Shown piece after piece: positions 1-64,000 of a DNA stretch of 64,000 bases. Position 1 is the stretch's first letter. Every line of letters begins with the position of its first letter. The translations under genes and the position numbers were made by a program. The DNA lies in the NCBI RefSeq assembly GCF_001040845.1, contig NZ_CP011941.1, positions 825,744-889,743 on the forward strand. The letters run 5' to 3'. The notes beneath the pieces were generated by a model, which was not told where the DNA came from, did not search any database, and saw only the letters and a list, made by a program, of their open reading frames with translations. This DNA is from Synechococcus sp. WH 8020 (GTDB lineage Bacteria; Cyanobacteriota; Cyanobacteriia; PCC-6307; Cyanobiaceae).

Positions 1-1
1 C

Positions 2-1663
2 TCCCATGGAGATCACAGCGAGCACGCCGAACGAATCGCCACGATTCGGCAGGTGGCCCACGAATTGGGAGCCCATATCGGCATTCTTCAGGATCTTCAG
101 GGTCCGAAGATTCGCTTAGGTCGGTTCGAAGAAGGTCCGATCACACTCGCGAAAGGCGATCAATTCGCCCTTACGGCGAAGCAGGTGCGATGCAATCAGA
201 CGGTTGCAACAGTGACCTACGACAAGCTGGCCGAAGAAGTCTCTGCTGGCAGTCGCATCCTTCTGGATGATGGCCGCGTTGAGATGAAGGTTGATCGTGT
301 GGATAGCGTCGACCAGACCCTCCACTGCTTGGTCACCGTTCCTGGCGTGCTGTCCAACAACAAGGGTGTCAACTTCCCGGATGTGCAGCTCTCTGTCCGC
401 GCCCTAACCCAAAAAGATCGCCAAGATCTGGCCTTTGGTCTTCAGCAGGGTGTCGACTGGGTGGCGCTGAGTTTCGTTCGCAACCCCTCTGACATGCAGG
501 AGATCAGAGAACTGATTCGTAAGCACGGATACAGCACTCCTGTGGTTGCAAAAATCGAAAAGTTCGAAGCGATCGATCAAATTGACGCGATTTTGCCGCT
601 TTGTGATGGCGTGATGGTCGCTCGAGGTGATCTGGGGGTTGAAATGCCAGCAGAAGAAGTCCCTCTTCTTCAAAAAGATCTGATCCACAAAGCCAACAGC
701 CTGGGGATCCCGATCATCACGGCGACCCAGATGCTCGATTCCATGGCCTCGAGCCCTAGGCCTACGCGTGCTGAGGTCAGTGACGTTGCCAATGCCATTC
801 TCGATGGCACTGATGCGGTGATGCTGTCCAACGAGACCGCTGTTGGTGACTTCCCTGTTGAGGCTGTTGAAACGATGGCGACGATCGCTAGACGGATCGA
901 ACGGGATTATCCTCAACGGCCCATTGATACGCATCTGCCGAGCACGATCCCGAATGCGATTAGTGGGGCCGTGAGCAGCATTGCCAGGCAGCTCAACGCG
1001 GCTGCGATCTTGCCTTTAACCAAAAGCGGTGCCACCGCCCATAACGTCAGTAAGTTCCGCCCCTCCACTCCGATCCTTGCGATCACCAGCGAAGTCAACG
1101 TGGCGCGCAAGCTTCAGTTGGTTTGGGGCGTGACTCCACTGTTGATAGAAACTCAGAAGAGCACCACCGCCACCTTCACTTTGGCGATGGCTTATGCCCA
1201 AGAGATCGGTGTGCTCAAAGACGGTGATCTTTGCGTGCAAACAGCAGGAACGCTTGCGGGAATCAGTGGTTCGACTGACCTGATCAAAGTGGGGATCGTG
1301 AGTGCTGTACTCGGACGAGGTACGGGTTTCGGAACTGGCTCTGTGAGCGGAAAAGTGCGCATTGCGATGTCTGCCAGTGATTGCGCCCGACTGGAACCAG
1401 GAGACATTCTTGTGGCTCGGGATACATCAGCGGATTACCTCGACGGCATTCGCGATGCGGCAGCTGTGATCACAGAACAACCAGGTGAGGACTCACACGC
1501 TGCGGTCATCGCCAAACGCTTAGGCGTTCCCGTGATTACTGGGGTCGCCAATGCCACACAAGATCTCAGAGAAGGCGAAGTGGTCACCTTGCACGTGAAA
1601 GATGGTGTGGTTCATCGGGGAACCGGCAGCAACCAGGCGATGAAATTAGACACCATGCTCTGA
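2..1663 (+). CDS. pyk: Pyruvate kinase (5' end outside the window)
   Basis: Catalyses phosphoenolpyruvate + ADP to pyruvate + ATP, the last step of glycolysis, in the cytoplasm. The reading frame is already open at base 2 and reads SHGDHSEHAERI, so the true start and the first domain lie upstream; a GTG at base 53 is internal. Visible family motifs are LQDLQGPKIRLG, the catalytic Lys in VVAKIEKFEAI, the metal-binding ARGDLGVEMP and the substrate loop TATQMLDSM. After the classical C domain there is an extra C-terminal PEP-utiliser mobile domain (from GKVRIAMSAS, with PGEDSHAAVIAKRLGVP), as known in cyanobacterial and Bacillus enzymes. The next gene starts 18 bases downstream on the same strand. 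Identity is secure. Confidence 0.97.
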   Translation, partial: SHGDHSEHAERIATIRQVAHELGAHIGILQDLQGPKIRLGRFEEGPITLAKGDQFALTAKQVRCNQTVATVTYDKLAEEVSAGSRILLDDGRVEMKVDRVDSVDQTLHCLVTVPGVLSNNKGVNFPDVQLSVRALTQKDRQDLAFGLQQGVDWVALSFVRNPSDMQEIRELIRKHGYSTPVVAKIEKFEAIDQIDAILPLCDGVMVARGDLGVEMPAEEVPLLQKDLIHKANSLGIPIITATQMLDSMASSPRPTRAEVSDVANAILDGTDAVMLSNETAVGDFPVEAVETMATIARRIERDYPQRPIDTHLPSTIPNAISGAVSSIARQLNAAAILPLTKSGATAHNVSKFRPSTPILAITSEVNVARKLQLVWGVTPLLIETQKSTTATFTLAMAYAQEIGVLKDGDLCVQTAGTLAGISGSTDLIKVGIVSAVLGRGTGFGTGSVSGKVRIAMSASDCARLEPGDILVARDTSADYLDGIRDAAAVITEQPGEDSHAAVIAKRLGVPVITGVANATQDLREGEVVTLHVKDGVVHRGTGSNQAMKLDTML

Positions 1664-1681
1664 GTTTGGTCCTATTCGCTC

Positions 1682-2911
1682 ATGGCCAGCAAGTTGCCGC
1701 TTGCCGACACCGTCGGCATGGCTCTTACCACACTTAAAGCAAATCGCTTACGCAGCTTGCTCACGATGCTCGGCATCGTCATTGGAAACGCCTCAGTCAT
1801 CACGCTTGTAGGTGTAGGGCGAGGGGCCCAAAATTTGGCGGAGAACCAGCTCAGCAGTCTTGGAGCCAATGTTCTGTTTGTGGTGCCTGGGAGCAACGAC
1901 ACGCGCAGGCAGGGGGTGGAATTTCCTCGCACCTTGGTTCTGGACGATGCCACTGCGATTGCTACGCAGGTTCCAAGCGTGAAACGTGTCGCGCCACAAA
2001 TCTCAGCCAATGAAGTGGTTCAGGCTGGAGCGAGGAGTACCAGCGCCTCGATCTCAGGGGTCACACCCGCTTTTTTACCAGTGCGCAGTTTTGAAGTTGC
2101 CCAGGGTCGATTCATCAGTGCTGAAGATGAACAGAGTGCCAAGACCGTTGTGGTGATCGGGCCAGATCTTCGCGACAAACTCTTTCCCTCTGGTGCAGCG
2201 GTAGGCCAAAGCCTTCGCATTCGAGACCAGGGTTTCAGTGTGATTGGAGTGATGGAACCCAAAGGAGCGGTCTTTGGGTCAAATCAGGATGAAAATGCTT
2301 ATATCCCTCTAACAACAATGGTGAGCCGTCTCACTGGCCGTAACCCAACCTATGGCGTGAGTCTCAGCTTCATTAGCGTTGAAGCAAAGGATGAGCAAAG
2401 TACTGGACCAGCCAAGTTTCAAATCACCAATTTGCTGAGGCAACGGCACCGCATTTTGCGCAAGGACGATTTTGCAGTTCGATCCCAAAAAGATGCTCTC
2501 ACCATCGTTGGCACGATTACAGGCGGCCTAACGCTGATGCTCGGAGCGATTGGTGGCGTATCGCTGCTGGTAGGAGGCATCGGAATCATGAACATCATGT
2601 TGGTATCGGTGAGTGAGCGAACGGAAGAAATCGGTTTACGCAAGGCATTAGGTGCACGTAGTTCCGATGTGCTTCGACAGTTTTTAGTGGAGAGTCTTGT
2701 TTTGGCGAGCCTTGGTGGAGTGATTGGAACCGCACTAGGGCTTGGCACCGTCACAGCGGTTGCATTCCTGTCGCCTTTACCAGCAACGATTGGCGCCACA
2801 ACAATTTTGGTCACTGTGGGCCTGTCTGGATCGATCGGTTTGTTTTTCGGAGTCGTGCCTGCCAAGCGTGCAGCCATGCTCGATCCGATCGTTGCACTAC
2901 GAAGCCTCTAA
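1682..2911 (+). CDS. MacB/FtsX-type ABC transporter permease
   Basis: Membrane component of an ABC system of the MacB/FtsX type, which usually moves lipids, peptides or drugs across the envelope by mechanotransmission. The 409 residues follow the family order: one N-terminal membrane segment (LRSLLTMLGIVIGNASVITLVGVG), a large periplasmic MacB-like core domain, then three C-terminal segments with the conserved GIGIMNIMLVSVSERTEEIG and LRKALGA signatures. No ATPase or membrane-fusion gene is adjacent, so the partner must be encoded elsewhere. It follows pyk by 18 bases and may be co-transcribed. The substrate cannot be told from the sequence. Confidence 0.9.
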   Translation: MASKLPLADTVGMALTTLKANRLRSLLTMLGIVIGNASVITLVGVGRGAQNLAENQLSSLGANVLFVVPGSNDTRRQGVEFPRTLVLDDATAIATQVPSVKRVAPQISANEVVQAGARSTSASISGVTPAFLPVRSFEVAQGRFISAEDEQSAKTVVVIGPDLRDKLFPSGAAVGQSLRIRDQGFSVIGVMEPKGAVFGSNQDENAYIPLTTMVSRLTGRNPTYGVSLSFISVEAKDEQSTGPAKFQITNLLRQRHRILRKDDFAVRSQKDALTIVGTITGGLTLMLGAIGGVSLLVGGIGIMNIMLVSVSERTEEIGLRKALGARSSDVLRQFLVESLVLASLGGVIGTALGLGTVTAVAFLSPLPATIGATTILVTVGLSGSIGLFFGVVPAKRAAMLDPIVALRSL

Positions 2912-2961
2912 ATCCCCTTCCCCTGAAACAGCGGTTTAGGTAATGAAACTCTTACAGTCGT

Positions 2962-4914
2962 GTGAATCACGATGAATCCATGAATCAACGCTGGCGTCAG
3001 ATTGCCCTTTGGATTCTTCCCATCGGCGTCGCGTTGCTGCTGGTATGGCAGCTGGTCGGAAGCGGAACTCTGAATAACGTCCGCACCACCAGTAGTGCTT
3101 CAACCGGTGGAGCTACCACGGTTGCTCCTCGCAATGCGGCTGTTGCTCGAATGAGTTACGGACGTTTCTTGGATTACGTGGAAGCTGGTCGTGTCACGGC
3201 AGTTGATATCTATGACGGTGGCCGCAATGCCGTCGTGGAAGCGGTGGATCCTGATCTTGATAATCGGGTTCAACGGCTCCGGGTTGACCTGCCTGGCTTG
3301 GCTCCTGAATTGATCAATACTTTGAAGGAAGAGGGCATCAGTTTTGATATTCATCCACCTAAGACCACACCTCCAGCTCTAGGAATTCTTGGGAACCTCC
3401 TCTTCCCGCTACTGCTGATTGGATCTTTGATCTTTCTCGCTCGTCGGGGAAATTCCATGCCAGGCGGTCCTGGACAAGCGATGCAGTTCGGCAAGACCAA
3501 AGCGCGTTTTGCGATGGAAGCCGATACGGGGGTGAAATTTGATGATGTTGCCGGTGTCAGTGAAGCCAAGCAAGATCTTCAAGAAGTCGTCACCTTTTTG
3601 AAACAGCCGGAGCGTTTTACGTCTGTTGGTGCTCAGATTCCTAAGGGCGTTTTGTTGGTTGGTCCTCCGGGAACAGGTAAAACTCTTCTTGCTAAAGCCA
3701 TCGCTGGAGAGGCGGGTGTTCCTTTCTTCTCCCTTTCTGGTTCTGAATTCGTTGAGATGTTCGTGGGTGTTGGTGCAAGCCGCGTCCGAGATCTGTTCAA
3801 ACGAGCGAAGGAGAATAGTCCTTGTCTCATCTTCATTGATGAGATCGATGCTGTCGGACGACAGCGTGGTGCGGGAATTGGTGGAGGCAACGATGAGCGA
3901 GAACAAACGCTCAACCAGTTGCTTACTGAAATGGATGGGTTTGAAGGAAACAGTGGAATCATCATCCTTGCAGCAACCAACAGGCCTGATGTGCTGGATT
4001 CGGCGCTGATGCGTCCAGGTCGTTTTGACCGTCAAGTTACGGTTGATGCTCCTGATATCAAAGGCCGCCTTTCCATCCTCGAAGTTCATGCGAGGAATAA
4101 AAAACTCGATGAGCAGCTCACTCTCGACAGTATTGCCAGAAGGACTCCTGGTTTTACAGGCGCAGATCTTGCCAATCTGTTGAACGAGGCAGCAATCCTT
4201 ACGGCGCGACGTCGCAAAGAGAGTATCGGAATTTCAGAAATCGATGATGCCGTGGATCGCATCATTGCTGGTATGGAAGGTCATCCCCTCACCGATGGTC
4301 GAAGCAAGCGATTGATTGCTTATCACGAGGTGGGTCATGCCTTAGTGGGCACCCTCGTGAAAGATCATGATCCTGTTCAAAAGGTCACGTTGATTCCACG
4401 GGGACAGGCTCAGGGCTTGACATGGTTTTCACCAGATGAAGAGCAGATGCTTGTGTCTCGTGCCCAACTCAAAGCTCGCATCATGGGAGCCTTGGGAGGG
4501 CGCGCCGCAGAGGATGTTGTCTTCGGTCACTCCGAGGTCACCACTGGTGCTGGTGGTGACATCCAAATGGTGGCTTCCATGGCCCGTCAAATGGTGACGC
4601 AGTTCGGCATGAGCCAATTGGGCCCCATGGCTCTGGAGGGCGGCAGCCAGGAGGTTTTTCTGGGCCGCGACTTGATGACGCGTAGCGATGTGTCTGATGC
4701 CATCTCCAAACAGATTGATGAGCAGGTGCGATTGATCGTGATGAAGTGCTACGAGGAAACCGTTGCACTCGTTGGTCAACATCGCCAAGCCATGGACAAA
4801 TTGGTAGAGCAATTGATTGAGCAGGAAACGATGGACGGTGATGAATTCCGTAGTGTCGTTGCTGAATTTGCTGAAATTCCTGATAAGGAACGTTTCTCTC
4901 CCATCCTGGCTTAA
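2962..4914 (+). CDS. ftsH: ATP-dependent zinc metalloprotease FtsH
   Basis: Membrane-anchored AAA protease that removes damaged membrane proteins; in cyanobacteria FtsH complexes drive turnover of the photosystem II D1 protein. It has an N-terminal membrane segment, a small lumenal/periplasmic domain, a second membrane segment ([15 protein letters not shown]), then the AAA module with Walker A GPPGTGKT at residues 234-241, Walker B ending DEID (293-296) and the SRH. The zinc site is HEVGH (455-459), a conservative variant of HEAGH, with a probable third ligand at Asp533. The first codon is GTG; an ATG six codons later (MNQRWRQ) is an equally good start. Which of the cyanobacterial FtsH paralogues this is was not resolved. 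Confidence 0.97.
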
Positions 4915-4920
4915 AGCAAA

Positions 4921-4949
4921 AAGACCAGACTTTTAAGAAGTTTGGTCTT
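4921..4949 (-). terminator. Intrinsic terminator serving clpP (minus strand)
   Basis: Arms AAGACCA and TGGTCTT extend inward through GACTT/AAGTT (one wobble) to a short loop. Read on the minus strand, the hairpin is followed directly by a CTTTTTG tract, so it is oriented to stop transcripts coming from clpP, which ends about 50 bases away. Confidence 0.7.
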
Positions 4950-4972
4950 CAATCATTGTCAACTCAATTTGA

Positions 4973-5001
4973 AAGACCCTCTTTATGAGGGTCTTTTTTT
5001 T
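4973..5001 (+). terminator. Intrinsic terminator serving ftsH (plus strand)
   Basis: Perfect nine-base arms AAGACCCTC / GAGGGTCTT around a five-base loop, followed by a run of T. It is oriented to end ftsH transcription and its T tract overlaps the clpP stop codon. It shares the AAGACC arm with the neighbouring hairpin. Confidence 0.85.
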
Positions 5002-5602
5002 ATACCGAGCGGACAGGGCTCTTATCGATGACGTTGTCGATTAAGCCATATTCCATAGCCTGTTGTGGAGACATAAAGAAATCTCGATCAGTATCGGCTT
5101 GGATTTTGTCTAGAGGTTGTCCAGTGCGATCGGCCAATTCATGGTTCAAACGATCCTTAAGGAACAAGATTTCATCGGCCTGGATTCGAATATCACTGGC
5201 CTGACCACTTGCTCCACCCAAGGGCTGGTGAATCATGATCCGAGAATGCTGCAAACTGCTGCGCTTACCTTTGGCGCCAGCACAAAGAAGGAAAGCACCC
5301 ATGCTTGCGGCAAGGCCAACACAAACGGTATGAACATCCGGTTTAATGTGCTGCATGGTGTCAAAGATCCCCAACCCGTCGTACACCGATCCACCTGGAG
5401 AATTGACATATAGAAAGATCTCTTTTTCGGGATCTTCCGCTTCCAGAAAAAGAAGCTGCGCAACGATTCGATTGGCAGAATCGCTGGTGACAGGCTCACC
5501 TAAGAAAATGATTCGCTCCCTCAAGAGACGAGAATAAATATCAAAAGCCCTTTCTCCTCGTCCTGATTCCTCGATCACAATCGGGATCATGTTGCATAGC
5601 AT
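5000..5602 (-). CDS. clpP: ATP-dependent Clp protease proteolytic subunit
   Basis: Serine protease subunit that forms heptameric rings and degrades proteins fed by ClpC/ClpX ATPases. The 200-residue protein has the full catalytic triad: Ser100 in AASMGAF, His125 in MIHQP and Asp174 in DRDFF. This makes it an active ClpP rather than the ClpR variant that lacks the triad. The start may be the fifth codon (MIPIVIEES), which matches family N-termini better than MLCN. The gene converges on ftsH and shares the hairpin region between them. Cyanobacteria carry several clpP copies; which one this is was not decided. Confidence 0.96.
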
Positions 5603-5671
5603 CAGTTAGAACAATCCTAACGGCGGCAGCAGCGGCGCTATGGTCTTGATTCAAAGTGGGGTTGAAGGACC

Positions 5672-6415
5672 TTGACGGATCAACGGACGATCGCTGACAG
5701 CAAGCGTGCCTTTCATACAGCTTTTCCTTATGTGATTCCGTCTCTGTACAGGAGAACGGCTGACGAGCTGTTGGTTGAGCTGCATCTTCTCAGTCACCAA
5801 CAGCATTTCAAGAGCGATGCCTTCTTTGCTGTTGGCTTACGTCAGGTGTTTACGGCGTTCACTCAGGGCTACAAGCCTGAAAAACACCTCGATGAGCTCT
5901 ATGCAGCCATTTGTACATGCAATGGGTTTGATCCTGAAGCCTTGAAACAGCTCGCAGAGGGATCGACCTCAGCGGTGTCAGGACACACAATCAATGAGGT
6001 GCGTGAGTGGCTTTCCAATCGCGGGGCTGGGGCTCCTGAGCCTTTGGCATCTGGAATCTCAAGTGTTGGTGGTGAGTCATTTCACTACTCGCGACTGATG
6101 GCTGTGGGCTTGTTGAGCCTGCTCTCATCCGCTCAAGGTGGAGAACCCTCAGATCCTGACGAACTCAAAAACCTCGCCCATGAAATCGGTGAGCAACTTG
6201 GACTTTCCAAACCTCGTTTGGATAAGGACCTCAGCCTGTACACATCCAATCTTGAAAAGATGGCCCAGGCCGTGGAACTGATTGAAGAAACCTTGGCAGC
6301 AGAACGTCGTAAACGGGATCGTCAGGTGGCCAATTCTCAAGCAAGCGATTCAAAGACACCGGACGCTCAATCAGCGTCGCCCGATGAATCAGCTGCGGAA
6401 GAGATCACTAATTGA
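5672..6415 (+). CDS. thf1: Photosystem II biogenesis protein Psp29/Thf1
   Basis: Thylakoid-associated protein needed for photosystem II assembly and repair; in cyanobacteria and plants it is linked to FtsH complex stability. The family N-terminus is clear (TIADSKRAFHTAFPYVIPSLYRR, then ELLVELHLLSHQ and FAVGLRQVF). The protein is mostly helical and ends in a charged coiled-coil region (ELIEETLAAERRKRDRQ) with a low-complexity tail. The start is TTG. Its presence within 1 kb of ftsH and clpP fits a shared photosystem repair role. Its end overlaps the convergent gene by 49 bases. Confidence 0.94.
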   Translation: MTDQRTIADSKRAFHTAFPYVIPSLYRRTADELLVELHLLSHQQHFKSDAFFAVGLRQVFTAFTQGYKPEKHLDELYAAICTCNGFDPEALKQLAEGSTSAVSGHTINEVREWLSNRGAGAPEPLASGISSVGGESFHYSRLMAVGLLSLLSSAQGGEPSDPDELKNLAHEIGEQLGLSKPRLDKDLSLYTSNLEKMAQAVELIEETLAAERRKRDRQVANSQASDSKTPDAQSASPDESAAEEITN

Positions 6416-7812
6416 CCACTCATCTCCCACCATGCCTGTTGGCCTGATGCCTTCGGGTTAGGAGAAGGTATGGCCGGTTTGACTTGAAGATGCAAGGAAT
6501 CGGCCTGCTTTAGAAGTGCAGGCCACGATCCATTCATGAGTCCCAGAATCTCAAGGTTTCGGGGACGGGCATTGAGCTTCAGCGCTGCAGGGGATGACAG
6601 TGGAAGTACTTGATAAAAGGGTTTGGTGTCGGGAAGGCTTGCTAGCCCTGCACTGAAGATCGGCGCTTTTTGGGATTCCTGCAACCATCGCCAACCCCCC
6701 ACAACTTTGCTCTGCCCGTCACGTTGATCGTTCCAAATCACAGCATCAGCTGGGTTTGCCTTGTCTTGAGCTGGAGTAGATCGTTGAAAGCCGCGTTCCT
6801 CTAAACGATTGCTTACTTGATCAAGAACAGTGGCCCAAGCGGCAGAGCCTCCAGGCAACGGTGCTTGAAATTGGAGTCCAGCCCGGTAGGGCCCTTTGGT
6901 TTGTTGTTGTAATCGCAGCGAAAAGGGTGAGAGTGCGAGCCTTGATCGCGTGGATTGATTCACTCCGTACTGAGATTCCAAGGGTTCTTGGATGATCTGC
7001 CGACTCAGCAGCATTCCCAGAATCAAATCAACACGGGCTCCATGCACTTCAAGGAGGCTGGCCTGGTCAAAGTTTGATGGTTTTTGACGATCAGAGACTG
7101 AAAACTTCCAGCCTTGTTTGGGTTGTGATGCAGCAAGAGCAATCGAGCGATCGCCAACGTATCCGCCCCAATGAAGAGTGTTGCCATTGAGGCGCAGTGC
7201 AAGACACCCATGACTCCCTTGCTGAAGCAAGGGAGCTGTGGTTCCGCTGATTGCAGCGAGTGCATCACTCGTCCAAAACACCGCTGGAGCGTCAGCGAGA
7301 CGCTGCATACAACGACTGTGAAGGGAGGTTGGTTGCGTTGGGCGTTCGGAGTGGCGCTGAAGTCTTTGAATGAGTTGTTGACGATGCAGCTCATCGGAGC
7401 CGAGCAAGCTCAAACCCAAAACCTGGTGTTTGCGCAGATTTTTGCTGTCGTCTGCCAGAAGTTGATCGGGAAGAATCAAGTAGGCATCGCCATCTTCTGA
7501 CCACCCCTGCCACCAAATCGATCGCCCCTGCCGTTTCCATAGGTTGCCAGCTCGCACCAGACCCAAGCGTTGATTCCAAAGCTTGGGTGCTGGACGTTTG
7601 GCATCTCCGTGAAAGGACTGAATCAAGCTGAAGGCCCCTGAGACGCGACTGAGCGATGCAGGGGTTCCATCGTCTTGATGTGATGGCTGATTCAGAATGA
7701 CGCCAATCAGACCGCTCAATAAAACAGTCACTAACCCCAGTGTCGTGAGGGGGAGGGACTGAGCGAGAGATCGATAGGTGGAGATCTTCAGGAGTGATTC
7801 AGCTGCGGTCAC
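6367..7812 (-). CDS. Conserved membrane-anchored protein of unknown function (DUF3352-like)
   Basis: I do not recognise a function. The 481-residue product has one N-terminal membrane segment (TTLGLVTVLLSGLIGVILNQ) followed by a long soluble region rich in Ser, Gln and Trp, with no catalytic motif I could see. The layout resembles cyanobacterial DUF3352-type proteins, but that assignment is tentative. Its GTG start lies inside the last codons of the upstream 49-residue gene (14-base overlap), and petN lies before that, so all three are probably one transcription unit. The 3' end overlaps thf1 head-on by 49 bases. Confidence 0.75.
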   Translation of the reverse strand: MTAAESLLKISTYRSLAQSLPLTTLGLVTVLLSGLIGVILNQPSHQDDGTPASLSRVSGAFSLIQSFHGDAKRPAPKLWNQRLGLVRAGNLWKRQGRSIWWQGWSEDGDAYLILPDQLLADDSKNLRKHQVLGLSLLGSDELHRQQLIQRLQRHSERPTQPTSLHSRCMQRLADAPAVFWTSDALAAISGTTAPLLQQGSHGCLALRLNGNTLHWGGYVGDRSIALAASQPKQGWKFSVSDRQKPSNFDQASLLEVHGARVDLILGMLLSRQIIQEPLESQYGVNQSTRSRLALSPFSLRLQQQTKGPYRAGLQFQAPLPGGSAAWATVLDQVSNRLEERGFQRSTPAQDKANPADAVIWNDQRDGQSKVVGGWRWLQESQKAPIFSAGLASLPDTKPFYQVLPLSSPAALKLNARPRNLEILGLMNGSWPALLKQADSLHLQVKPAIPSPNPKASGQQAWWEMSGQLVISSAADSSGDAD

Positions 7813-7948
7813 GAGAACGCCTGCGACGACGATCTTTCCACTCGATGGTGGAAAGGTAAACGACTATCACGCTGACAAAGACCAAAAGAACCGCAGCGGT
7901 CATCGCCAATCCCTGACTGACGATGGGAGCTTGCAGTGCTTCGTTCAC
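7799..7948 (-). CDS. Small single-span membrane protein in the petN operon
   Basis: This 49-codon frame starts with GTG two bases after the petN stop codon. The predicted protein has an N-terminal part (MNEALQAPIVSQG), one hydrophobic segment (about residues 15-33, AAVLLVFVSVIVVYLS) and a strongly basic tail with five consecutive Arg residues. Its last codons overlap the start of the next gene. The tight spacing on both sides, the clean membrane segment and the positive-inside tail argue for a real gene. Function is unknown; a subunit or assembly factor of a photosynthetic membrane complex is possible only by context. Confidence 0.7.
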   Translation of the reverse strand: MNEALQAPIVSQGLAMTAAVLLVFVSVIVVYLSTIEWKDRRRRRSRDRS

Positions 7949-7949
7949 T

Positions 7950-8051
7950 TCAGAAATTCAGGGTGCCATCACCGTTGCGGCCCCAGACCACCATCGCAAT
8001 CGAGAAACTGAAGACAGCAGCAAGGGATGCCCAGGCAATCGTGAACAGCAT
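7950..8051 (-). CDS. petN: Cytochrome b6f complex subunit PetN
   Basis: Small structural subunit of the cytochrome b6f complex, the plastoquinol-plastocyanin oxidoreductase of the thylakoid membrane. The 33 residues match the family along their whole length: [14 protein letters not shown], then [15 protein letters not shown] at the C-terminus. A single membrane helix makes up most of the protein. The start is ATG. It is divergent from clpS with about 75 bases between them, so that gap must hold both promoters. It heads the operon with the 49-residue membrane protein and the DUF3352-like gene. Confidence 0.95.
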
Positions 8052-8125
8052 TGAATTAACGCTTGAATGTAGAGAGTTTACCTAGGTTCCCCCTCCGGAA
8101 CTGACTGGTTGATTCATTACTTCTT

Positions 8126-8422
8126 ATGACCATGGCAACTCCTGGAACCGCGAGCGTCCTGCAGCCCGAACGCACAACCCTGCGTTACCCGAATGCCAGA
8201 GTCATCGTTCTCAACGATGACGTGAATACGTTCGAACACGTCGTTGAGTGTTTATGCAAAATCATTCCTGGGATGAATAGCGATAAGGCTTGGACCCTGG
8301 CCCATCAAATCGATGGAGAAGGCGCTGCAGAAGTGTGGGCAGGCCCCCTGGAGCCCGCAGAGCTTTACCACCAACAGCTGAGTAGCGAGGGACTCACGAT
8401 GGCTCCCCTGGAACGCAATTAA
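8126..8422 (+). CDS. clpS: ATP-dependent Clp protease adaptor ClpS
   Basis: Adaptor that binds the ClpC/ClpA N-domain and delivers N-degron substrates to the Clp protease. The 98 residues contain the ClpS core VIVLNDDVNTFEHVVECL, then AHQIDGEGAAEVWAG, both typical. A short N-terminal extension precedes the core. Two ATG codons two codons apart are possible starts. The PucC-like gene begins five bases after the stop codon. Cyanobacteria have two ClpS types; which one this is was not determined. Confidence 0.93.
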   Translation: MTMATPGTASVLQPERTTLRYPNARVIVLNDDVNTFEHVVECLCKIIPGMNSDKAWTLAHQIDGEGAAEVWAGPLEPAELYHQQLSSEGLTMAPLERN

Positions 8423-8427
8423 CGCCC

Positions 8428-9828
8428 ATGGCCGCTTCCATTGAGATGAACGAGGTTCAAGGTCTTCGCTGGCCAACCCTGCTCCGATTAAGTCTCTTCC
8501 AGGCTTGTCTTGGAACCCTCGCGGTGCTTTTCACTGGGACCTTTAATCGGATTCTCATTACAGAACTTGCCTTTCCTGCATTGCTGGCAGGCGGTGGTTT
8601 GGGATTTGAGCAACTGGTTTCACCGGCACGGGTGTTGTTTGGCCATCTCAGTGACTCGCATCCCTTAATGGGTCAACATCGGACGCCCTATGTACTGCTT
8701 GGGACCATCGCCATTTGTCTATTGGCGACTTTAAGTGTTCCCGTTAGTTTTAAAGTAAAAGAAGCTCTAGACAGTGGATCTCCCTTATTAGCTTCGGCTG
8801 GAGTTGCGGCATTTTGTGGTTTATTTGCTCTTTACGGCTTGGCGACTTCTCTAGCTAGTACCTCCTATTTAGCCCTTGTGATCGATCGCACAACGGAAGA
8901 ACAACGACCGCGATGCATCGGAGTGATTTGGGCGATGCTCACTATCGGAATCATCGTTGGAGCGATTGCAATCAGTCTTGCTGTCAGCTCGATTGATGGC
9001 ATTTCTGATCCAATCGTTCTTCAGAGTTGGCTTCAGAAGTTCATGATCTCGATCACCTCGATCGTGATGGTGTTGACCATTATTTCGACCTGGGGGGTGG
9101 AAAAGCCAATAGCAACTGGAACAGTTCGACCTGTCCAGGATTTGATCACACTTCAAGATGCATGGGGTGTTGTCACCTCAAGCCGACAAATTGTGATCTT
9201 TTTTGGATTTTTAGTTTTATTCACCCTTGGACTCTTTTTACAGGATCCAATTCTGGAAAGTTTTGGAGCTGAGGTCTTTTTGATGCCTGTGTCTAAAACC
9301 ACTCTGCTCAATGCTTGGTGGGGATCAGGAACACTGGTGGGTTTGCTTCTAGCGGGCTGGTTCATCACACCAAAACTTGGGAAGTTGGCCACTGCCCGTT
9401 TGGGTTGCTGGATGGTGATGGGTTCTCTGTTTCTGTTGGTGATCAGCGGCTGGCAGCAAGCCTCAGGCCTTCTCCCCCTCGTCATGGTCTTGTTTGGCTT
9501 TGCTGCAGGCGTCGGCACCAACAGCGCACTGACCTTGATGCTTGATCTCACTCTCCCAGCGATGGCAGGAACCTTTGTAGGCATTTGGGGCTTAGCTCAA
9601 GCCCTCTCACGAGGGATGGGAAAGGTCGTAGGTGGTGGACTGCTTGACCTTGGGCGTCAGCTATTACCCAACGCTGGTCCGATGGCTGGCTACGGCTTGG
9701 TGTTTTCGATCGAAATTGTTGTCATGGCAGGCGCATTGATTGTTCTTAATCAGTTGAGCGTCGGCCAATTCAGAGAATCCACAGCGCAGCGACTCGACAT
9801 GGTGTTGATGGCCGAAATCGATGGTTGA
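8428..9828 (+). CDS. PucC/LhaA-type MFS transporter (BCD family)
   Basis: Twelve-helix major facilitator of the PucC/LhaA family, which in phototrophs is tied to chlorophyll or bacteriochlorophyll delivery and antenna assembly. Family features are the opening LRLSLFQACLGTLAVLFTGTFNRILI, the loop SPARVLFGHLSDSHPL with the nearby QHRTPYVLLGT, and the late NSALTLMLDLTLPAMAGTFVGIWG segment. At 466 residues the length is normal. It follows clpS by five bases. The exact cargo in cyanobacteria is not established; a pigment-related role is inferred from the family. Confidence 0.88.
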   Translation: MAASIEMNEVQGLRWPTLLRLSLFQACLGTLAVLFTGTFNRILITELAFPALLAGGGLGFEQLVSPARVLFGHLSDSHPLMGQHRTPYVLLGTIAICLLATLSVPVSFKVKEALDSGSPLLASAGVAAFCGLFALYGLATSLASTSYLALVIDRTTEEQRPRCIGVIWAMLTIGIIVGAIAISLAVSSIDGISDPIVLQSWLQKFMISITSIVMVLTIISTWGVEKPIATGTVRPVQDLITLQDAWGVVTSSRQIVIFFGFLVLFTLGLFLQDPILESFGAEVFLMPVSKTTLLNAWWGSGTLVGLLLAGWFITPKLGKLATARLGCWMVMGSLFLLVISGWQQASGLLPLVMVLFGFAAGVGTNSALTLMLDLTLPAMAGTFVGIWGLAQALSRGMGKVVGGGLLDLGRQLLPNAGPMAGYGLVFSIEIVVMAGALIVLNQLSVGQFRESTAQRLDMVLMAEIDG

Positions 9829-9829
9829 A

Positions 9830-10066
9830 TCAAGCGGCAGGTTTACGCGTGGAGGTGGTTAAGGACAACAGGGCTTGGGTGTGGAGCCGTTGCGTATGAG
9901 CAGCAAAGACATACCGAATCACTTTTCCAGGACAAAGAGCTAGACCCCGCACCTCATCGCCATGCACCTCAGCCGTAAGAATCTTGGCTTTTGGGCCCAT
10001 TCGAGATGTCAACGGACCTGAGAGCTCAGTTCTGAGGGAATCGACAGATCGGAGCATGGCTCGCAA
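9830..10066 (-). CDS. Small hypothetical protein
   Basis: A 78-codon frame that ends one base from the stop of the PucC-like gene and is divergent from the DUF2103 gene. The middle (KAKILTAEVHGDEVRGLALCPGKVIRYVFAAHTQ) reads like a folded beta-rich domain, and codon use resembles the neighbours. I recognise no family. The intergenic space to the next gene is 64 bases, enough for two promoters. A real gene seems more likely than not. Confidence 0.5.
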   Translation of the reverse strand: MRAMLRSVDSLRTELSGPLTSRMGPKAKILTAEVHGDEVRGLALCPGKVIRYVFAAHTQRLHTQALLSLTTSTRKPAA

Positions 10067-10130
10067 GGAACACTTACCTGATCTTTAGCCAGAGTGGCTA
10101 ACTTAAAGAAGCTTTACTTTTGAACCCCTA

Positions 10131-10415
10131 GTGGGCCGTCTTGTCTTGACCCATAGCACCTACGTGAAAGGGCTCATACCCTGGCTCAAGGTGTTAGCGA
10201 ATGACCCACAGATCCAAACCATCACTCCAGGAGTGATTGCAAGGGTCAAGGGACGCTGCCAAGACTTAACGCTTAGGCCATCGGTCCCAATCCGAGGCGG
10301 ATTCAAGTTGATGGCACGCCGTGGCAGGACTGCACAGGAGGTGTTTGTGATTACAACTCTGGAGAAAATAGATTTAGTCCAACGCTTAGCTAGCTCTAGA
10401 TCCTCAATTCTCTAA
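10131..10415 (+). CDS. DUF2103 family protein (putative metal-binding)
   Basis: The 94-residue product opens with GRLVLTHSTYVKGLIPWL and continues with ITPGVIARVKGRCQDLTLRPSVPIRGGFKLMARRG, matching the cyanobacterial/archaeal DUF2103 group, described as predicted metal-binding. Its function is unknown. The start is GTG. It stands alone, followed by about 400 bases of AT-rich noncoding sequence. Confidence 0.75.
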   Translation: MGRLVLTHSTYVKGLIPWLKVLANDPQIQTITPGVIARVKGRCQDLTLRPSVPIRGGFKLMARRGRTAQEVFVITTLEKIDLVQRLASSRSSIL

Positions 10416-10820
10416 GTGCATCAAACGAGTCAATCTCTATCGCTTTGCCACTGCTCCATTCCATAGTCTGAACCCACAATCAAGAATCTGATACCTCTGA
10501 ATTCAACGACTTCAAGCTTCCTTGAATTTCTTCTGTCGATTATTTTTGTTCTATAGCCCTTCACAACTCACAGCCCTTGTCTTTTCTTTATTGAATTGAA
10601 AAGTTCATTGAAACAATGTTCATCCCAATCAAATCACTAGGCTTCTATTCTGGTTTTTTCGTAGCAGCTAATGCACCACTTCTCAGTTTCACGATTAACA
10701 CCCCATCACTAGAAGACGAACAATTATCTCAAACCAACAAGACTTAGAATATCAACCTAAAAACATTAATGATGACTTGATTCTGCAAGTCACTCCCATC
10801 AACGCTGAATGTGAATCCTT
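10416..10820. other. AT-rich intergenic region
   Basis: About 400 bases without a convincing gene. A 43-codon frame at 10616-10747 (plus strand, starting MFIPIKSLGFYSG) has a short hydrophobic stretch but no visible ribosome binding site, so I do not call it. A hairpin GACTTG...CAAGTC lies at 10776-10793, near the edge of the 6S RNA candidate. The upstream promoter of that RNA, if it is on the plus strand, would lie in the last 60 bases. Confidence 0.5.
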
Positions 10821-10824
10821 GTGA

Positions 10825-11047
10825 GGTCCCAGCCAGGTAACAGGCAGCTTCCTGCCCTGCTGACGGCATCCATGGTGGTGAACCGCTGTGCCGTGCGAGC
10901 CCCAGTGTTCGACCTGGAGTTACCAGAAGGGGCGAAAGATTTCGAGAGGATTCGTTTCCGGTTACGAGACCGGTTTACGGCACCAACACGACAGTCACCC
11001 CATGTCGAAAGAGAGTCAGATCAGAGCACTAGAGAAAGGCTGTCACC
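10825..11047. ncRNA. ssrS: Candidate 6S RNA (rod-like RNA beside purK)
   Basis: This GC-rich block folds on paper into one long interrupted rod. Outer arms GGTCCCAGCC (10825-10834) and GGCTGTCACC (11038-11047) pair at 8 of 10 positions. Next come CTGCTGAC with GTCAGATCAG (two-base bulge), CATGGTGGTGA with TCACCCCATG, and GTGCCGT (10888-10894) with ACGGCAC (10977-10983). A side hairpin GGCAG-CTTC-CTGCC sits in one internal loop. 6S RNA, the RNA polymerase holoenzyme decoy, has this rod shape, and in cyanobacteria its gene lies beside purK, as here. The strand was not determined because the fold works on both. The overlapping ORFs of 60-114 codons are best read as chance. Confidence 0.5.
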
Positions 11048-11061
11048 AACACAGCAGTTCG

Positions 11062-12264
11062 CTACCAATTTAGGGGAAGGGGCCAGATTTCACGAATACT
11101 TTGCAGCATGTGCTGTGCTCTCTCGGCCCGTTCAGCAGCGCTATGGCCCTTCAGCAGGGTGGTGACATGCCCCAGTTTTCGTCCCGGGATTTCATCTTTT
11201 CCATACCAATGCAAATGCAACTCCTCAATTGAGCGGAGTTTGGAAAGACGTTCGTCAAGCGGTTCAGCCTGGTCATGACTCAGGCCGAGCAGATTGACCA
11301 TCAAGGAGCCATCTGCAATGAGCTGTGGATTAGGGACTTCCAGACCTGCAGCGATACAGAGTTGTTGATCAAATTGACTACTGGAACAGGCCTCAATTGA
11401 AAAATGCCCTGAATTATGAGTTCTAGGAGCTACTTCATTGACAAATAAACCCGACGATCCATAGAAAAACTCCAAAGTCATCACCCCCACATAACTAAGC
11501 TTTGTAAGAAGTGAAGCGGCAATGTTGTAAGCCGTAGCCTCAACGAGTTGACTTACTGCTGCCGGTGCAATCACCCAGTCACAAACTTGGTTTTTCTGAT
11601 GCGTTTCGGCTAATGGCAGGCTTCGAATTCGCCCTTTTGAATCTCGGCTGACAACGAGGGCAAGTTCCTGTTCGTAGGAAATCCAGGCTTCGATGAACCA
11701 CTCATTGGCATCGACGTTGCGAAGCAACTGAGCCAAGCCGTTGAGATCGTTCACAACCCGTGTGCCTTTGCCGTCGTAACCGCCATAGGCAGCCTTCGCC
11801 ATGACAGGGAACGTCCATCCGCTCGGTAAGGATGGCGACCCAGGATTCAGTTCAGCTAATGAAATCCACTCTGGACTTGGGATTAACAGATCATCGAGAA
11901 GCCGTCTCTGGGACAACTTATTAACGAGAGGAACCAAGCTGGCAAGTGATGGAGTGAATTGCACTCCCTGTCGCTCGAGAGGCATCAATGCATCAACAGC
12001 GACCCATTCATTTTCGAAGGTAATGCCGGCGCAATGTGTTGAGAGCTCTCTCGTTGCATGGGCATCTGTGGATCCAGCGATTACTAAATCCTTCGCCAGG
12101 GAGGCTGCAGGATCTTCAGCTTTTGACGCTTGAACGGCAAGGGTCACACCTCGTGTTTGCGCTGCTTCACCGAGCATCAGGGCAAGTTGTCCGCCACCGA
12201 TAACGCCAATTGTGTTGTCAACGCTGGGCATCCGTTGCAGATCGGTGTGGGGGAAGCTTGCCAT
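11062..12264 (-). CDS. purK: N5-carboxyaminoimidazole ribonucleotide synthase
   Basis: Catalyses ATP- and bicarbonate-dependent conversion of AIR to N5-CAIR in purine biosynthesis. It is an ATP-grasp protein with the N-terminal nucleotide-fold motif TIGVIGGGQLALMLGEAA, the central KAAYGGYDGKGTRVV loop and FFYGSSGLFVNEVAPRTHNSGHFSIEAC, which are the family hallmarks. At 400 residues the length is normal. The start gives about ten residues before the first strand; MPSVDNTIGV, eleven codons in, is an alternative. It is followed by the 6S RNA candidate. Confidence 0.95.
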   Translation of the reverse strand: MASFPHTDLQRMPSVDNTIGVIGGGQLALMLGEAAQTRGVTLAVQASKAEDPAASLAKDLVIAGSTDAHATRELSTHCAGITFENEWVAVDALMPLERQGVQFTPSLASLVPLVNKLSQRRLLDDLLIPSPEWISLAELNPGSPSLPSGWTFPVMAKAAYGGYDGKGTRVVNDLNGLAQLLRNVDANEWFIEAWISYEQELALVVSRDSKGRIRSLPLAETHQKNQVCDWVIAPAAVSQLVEATAYNIAASLLTKLSYVGVMTLEFFYGSSGLFVNEVAPRTHNSGHFSIEACSSSQFDQQLCIAAGLEVPNPQLIADGSLMVNLLGLSHDQAEPLDERLSKLRSIEELHLHWYGKDEIPGRKLGHVTTLLKGHSAAERAERAQHMLQSIREIWPLPLNW

Positions 12265-12291
12265 TCTCTCCTTTTAGCAACGCTGGCAGCC

Positions 12292-13191
12292 CTAAATCAG
12301 GCTTCGTTCTCCTCCGAACGCAAGTCGAATGGCAGTCAGTAACAAAACCAATAGGAACAGAGCGAGTCCAACCGTGCATGCATAACTAATCTCTAGTTCT
12401 GCAAATGCCTGGTCATAGACGTAATACACAAGGGTGCGCGTTGAGTCTGCAGGACCTCCCTGTGTCATCAGAAAAACCTCCTCAAACACCTTTGTTGCAG
12501 CAATCGCCGAGATCACAGCCACAAGGGTCACGTACGGACGGAGCAACGGCAGAGTGATATCAACATGCTTCCGCCAACCTTCACTTCCATCCAATTCAGC
12601 GGCTTCATAAAGTTCCTTCGGGATTCCTTGCAGTCCTCCCAGAAAGATCACCATGTAGTAACCCAAGCCTTTCCACAGGGTGACAAGCATCACTGAGGGA
12701 AGGGCCAAAAAGGGATTGGTTAAAAAATCAATGGGGACGAATCCCTGACCAAACAAAGCGCTAAGCCAACCGTTAATTAAACCGTTTTCGGCATAGAGCC
12801 AACGAAAAGCGATGGCAGCCACAACAATCGAGACCAAAACTGGCGTATAGAAAGCAGCGCGCAGGATGTGCACACCGGGAAGGATTCGATTGACAAGAAC
12901 CGCCAGGGTTAGGGCGCCGATCACAATGGGTGGAACGACGCCGAATAAGTAAATCAGAGTGGTGCCAAGCACCTGATAAAACATTGGATCGCCGAGGAGT
13001 CGCTGAAAGTTGGCGAAGCCGATGAATTTGAGTGGCTCGGTAACGTCTAAACCTGTTTGCGTGAAACTAATCACCAGAGCCATGAAGGCCGGAACCAAGA
13101 CGGAAAGGCTCAAAAGAAGGAGAGCGGGAGCTAAAAATCCCCAAGCAATGAGCGTCGATCGCTGTTTGGACGTTGAAGGCAGAGCCATCAC
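12292..13191 (-). CDS. Sugar-type ABC transporter permease (MalF/UgpA family)
   Basis: Inner-membrane subunit of a carbohydrate-type ABC importer. Six hydrophobic segments are visible, starting [22 protein letters not shown], and the cytoplasmic EAA loop is intact ([23 protein letters not shown]). In cyanobacteria such permeases import compatible solutes such as glucosylglycerol, or sugars; the substrate here is not determined. No second permease, binding protein or ATPase gene is adjacent, which is unusual for this class. The start is either of two consecutive ATG codons. It is divergent from aroB by about 50 bases. Confidence 0.88.
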
Positions 13192-13238
13192 CAGCGCCAG
13201 ATGATTTGGAGGAGAATAGATCCGTCACAGCGGGCGGC

Positions 13239-14372
13239 ATGATCCAAACCCAACCGAGCGCAACAGCATCGGCAGATGAAAGACGTCTCAGCGTTGCACT
13301 CGAACGCGATCCCTATGACGTCGTGATCTCGGCCGGTGGGATCGACTATCTCGGCAATGAATTGCGACGACTCGGGATTCGCGAACACACAAAAATTTTG
13401 GTGGTTAGCAATGTTGATGTTGCGACTCCCTATGGAAGCCGTTGTCTGACCAGCCTCGAACAGGCGGGATTTCAGGCCACCTTGCTCACGATCCCCGCGG
13501 GTGAAGAACAGAAGACCTTGACCACCTTCAGCACGATCCTTGATGCTGCCAAAGACGAAGGATTAGAGCGCCAGTCACTCATGCTCGCTTTAGGCGGTGG
13601 GATTGTGGGTGACATGACAGGTTTTGCAGCGGCATGCTGGCTGCGAGGAATCGGTGTCATCCAAGTGCCTACAACGTTGTTGGCCATGGTTGATGCCGCG
13701 ATTGGCGGAAAAACTGGAGTGAATCATCCAGGCGGGAAAAATCTGATCGGCGCCTTCCATCAGCCTCGGCTGGTCATGATTGATCCAGATACGCTTCAAA
13801 CCCTTCCTACGCGGGAATTTAGGGCTGGTCTCGCTGAGGTGATCAAATACGGCGTCATCGGAGATTCAGAGCTGTTCGAATTGCTCGAACGATCCGTCAG
13901 CTTTGACAACCCTCTTTCGATTTCTACAGAGCTGCTGGCAACGATGCTCGAACGTTCTGCACAAGCCAAAGCACTTGTTGTTGCTGCGGATGAAAAAGAA
14001 GGTGGTCAAAGGGCCATCCTGAATTATGGCCATACGTTTGGTCATGTGGTCGAGACGCTGACCGGATACGGCACCTGGCTCCATGGCGAAGCCGTGGCGA
14101 TTGGGATGGTGGCGGTGGCAGCACTCGCCGTGCAACGAGGTGTGATGGCTCAAACCGACGCGGAGCGACAAACACGTTTGATCCAAAGCGCTGGATTACC
14201 CAGCCAATGGCCTGATCTGGATCCAGATTGTGTCTTAAAGACGCTTCAAGGCGACAAAAAAGTCCGTGATGGTCGTCTTCGCTTTGTCTTGCCGTCAAGC
14301 ATCGGTGTTGTGTCGATCGTGGACGACGTTAGTCATGAAGAAATCAGAGCCTGCTTGGCTGCGTTGCGTTGA
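13239..14372 (+). CDS. aroB: 3-dehydroquinate synthase
   Basis: Converts DAHP to 3-dehydroquinate, the second step of the shikimate pathway, using NAD and a divalent metal. Motifs include [21 protein letters not shown] (NAD site), [29 protein letters not shown] and the metal-site His residues in [12 protein letters not shown] and [11 protein letters not shown]. The chosen ATG gives a family-sized protein of 377 residues; the frame stays open 22 codons upstream but that extension would run into the divergent ABC permease. The 3' end overlaps the convergent methyltransferase by 29 bases. Confidence 0.96.
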
Positions 14373-15606
14373 GGCCTGATGGTTCTTGAAGGAATTGACT
14401 TCGCTCACCCGGTGTGTTGCTGGGAACCAACGGATTGAATCGCAGGAACGACAGCCATCGAAACTCCCCAAGGCAGGAAGGGTCGACGAGACGCAGGAGT
14501 GCTTCACGACGTTGAAGCACCTCAGAGAGTTGGTTGCCAGGAAGTTGTTGAAGACTGCTGAAACGCTCAGCAAGGCCTAAGGCGAGTAAAGCCTCACCCT
14601 GGCGGCGCTGCCCCTCCAGGCACCACCCATTGGTTGTGGCTTGGTGAACCATCGTCTCAAGGCAAAGATGAGCCGTGAGGTCTTGCTCTCCTGCATCCAT
14701 CAAGACACTGTTACTGGCCCTTTGGTTTCGATAGGCGATCAGAGTCCCATCGCTGCGTCGAGCGGAGTAATAGCGATTAGCCTCTAGGGCATAGTCGACA
14801 ACAAGGAGATGGCCCTCGATTAACGCCTCAGAGGCTTCAGCAAACCAACTGGTGCATTCGTCATGCCATTCCGTTGTCCAACCATCCTTCGCGTCTGGTG
14901 GAGGCAAGCTGATTTGCGTTGCTGACAGTGTTGAATTCATGCGCTCCTGAAGCGCGTGAGGAATGGGTTCAGTTCCCCAATGCAGATCTGCACCGCCAGT
15001 TTGTTTTTGATGCAATTGAACGGTCTGACGACGAAGTTGGCCGTCGATCAATTCCAGGCGTTCCACCGGAAAAGCATCGAGGAGCTCATGAGCAATCAAG
15101 ACACCAATCACCGGCCTTGTCTTGAGATCTGACATGGAAGTCCAGCGTTTCGGAAAGAGTGGTTGAGTGTGTTGTGAATCCTGGTGCTGCTCCAGACGAT
15201 TGCGTTGACGCTGTTCCATCCCAGGATTGATTTCAACTAACACCAGCTCAAGCCGATGCATCAGGTCAGGAAGATGTTCGGCCAAATGATCGATGAGATC
15301 ACAACTCAACTCCGCTTCTCCAGGCCCAACTTCAACAATGGAGAGGGTTTCCGATGGGTGCTTCTGAGCGAGAGCACGCAACCACTGGACGAGTTGACAA
15401 CCCATTAAGGCTGAAAAATCAGGCCCCAGAGTTGCTGACGTCACAAAATCACCACCCTTGCCAATCTTCAGTTGGCCACTTCCATAGGACCCGTGCTCAG
15501 GGTCATGAAGCGCCCAGGCCATGAACTGGGAGAAGGGAACTGAACCGCCTGATTGAACAAAACGCTGTTGAAGCCATAAAGGGCAGGGCGCAGCAGGGCC
15601 TGTCAT
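14344..15606 (-). CDS. MidA/NDUFAF7-family SAM-dependent methyltransferase
   Basis: SAM-dependent methyltransferase of the COG1565 family; the mitochondrial relative NDUFAF7 dimethylates an arginine of a complex I subunit, so a role in NDH-1 assembly is possible but not shown here. Visible signatures are [20 protein letters not shown] near the start, [19 protein letters not shown], the SAM-binding [16 protein letters not shown] and [18 protein letters not shown] chose the ATG at [11 protein letters not shown]; the frame could begin 14 codons earlier but that would overlap the divergent psb32-like gene. Confidence 0.88.
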
Positions 15607-15636
15607 TGAGGAGAATGCCTGTAATGCGACAGAGCT

Positions 15637-16446
15637 ATGGGAACACAACCGCGCTTCACACGATTCTTGTTCCCACTCTTCAGCTTATTTCTGTTGCTCC
15701 TGGTCGCAAGTCCCGTCAAGGCGATCGACAACCCAGAGCTGCTTCCGGACCATCCGACGCCTGTGATCGATCTGGCTCGAGCCTTCAGTGACAATCAGCT
15801 CAAAGAGCTTGAAACATCACTGGATGCTTTTGAAGAACGCAGCGGATGGAAAGTTCGAGTTCTCACCCAATATGAAAAGACACCTGGACTTGCCATCAAA
15901 GAGTTTTGGGGCCTCGATGAACGAAGCTTGTTAATTGTCGGAGATCCCCGCGGCGGCAACCTGCTCAATTTCAACGTGGGCGATGCATTCTTTGCCTTGA
16001 TGCCACGCACCTGGTGGGTGGAACTTCAAACCCGTTATGGGAATCAGTATTACGTCAGAGACAATGGCGAGGACGGTTCAATCCTGGCAACGGTCGGAGC
16101 GGTAGAGCTTTGTCTTGATCGGGGAGGTTGTCAGTTTGTTCCTGGTCTACCAAAGGAACAATGGCTTTTAACTTTGGCCACATCCGTACTTGGTGGGTTA
16201 ATTGCGGGTTTTGCCGCTTATCCGCGTCAACAAGGTGAACGGATCGCCTGGGCTTGGGTGCTTTTGCTGTCTCCCCTATGGGTGATGTTGTTTGGTGTGT
16301 TTGGGATTGCACCCGTGGTCACACGCACAAGTGATCTCTTGCCGCTGATTCGAAACGGCATGGGTTTCATTGGAGGGATGGTGGGCGCATATTTGATCGC
16401 CCAAGCAACAGTAGGAAGGAAATTGGCTGAAGAGTCAGAAAAGTAA
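15637..16446 (+). CDS. TPM-domain protein, Psb32/TLP18.3-like
   Basis: An N-terminal signal peptide (FLFPLFSLFLLLLVASPVKA) is followed by a TPM domain (PTPVIDLARAFSDNQLKELE, then RVLTQYEKTPGLA) and two or three C-terminal membrane segments. Relatives Psb32 (Synechocystis) and TLP18.3 (plants) sit on the lumenal side of the thylakoid and aid photosystem II repair, so the TPM domain is predicted to be lumenal. It fits with the repair genes near the start of the window. It is divergent from the MidA-like gene. Confidence 0.85.
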   Translation: MGTQPRFTRFLFPLFSLFLLLLVASPVKAIDNPELLPDHPTPVIDLARAFSDNQLKELETSLDAFEERSGWKVRVLTQYEKTPGLAIKEFWGLDERSLLIVGDPRGGNLLNFNVGDAFFALMPRTWWVELQTRYGNQYYVRDNGEDGSILATVGAVELCLDRGGCQFVPGLPKEQWLLTLATSVLGGLIAGFAAYPRQQGERIAWAWVLLLSPLWVMLFGVFGIAPVVTRTSDLLPLIRNGMGFIGGMVGAYLIAQATVGRKLAEESEK

Positions 16447-16472
16447 TTCGAGTACTTCACTCAAGGGCCCGT

Positions 16473-17216
16473 TCAGGGCATTCCACAAAGAATCGTTGGA
16501 CCGGTACAAATGGGAGCTTTAATTCCTGTGCTGCCCGACTCTTCACTCAGCGCTTGCTGACGCTGATCTCTAATCTGACGTAGCTGACTCAAATTGACGT
16601 TGTAAAACGACTTAAGATTGGCAAAACGCTTCACGGGTTGTCCGTAGTAGCTGCGTCCACGAAGAGTGGGAAAGGAAGCCCACTCCGGCGCAAGCTTCGC
16701 CGCAAGCTGAGGTGTCATCACACCCACATCGGTGAGCCTTAAGGCTTTTCGCCTTTGGACTAAGAACAGAGCACCTTGATCTTGGACTTCAGGTCCAAAA
16801 CCCCTAACCCCCAAACTGCGCTTCACTAGATCCCAGGTGAAAGGCATGAACTGGTAAGCACCAGCCGCCGCACTCGCATAACGGGAGGAGTAAATCACGC
16901 GATCGGGATGGCGATCCATCGAGCGCATCAAACTTCCGCCAAACATCACGCGGTAGCCAACATCATGACCGTTTTTCCAAGTTCCCTCGGCGAAGCGAAT
17001 GGTATTGAGAAGCGCGCGACGCTCTGGAGTGATGATGTATGGAAGGGCACTCGCTTGGGACTCTTCATGGGAAGTAATCAGACCAGAGCGGGAAACTTGC
17101 AGCGTTGGAAGCGAAGCAACGGAAGCTTGAGCAGCCTGAGAAGAAACTAAAACAGGAGCAAAACCTGCAAGAGCTGCTGGAAGGAACCGACAGACAGTTT
17201 TCGCAAGAGAGGACAT
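16473..17216 (-). CDS. Secreted lysozyme-like muramidase (GH104/GH24-like)
   Basis: A cleavable signal peptide (ending near SSQAAQASVAS) precedes a lysozyme-fold domain. The pattern LLNTIRFAEGTW...YRVMFGG, then SSRYASAAAGAYQFMPFTWDLV, closely follows GH104-type muramidases, where the Glu in AEGT would be the catalytic acid. The C-terminal region (SYYGQPVKRFANLKSFYN) is also family-like, with a short tail holding two Cys residues. Phage endolysins of this class are common, but the signal peptide and stand-alone context suggest a host cell-wall enzyme. Enzymatic activity is inferred only. Confidence 0.8.
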   Translation of the reverse strand: MSSLAKTVCRFLPAALAGFAPVLVSSQAAQASVASLPTLQVSRSGLITSHEESQASALPYIITPERRALLNTIRFAEGTWKNGHDVGYRVMFGGSLMRSMDRHPDRVIYSSRYASAAAGAYQFMPFTWDLVKRSLGVRGFGPEVQDQGALFLVQRRKALRLTDVGVMTPQLAAKLAPEWASFPTLRGRSYYGQPVKRFANLKSFYNVNLSQLRQIRDQRQQALSEESGSTGIKAPICTGPTILCGMP

Positions 17217-17479
17217 ACGTGAAAGAAAGGAATTGACCGGAGGAGGTGATCAACAGGCCGTTCAGATGACGGCGATCGCAATATCAGACAGGAACAAAAT
17301 TGAACGCATCGGGTTCAATGGCTGGAACTTTGACGAACGGGTCCAAGCAAGCCAAGAGTTGATGTGCCAGATGAGTAATTGGCCCTAAAACCAAGCAAGA
17401 CTCAAGTTGGACGCAAAGTGCGTCAAAGTGAGAGCAGGGACGGCGTCTCAGCTGAGATTAAAAAAAGTAATTGGAGCAA

Positions 17480-18574
17480 TCAGCCGTACTGAACAGTGCT
17501 CGACGCGATCAGGGCCAAGGCCTTTGCTGCATCTTCAGCACCATGCTTTGAAGCCATGGGATGGATGGGTTGGATCAGTGGCTGGTCCAACCCCCATTCA
17601 CCTTGAGCGAATGCATCGCGGCTCAGAATCCTGTGATTTCCAAAACGACGAAGGCCATCCATCAGCACGGAAGCTTCGGCGAAGCCATCACGCTCCACGA
17701 CATGCATCCCCAGTTCCTGACTTAAAGCCTCGCAAAAGGTGCTGTAACCAGGCTTGCCTAAGTGCCGGTCGCAATAAGGCATCACATCAAAAGGCCGCAC
17801 ACTTTGAGGCAAAAGCGTGACATTGGCCTCCCATTCAAGCTTGGCGTGAAGTTGGGGAGCCACCGGGGCTGGCATCAGAAAATGATGATTGGGCCAGAGA
17901 CGGAATAAGGCAGGGTCGATAGCAACACCAAGGCCCCCAAATCCAACAAGTACAAGCGGCTGTTGAATCTGTTCCAAGTGGTGACTCAACGGTCTTGGCA
18001 ATTCACGCAACCCAGAGACCGTGACACCTAACTCTTGCTCTTTTAAACCCCAATCCATCGCCAGTGAAAAAGGGCAGCGCAACAGCAGTTCCCCCTGTTG
18101 ATAATGAGCTCTCGCAGCAGCTGCATACTTGGTGAAGAGTCCACCAAGAGGCTCATAAATGTCATCCCAACCGAAATTCCCCATCCATACCAAGGGAGCT
18201 CCAATTCGTTCAGCAAGAACTGCTGCGGACGGTGGAATGTCACCAACAACAACAACAGGTGTTTGTTGCTCTGCAAGCCAGGCGCTCTCTTGGTCAAGAC
18301 GGTGTGGGAGAGACCTGTCGAGAGCCATCAGGAAACTCAAGGTTCTGTCTTGATCAACGCCGAGTGCATCTGCTTGGATCATGCCCACATCCCAACCAAC
18401 GAAACGTTGCTCTACGGGGACATCCCCGCAGGCAAGCTTGAGAAAATCTGCAGAGACAAGGGAACTGACCACAAGCCTCCAGGTTGGTTGGAGCCGATGC
18501 AAAGCACTCAAAACAGTGGCTTGCCGGGCAGCATGACCAAACCCATGACTGCTGAGACACAGATAAATCAGCAT
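17480..18574 (-). CDS. MurG-like glycosyltransferase-fold protein
   Basis: A 364-residue GT-B-type protein. The opening LIYLCLSSHGFGHAARQATVLSAL is the acceptor-side loop of MurG/GT1-like transferases, and the C-terminal half carries PLVLVGFGGLGV and HLGKPGYSTFCEAL, where a nucleotide-sugar would bind. Membrane segments are absent, so it is probably cytoplasmic or peripheral. Its start overlaps the end of the upstream phosphoesterase by 7 bases, which suggests translational coupling and a shared pathway. Donor and acceptor are unknown. Confidence 0.8.
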   Translation of the reverse strand: MLIYLCLSSHGFGHAARQATVLSALHRLQPTWRLVVSSLVSADFLKLACGDVPVEQRFVGWDVGMIQADALGVDQDRTLSFLMALDRSLPHRLDQESAWLAEQQTPVVVVGDIPPSAAVLAERIGAPLVWMGNFGWDDIYEPLGGLFTKYAAAARAHYQQGELLLRCPFSLAMDWGLKEQELGVTVSGLRELPRPLSHHLEQIQQPLVLVGFGGLGVAIDPALFRLWPNHHFLMPAPVAPQLHAKLEWEANVTLLPQSVRPFDVMPYCDRHLGKPGYSTFCEALSQELGMHVVERDGFAEASVLMDGLRRFGNHRILSRDAFAQGEWGLDQPLIQPIHPMASKHGAEDAAKALALIASSTVQYG

Positions 18575-19425
18575 GCAGAAAAGCTTTCTCTTGGTTGCCG
18601 CAACAACGTTTGTTCATAGGCAAGCGTTCCATCCAGATGAAACCAGCGATGGCTGACAAGACTGAGATGACGCCCCTCAAATTCCACCCAGGTGAAGTGA
18701 ATCAAAGTCTGTCCAGACTCATCTGATCCAGAGCGTGGAACGCAAGCCGCATTGACATAAGCAGTGCCATATCGATCGCGATGGAATGTCAGGCGTTCTC
18801 CCTTGCCTCCTCTAAGGCAGTGATGCATATGACCAAAGACCACGAGATCAGCAGCTCGGTGACGGCGCATGGCCTCTACAGCGATTGCAAGGTCTCGATC
18901 CCCCCAGTCGATGTGAGGATGTTTCCAATCACGACCACAGATGCTCGACGCATCGGATCCGAGACCAATCGGACCACTGTGGGCTAAAAGAACAAGTGGC
19001 CAGGTTTCGGGGGCGCCAGAGGCGGCTTGAACGATCCGGTTGGCCGACTCCTCTTCGGTGACTGGACCAAAAACACTGCGAACAGCTTCAGATAGGTGGA
19101 AACCTCCTCCTGAACTGCAGGGACGGCAGCCAATAATCGCAACGGGCGGAGAGGACCAATTGCGCATCCTCCACGAGCAATCAAGCTCTCCCAGCATTAG
19201 AAGCTGCTGTCTGAGCTTCTCACCACTGCGATCCCTTCCGCGATCGTGATTACCCAGAATCACAGCGCAGGGACGGTTCAGGCGGGTGATTGCCTTGACT
19301 AAGCGAAGATCACCGTCACTGAGGTCGCCCACAAACAACACGGCATCAGGCTTCAGCTGATCGAGCAACTGCTCGTCGTCAAAGGTCCAATCACCGTGGA
19401 GGTCGCCGGCAATGGCGAGGCGCAA
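18568..19425 (-). CDS. Calcineurin-like metallophosphoesterase (TIGR04168-like)
   Basis: Metal-dependent phosphoesterase with all five calcineurin-like motifs intact: GDLHGDW, GDLSDGD, LGNHDRGRDRSG, AHSGPIG and GHMHHCLRGG. The arrangement resembles the cyanobacterial TIGR04168 group. The substrate is unknown; coupling to the downstream glycosyltransferase suggests a glycan or nucleotide-sugar link. It is divergent from nadA with 25 bases between start codons. It is not the ligase-associated PdeM type, whose sequence pattern differs. Confidence 0.85.
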   Translation of the reverse strand: MRLAIAGDLHGDWTFDDEQLLDQLKPDAVLFVGDLSDGDLRLVKAITRLNRPCAVILGNHDRGRDRSGEKLRQQLLMLGELDCSWRMRNWSSPPVAIIGCRPCSSGGGFHLSEAVRSVFGPVTEEESANRIVQAASGAPETWPLVLLAHSGPIGLGSDASSICGRDWKHPHIDWGDRDLAIAVEAMRRHRAADLVVFGHMHHCLRGGKGERLTFHRDRYGTAYVNAACVPRSGSDESGQTLIHFTWVEFEGRHLSLVSHRWFHLDGTLAYEQTLLRQPRESFSAC

Positions 19426-19450
19426 TCTGGTCAGGAGTGATGCCTAGGCT

Positions 19451-20455
19451 ATGGATATCCTGCCCGATGTGGCCAGAATGGCCGCAATCAACTCCGAGAC
19501 AGGTCTAGGGATCAGGATCATGAAAACAACTCCCGATGATCTCGTCAGGGCAATCAACCAGCTTCGAAGAGAACGCAACGCAGTCGTATTGGCTCACTAT
19601 TACCAGGAACCTGAAATACAAGACATCGCTGATTTCATTGGAGACTCCTTAGAGCTGTCCCGCAAAGCTGCGAGTACAGATGCGGATGTGATTGTTTTTT
19701 GTGGTGTTCATTTCATGGCCGAGACGGCAAAAATTTTAAGCCCAGAAAAAATTGTTCTGTTACCTGATAACGAAGCAGGTTGTTCACTCGCCGATGATTG
19801 CCCGGCCGATGAATTCAAAACTTTCAGGGCCAATCATCCCGAACATTTTGTTGTCAGCTATATCAACTGTACCGCTGCAGTTAAGGCTCAAAGTGACTTA
19901 ATCTGCACAAGTAGTAATGCAGTAGATTTGGTCAATCAACTCCCCTCTGATCAACCAATTCTATTTGCACCAGATCAAAATCTTGGACGATGGGTACAGC
20001 AACAAAGCGGACGCGATCTAACACTATGGCCAGGACGCTGCATCGTGCATGAAACGTTTAGCGAGGAAGCATTATTAAAACTGAAGCTGAAATACCCAGA
20101 CGCGGAGGTGATCGCCCATCCCGAATGCATGGAAAACCTTCTAGATCTAGCTGACTTCATAGGCTCAACAAGCAAACTTCTATTGCACGCACAAACAAGC
20201 CAAGCATCGACTTATATCGTACTCACTGAGCCAGGTATATTGCATCAAATGCAAAAATTGGTTCCGAACAAAACGTTCATTGATGTTCCGGGAATTGACG
20301 GATGCAGTTGCAATACATGTCCATACATGCGCATGAATACTCTTGAAAAACTTTGGCATTGCCTAGAGACACTAGAGCCAAGAATCGAGATGAACGAAGA
20401 GATAAGAGTGAAAGCATTGGAGCCAATTCAACGCATGCTTGAAATGAGCAAATAG
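19451..20455 (+). CDS. nadA: Quinolinate synthase
   Basis: Condenses iminoaspartate with DHAP to quinolinate in de novo NAD synthesis, using a 4Fe-4S cluster. Family motifs are [71 protein letters not shown] and the C-terminal [20 protein letters not shown]; the conserved Cys residues for the cluster are present. An in-frame ATG at MKTTPDDLV, 23 codons in, is a likely alternative start and would leave more promoter room. After this gene the sequence becomes markedly AT-rich. Confidence 0.95.
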
Positions 20456-20816
20456 CTGATAGTGCAACAAAATCTATACCCCAGATAAAATAGCAATCAC
20501 AACCCGGAAGGAATTCACAATAATCACTCACCAAGCATAGAAACTAAGATGCTATTAGACAAACGAAACAGGAAACATAAACCTTAAAGATACAGCAAAA
20601 GTTAAAAAGTACACCCAGATGCAACCCCTGCTTTATATTGAATATCAAAAAAAAATCGAAAAAATGCAAATCAGAATGGCAGAGACAAACGCAGCTAAAA
20701 AGGAATACAGAAAACCATAATACTCAAGCCATTAAACAGTTGTATACGAGCATGACGAAGGAAAGCAGAATGCGCTTAAATCCACAGTCTAAAGAGAATT
20801 ACGTCAAGATACAAAG
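20456..20816. other. AT-rich intergenic region before the repair cassette
   Basis: About 360 bases, very A-rich on the plus strand. I see no gene, repeat or clear terminator. A 90-codon frame starting at 20638 is very Lys/Gln-rich and runs into the exonuclease gene in another frame, so I treat it as chance. The promoter of the exonuclease-ligase-helicase genes should lie here. Confidence 0.5.
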
Positions 20817-21794
20817 ATGTCAGTTTTGCATTACCTCAACCAAGGTTTGTATTGTCCAGCCGCAGATGCATGGATTGACCCTCCCTGCCCGGTCAAACGT
20901 GCGATCATAACCCATGCTCATGCTGATCATGCCAGACCAGGATGTGGAGAATATTGGGCCTGTGATCAGTCCGAAACGATACTAAGGCAAAGACTGGGAA
21001 GAGACATCAAAATTCACTCCATAAACTATGGGGAGGAGTTCAGACTTGGGCAGGCAAAACTTTCATTACATAGCGCAGGACATGTTTTAGGAAGTGCTCA
21101 GGTACGTATTGAAGTTGGAGATGAGGTATGGCTCGTCACTGGTGATTACAAACGTTGCCATGATCCAAGCTGTGAACCATTTGAATCAGTGAAGTGCGAT
21201 GTACTCATCACTGAATCAACATTTGGATTGCCGATCTACCGTTGGAAGTCAGGCAAACAAGTAGCGAGAGAGATTTATGAATGGTGGAGGACAGAGACTG
21301 AACATCCTTCATTACTCTTCTGCTATGCATTTGGCAAAGCGCAACGAGTACTCGCTGAACTGAAATCGCTAGGCATTATGGAAGAAGTTCTACTGCATGG
21401 AGCAGTCGAGACCATAACCGGTCATTATCGAGAGGCAGGAGTGGACATGGTACCTACGAGACCGGTCAGTGAATTAGAACGAAAAGATCCCTTGAAGGGA
21501 CGTCTCATCATCGCACCACCATCTGCCTATAAATCACCATGGATGAAACGTTTTAAGGAACCACAGACAGCATTCGCATCAGGATGGATGGCAGTTAGAG
21601 GAGCCAGAAGAAGACGGGGGTATGAGCGAGGATTTGTACTAAGTGACCATGCAGATTGGACAGGTTTGATAATGACAATCAAACAAAGTGAAGCTAAGAA
21701 AATCTACATAACACATGGGCAAGAAGATGTTTTGGCACGATATTTAACAGAAGTAGAAGGTTTAAATGCATTTCCACTCGAAATGCTAAAATAA
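20817..21794 (+). CDS. MBL-fold exonuclease, ligase-associated DNA repair family
   Basis: Metallo-beta-lactamase/beta-CASP-like nuclease of the family known as ligase-associated DNA damage response exonuclease, related to SNM1/CPSF-type enzymes. The metal site is THAHADHA (HxHxDH at residues 33-38), with SAGHVLGSAQV, VTGDYKR, TESTFGLP and the C-terminal VLSDHADW and ITHGQ also present. The ATG start gives a normal 325-residue length. The ligase gene begins 10 bases downstream. In Pseudomonas and other bacteria the equivalent Exo works in a gene set with a ligase, an Lhr-core helicase and a phosphoesterase. Base composition is lower in GC than the flanks. Confidence 0.92.
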   Translation: MSVLHYLNQGLYCPAADAWIDPPCPVKRAIITHAHADHARPGCGEYWACDQSETILRQRLGRDIKIHSINYGEEFRLGQAKLSLHSAGHVLGSAQVRIEVGDEVWLVTGDYKRCHDPSCEPFESVKCDVLITESTFGLPIYRWKSGKQVAREIYEWWRTETEHPSLLFCYAFGKAQRVLAELKSLGIMEEVLLHGAVETITGHYREAGVDMVPTRPVSELERKDPLKGRLIIAPPSAYKSPWMKRFKEPQTAFASGWMAVRGARRRRGYERGFVLSDHADWTGLIMTIKQSEAKKIYITHGQEDVLARYLTEVEGLNAFPLEMLK

Positions 21795-21804
21795 GAGAGT
21801 AGAT

Positions 21805-23502
21805 ATGAATCAAGCAAGTTTACATGAATTTGGAGGCCTAATCACTGCTATTGATCGATGCAATAAAACCAACACAAAGATCAGCTTAATTTCAGAATTC
21901 ATTGAAAACATTGATCCACGGGATGGATGCTGGACACTATGTCTTTTACTCAACCAACGAAAGCAAAGACTGATAACAGGCCAGAAACTCAGGAGAATAC
22001 TAAACGAATGCACAAGTATACCTTCATGGCTGTTGGATGATTGCTTTACTCAAGTAGGAGATTCTGCCGAGACACTAAGTTTACTCTGGCCTCAGATTAA
22101 ACCCAACATACAAAATATAGAATACAAATTCAAAGACGCAACAGATGAGATTTACTCTACTGTAAAAATAACAGACTCTCTTCACTCATGGATGGAAACA
22201 GTACTGCCTTTATTAAAAAGCAAAACTGATACAGAACAAAGACATTCAATGATTGAGTTATGGAAAAATATACCAGATGATCATCATTATCTGGTCAATA
22301 AGCTGATCACGGGAGGGTTCCGAATCGGGGTATCCAAGGGGCTTGTCGTAAAGAGTATTGCTCAGGCTTATGAAATCAATGAAAGCACAGTAATCGAACG
22401 TCTGATGAAATCCGAGGCTACAACGCAAAATTGGTTTAAAGAATTGGTCAAACCGCGACAAGAAGAAGAGGATGATCGCGGAGCCATTCCTTATCCCTTT
22501 TATTTAGCAAGTCCTGTAAATCTTGAACAGTTAAAAGCGTCGCCTGTCCAAGACTGGAGCTTAGAGTGCAAATGGGATGGCATACGCGGTCAATTAATAC
22601 GCCGTCAATCAGGAATATTTCTATGGAGTAGGGGGGAGGAGCTAATCAATATATCATTCCCAGAAATAATTAATCTGGCAGAACAGTTACCTTACGGAAC
22701 TGTGCTTGACGGAGAAATAATTTGCTGGAGAGATGATGCAAAGCAACCAATGACGTTCGCAAGTCTACAGAAAAGACTTGGGAGAAAATCAATAACTAAA
22801 TTGCTATTACAAGAATGTCCTGTCAAATTTGTTGCTTACGATTTAATAGAGCATGAGAGTAAAGACCAAAGGAGCAAACCACTCAACGAAAGGAAGAAAA
22901 TATTAGAAGTTATCCATAGAAATCTCAATCACAATGATCTGGTCTTAGGGGAATGCAAATCAATATCAAATTGGAGTGAATTGGAAAAAGCAAGAGATGA
23001 AACAACTGAACAAGGAGCGGAAGGATTAATGATTAAAAAAATAGATTCGATCTATCTATCAGGCAGGAGGAAAGGATCTTGGTGGAAGTATAAGCATGAT
23101 CCAATGACATTAGATGTGGTGTTAATCTATGCACAAGCAGGGACTGGAAAGCGTGCGAACCTTTTTACAGATTATACCTTTGCATTATGGGATGAACCAA
23201 GGACATCGATTAGAACGAGGAAACTGATTACATTTGCGAAAGCATATTCAGGACTGAAGAATGATGAAATTATTCATCTCGATCGCTGGATCAGAAAGCA
23301 TACAATAGAACGCTTTGGACCTACACGCGTAGTTGAACAAAAGCAAGTATTTGAAATTGCGTTTGAGGGTGTGATGGAATCGAAACGACATAAATGTGGC
23401 TTAGCAGTTAGATTTCCTAGAATCGTCCGATGGAGAGTCGATAAAAAAGCTGCAGAAGCAGATTGCCTAGAGCACGCACAAGCGCTTTGTAAAAAAGATT
23501 AA
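21805..23502 (+). CDS. ATP-dependent DNA ligase, repair type
   Basis: Seals DNA nicks through an enzyme-AMP intermediate, using ATP, unlike the NAD-dependent replicative LigA. The nucleotidyltransferase core has motif I LECKWDGIR with the adenylated Lys256, motif IIIa/III region LDGEIICW, motif IV GAEGLMIKK and motif V WWKYK. An N-terminal helical domain (about 230 residues) and a C-terminal OB fold (LIYAQAGTGKR onward) complete the archaeal/LigB-like layout. It sits between the exonuclease and helicase genes. The 148-base gap to the helicase is noncoding and could hold its own promoter. Confidence 0.94.
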   Translation: MNQASLHEFGGLITAIDRCNKTNTKISLISEFIENIDPRDGCWTLCLLLNQRKQRLITGQKLRRILNECTSIPSWLLDDCFTQVGDSAETLSLLWPQIKPNIQNIEYKFKDATDEIYSTVKITDSLHSWMETVLPLLKSKTDTEQRHSMIELWKNIPDDHHYLVNKLITGGFRIGVSKGLVVKSIAQAYEINESTVIERLMKSEATTQNWFKELVKPRQEEEDDRGAIPYPFYLASPVNLEQLKASPVQDWSLECKWDGIRGQLIRRQSGIFLWSRGEELINISFPEIINLAEQLPYGTVLDGEIICWRDDAKQPMTFASLQKRLGRKSITKLLLQECPVKFVAYDLIEHESKDQRSKPLNERKKILEVIHRNLNHNDLVLGECKSISNWSELEKARDETTEQGAEGLMIKKIDSIYLSGRRKGSWWKYKHDPMTLDVVLIYAQAGTGKRANLFTDYTFALWDEPRTSIRTRKLITFAKAYSGLKNDEIIHLDRWIRKHTIERFGPTRVVEQKQVFEIAFEGVMESKRHKCGLAVRFPRIVRWRVDKKAAEADCLEHAQALCKKD

Positions 23503-23650
23503 ATGAAACCAAGCAAACAGCCAGCATCACTGGGTAATTTGAATACGAATCAGTTGGTATTCGAATTGATGAATGTGAATACTACGGACAGAAGAAGACA
23601 ATGAAATTTAGATATGTACACAATTATTACAGGTTAAGAATCTAGGCAGA

Positions 23651-26107
23651 ATGCAAACAGAAATCATTCACCAAGTCGAATCCTGGTTTAAATCAAAAGG
23701 CTGGGAGCCATCAACCTTTCAAAGGCAAAGCTGGAACGCTTTTCTAGAAGGTTCTAGTGGTCTCATACAAGTCCCTACTGGATCAGGTAAGACCTTTGCA
23801 GCGGTAATGGGCCCAATCGTACGGATCCTTTCGGACAAGCAACAAAAGAAAGGAATTCGGCTCTTATACATCACACCATTGAGGGCACTAAGTCGCGACC
23901 TGACATTAGCGATACGGGAACCAATCGATTCAATGGGTTGGCCAATACGAGTTGCCGCTAGAAATGGGGATACAACAAGTACAGAAAGAACGAAACAACT
24001 CAAAAACCCACCTCAGATTTTAGTGACGACACCGGAATCCCTTTGTGTTTTGCTAGGGAATCCAATGGCAATCAATCTATTTGCGAATCTCGAATCAGTG
24101 ATTCTTGATGAGTGGCATGAGTTAATAGGAAGCAAGAGGGGTACACAAACTGAGTTAGCCCTTAGTTGGTTAAGGATGAATAATCGACAGCTGCAGACAT
24201 GGGCATTAAGTGCAACGATTGGCAATCCTGTTCAGGCATCAGAACATGCACTCGGAGTGAAGACTAAAAAAATACTGATCAATTGTGCGCCAAAACGCTC
24301 TATATCAATTAAAAGTATCATTCCTGACTCTATCAATGGATTTCCATGGTCTGGACATCTTGGGCTCAGGCGGTATGAGGATTTAATCGCTGTATTGGAT
24401 GTCAGTAAAAGCACATTAGTATTTACTAACACACGAAATCAATCGGAGCGTTGGCACCAGTGCTTAAGATTTGCCTGTCCAGCAATGGAGTGTGCATTAG
24501 CTCTTCATCACAGTGCAATAGATCGGAGTAAAAGAGAATTGATTGAAGAACAGATGAAAAACGGACAGCTTCGTTGGGTTGTCTGCACTAGTTCTTTAGA
24601 CCTAGGCGTTGATTTCCAACCAGTAGAAAGAGTCATACAAATCGGTAGTCCGAAAAATATTGCACGACTGATTCAAAGGGCAGGTCGGTCTGCTCATTAT
24701 CCCGAGGGTAAGTCTGAAGTTTTGTTTATGCCAACCAACGCACTAGAGCTTCTCGAACTAAGCGCCTTAAGACGTGGATTGAACAACGACTTAATTGAAA
24801 CAAGAAAACCTCCATATAAACCACTTGATGTTCTCTTACAGCACCTAACAACGTTGGCATGTGGACCTGGATTTAACCCCACAGACACTCTGCAGGCAAT
24901 TCGCAAAACTGCCTGCTATCAATCCATTACGAATGAAGAATGGCAATGGTGCCTCCTATTTTTGGAAAAAGGAGGGAATTGTTTGAGCGCGTATTCTCGG
25001 TATCGCAAAATTGAATGGAACCAAAATAAGAAACTATTTTTCGTCAGGGATGGTTCCATAGCACGACTTCATAAGCTTAATATTGGAACAATAACTTCGG
25101 CACCATCAATTCGAGTTCGCTTTCACCATGGAGCAATAATAGGACACGTAGAGGAAACCTTTATCAGTCAATTGAATCCTAAAGATGTATTCTTCTTTGC
25201 AGGGCGTCAATTAGAACTAATAAGGATCAAAGACATGACGGCTTATGTAAAATTATCCACACGAAAAAGTACAACAGTGCCTGCATGGGCAGGTGGACAA
25301 ATGGCCTTGTCTGATCTATTAACCACTAAATTAAGAGAAGAGGTAGAACTAGCTTCTGAAAATAAACTGAACACAGCAGAGTTGAAAGCATTAAAACCAC
25401 TTCTAGACCGTCAAAAAGACTTATCAATTCTGCCTAAACAAACGGAACTGTTAATCGAAACTTGTATGACCAAGGAAGGTCAGCATTTATTTGTTTATCC
25501 GTTTGAGGGTCGTTTTGTGCATGAAGGTCTTGGTTTTCTATGGGCATCACGATTGACTAAAAAAATGAGAAGTACAATCACAGTGTCAGTCAATGATTAT
25601 GGTTTTGAACTCTTAGCACCAAAAGACTATCCATTAATTAAACTTTTTGAAGAATCACTAGACAATCTTATTAAAGATTCAGAGATAGAATCTGATCTCG
25701 AGAATGCTTTAAATTTATCAGAGCTTTGCAAGCGACGCTTTAGAAGCATCGCTCAAGTATCAGGTTTGATCCAACAAAGGTACCCGAGCAAGAACAAAAC
25801 TAGTGGTCAATTACAGATTAGTAGCACACTGCTATGGGAAGTATTTAGCAAGCATGAGCCTGGCAACCTATTACTAAAGCAGGCACGACATGAAGTTCTT
25901 CATGACCAGCTAGAACTATCGCGCTTGACAACTGCATTAACAAGAATGAGAACAGGGAAAATAATACATAGTGAAATTCCTAGACCAGGACCATTAGCTT
26001 TCCCTCTATTGGTTGAACGATTACGAAACAGACTGAGCAATGAGTCTATACTGGAGAGAGTTAAGAGAATGCAAATTGAAGCCTTAAAACATGAAACCTA
26101 CGAATAG
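23651..26107 (+). CDS. Lhr-core type superfamily 2 DNA helicase
   Basis: ATP-dependent 3'-5' helicase of the Lhr-core family (ligase-associated DEXH box helicase). Motifs in order: a Q-like FQRQSWNAF, Walker A PTGSGKT (42-48), TPLRALSRD, TTPESLCVLL, DEWH (153-156) followed by ELIGSKRG, SATIGN, VFTNTRNQSERW, TSSLDLGVDF and QRAGRSAH (342-349). The C-terminal half holds the winged-helix and Lhr-specific domains. At 818 residues the size fits the short, ligase-associated class rather than full-length Lhr. It probably processes damaged DNA together with the two genes upstream. Confidence 0.93.
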   Translation: MQTEIIHQVESWFKSKGWEPSTFQRQSWNAFLEGSSGLIQVPTGSGKTFAAVMGPIVRILSDKQQKKGIRLLYITPLRALSRDLTLAIREPIDSMGWPIRVAARNGDTTSTERTKQLKNPPQILVTTPESLCVLLGNPMAINLFANLESVILDEWHELIGSKRGTQTELALSWLRMNNRQLQTWALSATIGNPVQASEHALGVKTKKILINCAPKRSISIKSIIPDSINGFPWSGHLGLRRYEDLIAVLDVSKSTLVFTNTRNQSERWHQCLRFACPAMECALALHHSAIDRSKRELIEEQMKNGQLRWVVCTSSLDLGVDFQPVERVIQIGSPKNIARLIQRAGRSAHYPEGKSEVLFMPTNALELLELSALRRGLNNDLIETRKPPYKPLDVLLQHLTTLACGPGFNPTDTLQAIRKTACYQSITNEEWQWCLLFLEKGGNCLSAYSRYRKIEWNQNKKLFFVRDGSIARLHKLNIGTITSAPSIRVRFHHGAIIGHVEETFISQLNPKDVFFFAGRQLELIRIKDMTAYVKLSTRKSTTVPAWAGGQMALSDLLTTKLREEVELASENKLNTAELKALKPLLDRQKDLSILPKQTELLIETCMTKEGQHLFVYPFEGRFVHEGLGFLWASRLTKKMRSTITVSVNDYGFELLAPKDYPLIKLFEESLDNLIKDSEIESDLENALNLSELCKRRFRSIAQVSGLIQQRYPSKNKTSGQLQISSTLLWEVFSKHEPGNLLLKQARHEVLHDQLELSRLTTALTRMRTGKIIHSEIPRPGPLAFPLLVERLRNRLSNESILERVKRMQIEALKHETYE

Positions 26108-26267
26108 TCTCAATAGAGTTCATAACAGAATTTCAGACATCGGTTCCATCAAAAGAGAAGATATGGAGCACCAAGAATGGTAATTTTGTGCAAAACTACT
26201 GTTGATCAAAGAAATGGACAACGGTTTTACCTGCTGATGTCTAAAATAATTGAAACGCCGTCACTGA

Positions 26268-26750
26268 ATGCCAATCAAGGAAAATGTATCAGATTATCCT
26301 AGACCGCCACAAATTGAACTGATCATGGGTCAGGTGTCAGTGGCAATTGGAAATGAAGTAATCGCTAAAGATCATCGCTATATTCGTGTCTGTGAAACGT
26401 TCCACCCGCCTACTATCTATCTTGACAAGGATGCGTTTGCCATTGGAACACTGCATCAAACCTCTGGACGCGTCTCTTACTGCGAATGGAAGGGATTGGC
26501 AGAGTACTGGACAGTAAGCAAGTCCGATGGAAGTGACGCACGAGATCGTGCTGGATGGAGCTACCCAACTCCTACAAAACACTTTGAAGGGCTTGCTAAC
26601 TGGATCGGTCTGTATCCTCGTTTAGTGGATACATGCATCTTGGAGGGAGAAATAGTAAAGCCACAACCTGGATCCTTTTATGGTGGCTGGGTCACAAGTT
26701 GGACAATCGGACCTTTCAAAGGAGATCCGAATCATCCTGAAATAATCTAA
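26268..26750 (+). CDS. DUF427 domain protein
   Basis: The 160-residue product carries the DUF427 pattern: a strand pair around VSVAIGNEVIAKDHRYIRVCETFHPPTIYL, then SYCEWKGLAEYW and the C-terminal YPTPTKHFEGLANWIGLYP. This is a small beta-barrel-like domain found across bacteria and fungi; its biochemical role is not established. The stop codon overlaps the start of the next gene by one base, so the two are probably translated together. It follows the helicase gene by 160 bases. Confidence 0.88.
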   Translation: MPIKENVSDYPRPPQIELIMGQVSVAIGNEVIAKDHRYIRVCETFHPPTIYLDKDAFAIGTLHQTSGRVSYCEWKGLAEYWTVSKSDGSDARDRAGWSYPTPTKHFEGLANWIGLYPRLVDTCILEGEIVKPQPGSFYGGWVTSWTIGPFKGDPNHPEII

Positions 26751-27289
26751 TGAATTGCACCGCACAACTCATTGAACTTCTTCTGAAGGATTCCAAAAGC
26801 AACTTAATACCATCACTCATTCAAGATGTTGAATCGTGTTCACAAGTGAACCTTCAACATAATGGAGATCTATTGAAAGGAGTGTGGGAGTTGAAATGGA
26901 GTAGCTCACCACAGCCTTGGCTCAAACAATCCTCCTGGCTTGAAAATCTACAAATTCTTGATCCTAAGCAACGGAAGGGTATGAATTTACTTCGTTTACG
27001 CGGTCCGATTAGTAATCTTGCTGTCATTGCTGTTGAGGCTGAATTATCAATTGATGGAGTCAATCAGGTAGGCGTCCAATTCAAACGAGGTGGTTGGATA
27101 GGTCCTTCCTTGAACACTGGCTGGAGACCTAAACTACTTAAATCAATTAATCAATCCTTTCCTGCATGGTTAGATATCACATCAATTGATGAGACATTAA
27201 GAATTTGTCGTGGGAATGCAGGTACGTGCTTCGCACTCATAAGAAGAGACGACTTATCAATAGAGGATTGGATTCCACAACAAATGTAA
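26750..27289 (+). CDS. PAP/fibrillin family protein
   Basis: Plastid-lipid-associated protein (fibrillin) family. These lipocalin-like proteins bind lipophilic molecules and in plants are linked to plastoglobules and quinone metabolism; cyanobacterial members associate with thylakoids. Diagnostic pieces are GVWELKWSSSPQPWL near residue 45 and the C-terminal DETLRICRGNAGTCFALIRR. The 179-residue length is normal for a single fibrillin domain. It overlaps the DUF427 stop by one base. Confidence 0.85.
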   Translation: MNCTAQLIELLLKDSKSNLIPSLIQDVESCSQVNLQHNGDLLKGVWELKWSSSPQPWLKQSSWLENLQILDPKQRKGMNLLRLRGPISNLAVIAVEAELSIDGVNQVGVQFKRGGWIGPSLNTGWRPKLLKSINQSFPAWLDITSIDETLRICRGNAGTCFALIRRDDLSIEDWIPQQM

Positions 27290-27427
27290 ATACCTTGACT
27301 TTAAAATGTTTTTAAATAACACTTGTCTCAAGATAGATAATCAGTACGATTGACTAATTCAAGAAATTCAATGAATTTTTTCGAAGGGTTTCTAGAAGTA
27401 TTATAATTAAGCAGATTCAGGTAGCCC

Positions 27428-27763
27428 GTGATTTTTCCGTACTTAATCGTATTTTTGATTGTTACATCATTTTTCAAGCCATTCTGGAACTTGTATCGTC
27501 TTTTAATGCATTGGTTGATTTTACTGATTTTATCACCGTGGATTGTTGGTAAAGCATTAAGCGCTCGTTGGGCAGAGGACGATTATGGAAATGGTCCGAG
27601 GCTTATTGCTCTTCCAATCGCGCTAGGCGGATATTGGCTGTTATACGGTTCTTATGTTCATCCCGAATATTCTTTATTTCCTTTATTTATTTACTATTTT
27701 GTGGCTTGGCCAGCCTTTCGTCATAGCGATGCATGGGAAAAGTTGAATCAAAAGCCTAAATAA
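27428..27763 (+). CDS. Small integral membrane protein, hypothetical
   Basis: A 111-residue frame starting with GTG has three or four hydrophobic segments: residues 1-20, LLMHWLILLILSPWIV, IALPIALGGYWLL and LFPLFIYYFVAWPAF. Between segments 2 and 3 lies a short charged loop (SARWAEDDYGNGPR). No family was recognised. Codon use is AT-rich like its upstream neighbours. A membrane protein with regular segments is unlikely by chance, so I regard it as real. Confidence 0.6.
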   Translation: MIFPYLIVFLIVTSFFKPFWNLYRLLMHWLILLILSPWIVGKALSARWAEDDYGNGPRLIALPIALGGYWLLYGSYVHPEYSLFPLFIYYFVAWPAFRHSDAWEKLNQKPK

Positions 27764-27887
27764 ATCTACGCTCCCATTTTCAAATTCATTAAACACCTAT
27801 TTAAACCTTCTAGCTTCTAAACATTCATGGCATAATGCAATCATTAACACCAATGATACCTTGTCGAAATATTAATTTGGATTGATG

Positions 27888-29123
27888 TTAGTCGCTTGTT
27901 TCACTGCCTTCTTTCAGAGTTAAATCCTCCGGCAACCGAAATCCTGTACTGACCTGAAACTGCTTCAACAATGTTGCAATCGAGAGATTTGTCTGACCTT
28001 CTCGTTCTCCAATGAGATTGACTTCTTCAACCTCAATAGGTTGAACAGTATCGCTTAGCATGGTGAGAAGTGGTTCAAGCTTTTGCAATAAGAATAGACG
28101 CTTTGCATCATCACCTGACCGTTGCAATGATTCGACTAAATCACGTAGACCTTCAGCTTGTGACCGTCCTTGTTCAATGATAGTTGCAGCTTCACCTTTA
28201 GCTTCCGCCATCATGGTTTGGCACTCAGACTCTGCAGGAGCAATCACGTCAGCTTCTAATTGCTGTGTGACTTGTTTAATTCGTTGTTCTTGTACTGGTA
28301 GCTCTGCTTCTGCTCGAGCTAATTCAGCGCCAATGCGAGCCTCCTCCTCAGCTACCAGCGCATCACGTCTCGTCAAAGCATCCTGAACTCTCTTACTTGC
28401 ATTGGCTGTCGCGATTGCTAGGTCTTTATCAAGTCGTCGCAGGGATGTAATTCTTTCGTTTTCTGCTCGCTTAACAGCAGATTGTGACTTAGCCTCTGCC
28501 TCTGCAATGCGAGAATCTCTCTTCAATTCAACTAACTGCTTCCTGCCAATCGAATCGAGATATAAAACATCATCAGAGATATTTTGAATCTGAAGAGTAT
28601 CCAATACTAAACCTAATTTTTGAAGGTCATCCTCAGCCTCCTCCAATAGTGTACGAGCAAAGGTTACCTTGTCTTCATTTAATTGCTCCGGAGTCAAACT
28701 GGCCATCACTCCTCTCAGATTTCCTTCAAGAGTTTCCTTGGCAATATGTCGAATATCATCTTGAGATTTCCCTATTAAACGCTCAATCGCATTATGAATT
28801 CCAGGTTCATCGCCTGCGATTTTGATATTTGCTACACCAGACACATTCAAGGGAATACCTCCACGCGAATATGCATTTGCAACTTGAAGATCAATGATCA
28901 TATTGCTTAGATCCAAACGCATCACCTCTTCGAGCAATGGAATACGTAGTGCACTTCCACCACGAACAGTGCGATATCCCACCTTTTGACCTGATCCAGT
29001 TGTTCTCCTAAGACCAGCAAAGATCAGTGCCTCACTTGGTTGACAGATGTAATACAACTGACGAAGGAGAACTACAAAGGCCCATAAACCTGCTGCACCT
29101 GTTAACCCAATAGCTAAGAACAT
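27888..29123 (-). CDS. SPFH/flotillin-like protein, second copy
   Basis: Flotillin-like scaffold protein of membrane microdomains. It has an N-terminal membrane segment (GLTGAAGLWAFVVLLRQLYYI), an SPFH/band 7 domain (NAYSRGGIPLNVSGVANIKIAGDEP, AIERLIGKSQDDIRHIAKETLEGNLRGVMASLTPEQLNED) and a long Ala/Glu-rich coiled coil. It is a diverged duplicate of the upstream gene, with which it shares the GNLR..LTPE-NED block, and begins two bases after that gene's stop. The two may form hetero-oligomers. Function in cyanobacteria is not established. Confidence 0.9.
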   Translation of the reverse strand: MFLAIGLTGAAGLWAFVVLLRQLYYICQPSEALIFAGLRRTTGSGQKVGYRTVRGGSALRIPLLEEVMRLDLSNMIIDLQVANAYSRGGIPLNVSGVANIKIAGDEPGIHNAIERLIGKSQDDIRHIAKETLEGNLRGVMASLTPEQLNEDKVTFARTLLEEAEDDLQKLGLVLDTLQIQNISDDVLYLDSIGRKQLVELKRDSRIAEAEAKSQSAVKRAENERITSLRRLDKDLAIATANASKRVQDALTRRDALVAEEEARIGAELARAEAELPVQEQRIKQVTQQLEADVIAPAESECQTMMAEAKGEAATIIEQGRSQAEGLRDLVESLQRSGDDAKRLFLLQKLEPLLTMLSDTVQPIEVEEVNLIGEREGQTNLSIATLLKQFQVSTGFRLPEDLTLKEGSETSD

Positions 29124-29125
29124 GA

Positions 29126-30457
29126 CTAATTTCCTCTGTTTGAAAGGGTGTCGATAAGATCAATACCAAAGATTTCTTTGACCTGATCAAAGAACTGACG
29201 AACAACGATGTGATTCAGAGCTACAAGACTGGCAAGACTGGAGGCATCATTTCCGTCCAAGGTTGTGATCCTTTTCAAATGAAGACGTGCTGGAAGACGT
29301 GTGGCGTGATCAAGCACCATTTCAATTTGCTGAAGCAGAAAAACAAGCTCTGCAGTGCTACCAGCCTCTTCCCAGACTTGGGTGAGTAGATCATTCACTA
29401 ATGCACTTGCCTTAACGTCCTCGGCCGTTGCAGCAGCCATACCACGAGCTCTAAGTTCTTTAGCCTTTTGATTGGCTTGTGCTGGGAGCACTTGTTCTGC
29501 TTGTAACCTTAACCGTTCAAGCTCAGCTCTTACTTTTTGGAGTTTTTGCTCCGCTATTGCTCTAGCTTCCAATTCAGCTGCTTGTGTTCTCTCCTCTTCC
29601 GATCGAGCTTTCTTTTCCATTTGGGCTATTTTAGTCCGAACAGCGTTATCTTTTTCAAGCACCACGGTTTGAGCCTCAGTCCGTACTACTTCAGCTTTTT
29701 CTTCCATCTCAGCTTCTACGCGCTCAGCTTGTCCAATCGCCTCAGCTTCTGCAATCTCTGCATCACGAACGATCTGAGCAACTCTTCGACGACTAATTGA
29801 ATTGAGATAATCAACATCATCAGAAACGCTTTGAATCTTCAACGTATCTAGTTGTAGACCAAGTCGTCTCAGGTCATCTCCCACATCCTTGGCAATTTGC
29901 TCAGCAAATCGAAGCCGGTCTTCATTGACCTCCTCTGGTGTGAGCTGTGCAAGAACACTACGAAGATTTCCCTCTAGGTTTTCTTGGGCAACTTGGATAA
30001 TTTCACGGGAATCACGTCCAAGAAAGCGTTCAATTGCATTGTTGCGAACCTCAGGATCAGTACTGACCTTCACGTTGGCAATCGCTTGGATATTCAGAGG
30101 TGTACCTCCATTCGAGTATGCATTTTTAACTTCGACCAAAACAGGTAGAAGCGTGACATCCATCCGCCGTGCTGTTTCGAGCACTGGTTTCACAAACGTC
30201 CAACCACCATTGGCAACAACGCGATATCCCTTGAACCCCTGACTGCCTTGATTGGAGCGTGACCCCGTGACAACCAACATTTCATTGGGTCGACAAATAC
30301 GTATCATCCATCGACTCAGAAGGGTCAGTCCCACAAGACTGACAACAACAATTCCCACTCCACCCGCAACTGTGTTGTTTTGATCCCTGGAGAGGAATCC
30401 CAGCGGTGGCGATGGCTGCTCGTGGAGCAGTCGTGAAGACATGCGTATCCGACTCAC
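29126..30457 (-). CDS. SPFH/flotillin-like protein, first copy
   Basis: Flotillin family protein with a membrane segment (VGIVVVSLVGLTLLSRWMIRI), then an SPFH domain (RPNEMLVVTGS, NAYSNGGTPLNIQAIANVKV, EGNLRSVLAQLTPEEVNED) and a coiled coil of roughly 130 residues rich in Ala, Glu and Arg. The C-terminal part (ASALVNDLLTQVWEEAG onward) is longer than in the downstream copy. The upstream NfeD-like gene is the usual partner: NfeD/YuaF proteins occur in operons with flotillins (for example yuaF-floT in Bacillus). The three genes form one unit with gaps of 42 and 2 bases. Confidence 0.9.
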   Translation of the reverse strand: MSRIRMSSRLLHEQPSPPLGFLSRDQNNTVAGGVGIVVVSLVGLTLLSRWMIRICRPNEMLVVTGSRSNQGSQGFKGYRVVANGGWTFVKPVLETARRMDVTLLPVLVEVKNAYSNGGTPLNIQAIANVKVSTDPEVRNNAIERFLGRDSREIIQVAQENLEGNLRSVLAQLTPEEVNEDRLRFAEQIAKDVGDDLRRLGLQLDTLKIQSVSDDVDYLNSISRRRVAQIVRDAEIAEAEAIGQAERVEAEMEEKAEVVRTEAQTVVLEKDNAVRTKIAQMEKKARSEEERTQAAELEARAIAEQKLQKVRAELERLRLQAEQVLPAQANQKAKELRARGMAAATAEDVKASALVNDLLTQVWEEAGSTAELVFLLQQIEMVLDHATRLPARLHLKRITTLDGNDASSLASLVALNHIVVRQFFDQVKEIFGIDLIDTLSNRGN

Positions 30458-30499
30458 TGACCTTGGCTTAGCTCTCCTAAGGGAAATTGACCACGGAAC

Positions 30500-31003
30500 T
30501 CACAGCCGATCCACGCGAAGGGTGTGCTGATCACTAGCCACCACCACCACCGCGGTCCCCTCTTCAAGTCTTCCTGCATTGCTGAAGGCAGGCCTTCGGA
30601 TCAAACTGCCACGCACATTCAATTCAACAAAGCCACGCTGCTCTTTGCCAACAGTCAGGGTGATCTTGCCTTGTTGACCCACCAAGTCGTCATTGCGGAT
30701 CAGGGTGTCTGCCTCCCTGCGACTCATCAAGCGCAAAACATGGGACGCTCCCCACCCCATAGCAAGACCCATGGCACTGGCAACTAGCAAGCTTGGTAAG
30801 CCACTGTCCTTAGGGCTAAGAATCAGCATCAGTAGACCGCATAAGCCAAATCCACAGAGCCCAAATGACCAAAACGGCGTACTGAATAACAGGCTTAGAT
30901 TTCCACCCATACCATCGCCATCAAGCCCACCTCCATCATTATCAAGAGAAAGCGCAATCAAAACGGCGCCTGCAACAAGGCAAAAAGAGTAGGTCCAAAC
31001 CAT
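30500..31003 (-). CDS. NfeD/YuaF-like OB-fold membrane protein
   Basis: Small membrane protein with an initial membrane segment (FCLVAGAVLIALSL), a Gly/Asp-rich loop, two further segments (FWSFGLCGFGLCGLLMLIL, LLVASAMGLAMGWGASH) and a C-terminal OB-fold domain (DDLVGQQGKITLTV...EEGTAVVVVASDQHTLRV). This is the layout of the short NfeD/YuaF class, which lacks the protease domain and partners with flotillin-like proteins. It is the first gene of the flotillin operon. About 210 bases separate it from the divergent DUF3598 gene. Confidence 0.8.
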   Translation of the reverse strand: MVWTYSFCLVAGAVLIALSLDNDGGGLDGDGMGGNLSLLFSTPFWSFGLCGFGLCGLLMLILSPKDSGLPSLLVASAMGLAMGWGASHVLRLMSRREADTLIRNDDLVGQQGKITLTVGKEQRGFVELNVRGSLIRRPAFSNAGRLEEGTAVVVVASDQHTLRVDRL

Positions 31004-31214
31004 TGAAGATCAGCAGCTGAGTGCTCATGATGCAGTTCATGAGAGATTCTGGACCCGTTAGCCGATCACAGCCACTACTTACGGGTTGGAAGGATCGGCC
31101 AGAGTCATATACAGAAATCAGTAGGATCGAATCAAACCGATCAACCATTCCATAACACCGTAAGGTTTTCACTAGATTCCTCACATTGAGCACAATTTTT
31201 AATCCGGAAAAATC

Positions 31215-32015
31215 ATGAAAGAACGTGAGTCGGCAGCTATACAAAACTGGAATTCATTTTGGAATTTCCACTTGGGAGCCTGGAATGGTAGATGGTCGCG
31301 TTATCAACCAAATGGTAAGTTATCTGAAACCTTCTCAAGTAAACGTTCGTTTAGTTCAGATCAAGACAAAAAACTGATCAACCAATTGAATCAGTATTTA
31401 TATGATGATGGGCAGCAGTCAGAAAAAGACTGGAACTATAGCCTCCTAGAACACTGCAAACAAGATGGATTCATGCATCCAGCAAGTGATTACATGAGGG
31501 GCCTAGCGTTCAAGAATGGTGCCGCCGCTTGGCTCGTTCCTCAGATCATCCCAAACCAATATTTTCCAATGGAGCTGTTTCTTGCGAACAAAAACATACG
31601 CCTCAGCGTCGGCATGCTCTATGGCCTGAACGGCACACTTGAGAGAACAGCCTGCATTCGTGAGCAAAGGAATCATCTAGCTGAATCACCCTGGACTGAT
31701 GACGTTCAAATCATTCCGGCTTGGGACACAGGAAGCAACTGGAGAGGAATCACTCATATTATTGATGCAGCATTACAACGATCGAAAGTTAAAGGTACCC
31801 TTGAAATCCCGGTACAACCTGGCGAAAAAATATATTTTTTTCCTGATAACATTGTTTTACGTTGCCCAGAACAAATTACCTTAAACAAACCATTTTCTGT
31901 AAGTTCGATATGGCTTGATTCAAGCTATAAACTTAGAACGATCATGGCAACCTACGGAGCAGATTCAAGATTGATTGACGTTCGGCTTCAGCATTTATCA
32001 CGACAAACACCATGA
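31215..32015 (+). CDS. DUF3598 family protein
   Basis: Cyanobacterial DUF3598-type protein of 266 residues. The start NWNSFWNFHLGAWNGRWSRYQPNGKL is typical, as are the paired lipocalin-like beta segments (FFPDNIVLRCPEQI, SIWLDSSYKLRTIMATYG) in the C-terminal half. The family has two lipocalin-like domains; a chromophore- or lipid-binding role is possible through resemblance to CpcS-type lyases, but nothing here proves it. The frame is convergent with the J-domain gene, 14 bases apart. Confidence 0.8.
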   Translation: MKERESAAIQNWNSFWNFHLGAWNGRWSRYQPNGKLSETFSSKRSFSSDQDKKLINQLNQYLYDDGQQSEKDWNYSLLEHCKQDGFMHPASDYMRGLAFKNGAAAWLVPQIIPNQYFPMELFLANKNIRLSVGMLYGLNGTLERTACIREQRNHLAESPWTDDVQIIPAWDTGSNWRGITHIIDAALQRSKVKGTLEIPVQPGEKIYFFPDNIVLRCPEQITLNKPFSVSSIWLDSSYKLRTIMATYGADSRLIDVRLQHLSRQTP

Positions 32016-32029
32016 CTATATTTGATGAT

Positions 32030-32842
32030 CTAATCATTGATTAGAAGTTGCTGATACGCTTCATTGATTTTACGAAATTCGTCAGCAGATCCACCTAAAT
32101 CAGGGTGATGGTGTTTCACCAAACGACGATAAGACTTTTTAATCTCGTCCTGCGATGCACCACGCTTCAGCCCCAAAACTTGAAGCGCATCACGAACCGA
32201 AAACTCCCATGGATTGGTATCGTTCCCATAGGAACCAGAATCTCGGTCGGAAGCCCTCTGATCAGTTCTTGTTCTACGTCGTTGCCGCGAACTCTGTTGT
32301 CGGTTTTTTAATTCAAATACAACGCGTTGCGGGTCTTCATCCAGCCACTCACGAGACCTGATGCCATATAGGGCAAAAGCAGCAAGCACTGCAGATCGTT
32401 TTTTTGTCATCGGCTTCGGTACTGCAGCCAGCAAGTCAGTACCTAAACCAGGCATCAGCCGATCCAAACGTTGTTGGAGATTCAGATGAGAGTGAAAACT
32501 CGCGCGATTTAAGGTGTCGATGAGGTCTTCAAGTTCCTTGAGACGAAGCGCACTCCAACCTCGCTGACATGCAAGAGCTTCTCCCCAGCGCTCAACCTGA
32601 TCAGCGGTGACCGATGGAGTTTTCTCCTGACTCTCATCTCTTTGTGCTTGGGAACGTTGTTGATATCTGGAGCGGGCATGCGTCCACTGACGTTGACGCA
32701 GCAAATCAATTTGCTTCTTGAGCTGCAGTACCTCTCTACGAAGACTGTCATTTTCAGCCAAGAGTGCATCAACATTGCTTGTAACGGTCTGACGACGATG
32801 CGGTTCAGCCGCTGAAGACCAACGCCGAGGGTCAAACCCCAT
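32030..32842 (-). CDS. J-domain protein with N-terminal coiled coil
   Basis: Hsp70 co-chaperone-like protein with the J domain at the C-terminus rather than the start. The J domain (ALQVLGLKRGASQDEIKKSYRRL) carries the HPD motif (KHHHPDLGGSADEF) needed to stimulate DnaK. The N-terminal part has a coiled coil (DALLAENDSLRREVLQLKKQ) and a central helical region (ALACQRGWSALRLKELEDLID). The start was placed at MGFDPRRW; an ATG five codons upstream is also in frame. Which DnaK it serves is unknown. Confidence 0.85.
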   Translation of the reverse strand: MGFDPRRWSSAAEPHRRQTVTSNVDALLAENDSLRREVLQLKKQIDLLRQRQWTHARSRYQQRSQAQRDESQEKTPSVTADQVERWGEALACQRGWSALRLKELEDLIDTLNRASFHSHLNLQQRLDRLMPGLGTDLLAAVPKPMTKKRSAVLAAFALYGIRSREWLDEDPQRVVFELKNRQQSSRQRRRTRTDQRASDRDSGSYGNDTNPWEFSVRDALQVLGLKRGASQDEIKKSYRRLVKHHHPDLGGSADEFRKINEAYQQLLIND

Positions 32843-33054
32843 TAGCTGCCAACACAAGCCACGGCATCCACTGCCTGATTGCTTTGGTCACCATAGAGTG
32901 TCAATCCAGCAGCTCAATGAGGTCATTGTCAAAGCCGAGACATCTGTCTTACATAGACTACTCAGAGATTATTGATTCAGCCGACCTAATACTACAGAAC
33001 AAAACAATCGATCAGAGCAAAGATGTTTATCACTAACGAGACTCGCGGCCACTT

Positions 33055-33780
33055 ATGAATATCATTCTCCTACAAAAACAAGACTTTATCAGTAATTCAA
33101 CAACTGCTCTCATTGATGATGATCGATTCCTTCATATTCGACAAGTCTTGAATCCAGACGTGGGTCAACCACTGAAAGTTGGTCTTTTAGGCGGAAGCTG
33201 TGGATATGGAATCGTCGAGTCTATCGATGATAATGGGGTAGTTCTCCAGGTTGTTCTCAATCAACCAGCACCACATAGACATGTATTTGACATCGTTCTT
33301 GCTTTACCACGACCAAAGATGCTGCGTCGTATTTTACGGACAATCGCAGAATTCGGAGTAGAGAATCTGCATTTGGTCAATAGTGCAAGGGTCGAAAAAA
33401 GCTTCTGGCAAAGCCCACTCTTACAACCTGAAAAAATCAATGATTCTTTGTACGCAGGCATGGAACGATCCAAGGATACAGTCATAACAAATGTTAGATT
33501 GCACCGACGGTTTAAACCTTTTATAGAAGACCAATTGCCTGAGATATGTGGAGATCGTAATTGTTGGATTACAGATATGAGCGCAACGAAATCGGTTGTT
33601 GATTCTGATATATCTTCAGCACCTGCTGTTGTGATGATAGGCCCTGAAGGTGGCTTCGTACCTTTTGAAATTGAATTAGCACTGGCAACAATTGCACAGC
33701 CTGTCAACTTAGGAGGAAGAACTCTTAGCGTAGACACGGCAGTCACTACTGTATTAGCCCAAGCCTTACCAAGGAGGTGA
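33055..33780 (+). CDS. rsmE: 16S rRNA (uracil-1498-N3)-methyltransferase
   Basis: Methylates U1498 of 16S rRNA in the 30S subunit, using SAM. It is a SPOUT-class enzyme: the N-terminal PUA-like domain (HIRQVLNPDVGQPLKVG) is followed by the knotted SAM-binding domain with FDIVLALPRPKMLRRILRTIAEFGV, MIGPEGGFVPFEIELA and VNLGGRTLSVDTAVTTVLAQ. At 241 residues the length is typical. The gene stands alone between noncoding regions. Confidence 0.93.
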   Translation: MNIILLQKQDFISNSTTALIDDDRFLHIRQVLNPDVGQPLKVGLLGGSCGYGIVESIDDNGVVLQVVLNQPAPHRHVFDIVLALPRPKMLRRILRTIAEFGVENLHLVNSARVEKSFWQSPLLQPEKINDSLYAGMERSKDTVITNVRLHRRFKPFIEDQLPEICGDRNCWITDMSATKSVVDSDISSAPAVVMIGPEGGFVPFEIELALATIAQPVNLGGRTLSVDTAVTTVLAQALPRR

Positions 33781-34233
33781 CTCTATGAGAGATCATCATC
33801 TACAAGAAAACGGCTCAAACTGATGAACTAGCCAATGCCCAAGGCAATAAAGCTCATCTCAAACTGAGCTGCAATCGGCGTGCTTCTGCAATGAGTATGT
33901 TGCATGTTCTTTGGAACAATTTGGATTGACTGAACAGAATGCAGAAGAAACAAGAAACTCCTACAGCAGACAATCTCTATAAAGTCGATAGAATAGAACA
34001 ACAAATAATTTACCTAGTCATCCAGACATGTACAAAGCTTCTAGACAACATGCTTTAAAATCAATAAAGTTCAAGCCAGCTCAAAGGCGGGGACATGGCT
34101 TGTGCCAATTGAATTGTTGACATACATTTAAAGAGTTATCGCAACGAATTCCATTTCAAGCGATAATATAAGTCAACGATCAATGACTTAAAGAAACTCT
34201 TGATCACTTGCCCTAGCAGCACCAGGTTCGCTA
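33781..34233. other. Intergenic region without a clear gene
   Basis: About 450 AT-rich bases. I found only short frames and a weak inverted repeat (AGCTCA...TGAGCT near 33850). A TTGACA hexamer at 34117-34122 lies about 110 bases before the next gene, but I see no good -10 partner at the right distance. Confidence 0.5.
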
Positions 34234-34464
34234 ATGAGTCTTGAGGAATTCCAGAAAGATCTTTCAAATCGAATTGGAAGACGTGTCACCGACGTCTTTA
34301 CCAGAGATGGTGAACCTGTTAAGGATTTAATTGAACTCTACCAACCGTCTCCAGCTGGTTTTGCAGGACAGCTGGTTTTATCTGATTCTTCTCGCCACTC
34401 CTGGGAGTTGTGGCAGGAGGCAGGAGAAATTTGGAACTTTCAATCAACACGGATCTCAAGATGA
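34234..34464 (+). CDS. Small hypothetical protein
   Basis: A 76-codon ATG frame encoding a soluble, acidic, Trp-containing protein (SLEEFQKDLSNRIGRRVTDVF, then LVLSDSSRHSWELWQEAGEIW). The alternation of helix- and strand-like segments and the codon use resemble a real small domain. I recognise no family. It stands alone between two noncoding regions. Confidence 0.45.
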   Translation: MSLEEFQKDLSNRIGRRVTDVFTRDGEPVKDLIELYQPSPAGFAGQLVLSDSSRHSWELWQEAGEIWNFQSTRISR

Positions 34465-34743
34465 ATGATCTTTGATTTATGTGTATTGAGAGGTGACACT
34501 TTCAAAAATGCTAACGTTAAACTGATTCATAGGTGAACTCCTCTCCTTTATTTTGCCTACGGATTACGACAGTATTCAGACTCCTCTCAGATGGATACTG
34601 AGGACGTTCTCTGTGAGCGACCTCCTAATGCCAAGCCACCGCGCTATGTGATACTGCTCAGTCGATGTTCTTCCGTTTCTAGCAAATGACAGCGTCTTGA
34701 TTCGCACAACTGGAACTCAATGCCGGTGATCGAGCACTGAAGA

Positions 34744-35445
34744 TTGTGTAGCAAACTGGTGGTTGTTTCAGAGAACCCTTTGGCCACCTTTCTTGTCACA
34801 GGCGCAAACAGGGGAATCGGTCTTGAATTCTGCCGTCAATTGCACGATCGCGATGATCACGTGATTGCGGTATGCCGACAAGCCTCTCCAGAGCTTGAGG
34901 GTATGGGTGTGGAGATTCAGGCGGGGATCGAACTCACTTGTGAAACCTCTATCCAACGGTTAGTTCGGAACCTGGGAAAACGACAATTGGATGGTGTCAT
35001 CCTCAATGCGGGGATTCTGCAATCAATGAGTCTCGAGAACCTGGATAGCGAAGGGATTAAACGTCAATTCGAGGTCAATGCGTTAGCGCCGTTGTTGCTG
35101 GCACAATCTCTGATCGAACAGATGCCTCACGGGGCGAAGCTCGCCCTGATAACCAGTCGAATGGGGTCTATCGACGACAACACTTCGGGTGGCTCATACG
35201 GCTATCGAATGTCAAAAGTGGCACTAAACATTGCTGGACGATCCCTATCGATCGATTTGAAACCACGCGGAATCGCGGTAGCCATCCTTCACCCAGGGCT
35301 CGTCAGCACGAGAATGATCAACTTCAACCCGAATGGCATCAGCACCAAAACAGCAGTGCTGGGGTTGTTGGCACGGATTGATGAGCTTGAACTAGAAACG
35401 AGCGGGAGGTTTTGGCACTCCAATGGCCAGCAGCTTCCTTGGTAA
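34744..35445 (+). CDS. Short-chain dehydrogenase/reductase
   Basis: NAD(P)-dependent SDR enzyme. The Rossmann fold has TGANRGIG, the structural motif NAG (in VILNAGIL), catalytic Ser in LITSRMGS and YGYRMSKVALN holding the YxxxK pair, followed by HPGLVSTRM. This is the classical SDR set; the pattern resembles the CsgA/sniffer-like carbonyl reductase group. Start is uncertain: TTG at the first codon, GTG five codons in, or TTG just before ATFLVTGANRG. No pathway context is visible. Confidence 0.85.
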   Translation: MCSKLVVVSENPLATFLVTGANRGIGLEFCRQLHDRDDHVIAVCRQASPELEGMGVEIQAGIELTCETSIQRLVRNLGKRQLDGVILNAGILQSMSLENLDSEGIKRQFEVNALAPLLLAQSLIEQMPHGAKLALITSRMGSIDDNTSGGSYGYRMSKVALNIAGRSLSIDLKPRGIAVAILHPGLVSTRMINFNPNGISTKTAVLGLLARIDELELETSGRFWHSNGQQLPW

Positions 35446-35994
35446 ATAGATAAGCGGCAATGATCAGTGACCATGGATTTTCTGATTTCCCTTGCAGAAA
35501 GCCTTAATTCTTCATACTATTTAAGAAGGAAATGCGTCGAGCTCTTCACTCTTGTGGGGGGTTCTTTTTTTTGAATTTTCAAGAACAGCATAAATAAGGC
35601 TAACAAAAGAAATTCAGCACTTCTCAATCGAGGGCCTTCATTCAATAAAGATCTAGCCTAAATTTGGGAAACGAGATAACTCTTTATGAATGAGTGGAAA
35701 GACTCCAATGAATCTTGCTCTTTCTTCATACAATCTCATCATTATCCAAGGCGGAGAAGTTTTGATTCAGATGCTTGATACCAACGAGGCTAGTGATGCA
35801 ACGGCTCAAGATTAACAGCGAATCTTAAATCAGATTCATGGAGCTTGATTTAAAGAGACATTGAGCCTCAATAAATTCTCTATAAAACAAGAAACTAAAA
35901 TCTAATCAAAACAGTTATTTAGAATTTATAAACTTGAGATAAAAATCGTTGTAGATTTATTGTTCGAAAAGTGTCTACGAGTTCAGGACAGGCA
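35446..35994. other. Intergenic region without a clear gene
   Basis: About 550 bases, AT-rich. A 35-codon frame at 35708-35815 (plus strand, MNLALSSYNLIIIQGGEV) is the best of several short frames but has no clear ribosome binding site. A T-rich stretch near 35568 follows a GTGGGGGG run without a matching arm, so I do not call a terminator. Confidence 0.5.
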
Positions 35995-36846
35995 CTAAAC
36001 CGGAGTGGGCATGAGCATCGAAGGTGAGCTCAGGCGAAATCCTGTTGATTTGATTTTGTGATTGGTCACCTTGGCATTGATCGTTCTCGCATCAGGAGGA
36101 TTTTGGTTCGCCCAGATCACAGGGGGCAAGCCATCAATGTCACAAATTTCATTTGACAATTCACGCCGACTGAGCTGCATGTCATCAACAAGATTATAAA
36201 TCCCTGCAAGCTGATTGCTGAAAGCAAAACACACACCATTGGTGATATCAAAAACACCACTCCAAGCAGGTATGTCATTTCCATTTTTGGGAATCGGTTG
36301 TCCAGCTGCTTGCTTAATCATGGACACCATGTCTCGACCAGGACCGTAAATACCACCCAAGCGCAAGACGCAGATTGTGGTGTCGGGGCGATCGATTGTG
36401 AGTAGAACGTTTTCGGCCTCAACCAACATCGCATTGACAGGATTTAAACAATCCACTGCCGAATCCTCGGTCACCAATTCACCGTGATGATCTCCATACA
36501 CTCCGGCTGAGCTGATGTAGGTCACATGGAGCTGCTGGGTGGACTGTCGACAGCGCAGAGCTCGGGCAAGATTTCGGATCCCATTCGAAAAAACGTCTTG
36601 ATACCCGTCACCATTTTGCGTTGGGGCGACGCTAATCAGCAAACCCTGCTGATCCTCAAGAAATGAAAAATCGCAGTCTTGCTGTGCAAGGTCAAGACTG
36701 ATTGGCTCGTTGACCACATGGCGCAATTCGGCAAACCGTTGTGAAGAACGGGTTGTTCCAACGACGTAATGCCCTTGATTTTTCATGCTTGCCGCCACGT
36801 AGCTACCGACGTAGCCACAGCCAATGACTGAATAGGAGGTCATCAC
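35995..36846 (-). CDS. NAD-dependent epimerase/dehydratase-family protein
   Basis: Extended-type SDR (YeeZ-like). The nucleotide motif is SVIGCGYVGSYVAASM with GxGxxG spacing, followed by the strand YISSAGVYGD and the LRLGGIYGPGRD segment known from nucleotide-sugar epimerase relatives. The catalytic Tyr/Lys of true epimerases is not obvious: the usual YxxxK position reads NAMLVEAEN, which suggests an atypical member. The substrate is unknown. The start may be either of two consecutive ATG codons. Confidence 0.82.
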   Translation of the reverse strand: MMTSYSVIGCGYVGSYVAASMKNQGHYVVGTTRSSQRFAELRHVVNEPISLDLAQQDCDFSFLEDQQGLLISVAPTQNGDGYQDVFSNGIRNLARALRCRQSTQQLHVTYISSAGVYGDHHGELVTEDSAVDCLNPVNAMLVEAENVLLTIDRPDTTICVLRLGGIYGPGRDMVSMIKQAAGQPIPKNGNDIPAWSGVFDITNGVCFAFSNQLAGIYNLVDDMQLSRRELSNEICDIDGLPPVIWANQNPPDARTINAKVTNHKIKSTGFRLSSPSMLMPTPV

Positions 36847-37340
36847 GACATCAACGAGTCAACCTATTTTTACAACTCTTTACCCATCAACCGTGAGTCG
36901 GTCGATACCAAATGGACAGGGTCTCAGATATTGGAAGGGGCAAAGGGGCTTCTGCTCTTCAGCTGGCAGGGGAACGAAGGGCAGCAGTCGAACCCTTTGC
37001 GGTCACCAACCCTCAAGACATTCACCCTGTGCCAAGAGCTCAGCCATAGGTTGATCCCCAGAGACAGGTCTCAAAGACATAACTGTAAGTTTGAAAAACG
37101 ACGTTGGGCAAAAGAGAGATCTCTGATCATCGCGAGCCATCAAGGTTGATGAGGTTGTCGACCTCAGAGATCGAGGCTCGATCAAACACAGGCTGATTCC
37201 AGGACACACAAGCGAAGATCCCGGTTCATAAAATTACAGGCTGTCTTATCACAACAATCCTGAGAATCCACCAGAAACACTGAGCTCAACGGCTCCGGTC
37301 AATGTTTTATCTAGCTTGTAGAAACAAAGGACCTGGTTTG
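36847..37340. other. Intergenic region before the polyketide operon
   Basis: Nearly 500 bases with no convincing gene. A 72-codon plus-strand frame at 36931 and a 68-codon minus-strand frame at 37003 lack family features. The promoter of the methyltransferase-flavoprotein-PKS operon should be near the right end. Confidence 0.45.
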
Positions 37341-38060
37341 ATGATCTGGGGTAGAGCGCTCAACAACCGCGATCGACAACCGGAAGTGATGGATCAACCG
37401 GGCCTCGATCCCAGAGAGCATGCAAAAGCGTTAATGGGTTTGAGACGCATCAATACGATCAGTCGCTGCTCTGCTGGCCTGTATCGGCCCATCGAGTCTC
37501 TAGCGATCACTCAGCCAGCCACACCGCTTCGTGTTCTCGAACTTGCCTGTGGAGGCGGTGATACAGCCATCGACCTTGCCCTGATGGCCAAGCGAAAGGG
37601 TTTGGGACTCGAGATTCATGCCTGTGATCTCAACCCTGAGGCCGTCGAGATTGCTAAGACCAATGCAAGAACAAGAAAGGCTGAAATCACTGTCTTTACT
37701 GCTGATGCTTTGGCAAAGCCAGCGGACCCGATCACTTTTGATGTGGTGTATTGCACGCTGTTCGCGCATCACCTAGATGAGATTGACGTGGTTCGCCTCT
37801 TAGAAGTGATGGCACTACGATCTCGAAAACTCATTCTCGTGGATGACTTAATTCGTAGTCGACTTGGGTTTGCATTGGCCTGGATTGGCACCCGACTCTT
37901 AAGTCGTTCCTGGGTGGTTCATACCGATGGTCCACTGTCTGTACGGGGAGCTTTTCAACCCGATGAAATGATGGGCATCGCCAAGCGAGCAGGTCTGAAA
38001 GGTGCGCAGATCAAACGCTCATGGCCAGAGCGATACCTGTTGAGCTGGACACGGTATTGA
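37341..38060 (+). CDS. SAM-dependent methyltransferase of the type III PKS operon
   Basis: Class I methyltransferase. The SAM site is VLELACGGGDTAIDLAL, followed by CDLNPEAVEIAKTNA and FDVVYCTLFAHHL. The segment before it (RQPEVMDQPGLDPREHAKALMGLRRIN) is typical of methyltransferases found in type III polyketide gene sets, as in SrsB-like systems that methylate phenolic lipids. The first plausible ATG gives MIWGRALNN; the frame opens 13 codons earlier. The stop is one base before the flavoprotein start. It is inferred to methylate the polyketide product. Confidence 0.85.
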   Translation: MIWGRALNNRDRQPEVMDQPGLDPREHAKALMGLRRINTISRCSAGLYRPIESLAITQPATPLRVLELACGGGDTAIDLALMAKRKGLGLEIHACDLNPEAVEIAKTNARTRKAEITVFTADALAKPADPITFDVVYCTLFAHHLDEIDVVRLLEVMALRSRKLILVDDLIRSRLGFALAWIGTRLLSRSWVVHTDGPLSVRGAFQPDEMMGIAKRAGLKGAQIKRSWPERYLLSWTRY

Positions 38061-38061
38061 G

Positions 38062-39222
38062 ATGCAAACGTTGTGGGATGTCTTGATTATTGGAGGAGGC
38101 CCAGCCGGAGGTCTTGCAGCTTTGGATTGTGCGAAACATGGATTGCGCGTTTTGCTCGTTGAACAACGGTTATTTCCGCGCTGGAAGGTCTGTGGATGCT
38201 GCTTCAACAATCAGGCTCAAGCGATTCTGAACTCGCGAGGTCAGAACAACTTGATTGTGGATAGCGGTGGACAGGCACTAAGAAGCTTGCGCCTTGGTCT
38301 GCGTGAACGGGAAACAACGTTAGCCCTACCCAACGGGTATGCCCTGTCCCGTGAACGATTCGATCAAGCCCTGATCCATGCTGCAATCCAAGCTGGAGCA
38401 ACAGCTCGCTTTCACGTTACGGCCCAAGTTGAAGCCGTATCCCCTGAGTACAGACGTGTGCGCCTAAAAGATCATCAAAGTGGAGCTACCAGCCATGCCA
38501 AAGCGCGCGTTGTGCTGGTGGCAGCTGGTCTGACCCAACGCTGCCTTCCCAAACATGAAGCAGGACTAAGCGACATTCACCAGCAATCAAGACATGGTGC
38601 TGGATGCGTCGTGTTTGATGACAGCCATCACTACCCGGTAGGAGCCATTCATATGGCTATTGGTGATAGGGGCTACGTGGGATTGGTTCGAAGGGAGGAC
38701 GGATTGCTCAACCTGGCAGGAGCCTTTGATCGTGAGGCGCTATCCCAAGGAAAAGGAGCCATTGATGCTGCTCAACACGTATTAAATCAGGCAGGATTTC
38801 CGGTACCTGAAGCAGTTCAACAAGGCCAACGCTGGCAACGCACTGCAGCGCTTAGCCGGAGCACGGGTGTGGTGGCAGGTGAACGCTTTCTAGTGATGGG
38901 CGATGCCGCGGGATATGTCGAACCCTTCACCGGTGAAGGAATGGCCTGGGCGCTAACAGCGGGGGCTGCTGCTACACCGTTCGTTCTGAAAGGAGTGGAA
39001 CGATGGACTGAGGATTTGGAAACGCACTGGAAGAGCACGCTTCAGCTGACGATCGGCAGGCGTCAAATGGTCTGTCGGGCCCTGTCTTCGGTGTTAAAAC
39101 GCCCAAGGCCCACAGCTTTGTTATTTGAGCTCGTGAATCGATGGCCCGCCGTGGCTGAACAGATCATCTCCAGCCTGAACGAGGCCAAGCTGCCATCGCC
39201 CAAAGGTGAGCCATGCCTTTGA
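38062..39222 (+). CDS. FAD-dependent oxidoreductase of the type III PKS operon
   Basis: Flavoprotein of the geranylgeranyl reductase/aromatic hydroxylase-like superfamily. The FAD Rossmann motif is DVLIIGGGPAGGLAALDCA with VLLVEQ at the second strand end, and the GD motif is VMGDAAGYVEPFTGEGMAWALTAG. CGCCFNNQA near residue 45 is Cys-rich. In comparable polyketide operons such a flavoprotein hydroxylates or reduces the resorcinol/quinone product. The end overlaps the PKS start by 10 bases, indicating translational coupling. Confidence 0.88.
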   Translation: MQTLWDVLIIGGGPAGGLAALDCAKHGLRVLLVEQRLFPRWKVCGCCFNNQAQAILNSRGQNNLIVDSGGQALRSLRLGLRERETTLALPNGYALSRERFDQALIHAAIQAGATARFHVTAQVEAVSPEYRRVRLKDHQSGATSHAKARVVLVAAGLTQRCLPKHEAGLSDIHQQSRHGAGCVVFDDSHHYPVGAIHMAIGDRGYVGLVRREDGLLNLAGAFDREALSQGKGAIDAAQHVLNQAGFPVPEAVQQGQRWQRTAALSRSTGVVAGERFLVMGDAAGYVEPFTGEGMAWALTAGAAATPFVLKGVERWTEDLETHWKSTLQLTIGRRQMVCRALSSVLKRPRPTALLFELVNRWPAVAEQIISSLNEAKLPSPKGEPCL

Positions 39223-40307
39223 GTGTTCGTGGGCTCGGTACCGCAATACCCGAGCAAACCGTCAATCAAACAGAATCAACAACACTGTCTCAATGGGTCA
39301 GTGCCGACAGTGAAAAACAAGCGTCGCTCGTACGACGCATTCAAAGGCGCTCGCAAGTCCAAACCAGAGGCAGTGTTTTATTAACTGGTGATGCAAAGCA
39401 GGCAATTCATCAACGCTTGCCGTTTTACGGGGATGAGAGCCCCAGCACGGCAACACGGATGGAAGCGTATCGACTGCATGCCACGTCATTGGCGCTGAAA
39501 GCAAGCAAACAGGCACTAGCAGAGTCGAAAATCTCTGCTCATACCATCACGCATCTGATCACAATCAGTTGTACAGGTTTTCATGCTCCTGGTGTTGATT
39601 GTGATCTGATTGATCAACTTCACTTACCACTAAATACACAACGCACGCATGTGGGATTTATGGGATGTCATGCGGCATTAAATGGTTTACGCGTTGCTCA
39701 TGCTTTTATAGAAGCAGATCCCAAAGCTGTTGTTCTGCTTTGTGCTGTTGAACTATGCAGTCTGCATTTGCAATACGGCTGGAATCCTGAACAGGTCGTG
39801 GCCAATACTTTGTTTGCAGATGGTGCTGCTGCAGCGGTCGCGACGTATTCTGAGAGGGTCACCCATGAGCCAAGTTCAAGCGGATTGTGTCTACAGGCCT
39901 CCGGGTCCACAGTGATTCCAGAGACCAGAGAATTAATGCATTGGCAGATTGGAAATCAAGGTTTCTCGATGGGCTTATCCCCTAAAGTTCCTGAAGCAAT
40001 TGCCAACACATTGCAACCATGGCTATGTGAATGGCTGGATGCCCGTGGCACAGATCTCAAGAACATTCAACATTGGGCCATTCATCCAGGAGGTCCAAGA
40101 ATTCTTCAAGCATGCGCTGAAGCCTTATCACTGAGTGAAGACCAAGTAGCTGTTTCAAGACATGTCCTGAGTCACTACGGAAACATGTCGTCTGCAACCA
40201 TTTTGTTTGTTCTTAAGCATATGCGCCAGCACCATTGTCATGGACCCTGTGTTGCACTTGCCTTCGGGCCGGGGTTATGTGCAGAAGTTGCTTTGATATC
40301 CCTATAG
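39213..40307 (+). CDS. Type III polyketide synthase (chalcone/stilbene synthase family)
   Basis: Homodimeric ketosynthase that extends an acyl-CoA starter with malonyl-CoA and cyclises the chain without an acyl carrier protein. The catalytic triad is visible: Cys152 in GFMGCHAALNGL, His291 in WAIHPGGPRIL and Asn324 in SHYGNMSSATI. The thiolase-fold segments LITISCTGFHAPGVDCDLI and NTLFADGAAAAV match the bacterial branch. Grouping with a methyltransferase and a flavoprotein resembles srsABC of Streptomyces, which makes alkylresorcinol-derived phenolic lipids; a similar alkyl-quinone or pyrone product is inferred. The starter unit is unknown. Confidence 0.94.
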   Translation: MPLSVRGLGTAIPEQTVNQTESTTLSQWVSADSEKQASLVRRIQRRSQVQTRGSVLLTGDAKQAIHQRLPFYGDESPSTATRMEAYRLHATSLALKASKQALAESKISAHTITHLITISCTGFHAPGVDCDLIDQLHLPLNTQRTHVGFMGCHAALNGLRVAHAFIEADPKAVVLLCAVELCSLHLQYGWNPEQVVANTLFADGAAAAVATYSERVTHEPSSSGLCLQASGSTVIPETRELMHWQIGNQGFSMGLSPKVPEAIANTLQPWLCEWLDARGTDLKNIQHWAIHPGGPRILQACAEALSLSEDQVAVSRHVLSHYGNMSSATILFVLKHMRQHHCHGPCVALAFGPGLCAEVALISL

Positions 40308-40403
40308 GTGCAATCAACTATCGATGAGTTGCCAGTTTTAACGATCAAGATTTCAAAGGAAGCCAGCACTTATGATCAAGAGAGTGTTACCGGTGGGATC
40401 GAG

Positions 40404-40901
40404 ATGAAACGAGTTTATTTAGGGGTTTTAATGGCACTATTTTTTGCCATTCTCTCTCTACCTGTGAATGCTCAGCAAGCCGCAACCATCATTGAGCAAC
40501 CATTGAGTCCGTCCACTCGCCCCAAGATTGCCATTTATCGATCTGAGAGTTGTGGGTGCTGCACGAAATGGGGTGAGTACATAGAAGCTGAAGGCTTCCC
40601 AATCCAAGACAAGGTGGTGAAGGATATGGATGCTTTCAAACAAGCCAACGGCATCACGCCAGAGCTGGCGTCTTGCCACACTGCAGTTGTGGAGGGATAC
40701 GTTGTGGAGGGGCATGTTCCTGCAGCATCCATCAACAAAATGTTGGACGAACGTCCAGACATCAGAGGTCTCACAGCTCCAGGAATGCCCATGGGATCTC
40801 CTGGGATGGAAACTGCAGGGATCAAAGCTGAAGCATTTGATGTCCTTGCCATCGCGAACGATGGAACGACCACAATCTATGATCAAATCAGGCCTAAGTG
40901 A
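40404..40901 (+). CDS. Secreted DUF411 protein
   Basis: A signal peptide (MKRVYLGVLMALFFAILSLPVNA) precedes a DUF411 domain. The CGCC motif in YRSESCGCCTKWGEYIEAEGF and the later ASCHTAVVEGYVVEGHVPA carry Cys and His residues that could bind metal; DUF411 genes in proteobacteria often lie near copper-resistance genes. I placed the start at the ATG before the signal peptide, since the frame extends 32 codons upstream directly from the PKS stop. It may be the fourth gene of the polyketide operon. Copper binding is inferred. Confidence 0.85.
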   Translation: MKRVYLGVLMALFFAILSLPVNAQQAATIIEQPLSPSTRPKIAIYRSESCGCCTKWGEYIEAEGFPIQDKVVKDMDAFKQANGITPELASCHTAVVEGYVVEGHVPAASINKMLDERPDIRGLTAPGMPMGSPGMETAGIKAEAFDVLAIANDGTTTIYDQIRPK

Positions 40902-41572
40902 ACGCCTCTCTGCTGATTTGTGAAACACTAAGCTTCACGAATAGCAAGGTTGCGCATCAGCAGACCCCAAACACTGGGTTACCCGCTGTTGGCGACGCAT
41001 GCTCGCCAACACGGCCGGCCGATGGCGTAGGCGCATCACCTAGTAGCGGATGTCTGCACCTTCAAATTTGAGTTTGGCATCGATTTCGCTATGGGGCGTC
41101 ATATCATCCAGAGGGAGGATCGCAGTGCCAAAGCGCTCAAACTTGCACTGTTCCCAAGGGAGGGCGGTCAGTATCGCTACTGTCACGACGCGGTGATCAC
41201 TGGATATACGCCTTAGCTCATCACAACTAATGTGAAAGAATTACATCCAACAAGTGGTCAGAGAAGCACTCCTATCATCAGAGCTGTAGCGATACCAACA
41301 TGCTGAATCAGCATATTGAATAAGAACTGGATGAAGGGGTGTCACGAAGAAGAATCTGTACTGTCATGAAATAAGAAAATTTGAAGGATCTCATGGCAGA
41401 ATCACTCCAAGCATTGACCCTAAAAAGCGTGGACAGGCATCAAAATCCAAGCCGTGAGCTCAAAGCTTGTCCATCCATGTGAATTGTCAGACATTCCGAA
41501 CAAAATAAATCTGAAATATCCAGGCAATGCCCGGGTTGATGCACTAAAAAGAAGACATCTGATCGCTTCCAA
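40902..41572. other. Mostly noncoding stretch with a GC-rich hairpin
   Basis: About 670 bases. A perfect inverted repeat, GTTGGCGA (40988-40995) and TCGCCAAC (41003-41010) around a seven-base loop, is followed by a GGCCGGCC patch; no T-run follows on either strand. The short frame at 41040-41186 is listed separately. A 15-base dyad (ATGCTGA-A-TCAGCAT) sits at 41300-41314. I see no other gene. Confidence 0.5.
41040..41186 (-). CDS. Possible 48-residue protein or gene remnant
   Basis: A GTG-started minus-strand frame reads TVAILTALPWEQCKFERFGTA and then ILPLDDMTPHSEIDAKLK, ending GADIRY. The sequence is protein-like, and its composition is less AT-rich than the flanks. The frame stays open for about 14 codons upstream without an ATG. 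I recognise no family. It could be a small gene or the surviving C-terminus of a larger one. Confidence 0.3.
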   Translation of the reverse strand: MTVAILTALPWEQCKFERFGTAILPLDDMTPHSEIDAKLKFEGADIRY

Positions 41573-41953
41573 GTGTCCACAAAGCAAGAGGCTCATACAA
41601 TTATCAAGGGCTGCCTTGAGACCAACAATGCTTGGGTTGAAACCTTTAATGAACTCGGTTGCGTGCTGGCATTCGACATTGACCCGATGCTTGAAGGGAC
41701 CGTTACAGTGGACTTCATCGTTAAAGATCTCTGGGACAAAGGCATAAAGGCCACTCAAGATGAAGTGGTTAAAAGTATTTGCAGCTATGCGATTGAAAAT
41801 AATTATGTTTGGTCTGTTGAAACTATTTTTGACAACTACGACTATACAGCTAAAACCCTCGAGAATCTTGGTGAAGACAGCAAAGCCCTGTTGACTGATA
41901 TGGCCGATGATTCGGACAATGAAGCCTTTAAAGCCATGGCAAAAGGTGGCTAA
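41573..41953 (+). CDS. Hypothetical acidic protein
   Basis: A 126-codon frame starting with GTG encodes a soluble, acidic protein with helix-like segments (KQEAHTIIKGCLETNNAWVETFNEL, TQDEVVKSICSYAIENNYVW) and an Asp-rich C-terminus (TDMADDSDNEAFKAMAKGG). There is no membrane segment and no motif that I recognise. Codon use is similar to flanking genes. It lies among several unrelated small genes, typical of an accessory region. Confidence 0.5.
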   Translation: MSTKQEAHTIIKGCLETNNAWVETFNELGCVLAFDIDPMLEGTVTVDFIVKDLWDKGIKATQDEVVKSICSYAIENNYVWSVETIFDNYDYTAKTLENLGEDSKALLTDMADDSDNEAFKAMAKGG

Positions 41954-42139
41954 TGGATGAACCACGGCCTGCTAGAAGATTTGAGCCACTATCAATTAAA
42001 ATTAAAGCCGACAACCATTAACAAATTTAATTTAACCCGCCAATGACTAGAGCTGAATAAACGATAACCAAGATTTACCATCGCCCTACAGAAAAACCAG
42101 TGTTGGCTTTCGTAAAATTTCACAGGCCACATTGACAAC

Positions 42140-42265
42140 ATGCAACGTCTCCTACATCTCATTCAGCGACTGACAGGAAAAAAGCAGAAGCCCCCGCTTC
42201 ACACACCTGAAGAGTTGGAGTGCTTCAAAAGGGATGCCATCGAGAATCGGGGCAAACACTACTGA
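42140..42265 (+). CDS. Small basic protein, coupled to the next gene
   Basis: A 41-codon ATG frame encodes a basic peptide (MQRLLHLIQRLTGKK, then HTPEELECFKRDAIENRGKHY). Its TGA overlaps the ATG of the following frame (TGATG), an arrangement typical of translational coupling. No family was recognised. The coupling is the main argument that both frames are real. Confidence 0.4.
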   Translation: MQRLLHLIQRLTGKKQKPPLHTPEELECFKRDAIENRGKHY

Positions 42266-42462
42266 TGCAAGGCGCATTTGAGTTAGGGCTGATTGCCATC
42301 CTTGTTCTCGGACTTCAAGTTTGCTGGGTCAGCACAGTGCTTTTGAATCGACCACGAAGCCCATACGCTCCAATGCACTCCATAACAAGCGCAATGCTCT
42401 GGAGAGGATCTTTGGAACATGCTGATCACTCCAACACGTCCATCATTAAGTCCCTGCTTTGA
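42265..42462 (+). CDS. Small single-span membrane protein
   Basis: Starting at the coupled ATG, the 65 residues begin MQGAFELGLIAILVLGLQVCWVSTVLLNRP, one clear membrane helix, and end in a Ser/His-rich tail. A start 15 codons upstream is also in frame but would erase the coupling. Function is unknown. The pair may form a small membrane-associated unit. Confidence 0.4.
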   Translation: MQGAFELGLIAILVLGLQVCWVSTVLLNRPRSPYAPMHSITSAMLWRGSLEHADHSNTSIIKSLL

Positions 42463-42487
42463 TCACACCTGGATCAGATCAATTCCC

Positions 42488-42781
42488 CTAGAAGTAGAGA
42501 AGACTTGACCGGCACAGACGGAGCGCCTCCCGAGCCGAATTCAACGATGCCTTGTTGGGTGCGATCAAACCTTCTGGAACCACAAGTGCGTCATTAGGAT
42601 CAAGGTGCACCCGACCAGAGAACCAAGATCCACCCCCAGGAACCGATGCGCGGCAAACCTGATTCTGTTCACTATCCAACTTGCGTTCAATCACCCAACC
42701 ATCCACGCGATCAAGGATCTGAAAACGCTGCGCCAATGCTGCTGTTCCAATTAGAGAAAGCAATAGCAAGGTGTGCTTCAT
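42488..42781 (-). CDS. Small secreted hypothetical protein
   Basis: The 97-residue product starts with a short signal peptide (MKHTLLLLSLIGTAALA) followed by a soluble domain with two Cys residues (QVCRASVPGGGSWFSG, LRLCRSSLLYF) that could form a disulfide. The segment FQILDRVDGWVIERKLD reads like a beta-hairpin. It is convergent with the small membrane gene, 25 bases apart. No family was recognised. Confidence 0.5.
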   Translation of the reverse strand: MKHTLLLLSLIGTAALAQRFQILDRVDGWVIERKLDSEQNQVCRASVPGGGSWFSGRVHLDPNDALVVPEGLIAPNKASLNSAREALRLCRSSLLYF

Positions 42782-42912
42782 CAGTTCAGTTTGCCAAAGT
42801 CAGTCAATCGTGCCCGTTCTACTCAGTGACTAGAAGTTGAGTTGATATACAAGTTTGACACCCAGTCGAGAGGTTAATGCAACCTTGAGAGAATCTATTC
42901 GTGATCGATAGA

Positions 42913-44445
42913 TCAATGCCTGGAGGTCATTGCATGAAGAGCAACACGGTTGATCTTACCCACAGAATTCAGAGGAAGAGAGGGAAGGACCTGCAAAACT
43001 TCAGGAGCCTTGTAGCCAACCCGCTCACGGGCAAAAGAAATCAGCTCTGGAACTGAAGGGGCATCAAATCCAGATTTGAAAGACACATAAGCGTGCACAT
43101 TTTGTCCATGCACGGAATCTTCAATTCCGATCACTCCTGCCTGGTCTACGGCGGGGTGCTCCATCAAAGCTTCCTCTACATCTTGGGGACAAATATTGGA
43201 TCCGTCGTGAACGATGATTTGTTTTCTGCGACCGCAAAACCAGAAATAGCCATCATCATCAAGACGCATGGCGTCACCGGTGTTAAACCACCCCTCCTGC
43301 AAGGACTCCGCTGTAGCAGAAGGATTATTCCAATATCCGACCGTCAAAGTGGGGGACTTCACCCAGAGAACACCTTCCTCGCCAAAACTCAGCTCTCGTC
43401 CGTCGGATGAGCGGATGCAGCCTTCAAAACCAGGACACATTTGTCCTACAGAACCAAGCCGATTTTCACCTTCAATCGGGGAGAGGCTTGCAAAGCCAAT
43501 CTCACTCATGCCATAGCACTCATCAATACGCTGTCCGGTGGCATTCTCAAACTCAACATGCAACTGATGATTCACTTTGTCTCCACCACTGATGCAAAGG
43601 CGAACCGATGAAAAATCACTGCGTTGTAGACGTTCATCGCGCACAAGGCTGAACAACGTGACAGGTAAGGCCATCAAGACCTGCGGGTGGTGCTGCCGAA
43701 GCAACATTTCCAGGGATGTACAGCTGAGATTGTTAGGCACCAGAACAGAGGCCCCACGGCACAGTGCAGACAAAGAAAACGTTGATGAGGCGATATGGGA
43801 TAGAGAACCGCCAGCAAGAAATTGCTCACCAGGCTTTAAGGCGGTGGCATCGAGCAGAGAAGAAAACATCCAGCCCAAGCTTTGCCGTGTATGAGTGACA
43901 CCCTTCGGTTTCCCTGTGCTTCCTGAAGTGAAGAATAAAAAGCAAGGTTGATCAGATTTATGCTCTGTTTGGGATAGGGCAAGCTCTCCAAAGTCTTGGC
44001 TCAGCTCGGAGGTGAATCCATCGTCATTAGCCGTGATGCAGCCAAGATCGCAGACACTTGAAACATTGCTGGCATCAACATCAGTCTGACGTTCGCAGTG
44101 ATGCAACAGGCATCTGGCAGCGCTGACCTCAAGAGCATGGTTGATTTCGGGAACGGTATAGCGATAGTTCAGTGGCGTTAACACAAGCCCACAGCGCAAG
44201 CCAGCTAAATAATGAATCAACACCTCCAAACTATTAGGCATGAGTGAGGCAATTCGGTCGCCAGGGCGAAGACCGATGCTCAGGTAATGCTTCGCAAGTG
44301 CATTGCACGACTGTTCAAGTTCAGCCCAACTCATGCTGCCGTTTAGATCATGCAGAGCCACTGCGCCTGGATCTCGGCTCAAAGCTGATCGGAGCGGATC
44401 GTTCAGTTCGACTGGTTTAGCAAGGAATCGACCGGAAACCTGCAA
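42913..44445 (-). CDS. Acyl-CoA synthetase / AMP-dependent ligase
   Basis: Adenylate-forming enzyme that activates a carboxylic acid to acyl-AMP and probably acyl-CoA. The nucleotide loop is CFLFFTSGSTGKPKGVTHT, with ECYGMSEIGF, the hinge region GYFWFCGRRKQIIVHDGSNICPQDVEEAL and the C-terminal catalytic Lys in LPLNSVGKINRVAL. The domain order and 510-residue size are normal. It lies about 2.6 kb from the polyketide synthase, on the other strand, and could supply its starter unit, but this is only a suggestion. The acyl specificity was not determined. Confidence 0.9.
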   Translation of the reverse strand: MQVSGRFLAKPVELNDPLRSALSRDPGAVALHDLNGSMSWAELEQSCNALAKHYLSIGLRPGDRIASLMPNSLEVLIHYLAGLRCGLVLTPLNYRYTVPEINHALEVSAARCLLHHCERQTDVDASNVSSVCDLGCITANDDGFTSELSQDFGELALSQTEHKSDQPCFLFFTSGSTGKPKGVTHTRQSLGWMFSSLLDATALKPGEQFLAGGSLSHIASSTFSLSALCRGASVLVPNNLSCTSLEMLLRQHHPQVLMALPVTLFSLVRDERLQRSDFSSVRLCISGGDKVNHQLHVEFENATGQRIDECYGMSEIGFASLSPIEGENRLGSVGQMCPGFEGCIRSSDGRELSFGEEGVLWVKSPTLTVGYWNNPSATAESLQEGWFNTGDAMRLDDDGYFWFCGRRKQIIVHDGSNICPQDVEEALMEHPAVDQAGVIGIEDSVHGQNVHAYVSFKSGFDAPSVPELISFARERVGYKAPEVLQVLPSLPLNSVGKINRVALHAMTSRH

Positions 44446-44565
44446 GGCAACAACTCAATTTCTTCCTTTGATAGCACGCATCAAGCGATCGAATTCTGTA
44501 ATGACCTGCCTGCAAAGCCACATTCAGAACACACTGGAAGAGTCCACCTCTGCCATCCAAAATCT

Positions 44566-46638
44566 GTGACAGGGAATCCGCTTCAACCCCTCCAACAGTT
44601 GGCTCCCTACATCGTGGGTCGTGTTCGGCGTGGAGTTGTCGGCAGCAGTCGCTACGCCTGCAAGCTACGTGAAGCGATCCGCAACGCAGCCTCAGATTCC
44701 GAGCGCAGGCCTGTTCTGATCTCCGGGGAGCCTGGCTTGGAAAAGGACAATATCGCGTCCTTGATTCATTTTGGATCGCCAGACCGAAAGCAATTAATGC
44801 TTCGGCTTGATGGAGCTCTTCTTAAACCCGATGGCAGCGACATTTTCGGTTCTTCGGGAGATCCATCCAAGGCTTCGCTACTCCAACAACTGGGGCATGG
44901 ATCGCTACTAATCGATCAACTGGAACGGGTGCCAGAACAGCTCAAATCTCGCCTGTTGGAGTTAGCAGAAGGAAAGGTTGATAGCCAAGTCCGTCTGATC
45001 TTCACATCAGAAACACTCAGTCCTGGCTTTGATCGTTGCTGCACAGTAATCCGCGTTCCTCCCCTGCGTGTAAGGCGTCAGGATCTCGGAGAATGGCTGC
45101 GTTACGGAGTTCGGCAACGTAGTTCCATCTTGGGCTGGGCTCAAGCTCCTCTGGTTCCCGAGGCGGTGGTGAAACAGTTGCAGGCTTACGACTTCCCCAA
45201 CAATCTGCGCGAGCTCGAAACGCTGATACAGCAGGCTCTCCAACAAATGGAACAGGAGGGCCAAGCCGCCCCTCACGTGATACCTGAAGTGGTGTTTTGG
45301 ACGCCTCAAAGACAACAGCTCTATCGCTTCGACATTTGGCGTTGGAAACCAAAGCTACGTGAGTTGATGCGCTCCCCATCGCTATGGAATGGGTTGCTGT
45401 TTGGAGTTGTGAGCTGGTTGTTTGTGTTGGTGAACCTGTGGTTATGGCTCGGACCACAAGACCGGGCCCATAACGGTGCTCTCAATCTTTTCTGGGGCTG
45501 GTGGTGGCCTCTCATTCTTTTGAGTTATCCATTCGTGGGTCGACTGTGGTGTTCCTTCTGCCCTTTCATGGTCTGGGGAGAGATTGTTCAACGCTGCGCT
45601 CGTCGACTTGGCTGGCAACCCAATCGCTGGCCTCGAAGTCAAAGCGACACTTGGGCCTCACCCATGCTCGCAGCTGGATTTGCTGTGATCTTGATCTGGG
45701 AAGAGGTGTGGAACCTACAAAACACAGCTTGGTTGAGCAGCTGCCTCTTGCTTGTGATTACAACAGGCGCAGTAGTCAGTTCACTGCTGTTTGAGAAACG
45801 GTTTTGGTGTCGTTACCTCTGTCCGGTCGGTGGAATGAATGGGTTATTTGCCAAACTTTCCGTCTTGGAACTGCGAGCGAAAGCGGGAACATGTAGCGGC
45901 AGCTGCAGCAGTTATGCCTGTTTCAAAGGAGGACCCTCGGAAGGGGAAGGATTGGCCACAGAGGGCTGCCCGCTAGGAACGCACCCCGCCCATCTTCAAG
46001 ACAACCGTAATTGCGTGCTCTGTCTCACCTGCGCTCAGGCCTGCCCACACCAATCCGTACAAATTTCTGTGCGACCCCCTGCCGCAGACATTCAGCGCTC
46101 CATGGAAGTTCCAAGTGGCGAACCCGCTCTCATCTTGGTTTTAGCAGGAGATATTTGCTTACAAAACTGGCATCAACTTTGGGGCTGGTGGACTCAAGCT
46201 CCGCTGACTCTGGCGGAAGGTCCATTGCTGCCAAGGCTTGGGATCGCAGTCATGACTCTGGCTTTTCCTGCAAGCATCTTCGCAATCGCTCGTTTTCTGC
46301 TGAAAAAGGAACGACTCCAACGCACGCTCTATGGATTGCTGCCTTTGCTTTGGGCCGTCATGCTGGCTCAATATCTACCTTTAGGTATGAGCGAGGGTGG
46401 AGCTTTCTTACCGGTGAGCTTCTCTCCTCTTGATCTGTCTTGGCAGGAAGCGCTGCCTGTCTGGAGAGCTGATTCCCATGTGATTGGTTTCTGCCAAAGC
46501 GGAGCTGTAGGTCTGGGTTTGTTGTGGAGTGTGGTGCTGCTCAGGCGTCAGCTGGCTACCCATCGCTCGGCTTGGATAGTCGCTTCCGCTTGGGTCTCCG
46601 TGCTTGCAGTAGGTGGACGATGGCTTGTCGACAGCTAA
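44566..46638 (+). CDS. Fusion of a degenerate sigma54-activator AAA domain with a polyferredoxin membrane protein
   Basis: Residues 20-245 resemble the AAA domain of NtrC-type activators (RVPPLRVRRQDLGEWL and YDFPNNLRELETL are typical), but key parts are lost. Walker A reads GEPGLEKD (54-61), Walker B ends in DQ rather than DE (117-118), and GAFTGA is absent at the expected place. Residues 270-690 form a NapH/NosR/CcoG-like membrane module with Cys sets CSFCP (329-333), CRYLCP (415-420), CSGSCSSYAC (443-452) and a 4Fe-4S binding CVLCLTCAQACP (483-494). It probably works as a membrane redox protein with a regulatory head; the start may precede the first ATG-like codon. Confidence 0.8.
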   Translation: MTGNPLQPLQQLAPYIVGRVRRGVVGSSRYACKLREAIRNAASDSERRPVLISGEPGLEKDNIASLIHFGSPDRKQLMLRLDGALLKPDGSDIFGSSGDPSKASLLQQLGHGSLLIDQLERVPEQLKSRLLELAEGKVDSQVRLIFTSETLSPGFDRCCTVIRVPPLRVRRQDLGEWLRYGVRQRSSILGWAQAPLVPEAVVKQLQAYDFPNNLRELETLIQQALQQMEQEGQAAPHVIPEVVFWTPQRQQLYRFDIWRWKPKLRELMRSPSLWNGLLFGVVSWLFVLVNLWLWLGPQDRAHNGALNLFWGWWWPLILLSYPFVGRLWCSFCPFMVWGEIVQRCARRLGWQPNRWPRSQSDTWASPMLAAGFAVILIWEEVWNLQNTAWLSSCLLLVITTGAVVSSLLFEKRFWCRYLCPVGGMNGLFAKLSVLELRAKAGTCSGSCSSYACFKGGPSEGEGLATEGCPLGTHPAHLQDNRNCVLCLTCAQACPHQSVQISVRPPAADIQRSMEVPSGEPALILVLAGDICLQNWHQLWGWWTQAPLTLAEGPLLPRLGIAVMTLAFPASIFAIARFLLKKERLQRTLYGLLPLLWAVMLAQYLPLGMSEGGAFLPVSFSPLDLSWQEALPVWRADSHVIGFCQSGAVGLGLLWSVVLLRRQLATHRSAWIVASAWVSVLAVGGRWLVDS

Positions 46639-46683
46639 CTCATAGGTGATGAGAAGAAGATCACGTCCTTACCCTCCTGACCG

Positions 46684-47394
46684 TCAACCAAATCCAAGCT
46701 TCGACGGTCCTGATCCACCTGACGCACTAAGAAATTCAATGTGATCGCTGGCTGGGTCATAAAGGGTGTAATTCGCCCCGGAGCCGATACCGATCACACT
46801 GCGTTTTGGAACGGTGTGTTCCTGTGAAGCTTCGCCTGCAGGATCAATCACCTTTGACTGAATTTGACCACCTGTGAGCTGAAGTCGGAATTGCCGACCA
46901 CTGCGAGCGGTAAACAAACGATTCACATCCAGACGGGTGAGGCGATCCAAAAGGATCAGGGGTGACGTTGTCTCAAGCAAACAATCACCCACATCAGCTG
47001 AACTTCCGTGGATCAAACCGCAATCCAGTTCAACGAAGCCAAACTGTAGTGAAGCCAACCAATTGAGATGATCCTGGCTTACCGCCGCACGCAGTTTCTC
47101 AAAGGTCGTTGGATCGTGATCGCCGTCTAAAGCCTCTGGTTTCTGATCGCCTCGGTAACCATGTCCAGCAAGAAGCTGCTCTTCCCACCAGCCATAGATG
47201 CAATTGGGTTGGAAATCTCCACGCTTGGGTTGGCGTAACCGGGATAGCAAGGCATTGCAGTTGCGATCTGGACTGACCATGTCACCCAGCACAAAAAGAT
47301 GCGCTATCCCGTTCTTTCGTTTCAAGTCGGATTGGATTTGTTCATAGAGATCGAGATCTCCACAAAGTCCAGAAACCAGGGCCCAACGTTCCAT
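46684..47394 (-). CDS. Degenerate metallophosphoesterase-like protein
   Basis: The 236-residue protein follows the calcineurin-like layout but has lost most metal ligands. Motif I reads SGLCGDLD instead of DxH, the GNHD position reads YGWWEEQ, and no GHxH is present; GD (in LGDMVSPD) and one His (IHGSSADVGD) remain. It is probably not catalytic. It is coupled to the upstream, better conserved paralogue by a one-base overlap, so it may act as its partner. The C-terminal part (SVIGIGSGANYTLYDP) parallels the end of the paralogue. Confidence 0.65.
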   Translation of the reverse strand: MERWALVSGLCGDLDLYEQIQSDLKRKNGIAHLFVLGDMVSPDRNCNALLSRLRQPKRGDFQPNCIYGWWEEQLLAGHGYRGDQKPEALDGDHDPTTFEKLRAAVSQDHLNWLASLQFGFVELDCGLIHGSSADVGDCLLETTSPLILLDRLTRLDVNRLFTARSGRQFRLQLTGGQIQSKVIDPAGEASQEHTVPKRSVIGIGSGANYTLYDPASDHIEFLSASGGSGPSKLGFG

Positions 47395-48209
47395 CAGCGC
47401 TCACACACGTGGCTGGCATCTTCCGCACGTTCGGCGTATTCGAATCCATGGCTCAGTCGCCATGCGAACACCTCTGGCAAACCCGCATCCAAAATGGCTC
47501 TGCAGGTTTTTGCCACGTCATAGTTCACCTCGCGGATACTCACCTCACCCGTTCTGTCGTCATGGATGACATAGGTGGCATTTGTGTTGCCGTGTCTAGG
47601 TTCACCAACCGAGCCAGCATTCACGATGCGGCGCAACGGCAGGGTCATCTCCTGTTCATTAGATGGCTGCACCCCTCGCTGTTGAACGCTGACACGAATG
47701 GATCCACCAGTGAGTTCGCGGACATAAGGCTGATGGGTATGACCACAGAACAGGGTTTCGGCTCCTGCCGTTTCCACCCGTTCTAGTGCTGCAAAAGCAT
47801 TCATGTCTGGCAACAGATATTCGTGTTGACTGTTGGGACTACCGTGCACAAACAGCAACTTGTCCTTACGCAACGTCAATGGAAGTTCGGCAAGAAATGC
47901 CTTGTTGTCCTCCGTTAAACGGCTCGCCGTCCAATGATGGGCGTGATGCCCTCGGCGCTCTGCAAGCTGTGACGGGTAGCTGCATTCGCAAGAATTAAGG
48001 CCATCGACAATGTCCTCATCCCAACAGCCTTGGCATGTGGGTATGGAGCGCTGTCGCAGCAGATCCACCACCTCATTGGGCTGGGGGCCATAGCCCACAA
48101 GGTCGCCCAAGCAAGTAACGGTGTTAATTCCTTGTTGGTCAATGTCATCCAACACGGCTTCAAAAGCGGCGAGATTGGCGTGCAAACAGGAGATCACAGC
48201 ATGAGCCAT
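47394..48209 (-). CDS. YfcE-type metallophosphoesterase with altered metal site
   Basis: Calcineurin-like phosphoesterase of the YfcE/MJ0936 type. It has GDLVGYGPQPNEVVDLL, VHGSPNSQHEYL and CGHTHQPYVREL as expected, and a C-terminal VNAGSVGEPRHGNTNATYVI segment. Two ligand motifs differ from the norm: DIHGN reads CLHAN, replacing the first Asp by Cys, and GNHD reads GCWDED. It lies between a CobW-like gene and a second phosphoesterase-like gene, in the same operon. The unusual ligands could suit another metal or a non-catalytic role; this is inference. Confidence 0.85.
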   Translation of the reverse strand: MAHAVISCLHANLAAFEAVLDDIDQQGINTVTCLGDLVGYGPQPNEVVDLLRQRSIPTCQGCWDEDIVDGLNSCECSYPSQLAERRGHHAHHWTASRLTEDNKAFLAELPLTLRKDKLLFVHGSPNSQHEYLLPDMNAFAALERVETAGAETLFCGHTHQPYVRELTGGSIRVSVQQRGVQPSNEQEMTLPLRRIVNAGSVGEPRHGNTNATYVIHDDRTGEVSIREVNYDVAKTCRAILDAGLPEVFAWRLSHGFEYAERAEDASHVCER

Positions 48210-48214
48210 CGTTA

Positions 48215-48997
48215 TCAGTTGAGTTGAAGGTCTGGTTGTTGTTGACGCAGTTGGGCCTGTTGCATTTCGAGAACCTCGTCAGCGAGTAGGCAGTCGCTGA
48301 TCGTGTTCTGGATCCCGACCTGATCGAGAGCCTTGCCCTGAACAACAAGGTGAGAACATCGCGTTGGCCTACCAGTGGGGGGCTCGACAGTCTCAAGAGG
48401 GAGGAACTGTGAACCCTCCTGACTCACCATCCAGTTACAGAAAAAAGAACGACCGTCAGGCAAGTTCATCAGGGCCTTAGCGCGATACACATCTCCATAG
48501 GCACCATTCACAAGCTCAAACCAAAAACTACTGAGGCTGCTCGGATCCCAAACGCTGTCGCGAAGGTTGAGATGCCAAGCCTCAAGTTGAGTGAAATCCA
48601 AAGTGTCTTGCTTAGGCAACTCAGAGTCGCGACCGAAATGCAAGGTCTTATCAGGTTTGAGATTCAAGCGATCCAATTGCTGCTGAATCCGAGGATCGAT
48701 CCGATCAGAATCCGCGATGGAGGGAAACCTGAACTGCTGAGCCTCAATCAGTGCCAAGCAATCCTCAGAGGAAGGCAGAGGCGAAACACTTGCATTAGAA
48801 AGATCTTGCAGCCGCGGAATTTGATCGCTTAACCAATTGCGATCGATCCCCGCGTTGATCCCCGCCTCTAAACCTTCGTGACTACAACCATCAAGTCGCA
48901 AATAGGCACACGAACCTTGATGCTTCAGCAGGGTTTCGCGAATCCAATTGGTTTTTCCGCAGCCGGGAGGGCCAACGATCAACCAGGTCTGCGGCAT
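48215..48997 (-). CDS. CobW-like P-loop protein
   Basis: The N-terminus has a clear P-loop (LIVGPPGCGKTNWIRETLL, Gly/Lys/Thr present), and the C-terminal part matches the CobW_C domain (GAYGDVYRAKALMNLPDGRSFF, then CSHLVVQGKALD). The CxCC metal-binding motif and the NKxD guanine motif of standard CobW/ZNG1 GTPases are not seen. CobW-family proteins deliver metals to enzymes, often under zinc or cobalt limitation. It is the first gene of the operon and its start lies 53 bases downstream of a Fur-family box, consistent with metal control. Confidence 0.8.
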   Translation of the reverse strand: MPQTWLIVGPPGCGKTNWIRETLLKHQGSCAYLRLDGCSHEGLEAGINAGIDRNWLSDQIPRLQDLSNASVSPLPSSEDCLALIEAQQFRFPSIADSDRIDPRIQQQLDRLNLKPDKTLHFGRDSELPKQDTLDFTQLEAWHLNLRDSVWDPSSLSSFWFELVNGAYGDVYRAKALMNLPDGRSFFCNWMVSQEGSQFLPLETVEPPTGRPTRCSHLVVQGKALDQVGIQNTISDCLLADEVLEMQQAQLRQQQPDLQLN

Positions 48998-49338
48998 GGC
49001 TCAGAACTTAATGACTTCACTTCCTCGGCAGGTCAACACCAGGAACAGGAATGATTCTCATTATGGTCGATCAAATGCCACTTGTGCCTGTAACAAGTGT
49101 TCAGATCCACAACGTTTAGACCACAAAGGTGCCAGATGAGGGGTGTGAAAACACAACCGACGCCCATGAGCAGCTCGGAAACATGCGTTTAAAGTTGAAA
49201 AATCCCCTAAAGCTGTTGAGCCTTCAATGTCACACATTGGTTGAAATTCGTGCACGGATAGAACTCAAAAGAGAGTGCGGCTTCTAGACCTAAAGAGGAA
49301 TGCTCAATATGCTGAGACTGCGTCTGCGTTAACCGGCC
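48998..49338. other. Divergent intergenic region with operator-like dyads
   Basis: About 340 bases between the CobW-like operon (minus) and the MscS gene (plus). It holds the Fur-family box (listed separately) and a perfect 7-base inverted repeat CACTTGT/ACAAGTG at 49079-49099. Promoters for both directions must lie here. No gene is seen. Confidence 0.55.
49050..49062. promoter_or_regulatory. Fur/Zur-family operator
   Basis: A perfect 5-3-5 palindrome AATGA-TTC-TCATT, flanked by AT on the right. It matches the central block of the Fur box (AATGA-TAA-TCATT) and is close to cyanobacterial Zur boxes. It lies 53 bases upstream of the CobW-like gene, the usual position for metal-dependent repression. 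Whether Fur, Zur or PerR binds cannot be told from sequence. Confidence 0.6.
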
Positions 49339-51540
49339 TTGAGAAGGAACAATCTGGTGTTTTCTTTTTTAGCTGGTCTCTGCTGCGTCTTGATTGTGTC
49401 TGGTCTGCCAACCCTCGCAGTGTCGACAAGCAGTGGCCACCAACCACTGAATCTCAGACATGAGAGTTCTCTCCCAGTGATTCCACTGGATAATCAACCT
49501 TTTTATCCAGAGCTCGTACAAAGAGCCGATCTCTGGCTACACACTCCTCTAGGTCAGGTCGTAGGCGATACCCCAAGGGACACGTTACTAAACTTCTATG
49601 CCGTTATGGCTGATGTGGGGATTCTCATTGATGAGGTCACAGCCAACCATTTGAATGATCCAGGTCTGTTCTGGAATCGTCAAACACTGCTCGAGATGGC
49701 AGAGGCAGAAGATTTATTTGATGCAGCTGTTTCTGCCTTAGATGGGTCGTCGTTTCCCCTAGGTGTGCGCTCCTACCTCAAAGATGAAGCAGCCATTCAA
49801 CTGAAACAGGCCCTTGATTTTATTTTCAACAACAGTCGCCAAATTATCAACATTCCAGATGCCAAGGGAATGAAGGAGCTGAATGAGAATCGATCCAAGC
49901 AAACACAATCATGGACGCTGCCTGGTTCATCGATTGAGCTAAGCAGTCAGATTCCTGAAAACCCAACCAATAGCAATTTTTACTTCTCAGCTTCAACGGT
50001 TGCCAATGCATCAAACATCTACGAGCAGGCACAGGGTCAAGCCACAACTGAAGAGAACCAAAAATTTTCTACGAATAAATTTTATGAAGACTTCATCCAT
50101 ACACCCGGACACCTCTTTCCACCCAAGTGGTATTTAATTTTACCCAGTAAGTTCCGAAGTTTGATTGAAACAGAAATCCTATTTGGCGAAACGCTATTCC
50201 AAGTCGTTTTAGCTGCTCTTGCAGTGAGTATCTTTGCATTGATTACAGCAATACTCTTTCATCAGTTAATTCAAACCTACCAGAAGAAATCAGAGGATCC
50301 ATCCAGGGCTTGGCTGTTGGATTCCCTTGCCTGGAAAAGAACAGCGCTCATGCTTCCATTGGTTCCACTGGCAAAACTAACCGAAATCTTCATTGACGAA
50401 TATCTTAACTTCACAGGTTTACCCTTAATCGTATTCACAATCATATTTGAAGTTACTTATTTCAGCTTCCTCGTGATTCTGGTTTTCCTCTTTTTTGAAG
50501 CATTTGGACGATCAACATCAGAAACACTAGTTCGAATGTCTGGGACTCAGGAGGTCTGGGAATTATCAAGAACCAGCAATCGCATCATGCCCATTTGCCG
50601 CGTGCTTTCCGGTGTTGTCGCCATTGCATTGATCTACCGAATGTTACTGCAACTGGGTCTATCTCCAGCCGTTGTCCTAGCCCTATCTACAGTCCCTGGT
50701 TTAGCGATTGGCCTAGGCGCATCCAAGTTGCTTGGCAACTTATTTGCTGGTCTGTCACTACAGACCGATCGGCCCTTACGCGTAGGCGAATTCTGCGAAC
50801 TAGGAGATGATCAAGGCTTCATCACAAAAATTGGTTTGCGTTCTGTAGAGATTGAAACAGCAACAGGAATCATCACCATTCCGAATGCAGTTGCTGAAGA
50901 CTGCGTTGTGAACAATCTCTCTAGGAATCAACTCAAGTCAAGCACTTCGATGATGCAAGGACTGGAATTGAAGCTTGATCTTGAAGGTCAATCACCATTC
51001 AGTCCAGATCAAATCTCGGATTTGCTGTTGCTGTCAAGAACCTATGCCAACAACCGCGTTGATGTCAGTCATCCATGTCTCACTGTTGAGCTACAAGCAG
51101 GAGGTGAGCAAATCCTTCGCTGCATCGGTCTCATAAAAGTATCGAACTGGCGTGAATATATCGAGTTAACTGAATCACTAACATTAGCGCTTAATCAACT
51201 CATTGTTCAAGTTGAAAAGTCTCATTTTGTTGTATCAGTGTCCTACGCTACAACGGATACGCAGCTATCCACAATCCCGGGAATTGTGCAAAGCATCATT
51301 GACGACATCCCAGGCTTTGAGCTCAAAGCCTGCCGTTTGATGGACATCTCTGAATTCAGCTACGACTTCATATGCCATACCTTTTCTCAAGGACTGACGT
51401 ATTCACAGTTCAAAGACTCTATCGATCAAATCAACCGTAAGCTACTCAGAGCTATGGCAGATGCAGAGATAGTGATTCCTTTTCCAACAGCGATTGAACT
51501 GGAGTCACAACCCGAACGCTTCACAAAGCGGAAGGATTAA
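49339..51540 (+). CDS. MscS-family mechanosensitive ion channel
   Basis: Membrane channel that opens on membrane tension to release solutes during hypo-osmotic shock. After an N-terminal signal/anchor (LVFSFLAGLCCVLIV) and a soluble region of about 230 residues come four to five membrane helices. The conserved pore helix and beta domain follow: LSTVPGLAIGLGASKLLGNLFAGLSL, RPLRVGEFCEL and ITIPNAVAEDCVVNNLSRN. At 733 residues it is larger than plain MscS; the N-terminal part is unassigned. The start is TTG. Confidence 0.9.
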   Translation: MRRNNLVFSFLAGLCCVLIVSGLPTLAVSTSSGHQPLNLRHESSLPVIPLDNQPFYPELVQRADLWLHTPLGQVVGDTPRDTLLNFYAVMADVGILIDEVTANHLNDPGLFWNRQTLLEMAEAEDLFDAAVSALDGSSFPLGVRSYLKDEAAIQLKQALDFIFNNSRQIINIPDAKGMKELNENRSKQTQSWTLPGSSIELSSQIPENPTNSNFYFSASTVANASNIYEQAQGQATTEENQKFSTNKFYEDFIHTPGHLFPPKWYLILPSKFRSLIETEILFGETLFQVVLAALAVSIFALITAILFHQLIQTYQKKSEDPSRAWLLDSLAWKRTALMLPLVPLAKLTEIFIDEYLNFTGLPLIVFTIIFEVTYFSFLVILVFLFFEAFGRSTSETLVRMSGTQEVWELSRTSNRIMPICRVLSGVVAIALIYRMLLQLGLSPAVVLALSTVPGLAIGLGASKLLGNLFAGLSLQTDRPLRVGEFCELGDDQGFITKIGLRSVEIETATGIITIPNAVAEDCVVNNLSRNQLKSSTSMMQGLELKLDLEGQSPFSPDQISDLLLLSRTYANNRVDVSHPCLTVELQAGGEQILRCIGLIKVSNWREYIELTESLTLALNQLIVQVEKSHFVVSVSYATTDTQLSTIPGIVQSIIDDIPGFELKACRLMDISEFSYDFICHTFSQGLTYSQFKDSIDQINRKLLRAMADAEIVIPFPTAIELESQPERFTKRKD

Positions 51541-52187
51541 CAGGCTGAGACATTTAGCGTCAGAAAATATTGAGAATATTGTTTTCACCCTTATACAACT
51601 TAAGGGACAATTACAAAAATGGCCATAACAGCTTGACAATTCCATCGTGAACTTGGCAAACACATCATCAAAGCGATCTAGATTATCAAAAAATGCAAAG
51701 TGACGCCTCCGGCGTCTAATGGAAAGATCTCCAGCAATGAATTAGGAATCTGAAGATAAATGCAGCGTAGACTCATTGCTGGTACAACGCTATATTCAGC
51801 TGCATCATCAAAGTTGGAATCTAAATACGTGTAATTAAATCACGCAAATCCTGGGGTCAATGGTTGACAAGCAAAGACACCGCATGCTGCCAATTAAATC
51901 ATAAATGTTGAGCCATAATCCAATCTCGGTTATTACTTCTAATCTGATCACTAGGCATGCTATCCATCAAACCTCTTGTCAATTGATCAATCGATAGGCC
52001 ATTTCAAGCGGCACAGGTTTGGTTGAGTTGACATTAATAATAACCCCTCACAACACACCAGATCAAAGAGATAGCCTAAATTGTTAAGGGTCCAGTCATA
52101 ACAACAACTAGTATTTAAATTCAGGATGCAATAGTGAAGATCAATAAAGCTGATTGCTAGACTTCTCACAAGCAGGATATCGAAACG
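51541..52187. other. Long AT-rich intergenic region
   Basis: Nearly 650 bases without a supported gene. A perfect 6-base inverted repeat (GACGCC-TCC-GGCGTC, 51702-51716) has no T-run after it. A 76-codon minus-strand frame at 51987 runs into the ABC gene on the other strand and has no family features. The ABC ATPase promoter should be at the right end. Confidence 0.5.
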
Positions 52188-52973
52188 ATGGGCGATATAT
52201 GGTTTGATGCCAATCACGTAGAAGCCTGGCTAGGTGGCCATCCAGTGATTCACGATCTATGTTTACAACTAAGGACTGGAGAATCAACGACGATACTAGG
52301 TCCAAATGGCGCCGGTAAAAGCACGATAGTCAACCTCATCAATCGCAACCTTTATCCATTAGTGAAGCCAGATTCTCATTTTAAACTGTTTGGTCAAAGC
52401 ACGATCAATATTTGGCAGCTACGCTCCTCACTTGGACTTGCAAGCAGTGATCTCGAGACACGATTTTCCCCACAAATTCGTGCAAAAGAATTAATTTTGA
52501 GTGGTTTTTTTGGATCTACGAGACTTGGTCGTGATCAGATCCCTAATTCGAAACAGCTGGAACGAAGCGAATCACTTCTGGCACAATTGAATCTTGATAC
52601 TTTTGCGGAGCAACCTTTTGGAGAATTATCAGATGGCCAACGTCGTCGGTTGATGATTGCAAGAGCACTCGTGCACGACCCCAAGGTCTTGGTTCTTGAT
52701 GAACCTTGTAGAGCTCTCGATCTCAAGGCATGCCATCAACTCCTGGATACCATGCGGAAACTATGCCATCAAGGCACCACTCTGCTTGTCATCACGCATC
52801 GCATCGACACCATCATTCCAGAAATGAGCAGAATTTTGTTCGTTAAGCATGGAAGACTCTGTGGGGATGGAACTCCCAGGCAATTACTGCTGGATCACAA
52901 GCTGAGCAATCTGTTCGCAACCCCCTTACGCGTCTTTGAACACAAGGGTTACAGACAAGTTCTGCCAGGTTAA
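52188..52973 (+). CDS. Orphan ABC transporter ATP-binding protein
   Basis: Nucleotide-binding subunit of an ABC system. Walker A is LGPNGAGKST, the signature is LSDGQRRRLMIARALVHDP (LSDGQ rather than LSGGQ) and Walker B is VLVLDEPCRALDL with switch His in VITHRID. No permease or binding protein gene is adjacent. The pattern DEPCRALD and the C-terminal extension (LFATPLRVFEHKGYRQ) resemble ModF/YlmA-type ATPases, but that is a weak match. The partner and substrate are unknown. Confidence 0.85.
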   Translation: MGDIWFDANHVEAWLGGHPVIHDLCLQLRTGESTTILGPNGAGKSTIVNLINRNLYPLVKPDSHFKLFGQSTINIWQLRSSLGLASSDLETRFSPQIRAKELILSGFFGSTRLGRDQIPNSKQLERSESLLAQLNLDTFAEQPFGELSDGQRRRLMIARALVHDPKVLVLDEPCRALDLKACHQLLDTMRKLCHQGTTLLVITHRIDTIIPEMSRILFVKHGRLCGDGTPRQLLLDHKLSNLFATPLRVFEHKGYRQVLPG

Positions 52974-53260
52974 AAAATTACTGCTAGGCAGAGCCATTAC
53001 TGATGCTTGTCTCAAACGATAGCGAATAGCGCGATTCGCCTATAGCAATCACACCGTGACTCATAAAGGCATCAGATTGAGAGTGACTCATCAATGATTC
53101 CCCTTTTCAGGGTTGGCTCTAAAAAATGTACATTTGTTACCTAGAAGATGGAGCATTGTTGCATTTTAGAAACTTTACGATGAGTTTTGTGTTTAGATTT
53201 AATGTTTCCTTAAATCCACATTCTTCTTGCATCATGTTGGCTCATAGTAAGGAGATGTTA

Positions 53261-53788
53261 TTGATAGGTGAGATGGAGAAAGACAATTCAGCCAATCAAG
53301 AGGAGTTGCCGTTCAAAGAGCCAGATGTGGTCTCGCCTATCGAGCTGAATTCAGGGGAAGCAGAACAACCTCAATCACTTCCGGAACCAGTTATAGCTGT
53401 TGCTCCAGAAGCTGGTGAAATTGATGTTGTTTCTTCCCAAGACGAAGACAGCAAAGAGACTCCACCTAATGTTTCTCAACTCTTTGAGTATCTCAAGCAA
53501 GGAATGGAGTCATTACGAGGACTCAATCTTGAAGGATTTAGGCACATCTATCCAGTATTTCTCTCCATTTTCGGAACGATCCTGCTTGGATTGGCACTTT
53601 TAATGACGGTTAATCTATTGCACTCAATGAATCAACTACCTCTTTTTGGTGGTGTGCTTGGGAGTATTGCAGAGCTTATAGGGCTTGTGGCTTTGGTTCG
53701 CTTTGTGACTTCTAACCTATTAAAGCAACAAAAGAGAGCTGAACTATTGACACGTATTGCACATTTAAAAAAGGAACTTCTTGGTTGA
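53261..53788 (+). CDS. CAAD-domain membrane protein
   Basis: Cyanobacterial CAAD-domain protein (the domain also appended to some aminoacyl-tRNA synthetases to anchor them to thylakoids). A Pro/Glu-rich N-terminal region of about 80 residues precedes two membrane helices (FLSIFGTILLGLALLMTVNLL, LIGLVALVRFV) and a charged tail (LLKQQKRAELLTRIAHLKKELL), the CAAD layout. The related plant CURT1 proteins shape thylakoid margins. I chose the TTG start because AAGGAG lies six bases before it; an ATG four codons later is the alternative, and the frame is open 45 codons upstream. Confidence 0.85.
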   Translation: MIGEMEKDNSANQEELPFKEPDVVSPIELNSGEAEQPQSLPEPVIAVAPEAGEIDVVSSQDEDSKETPPNVSQLFEYLKQGMESLRGLNLEGFRHIYPVFLSIFGTILLGLALLMTVNLLHSMNQLPLFGGVLGSIAELIGLVALVRFVTSNLLKQQKRAELLTRIAHLKKELLG

Positions 53789-53805
53789 AACTCTCAATTA
53801 CGGGA

Positions 53806-54375
53806 TCAAGACAAAGAACAGGTGTGAATGGTGAAGCATGCAGCGATATCGGCGGGGCCGTTGATCGTAAGCGGATGAGTGACTGCGCTGATCCGATGAA
53901 ACAACAGTGGACCTTCTGGAAGTGGAAGTCGCTGAGCTAGTTCCTGCCTTCGCTCAAGAGTGTCTTGGCAATACAGCAAGCTCAGATGCGGATCAAGCCG
54001 GTAGCCGCAATCAGACGCTGAGCGTTGACGTAGCTGGATGAACCAAGGGAACAGTTCGGCCCTGGCTCCAGTGTTGAAGCGAAGAACAAGACTCTGCGTG
54101 TAAATCCGAGTGGCTTCAATCGCTTTAGGCCAAAGCTGCACAGGTTGACGGCAATCGGCGAGCTTCTGAAGTCGATCGATCACTTGCTCTTGGCTGGCAT
54201 CAGGAGCGCCATCAAGAGGCTCGCTGTAGAGCGTGATATGCGGAGGCAATGTACAAGCCATGACCGACTGACAAGCCAGCGCAGAGAGTTGATCCAATGC
54301 CGCCTGATCCTTCCCGCCGGGAAGAAGCCAATACGACACGGCTTGAGCAGACGTTGTCAATGCAGGTGGGAGCAA
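53806..54375 (-). CDS. 2H phosphoesterase (cyclic phosphodiesterase-like)
   Basis: The two HxTx-type motifs of the 2H superfamily are present: HITL at residues 46-49 and HLSL at 130-133, about 80 residues apart as expected. Members hydrolyse 2',3'-cyclic phosphates in RNA or ADP-ribose metabolism. The 189-residue length and PPHITLYSEPL context resemble the plant/bacterial cyclic phosphodiesterase branch more than RNA 2',3'-ligase ThpR. It converges on the CAAD gene, 17 bases apart. Substrate is inferred from the family. Confidence 0.82.
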   Translation of the reverse strand: MLPPALTTSAQAVSYWLLPGGKDQAALDQLSALACQSVMACTLPPHITLYSEPLDGAPDASQEQVIDRLQKLADCRQPVQLWPKAIEATRIYTQSLVLRFNTGARAELFPWFIQLRQRSASDCGYRLDPHLSLLYCQDTLERRQELAQRLPLPEGPLLFHRISAVTHPLTINGPADIAACFTIHTCSLS

Positions 54376-54521
54376 CAGATGTCAACAGTGGTGTTCTGAT
54401 GATCGAAGAACAATCCCTTGAGTTCGTACCAGCTGGCAACGGTCAAAGGGAGCTCCCAGCACGATCATCATCGTTACAAGTACGATGCGCCAGCATCATT
54501 GACTCGATCTAAGGCACATTA

Positions 54522-54746
54522 ATGGGACTGCAGCTGCACTCCAAGGACTTCCTTCATGAAGACGGGAACACTTACTGCATCCGCCGAGACAGCCTTGAGC
54601 AGGATTTCACCATCTACGAAAAGCAAGATGGCGAATGGATTGATTGCGGACTTGATCAGGCGGTCACCGACATGAACTTTGCTGAGTTCAAGCACCTAGG
54701 CCTTCTGATTAAAAGAATTATGGACACTGATCAGTGGTTGGCTTAG
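54522..54746 (+). CDS. Small hypothetical protein
   Basis: A 74-codon ATG frame encodes a soluble acidic protein (FLHEDGNTYCIRRDSLEQDFTIYEKQDGEWIDCGLDQA) with a C-terminal helix (FAEFKHLGLLIKRIMDTDQW). The regular alternation and codon use suggest a real small domain. I recognise no family. Confidence 0.5.
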   Translation: MGLQLHSKDFLHEDGNTYCIRRDSLEQDFTIYEKQDGEWIDCGLDQAVTDMNFAEFKHLGLLIKRIMDTDQWLA

Positions 54747-54828
54747 CAATCACCTGCAATCCAGAACATGGATGCTCCACACAGACTCCAGCTGAAAGAC
54801 AAAGGTCAGTCATATTCAGGCTGACACG

Positions 54829-55026
54829 ATGAATACACACACGGAAGAGACATCGTCCGAACGCTTCGATAACTCTCAACCAATCAAGTCAGAGCTGGTT
54901 GTGGAGTTCCGCTCGTGTGCCTATGCCAGACCAGCCACACGACGCAGATTGAAAAGTCGAGAAGTGCTCAGATGGCATCGGATTCATCTTCAACGATTCA
55001 AAGTCTCTAACGATCTGGATGTTTAA
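54829..55026 (+). CDS. Small basic hypothetical protein
   Basis: A 65-codon ATG frame. The C-terminal half is strongly basic (ARPATRRRLKSREVLRWHRIHLQRFK), which could bind nucleic acid. No motif or partner is recognised, and it could be spurious. Confidence 0.35.
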   Translation: MNTHTEETSSERFDNSQPIKSELVVEFRSCAYARPATRRRLKSREVLRWHRIHLQRFKVSNDLDV

Positions 55027-55182
55027 TGGCAATCAATATTAGCCCTATGCATACCAAAGATCGACACTTCCAAATATTCACCAAGAACTATGCTAAAAAA
55101 TGACGAATTTGGTACCTGAAACTAAAAAAAAAAAACGATTACCAGCGGAAAATAAATAGTCCCTGGTTAGTCAATTAAATCA

Positions 55183-55410
55183 ATGAATGAGTGGCTGATT
55201 CTTGGCTGTACCTTTGTGATCGCTTTAGGGCATCGTTTGAGCAGTAAGGAAGAAATCATATTTGAGAGTCATGAACCAAGGGTAAGGGCTATCTGCCAAA
55301 ATAATCAGCTAGAAATAAACTCGAAATGGCGAGAATTCAAAAGAAAACGAAACAAATCATGTCTAAGCAAAGCAAATGTTAAACGGTGGCTTGATGTCAT
55401 CGATGCTTAA
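55183..55410 (+). CDS. Small hypothetical protein
   Basis: A 75-codon ATG frame starting with a hydrophobic stretch (MNEWLILGCTFVIALGHRL) and ending in a basic region (FKRKRNKSCLSKANVKRWLD). It lies 70 bases before the multicopper oxidase, on the same strand. Family unknown; low confidence. Confidence 0.35.
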   Translation: MNEWLILGCTFVIALGHRLSSKEEIIFESHEPRVRAICQNNQLEINSKWREFKRKRNKSCLSKANVKRWLDVIDA

Positions 55411-55478
55411 AAAAAGAAAGCCGAATCAGCATCTGCCACGAAATCGTCATTAAACCGTGGGAACTGGCACACAGACTC

Positions 55479-57077
55479 TTGCTGCGACGTTCTTTTTTGC
55501 AATTGGGCGTGCTGAGCGCTCTTGTGGGCAGCATCAGCCTGGAAGCATTCAGGACAACCCGAGCCAAAGTTCAGTCGGCATGGGAACGTTTCATCAGCCA
55601 GCGGACGTTTAAGCGGCCCTGCAATCCAGAGACAGTTGTCCTTGAAATCACAACGGCACGCATCACTGTCTTGGGACAATCCGTTGTTCGCGGCTGCATT
55701 CGTCAGCTCGATGGCCAACGGGGTTACACCACCTCACAACAGAAAGGCGTCAATCTCGAGCTGATCAACCAATTACCAGTGCCCACAACGGTGCATTGGC
55801 ATGGGTTGATTCTTCCTAATGCCATGGATGGTGTGCCGTTTGTCACGCAACCACCAATTCCACCGGGACAACGCCAACGAATTCACTACCCGCTAGTGCA
55901 AAACGGCACCTTCTGGATGCACTCGCACTATGGCCTTCAGACCCAAAACTACGTGGCCGAGCCTTTTGTGATCCTCAATGAGGAGCAAGAACGTTGGGCT
56001 GATCAAACAATCACCGTAATGCTGAGGGATTTCAGTTACACACCCGCGAACCAAATTCTGGACAACGTCGTTGCTGGCGAGCGCGGTGGAGGTACGGCCA
56101 TGGCTAACAAATTGGCTGATTTCGCTTGGCATCAGCCGCGAAAGCTGCTCACACAGGAGTGGGATCAAGCGAATCAACGCTTCTGTTGGAAACGTGAGCC
56201 AGGGGTCTTGATGATGGCCCCCGATGTTGTTTATGACGCGCTGCTGGCGAATGAACGCAGCCTCGATAATCCAGAAATCATTGATGTAAAGCCAGGCGAG
56301 ACCGTGACGATCCGTTGGATTGCCGGTAGTGCGTTCATGAGTTTTTTCCTTGATTTGGGTGATCTCGAAGGCGAGCTACTGCGCACCGACGCCAATCCAG
56401 TGGAGCCGATCAACGGCTCGGTGTTTCAACTCGCTACGGCTCAGCGTTTGACGCTGAGAGTCAAGGTTCCTGAAGCACCTGGGGTTTTCCCATTGCTGGC
56501 CTTAGGTGAACGCAGCAATCTGCGATGTGGCGTTGTGCTGCGTAGTAATCCCACGCTCAGCGTGCCCGACTTGGTACCGCAAACCGATCAATGGACTGGT
56601 CGCCTCGATTTCAGCCAAGACAAACGGCTTAGGGCACAAAAGCCGCTGGATGATCGATCTGCTGACAACACGATCCCGATTGCTCTAACAGGCCCTGCTC
56701 CCAAATACACTTGGGGGCTGAACGATCGTTTTTATCCCTACCGGGATCCCTATTGGGTAGAAATTGGCCAACGGGTGGAGATGGTGTTAACCAATCCCAC
56801 ACCGATGGGCCATCCCATGCATTTGCATGGGCATGAATTCCAAATTCTTGAGATTGATGGCGAGCCCTTCGACGGCCCCATACGTGACACCGTTTATGTG
56901 CCTAAGGGGGGGACTTGCCGCATAGCCTTCGATGCCAATAATCCAGGGATTTGGGCGTTCCATTGCCACATCAGCTATCACCACGTGCGCGGAATGTTCA
57001 ACGTGGTGGCTTATCGCTCTGCTGATTTGAGCTGGTGGAATCCAACTGGCGTCAGACACGAAAAACTGCCATTTTGA
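55479..57077 (+). CDS. Tat-exported multicopper oxidase
   Basis: Laccase-type enzyme that oxidises substrates such as phenols or metals and reduces oxygen to water. The N-terminus LRRSFLQLGVLSALVG is a twin-arginine signal, so export of the folded, copper-loaded enzyme is expected. The copper sites are complete: HWHG (106-109), HSH (148-150), HPMHLHGH in the C-terminal cupredoxin domain and HCHISYH (495-501) with axial Met506. Three cupredoxin domains fit the 532 residues. The substrate is unknown; Mn, Fe and Cu oxidation or phenol oxidation are all possible. Confidence 0.93.
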   Translation: MLRRSFLQLGVLSALVGSISLEAFRTTRAKVQSAWERFISQRTFKRPCNPETVVLEITTARITVLGQSVVRGCIRQLDGQRGYTTSQQKGVNLELINQLPVPTTVHWHGLILPNAMDGVPFVTQPPIPPGQRQRIHYPLVQNGTFWMHSHYGLQTQNYVAEPFVILNEEQERWADQTITVMLRDFSYTPANQILDNVVAGERGGGTAMANKLADFAWHQPRKLLTQEWDQANQRFCWKREPGVLMMAPDVVYDALLANERSLDNPEIIDVKPGETVTIRWIAGSAFMSFFLDLGDLEGELLRTDANPVEPINGSVFQLATAQRLTLRVKVPEAPGVFPLLALGERSNLRCGVVLRSNPTLSVPDLVPQTDQWTGRLDFSQDKRLRAQKPLDDRSADNTIPIALTGPAPKYTWGLNDRFYPYRDPYWVEIGQRVEMVLTNPTPMGHPMHLHGHEFQILEIDGEPFDGPIRDTVYVPKGGTCRIAFDANNPGIWAFHCHISYHHVRGMFNVVAYRSADLSWWNPTGVRHEKLPF

Positions 57078-57376
57078 CAATGAGTCGAGCAGCTCTTTGC
57101 CACTTGAACTGATTGATTCACTGATTTACAGCCCCAATAAATATACACCGAAGAAGGCATTTAAAAACCCAAACAATGACGATCCTCGTCCACATTTAGC
57201 CGAAAACCGGAGCTACATCTACGCACTTTTTTCTTTGCGTCATGGATGGGGCAAAAGAAGTATGGGATTCTTTTGCATCTGCCCCTTGGAGGATAACTCA
57301 CATCCAAGGATGTTCTGAAATAAAAATACCGGGAAGAGTTTACTGGTTGGGAAATAACTGAGACTAGTAACGCATA

Positions 57377-58009
57377 TTAGCGAACTAAGAAATAATTGCT
57401 GATGCGATTTGCACACTCATCTCCGCAAAGCATTTTAACCATTGCAATTGCATATTCAATCGCTGTTCCTGGTGTCTGCGAAAGGACAATTTTTTGCTCC
57501 TCATCGCTGATCACCCTAAAACCTGCATCAAACTTATCCCCGAGAATGCTTATAAAGTAGTCAGCCGGCCAACTTTGCTCTGGAGTTTTAATTGCCAAGG
57601 GATTGCCAGTAACTATTTTCATCTCATCTAAAACACCTGCTGGCTTAAGCACCAGTGCAGGTGCCAAGCAAATCGCCCCGATCATGCCTTTGTTTGTATG
57701 TTGTAGACGTAGCCTGTCCCTTAAGAGCTTCGATGCTGCGAGGTTCATTGCACCTGGGATACCACCTGCCATTGCAATTAAATCCCATTGCTGATGAACA
57801 ACATTCACGAGAGGTTCATCAACAACAAGACGGCTGCCCTTCATTAAAGTCACTGTATCTTCATTGCTTACGCTGGCAATGACAACATCAATATCAGCAC
57901 GACGAAGCACATCAATCATTGCTATCACTTCGATATCCTCGTTGCCATTAGCGAGAGGAATCAATGCTCTGTATCGACCCGGCACAGCTGATCCGTTGAA
58001 CATTGCCAT
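57377..58009 (-). CDS. DJ-1/PfpI family protein
   Basis: DJ-1/ThiJ family member. The nucleophile elbow is GAICLAPALVL (Cys), the Glu that stabilises it is in LANGNEDIEVIAMID, and the segment WDLIAMAGGIPGAMNLAAS is typical. Relatives act as protein/DNA deglycases, glyoxalases or chaperones, so stress protection is likely. I placed the start at MAMFNGSA, ten bases past the end of the upstream decarboxylase gene, since a longer frame would overlap it. The pair is probably one operon. Confidence 0.88.
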   Translation of the reverse strand: MAMFNGSAVPGRYRALIPLANGNEDIEVIAMIDVLRRADIDVVIASVSNEDTVTLMKGSRLVVDEPLVNVVHQQWDLIAMAGGIPGAMNLAASKLLRDRLRLQHTNKGMIGAICLAPALVLKPAGVLDEMKIVTGNPLAIKTPEQSWPADYFISILGDKFDAGFRVISDEEQKIVLSQTPGTAIEYAIAMVKMLCGDECANRISNYFLVR

Positions 58010-58019
58010 AGGAGAGCCT

Positions 58020-59816
58020 TTAGTCAGGTAACGCCGATTTAGGAGTCGTCGTCTGGTGAAAGATTTCAATGACCTCCTCCGCTAGGGGCTGGCTCTCTTC
58101 AGCAGGAATGAGCACTTCGAGGTAAGCAGCACCTTGATGAGCGCTGATTGCGGAGAATGCTTGCTCAAGTTCCGCAACGGTTCCAGCCCGTCCACACCAC
58201 CAACCCTTGCAGCCAAGGGCAGCAGGAATGTTTGCGTAGCGCCAAGGCGGCAACTCGTTGTAGGCATGTCCCGTTTCACTGATCAACGCCTCGATCCCAT
58301 GGAGGCCATTATTCAGAACGATCACCACAGGATTTACCCCTGTAAAGCCCATCACCCCGATTTCCTGCACCGTGAGCTGGTGGGCGCCATCACCGGTGAC
58401 CAAAACGACCCGACGCTCGGGTTCAGCTAAAGCGCATCCAAGAGCTGCCGGTGTGCCCCATCCGATCGATCCCCAGAGGGTTTGACTTTCCATTGTCACG
58501 CCGTCCGGTAGCCGGATGGCGTTGAGTTTCAACAGGCATGTGCCGGTCTCGGATAACAACAGGTCGTTGGGACGCAGGAATTGCTGCAAGCGGGGGTAAA
58601 AGCTTGCTGAATCGGTGGGTTGATCTGGCGCTCCAACACGGGGAAGCATGGGAGCCGGCTGTACGGGTCGATGCTCTCCCCAGTAAGAGAGACGTTTCGA
58701 CGAGGACTGAAAGCGTCTCGTTAATCCTGCCAAGACATCACTGATGCTGACACTCGTGAACACCTGATGTCCGGCTTGGACCCAATCGGCATGCAAAGCA
58801 ACGATCCGGTTGGGATCGAGTGACCCACTCCAGAGGCCTGTGTTCAGGTCCTCCAAAACAAGCCCCCCTAGATCGACCACCAGATCGGCATCTTCCACCA
58901 CACTTTGCAGGGCAGCTGGGGTTGACCGACCGCCGTTGTACATCCCGAGGAAAGCGGGGTGTTGCTCACTGAGTAGTGCCTTGTCCATGGGGGTCGTGGC
59001 ATAAGCCAGACCGGAGGCCTTGAGAAATTCCTCGAATGCATTCACTAGACCGAAACGCTTCAAGGTGATGGTGGGGAGCACAACTGGACGTGAAGCTGAG
59101 GCAATGCGTGCCTCCAGGAGATCAAGGACAGCCTCAAGTTCCGCTGCAACACTGTCGTGTTGATCGATTACACCAAGAGGAGAACCCTGGATCGGCGTAC
59201 CAGTGATCGGCATGAGAGCCAGATCCATCGGAAAGGTGAGATACGCAGGCCTGGATTCCTCCAGAGCTTTATCAATCACCCGCTCCAATTCGATGACGGC
59301 GTTTTCGGGCGTGAGCCTGGCGCTGACACAACTTGCAGAAGCAGAGATGGCCTCAAAGCGGTCATAGTTTCGATCGCCGAGGGTGTGATGACAGATGAGC
59401 CCTTGTCGCACGATCCGAAGACTGGGAGTGCCTACCAGATGAAACACGGGTAGACGTTCAGCCATTGATCCCATCAGGCCATTAAGAGCACTCAGTTCGC
59501 CCACTCCATAGGTGGTGCAGACGATGGCAGCGCCTCGGCGGCGGGCATAACCATCAGCGGCGTAAGCCGCATTCAGCTCATTGGCTGAGGGCACCCAGCT
59601 CAGGCGGCGATGCACCTCCACCGCATCATTGATTGGAAAGGCATAGTCACCCGGTACACCAAACACATGGCCGATACCGAGATCTGCTAAACGATCCAAG
59701 GCATAAGTCACGACAGAAGGAGTCATCAAGCCGACATGAGGATCACTTGGTGAGTCTGATCGTGGTCTTAGCGATAGGCCATGAGATAGTTCGCTATTCG
59801 GTATCGAGACAGACAT
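58020..59816 (-). CDS. Thiamine-pyrophosphate decarboxylase (pyruvate/indolepyruvate decarboxylase type)
   Basis: Decarboxylates a 2-oxo acid to the aldehyde, using ThDP and magnesium. It has the catalytic Glu in SANELNAAYAADGYAR, the His pair region ICHHTLGD typical of pyruvate/indolepyruvate decarboxylases and the ThDP motif GDGAHQL...NNGLHGIE. The fold (PYR, middle, PP domains) fits 598 residues. An ATG at MTPSVVTYALD, 30 codons in, is an alternative start. The substrate (pyruvate, phenylpyruvate or indolepyruvate) was not determined. The downstream DJ-1 gene could handle the reactive aldehydes. Confidence 0.88.
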   Translation of the reverse strand: MSVSIPNSELSHGLSLRPRSDSPSDPHVGLMTPSVVTYALDRLADLGIGHVFGVPGDYAFPINDAVEVHRRLSWVPSANELNAAYAADGYARRRGAAIVCTTYGVGELSALNGLMGSMAERLPVFHLVGTPSLRIVRQGLICHHTLGDRNYDRFEAISASASCVSARLTPENAVIELERVIDKALEESRPAYLTFPMDLALMPITGTPIQGSPLGVIDQHDSVAAELEAVLDLLEARIASASRPVVLPTITLKRFGLVNAFEEFLKASGLAYATTPMDKALLSEQHPAFLGMYNGGRSTPAALQSVVEDADLVVDLGGLVLEDLNTGLWSGSLDPNRIVALHADWVQAGHQVFTSVSISDVLAGLTRRFQSSSKRLSYWGEHRPVQPAPMLPRVGAPDQPTDSASFYPRLQQFLRPNDLLLSETGTCLLKLNAIRLPDGVTMESQTLWGSIGWGTPAALGCALAEPERRVVLVTGDGAHQLTVQEIGVMGFTGVNPVVIVLNNGLHGIEALISETGHAYNELPPWRYANIPAALGCKGWWCGRAGTVAELEQAFSAISAHQGAAYLEVLIPAEESQPLAEEVIEIFHQTTTPKSALPD

Positions 59817-60075
59817 TCGATAGCGATGAACTGAGGCTTCTGTTTGAGAATGGCCTTGGTGTTGGGCTGCTCACGATCATGCAGCTGGTGCGGTTTGAAC
59901 GTGAGCACGGCTGGGCATGAGCTGGATGACGACTCGTAGACGCTGCCATTGGAATCATTGGCTACAAGCGGAATCAACCCGGGCGAGCAACACTTGCCTT
60001 CGTGGTCGCTGAAGCCACACAGGACTTCGAGCTGATTCTTGTCCGACTGGGGTTGATGATGATTCATCGAAATTT

Positions 60076-60789
60076 TTAGATGGCGCCGGTCAGCACAAGT
60101 TCTTCTGGTTGAGCATCCGACTTTTCACGAGATGAAAGGGGGTCGAGGCTGATCAGCAGTTTTGTTGCTGATCCGGTGGGTTGCGGTGGAATGGTCATCA
60201 CCACATTGCCTGCCTGATCCGGCAGAAAGTGAACGCAGCCTTTAACCCCGTTTGGCGTCACAGCCCAGAGGCGGTAAAGCCTTCCTTCAGGAGCCTGCGG
60301 CAGTCGATTCAAGGTGAGGAGGTTGCTTGCCTGTCCAGGACGAATGAGAACCTCACCATGTGCGCTTTGCATCTTTCCTAGTGTCGTGGCATGCAGCTCC
60401 ACCCTTTGATCACCAGGGTGTAGAGAGATGGGGGACGTTTCTCTTCTCACAGAAGCGATCTGCAGTTTGGATTGATAAAGCTCAACGCCAGTAATCGCGA
60501 GGATCAGAAGTAAGGCTCCAATCAACCAGTTCTGGGGGTTGGAGGTGCTTTTTTTAATCGACGAATTCAGAAGTCTCTCTCTGACTGCATCAGAAAGTGG
60601 CGGTGCAGAATGATTCTCAATTCGGCTGTGGGTTGTTTGCAGGTTCTCAAGAAGAGTTTGCTCTTCTTGAGACAATGGTTCAGTCGCCAAAGCTGTTTGC
60701 TCTTCAGGACTGAGGTTGCCCAGCACCTTCCCGGCTAACAGTTCATCCCGTTTGCTGAATTCATCGTGGATTTGAGAACGCGAAGTCAT
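60076..60789 (-). CDS. Anti-sigma factor (RskA/anti-sigma-K type)
   Basis: Membrane anti-sigma factor paired with the adjacent ECF sigma gene. The cytoplasmic N-terminus (SKRDELLAGKVLGNLSPEEQTAL) is followed by one membrane helix (NWLIGALLLILAITGVELY) and an extracytoplasmic RskA-like domain with LLTLNRLPQAPEGRLYRLWAV and the GxxxPPxP-like turn. It starts two bases after the sigma stop codon, the standard arrangement. If the sigma gene is truly broken, this protein may lack its partner. Confidence 0.88.
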   Translation of the reverse strand: MTSRSQIHDEFSKRDELLAGKVLGNLSPEEQTALATEPLSQEEQTLLENLQTTHSRIENHSAPPLSDAVRERLLNSSIKKSTSNPQNWLIGALLLILAITGVELYQSKLQIASVRRETSPISLHPGDQRVELHATTLGKMQSAHGEVLIRPGQASNLLTLNRLPQAPEGRLYRLWAVTPNGVKGCVHFLPDQAGNVVMTIPPQPTGSATKLLISLDPLSSREKSDAQPEELVLTGAI

Positions 60790-60791
60790 TG

Positions 60792-61304
60792 TTAGTTTTC
60801 CTCGTGTGATGAAAGTGCATGACGGAGTTTGAGCAATGCCCGACGACTGATCGTCTTGACGGTTCCCAGTGGCAGTTGTAGCGATGCTGCAATGTTGCTT
60901 TGACTGATGTCTTGGTGATAATTCATGGCCAGGATCTGTTGTTCACGCGATGAGAGCTGAGCCAGGGCCCGTTCAAGTTGGAATCGGGAATCAACGGCCT
61001 GGAGATCAATTGGATCCTGCTGACAGTGAGCTGGACGAAATCGTTCGAGAATTCGTCGGCGATTGCGATGTTTGTTAATTCTGTTGAGGCCCATCGATCG
61101 GGTCAGGAGCAAAAGGTACTGACGGATTTACCCACGATTCGAATCGAAGCCCCCACGTTGTAAGCGTACGAAAACATCGTGAGTGAGATCTTCAGCCTCC
61201 TGTCGCTGTGAGAGAAGGCTGAAGGCGAGCCGATGCACAGCAGCTGAATGTTCGTCGTAGAGGAGGGCTAGCTCCTCAGGACTGATGGCTTCATGAGAGC
61301 TCAC
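60792..61304 (-). pseudogene. ECF sigma factor gene with an in-frame TAA
   Basis: Read from the GTG at 61304, the frame encodes an ECF sigma factor. Region 2 is MSSHEAISPEELALLYDEHSAAVHRL...AEDLTHDVFVRLQRGGFDSNRG, and region 4 is ALAQLSSREQQILAMNYHQDISQSNIAASLQLPLGTVKTISRRALLKLRHAL. A TAA at 61128-61130 (codon 59) interrupts it between G58 and IRQYLLLLTRS, and the rest of the frame stays intact to 60792. One substitution, for example TCA to TAA, would explain it. A short downstream frame at MGLNR (61112 to 60792) could make region 4 alone. The GTG overlaps the ccdA stop (GTGA). Confidence 0.85.
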
Positions 61305-62149
61305 GTGTGACCCTGCAGCACCAGATCCTGGACCCCAGTCCAGAGGTAGATCCCACCAAATGTCAGCAGAACCATGGCACTAATTCCCGTGATCTGCTCC
61401 CCACGTTTGAGCAGGGCGCGGCGCAGACCACCGAGTTCAACACCTAATCCTGCTAGCAAGATCACCATGCTGTATCCAATGGAATACAAAACCATTGATA
61501 GAACTGCCAACGGTGGCGTGCTTGTGGCTGCAGCTGCACTGAGTACGGCGGCAAGCACCGGGCTTGCACAGGGAGATGTGACCAAAGCGAAGGTGAATCC
61601 AATCAAGAAAGGGCCTGCCACAACCCTGTTGATCCATCTCGGCGCTGCAATGCCTCCAATATTGAGGCGATGCCAGGGGAACCTGGGGCCCCAACCTTTC
61701 AACTGCAAAGCCATGGCAATCACGATGACACCTGCAGTGACGAACAATCCACCTCGGTGATCAATGATCAGTGCTCCTGCCAAGGATGTGAACAAGCCAA
61801 GAATGCTGTAGGCCGTCACCACGCCAAGGCTGAACTGGATCACCTTGCCAGGGTTCGGACGTTGCTGCTTTTGAGCCCCCAGATAAGAGAGCTGTACGGG
61901 AAGCAACGCAAGCACACAAGGAGACACGCTGGCAATCAGTCCGCCTCCGAAGGCCAGTGCTGGCAACCCGAATACAGCCCAGGCATTTTGCCCAGTCCAA
62001 CGTGTGAGCCAATCTGCATAGCTCTGACTGATTGACAGAACGGCTGACTCAAGCTGCCCTGCAGAAATGACAACAACCGCTGCGATCAAGGCGAGAACCA
62101 AGAACTGAGCGCGGCGTGATGTCCAGAGATGTCTAGTGGAAGTTGCCAT
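61301..62149 (-). CDS. ccdA: CcdA-type thiol-disulfide transporter
   Basis: Membrane protein of the CcdA/DsbD-beta family that moves reducing power across the membrane, as needed for cytochrome c maturation. The paired Cys residues are Cys78 in SVSPCVLALLP and Cys194 in TSPCASPVLA, each next to Pro as in CcdA. Six to eight hydrophobic segments are visible. It is followed with a four-base overlap by the sigma factor gene and preceded, six bases away, by the thioredoxin-like gene that should accept its electrons. Confidence 0.88.
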   Translation of the reverse strand: MATSTRHLWTSRRAQFLVLALIAAVVVISAGQLESAVLSISQSYADWLTRWTGQNAWAVFGLPALAFGGGLIASVSPCVLALLPVQLSYLGAQKQQRPNPGKVIQFSLGVVTAYSILGLFTSLAGALIIDHRGGLFVTAGVIVIAMALQLKGWGPRFPWHRLNIGGIAAPRWINRVVAGPFLIGFTFALVTSPCASPVLAAVLSAAAATSTPPLAVLSMVLYSIGYSMVILLAGLGVELGGLRRALLKRGEQITGISAMVLLTFGGIYLWTGVQDLVLQGHT

Positions 62150-62155
62150 GTCCCT

Positions 62156-62677
62156 TCAGCGACCAAGCATGAAGCGAGTTTTGTTGATGGCCTGGAGATA
62201 AGGATCAAGCTTGGTCTGAGCACGAAACGTTTTAACTGCTTCGCCGGTTTCTGGATTGAAGATGCTGACCAGACTGGTTTGACTCCTATTGCGCATAAAG
62301 AATTGCCCTAAGCCGAGTTTCTCTGCTCGTGCAGCAGAAGTCTGAGCAGCGGTGGAATTAGAGACATCGAATCTCACCCAATGCACTGAGTTGCCTTCTT
62401 GTTGGCGTAGGGAGTTCATGACAGGCTTAATTTTCTGGCAAGCGCTGCACCAGGTTGCATAAACCTCAACCATCACCGGTTTTCCCTGGAGAGAGGTGGC
62501 GAGGGGACTTGCTGCTTTTGCTGGTTTTAAGAGCGAAAGTGCCACAGGTGTTTCTGGAAGTGGGGCCAGAGTTGCGGCGATAGGAACAAAGGCAGCTCCC
62601 AACAGTGTGATGACCAGAGCACGTTGTTTCAAAGTGAGAGTTGAATCACTGCCTATCCATACCGGCGGAGCGCTCAA
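62156..62677 (-). CDS. Membrane-anchored thioredoxin-like protein (HCF164/TlpA type)
   Basis: An N-terminal membrane segment (ALVITLLGAAFVPIAATLA) anchors a thioredoxin domain with the active site WCSAC (Cys77, Cys80). The layout resembles the plant/cyanobacterial HCF164 protein, which takes electrons from CcdA and reduces apocytochromes or plastocyanin-related proteins in the lumen. It is directly upstream of ccdA on the same strand, a natural pair. The length of 173 residues is normal. Confidence 0.87.
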   Translation of the reverse strand: MSAPPVWIGSDSTLTLKQRALVITLLGAAFVPIAATLAPLPETPVALSLLKPAKAASPLATSLQGKPVMVEVYATWCSACQKIKPVMNSLRQQEGNSVHWVRFDVSNSTAAQTSAARAEKLGLGQFFMRNRSQTSLVSIFNPETGEAVKTFRAQTKLDPYLQAINKTRFMLGR

Positions 62678-62761
62678 TCGGATTCAAAACAGAGCAGAGT
62701 TGATCCAACCAGATCTGGGAGCCCCCTTCAAAGCAATTAAAAACCAAATAACGAACAAACC

Positions 62762-63598
62762 TCAAATGGGTTCAAGCTTGGAACGTGTTCGGCTATTAAG
62801 TAACATCGCAAGCAAAAACCCTAGAAACTGAACCATCACGACTGAAGGCCCTGAAGGAAGATTTGACAAGCCTGAAAACAAAAGTCCTAGCAATGCGCAC
62901 CCACCACCAATGACAGATGAGATGATCACATAAATAGGAAAACTTCGACTAAGCAATCGACCTGCACAAGCAGGAATCACAACAAAAGCTGAAATCAACA
63001 AAACACCTACGGCTTTAATTGATATTGCAACAACAACAGCCAAAAGAATGATAAATGCCAAACCATGCCAACGCGTCCGAACTCCCATCGCACCCGCTAA
63101 GTCTTGATTAAGAGTAAGCAACACCTGTGCCCGCATACTAAGGCCAAGATAGATAACACTTGCAAGCAGAAAACCGGCAATAACAATAACATCAAGCCGA
63201 CTTATTCCGAGGATATCCCCGAACAAAAGCTGTTGAATTCCTCCTCGATAGGTTTCTACACGGCTAAGCATCAAGATTGCTATTGCAAGTGAACTTGAAT
63301 AAACAATGTTGAGCAGCGCATCCGTGGGAAGAGCGCTGCGCTCAACCAACTGACTAACAAGCAGTGCGAACAGAACAGCAAAAGGAATCAAAACAAGGGT
63401 GGGATTCACCCCGAGCAAAATGCCTAAGGTGATTCCTAACAGGGATGAATGGCCTAAAGCATCGCTGAAAAAAGACAGCTGCCTCAGAACAGCAAAGCTG
63501 CCAAGTACACCGCCAAGGGCTCCGGTGAGCATGCCGCCAAGTAAGGCGCGTTGCATGAACGGCTCAGACAGGAGGCTTAAAAAATCTGCTTCAGCCAT
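62762..63598 (-). CDS. znuB: Zinc ABC transporter permease
   Basis: Membrane subunit of a metal-importing ABC transporter of the ZnuB/MntB family. Seven to nine hydrophobic segments are visible; typical pieces are GGMLTGALGGVLGSFAVLRQLSFFSDALGHSSL, NQDLAGAMGVRT and ISAFVVIPACAGRLLSRSF. The overlap with the upstream ATPase gene is 8 bases. A Mn or Fe specificity is possible for this family; Zn is my preferred call because the ATPase/permease layout resembles znuCB of cyanobacteria. The binding protein gene is outside the window. Confidence 0.88.
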   Translation of the reverse strand: MAEADFLSLLSEPFMQRALLGGMLTGALGGVLGSFAVLRQLSFFSDALGHSSLLGITLGILLGVNPTLVLIPFAVLFALLVSQLVERSALPTDALLNIVYSSSLAIAILMLSRVETYRGGIQQLLFGDILGISRLDVIVIAGFLLASVIYLGLSMRAQVLLTLNQDLAGAMGVRTRWHGLAFIILLAVVVAISIKAVGVLLISAFVVIPACAGRLLSRSFPIYVIISSVIGGGCALLGLLFSGLSNLPSGPSVVMVQFLGFLLAMLLNSRTRSKLEPI

Positions 63599-64000
63599 GG
63601 GTCTGATGGCGCTGAGAGACCATGTTCAGTCCATAAAGCTCACCCACACGCTCCTCACTGAGGGTTGCCTCAGGACTACCACTGCAGCGCAGACTTCGGT
63701 TTAAGCACAGCACCTGATCGCTGCTTCGGCGGACCATCTCAAGATCGTGAGACACCTGCAAAACAGTCCAGCCTTCCTGACGACGTAGTTCCAGGAGTTG
63801 TTGTTGAAACTGCTCAATGGAATGAACATCTAAACCTGCTTGCGCTTCATCAAGCACGAGCAATCGACGAGGACGAACCAGGCAAAAAGCCAGCAACACC
63901 CGCTTCAACTGACCACCTGAAAGTTCAGTCAACAGGCGATGACGTAGATCACAGGTTTGAGTTCGCTCTAGGGCCGTCAACACGGCATCCTTTCTCTGCT
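63591..64000 (-). CDS. znuC: Zinc ABC transporter ATPase, 5' end cut by the window
   Basis: Only the C-terminal part of the ATPase is in the window. It has the signature LSGGQLKRVLLAFCLVRP and Walker B LLVLDEAQAGLDV, with the H-loop in VSHDLEMV; Walker A lies beyond the right edge. The frame stays open to base 64000 past the GTG at 63983, so the true start is outside. It precedes znuB with an 8-base overlap. Confidence 0.88.
   Translation of the reverse strand, partial: QRKDAVLTALERTQTCDLRHRLLTELSGGQLKRVLLAFCLVRPRRLLVLDEAQAGLDVHSIEQFQQQLLELRRQEGWTVLQVSHDLEMVRRSSDQVLCLNRSLRCSGSPEATLSEERVGELYGLNMVSQRHQTHG

Follow-up and report, generated by a model that had tools for sequence, protein, structure and literature searches.

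Domain organization of the protein

What would an AAA domain of the kind that activates sigma54-dependent transcription do when it is joined to a membrane iron-sulfur protein, in an organism that has no sigma54? The question is raised by a gene of Synechococcus sp. WH 8020, located within a 64,000-nucleotide stretch of genomic DNA that was analysed as a whole and is called here the window (contig NZ_CP011941.1, positions 825,744 to 889,743, forward strand). The open reading frame encodes an N-terminal AAA head followed by a membrane Fe-S module, with the following features, all numbered from the first nucleotide of the window:

44566-46638, plus strand: whole gene, 690 amino acids, GTG start, stop codon included
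44599-45309, plus strand: AAA+ head, residues 12-248, with the sigma54-activator (bEBP) AAA fold (Pfam, AlphaFold2 model, PDB matches)
44725-44751, plus strand: altered P-loop GEPGLEKDN, residues 54-62 (156-sequence alignment)
44848-44877, plus strand: site of the mostly missing, sigma54-contacting GAFTGA loop, residues 95-104 (gap in the HMMER alignment with NifA)
44902-44925, plus strand: altered Walker B, SLLIDQLE, residues 113-120, with Gln at the catalytic Glu position 118 (alignment)
45010-45012, plus strand: E149, just past the strand formed by residues 143-148 (column counts; strand from the AlphaFold2 model)
45070-45288, plus strand: AAA lid, residues 169-241 (Pfam; N213 and E216 found in 156/156 sequences)
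45319-46635, plus strand: membrane Fe-S module, residues 252-690 (hydropathy, AlphaFold2 model, NapH/MauN-like over residues 321-500 below the model cut-off)
45550-45564, plus strand: first Cys pair, CxxCP, C329 and C332 (conserved in the alignment)
45808-45825, plus strand: second Cys pair, CxxxCP, C415 and C419 (conserved in the alignment)
45892-45969, plus strand: first cluster set, C443-x3-C447-x4-C452-x15-C468-P, unusual spacing (alignment)
46012-46044, plus strand: second [4Fe-4S] set, C483xxC486xxC489xxxC493P (alignment; weak Fer4 match)

In Pfam, the head is matched by Sigma54_activ_2 (residues 25-148, 30.9 bits with a cut-off of 25) and Sigma54_activat (residues 25-135, 26.3 bits, cut-off 20.2), and the lid by AAA_lid_14, which at 23.1 bits stays under its cut-off of 27 (residues 169-241). 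The membrane module contains a Fer4_5 domain (residues 395-432, 35.7 bits, cut-off 22) and a sub-threshold Fer4 match at residues 480-496. Pfam detects neither a DNA-binding domain nor a cNMP_binding domain in the protein, and a PHROGs search retrieves two families of unknown function.

The AAA head: predicted fold and missing sigma54

The N-terminal domain is, in its predicted structure, an AAA+ domain of the sigma54-activator fold. The AlphaFold2 model, built from an alignment of 60 sequences, has a mean pLDDT of 87.8, and values over 90 through most of the head. The best PDB matches found by Foldseek are PspF, NtrX and FleQ; VIA-align superimposes the model on FleQ with Z of 21.8 and rmsd of 2.5 over 218 residues, and on NtrC1 with Z of 21.5. 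When the family profile is compared with solved proteins, NifA, VpsR, FlrC and NtrX are all retrieved at E below 1e-29, VpsR being the second best match. An earlier note, made from the sequence alone, had assigned the N-terminal third of the protein to the NtrC-type AAA domains; Pfam, the model and the fit to FleQ agree with this, the relationship to AAA proteins is seen equally in the Foldseek, VIA-align and profile comparisons, and the predicted structure preserves the AAA fold.

The protein has the AAA fold, the lid and the P-loop lysine in common with the NtrC-family activators PspF, NtrC1, FleQ and NtrX; unlike them, it lacks the Walker B Glu, most of GAFTGA, a DNA-binding domain and a sigma54 factor in the genome, and its AAA head is fused to a membrane protein. 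The rpoN profile PF04552 has no match in the WH 8020 genome or in the 60 genomes around G310, all of them cyanobacterial, and did match in the positive controls, E. coli, B. subtilis, Caulobacter and Bacteroides. The earlier supposition that rpoN is missing is borne out by these searches, and one study reports sigma54 and its activators to be absent from all 29 cyanobacteria that it examined (PMC3162934). Because rpoN is lacking, GAFTGA is mostly lost and both Walker motifs are altered, including the Walker B Glu, the head cannot act as a sigma54 activator, as the earlier note had also argued, and this function is ruled out.

Altered motifs are conserved

We aligned 156 sequences of at least 640 amino acids (157 before removal of one identical row), comprising 76 picocyanobacterial and 50 other members of what we call type A, 126 in total, and 30 members of a paralogous type B, which is separated from type A by a long branch. 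The P-loop lysine, K60, is found in all 156. The GxxGxGK form of Walker A is not intact in the window protein: it reads GEPGLEKDN, in which the Lys is retained and the Gly before it is replaced by Glu. The same P-loop is present in 76/76 picocyanobacterial sequences and in 35 of the 50 other type A sequences. The residue that precedes the lysine is Glu in every picocyanobacterial sequence (E59; 76/76), and Glu, Gly or Gln in, respectively, 40, 9 and 1 of the other 50; it is Gly in all 30 type B sequences, where the P-loop invariably contains GKT (30/30). Since 9 of the 50 type A proteins from outside the picocyanobacteria have Gly at this position, nucleotide binding by the head is possible.

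The catalytic position of Walker B, residue 118, is never Glu among the 156 sequences. The two Walker B positions are each Asn in 48 of the 50 other type A sequences, and in picocyanobacteria mostly Asp (71/76) followed mostly by Gln or Lys (63/76). In the HMMER alignment with NifA, FTGA of GAFTGA and the next four residues fall inside an 8-residue gap. Six residues, K60, D61, N62, R74, E149 and R168, are present in 126/126 type A sequences, picocyanobacteria included, and three of these, R74, E149 and R168, in none of the 30 of type B. By our reading, E149 lies near the sensor I position. Residues 153-161, which bear on the question of an arginine finger, are poorly conserved in the alignment.

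The type A head looks re-tooled rather than decaying, because its altered pocket (KDN, R74, E149) is invariant throughout type A, as strictly as the Fe-S cysteines. The earlier note had called the head degenerate, a term that falls short: the Walker A Lys is kept, and several of the changed residues do not vary. The alterations of Walker A, Walker B and GAFTGA that it had pointed out are real; those at residues 54-61 and 117-118 recur across the alignment, in which the cysteine sets are conserved too, and with no Walker B Glu in any sequence and the changed P-loop in every picocyanobacterial one, they are no local exception. Its further suggestion, that the head may sense or hold a partner protein, is compatible with the six invariant residues.

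The membrane Fe-S module

Hydropathy indicates several membrane helices beyond residue 276. Twelve cysteines are kept in all 156 sequences, save for one unread residue (X) each at 452 and 468. The cluster set at 483-493 is of the standard CxxCxxCxxxCP form, and the one at 443-468 is spaced differently; most of the loop of the latter has pLDDT below 50 in the model. The NCBIfam NapH/MauN model aligns with residues 321-500 at 46.5 bits, compared to a cut-off of 213. Foldseek found no match for the membrane module at E<=0.001, which does not in itself establish a new fold, and the best hit of a profile search for a solved relative had E of 0.07. As no solved relative was found, the case for electron transfer rests on the cysteines and the Pfam matches.

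The reading of this module as NapH-like in the earlier note agrees with the Fer4_5 match above cut-off and with the paired cysteines. NapH/MauN, CcoG and NosR share with the WH 8020 protein the CxxCP and CxxxCP pairs, Fer4_5 and the C-terminal cluster sites; the cyanobacterial family differs from them in scoring far under the NapH cut-off, in the odd spacing of one cluster set, and in the added AAA and cNMP domains. In non-photosynthetic Cyanobacteriota, the relatives of the Fe-S part are stand-alone polyferredoxins of about 420 amino acids (6 loci), adjoined in most of these loci by a gene that by eye resembles aldo/keto reductases. A second stand-alone cyanobacterial membrane protein with CP pairs, 443 and 510 amino acids long at loci L234 and L235, is distantly similar to the Fe-S module.

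A widespread family, probably trimmed in picocyanobacteria

Of 300 Cyanobiaceae genomes, 126 contain a relative; across the phylum 171 of 386 genomes do, some of these matching in the Fe-S part only; by genus, 87 of the 142 in the phylum sample have matches, again some in the Fe-S part only. The fusion is therefore not the picocyanobacterial oddity that it first seemed to be, as it belongs to a widespread cyanobacterial cNMP-AAA-FeS family, of which the picocyanobacterial form is a trimmed version. Most type A proteins from outside Cyanobiaceae (45 of 51) have lengths of 820-910 amino acids, and Pfam places a cNMP_binding domain in front of the head in all four non-picocyanobacterial members scanned, two of type A and two of type B. 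Our own profile of this N-terminal region, built from the same sequences that it then scored, detects it in 48/50 other type A, 27/30 type B and 0/76 picocyanobacterial proteins. Given this distribution, the family probably began as cNMP-AAA-FeS, and the first domain would have been lost in picocyanobacteria.

The type B paralogues (L164-L174 and L187-L206) resemble type A in the cNMP-type domain, AAA head, membrane module and cysteines; they differ in the GKT P-loop, in lacking R74, E149 and R168, and in often standing beside cysteine synthase (see below). A literature search, limited to the portions of the sources that were available, found no description of a family with cNMP/AAA-Fe-S architecture. 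Synechocystis slr0593, named "cAMP binding membrane protein", is presumably a member; the name suits a membrane protein with a cNMP domain. In an expression table of an iron-deprivation study, slr0593 has mostly negative expression values (PMC3516471). The cyanobacterial gene also occurs at L108, on a contig whose record is named for a Bifidobacterium breve MAG; that title looks wrong.

Genomic context

In the window, the flanking genes all lie on the opposite strand, so that the gene stands alone: one neighbour encodes an AMP-binding enzyme, and on the other side there are two genes, the second of which is a metallophosphoesterase by Pfam. In 79 Cyanobiaceae loci (78 of the best loci plus the window; genome sets differ between counts), the closest gene called is usually an opposite-strand one, both upstream (54 of 68 cases) and downstream (48 of 65). 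Two families recur upstream on the same strand, in 36 and 37 of the 79 loci, at median distances of 1.3 and 2.8 kb, and are mostly cut off from the gene by one on the opposite strand. No gene family recurs beside the gene in the 51 other type A loci, and neither these nor the 79 Cyanobiaceae loci yield a partner gene for type A. Neighbourhoods were called by codon usage, which misses some genes, such as the adjoining AMP-binding gene of the window; in GC-rich genomes, antisense ORFs overwhelmed a clustering based on ORF length, a filter on amino-acid composition recovered the query in only 3 loci, and both were dropped.

Elsewhere in the window, three genes in a row at 37302-40307 are perhaps a small natural-product cluster: one resembles methyltransferases by eye, and the other two encode an FAD-dependent oxidoreductase and a chalcone-synthase-type polyketide synthase. 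A DUF411 protein (40308-40901) and a multicopper oxidase (55479-57077), less than 10 kb from the gene, could be copper-related.

In type B, cysteine synthase (cysK) is the next gene downstream, on the same strand, in 13 of 31 loci (L164, L165, L167, L168, L173, L174, L194, L195, L198, L200, L201, L202 and L204), in 12 of them within 170 bp, and cydA and cydB are each nearby in 4/31; the one CysK tested scores above the NCBIfam cut-off and the one CydA below. Below the cut-offs of the respective models, SQR-like genes are matched near L173, L189 and L200; L200 also has a metallo-beta-lactamase-type protein close by, and L189 has heterodisulfide-reductase-like genes. These gene neighbours hint at a role of type B in sulfide metabolism, and type B with cysteine synthase or cydAB may represent an undescribed cyanobacterial sulfide/respiration gene group. 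For the window copy, a link to cytochrome bd is ruled out: cydA is absent from its genome and present in 1 of 31 members of the genus.

Is the ligand cyclic di-GMP?

FleQ and VpsR, which are among the best structure and profile matches of the head, bind c-di-GMP, and FleQ is a DNA-binding regulator (PMC12564702). VpsR lacks GAFTGA, as the WH 8020 head mostly does, and its Walker B Asp is replaced by Asn, the aligned stretch reading LLLNDI. One may ask, then, whether the AAA head is likewise a c-di-GMP receptor, coupling the second messenger to the redox module.

Co-occurrence with GGDEF domains is in favour. In the window's genus, GGDEF is found in 8 of 9 near-complete genomes that carry the gene and in none of 15 that do not (Fisher 1.2e-5), the hits being weak in G141 and G156 and missing in G253; above the Pfam cut-off the counts are 6/9 and 0/15 (Fisher 6e-4). 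Adenylate cyclase, a control of patchy distribution, has no such pattern (7/9 carriers, 11/15 non-carriers), and a second control, protein kinase PF00069, is uninformative, being present in 31/31 genomes. Coupling of the window copy to cAMP is ruled out, as adenylate cyclase does not track the gene and the cNMP domain is lost. In a tree of 30 genomes based on pyruvate kinase, two groups of carriers (this genome with G213, and G222) are nested among non-carriers, so that the match between the gene and GGDEF does not go back to one inherited event; this is a single-gene tree with a root of our choice, branch supports left out of consideration, G295 missing for lack of the marker gene, the low-quality genomes G830-G836, unsearched for the gene, drawn as lacking it, and the weak GGDEF of G835 likewise drawn as lacking. 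Over all 300 Cyanobiaceae, GGDEF is found in 95 of 126 carriers and 17 of 174 non-carriers, a 2x2 table in which gene presence includes fragments and broken copies and which is confounded by genome reduction. In 12 of 14 loci, a convergent GGDEF gene follows at a distance of about 110-1380 bp. Of the 14, 11 had been picked because a close GGDEF was among the positions listed, which cover part of the 126 carriers; of the three others, one has it. The one such neighbour that was scanned, at L236, is a PAS-GGDEF protein by Pfam. Loci with convergent GGDEF just past a type A gene (L236-L246, L248, L066, L070, L082, L092 and L093) come from several Cyanobiaceae genera.

Against this stand the unselected loci, where GGDEF occurs within 3 kb in 5/79 Cyanobiaceae, 2/51 other type A and 0/31 type B cases, by a profile that had its 7 seeds in these loci and may miss divergent domains. 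In the WH 8020 genome itself, GGDEF is over 46 kb from the gene, and no GGDEF is matched in 31 of the 126 carriers, some of which, such as G004, G061 and G216 of genus g5, are complete genomes; a shared non-oceanic lifestyle could account for the co-occurrence. The c-di-GMP contacts of FleQ (PMC10723142) are only partly present in type A: the equivalents of R144 and R151 are Arg in 122 and 120 of 126 sequences, that of R185 is Ala or Ser in nearly all (Arg in 1/126), that of R334 is Arg in 1/126 and that of E330 is Tyr or Phe, so that three of five contacts are missing, as matched by offset from the P-loop and a FleQ sequence (R138 and E332 were left unmatched). FleQ and VpsR also differ from the WH 8020 protein in being DNA-binding regulators.

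The link between c-di-GMP and the gene is suggestive, and a c-di-GMP receptor in the head appears unlikely. We hold it slightly less likely still that, in a phylum devoid of sigma54, the activator AAA domain became a pseudo-ATPase sensing a cyclic dinucleotide, perhaps c-di-GMP, and gating electron flow through a membrane Fe-S protein; if true, membrane redox chemistry would be under second-messenger control without transcription.

Proposed function and alternatives

With reasonable probability, the protein transfers electrons at the membrane, as members of the NapH/CcoG/NosR group do, and a non-hydrolysing AAA head gates or docks its redox module. We infer electron transfer from homology, and also infer the lack of ATP hydrolysis, the gating or docking, and the side of the membrane on which the head lies. 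Fe-S clusters in or beside the membrane would carry electrons, as in proteins of the NapH/CcoG/NosR kind. The head, a putative cytosolic pseudo-ATPase, can open no sigma54 promoter and should not hydrolyse ATP; its re-tooled pocket may bind a ligand or a partner protein and in this way gate or dock the redox module. The cNMP-type domain that precedes the head in most copies from other cyanobacteria would provide a second input, dropped in picocyanobacteria.

CcoG- and NapH-type proteins serve partner enzymes, in the case of CcoG the cbb3 oxidase. The head could, by analogy, serve a partner enzyme as a site of docking or assembly, with the membrane part giving electrons or reduced metal to that enzyme, and the proximity of type B to cydAB (4/31 loci) and cysteine synthase (13/31) fits such a role. 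Genomic context, however, offers no partner gene for type A in the 79 Cyanobiaceae and 51 other loci described above, and cydA is all but missing from the genus, which leaves this the less probable option, if the best of the alternatives. It is quite improbable that the protein is a membrane-bound transcription regulator working with a sigma70-type polymerase, in the manner of the cytosolic VpsR: VpsR, without GAFTGA, does come second among the solved profile matches, but Pfam sees no DNA-binding domain, and the membrane Fe-S module makes up nearly two thirds of the protein. Least credible of all is a relic on its way out, with a jobless head. Broken picocyanobacterial copies do exist (G112, split over two frames; G115 and G273, with in-frame stops; a few more), yet the pocket does not vary among 126 sequences, which come from many families of cyanobacteria.

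If the reading of the protein as a redox carrier with a gating or docking head is right, it shows clearly how the AAA domain of a transcription activator can be taken over to control a redox membrane protein without hydrolysing ATP. Type B, adjoining cysteine synthase and at times cytochrome bd and SQR-like genes, would offer a direct way into the biology of the family, through sulfide and respiration.
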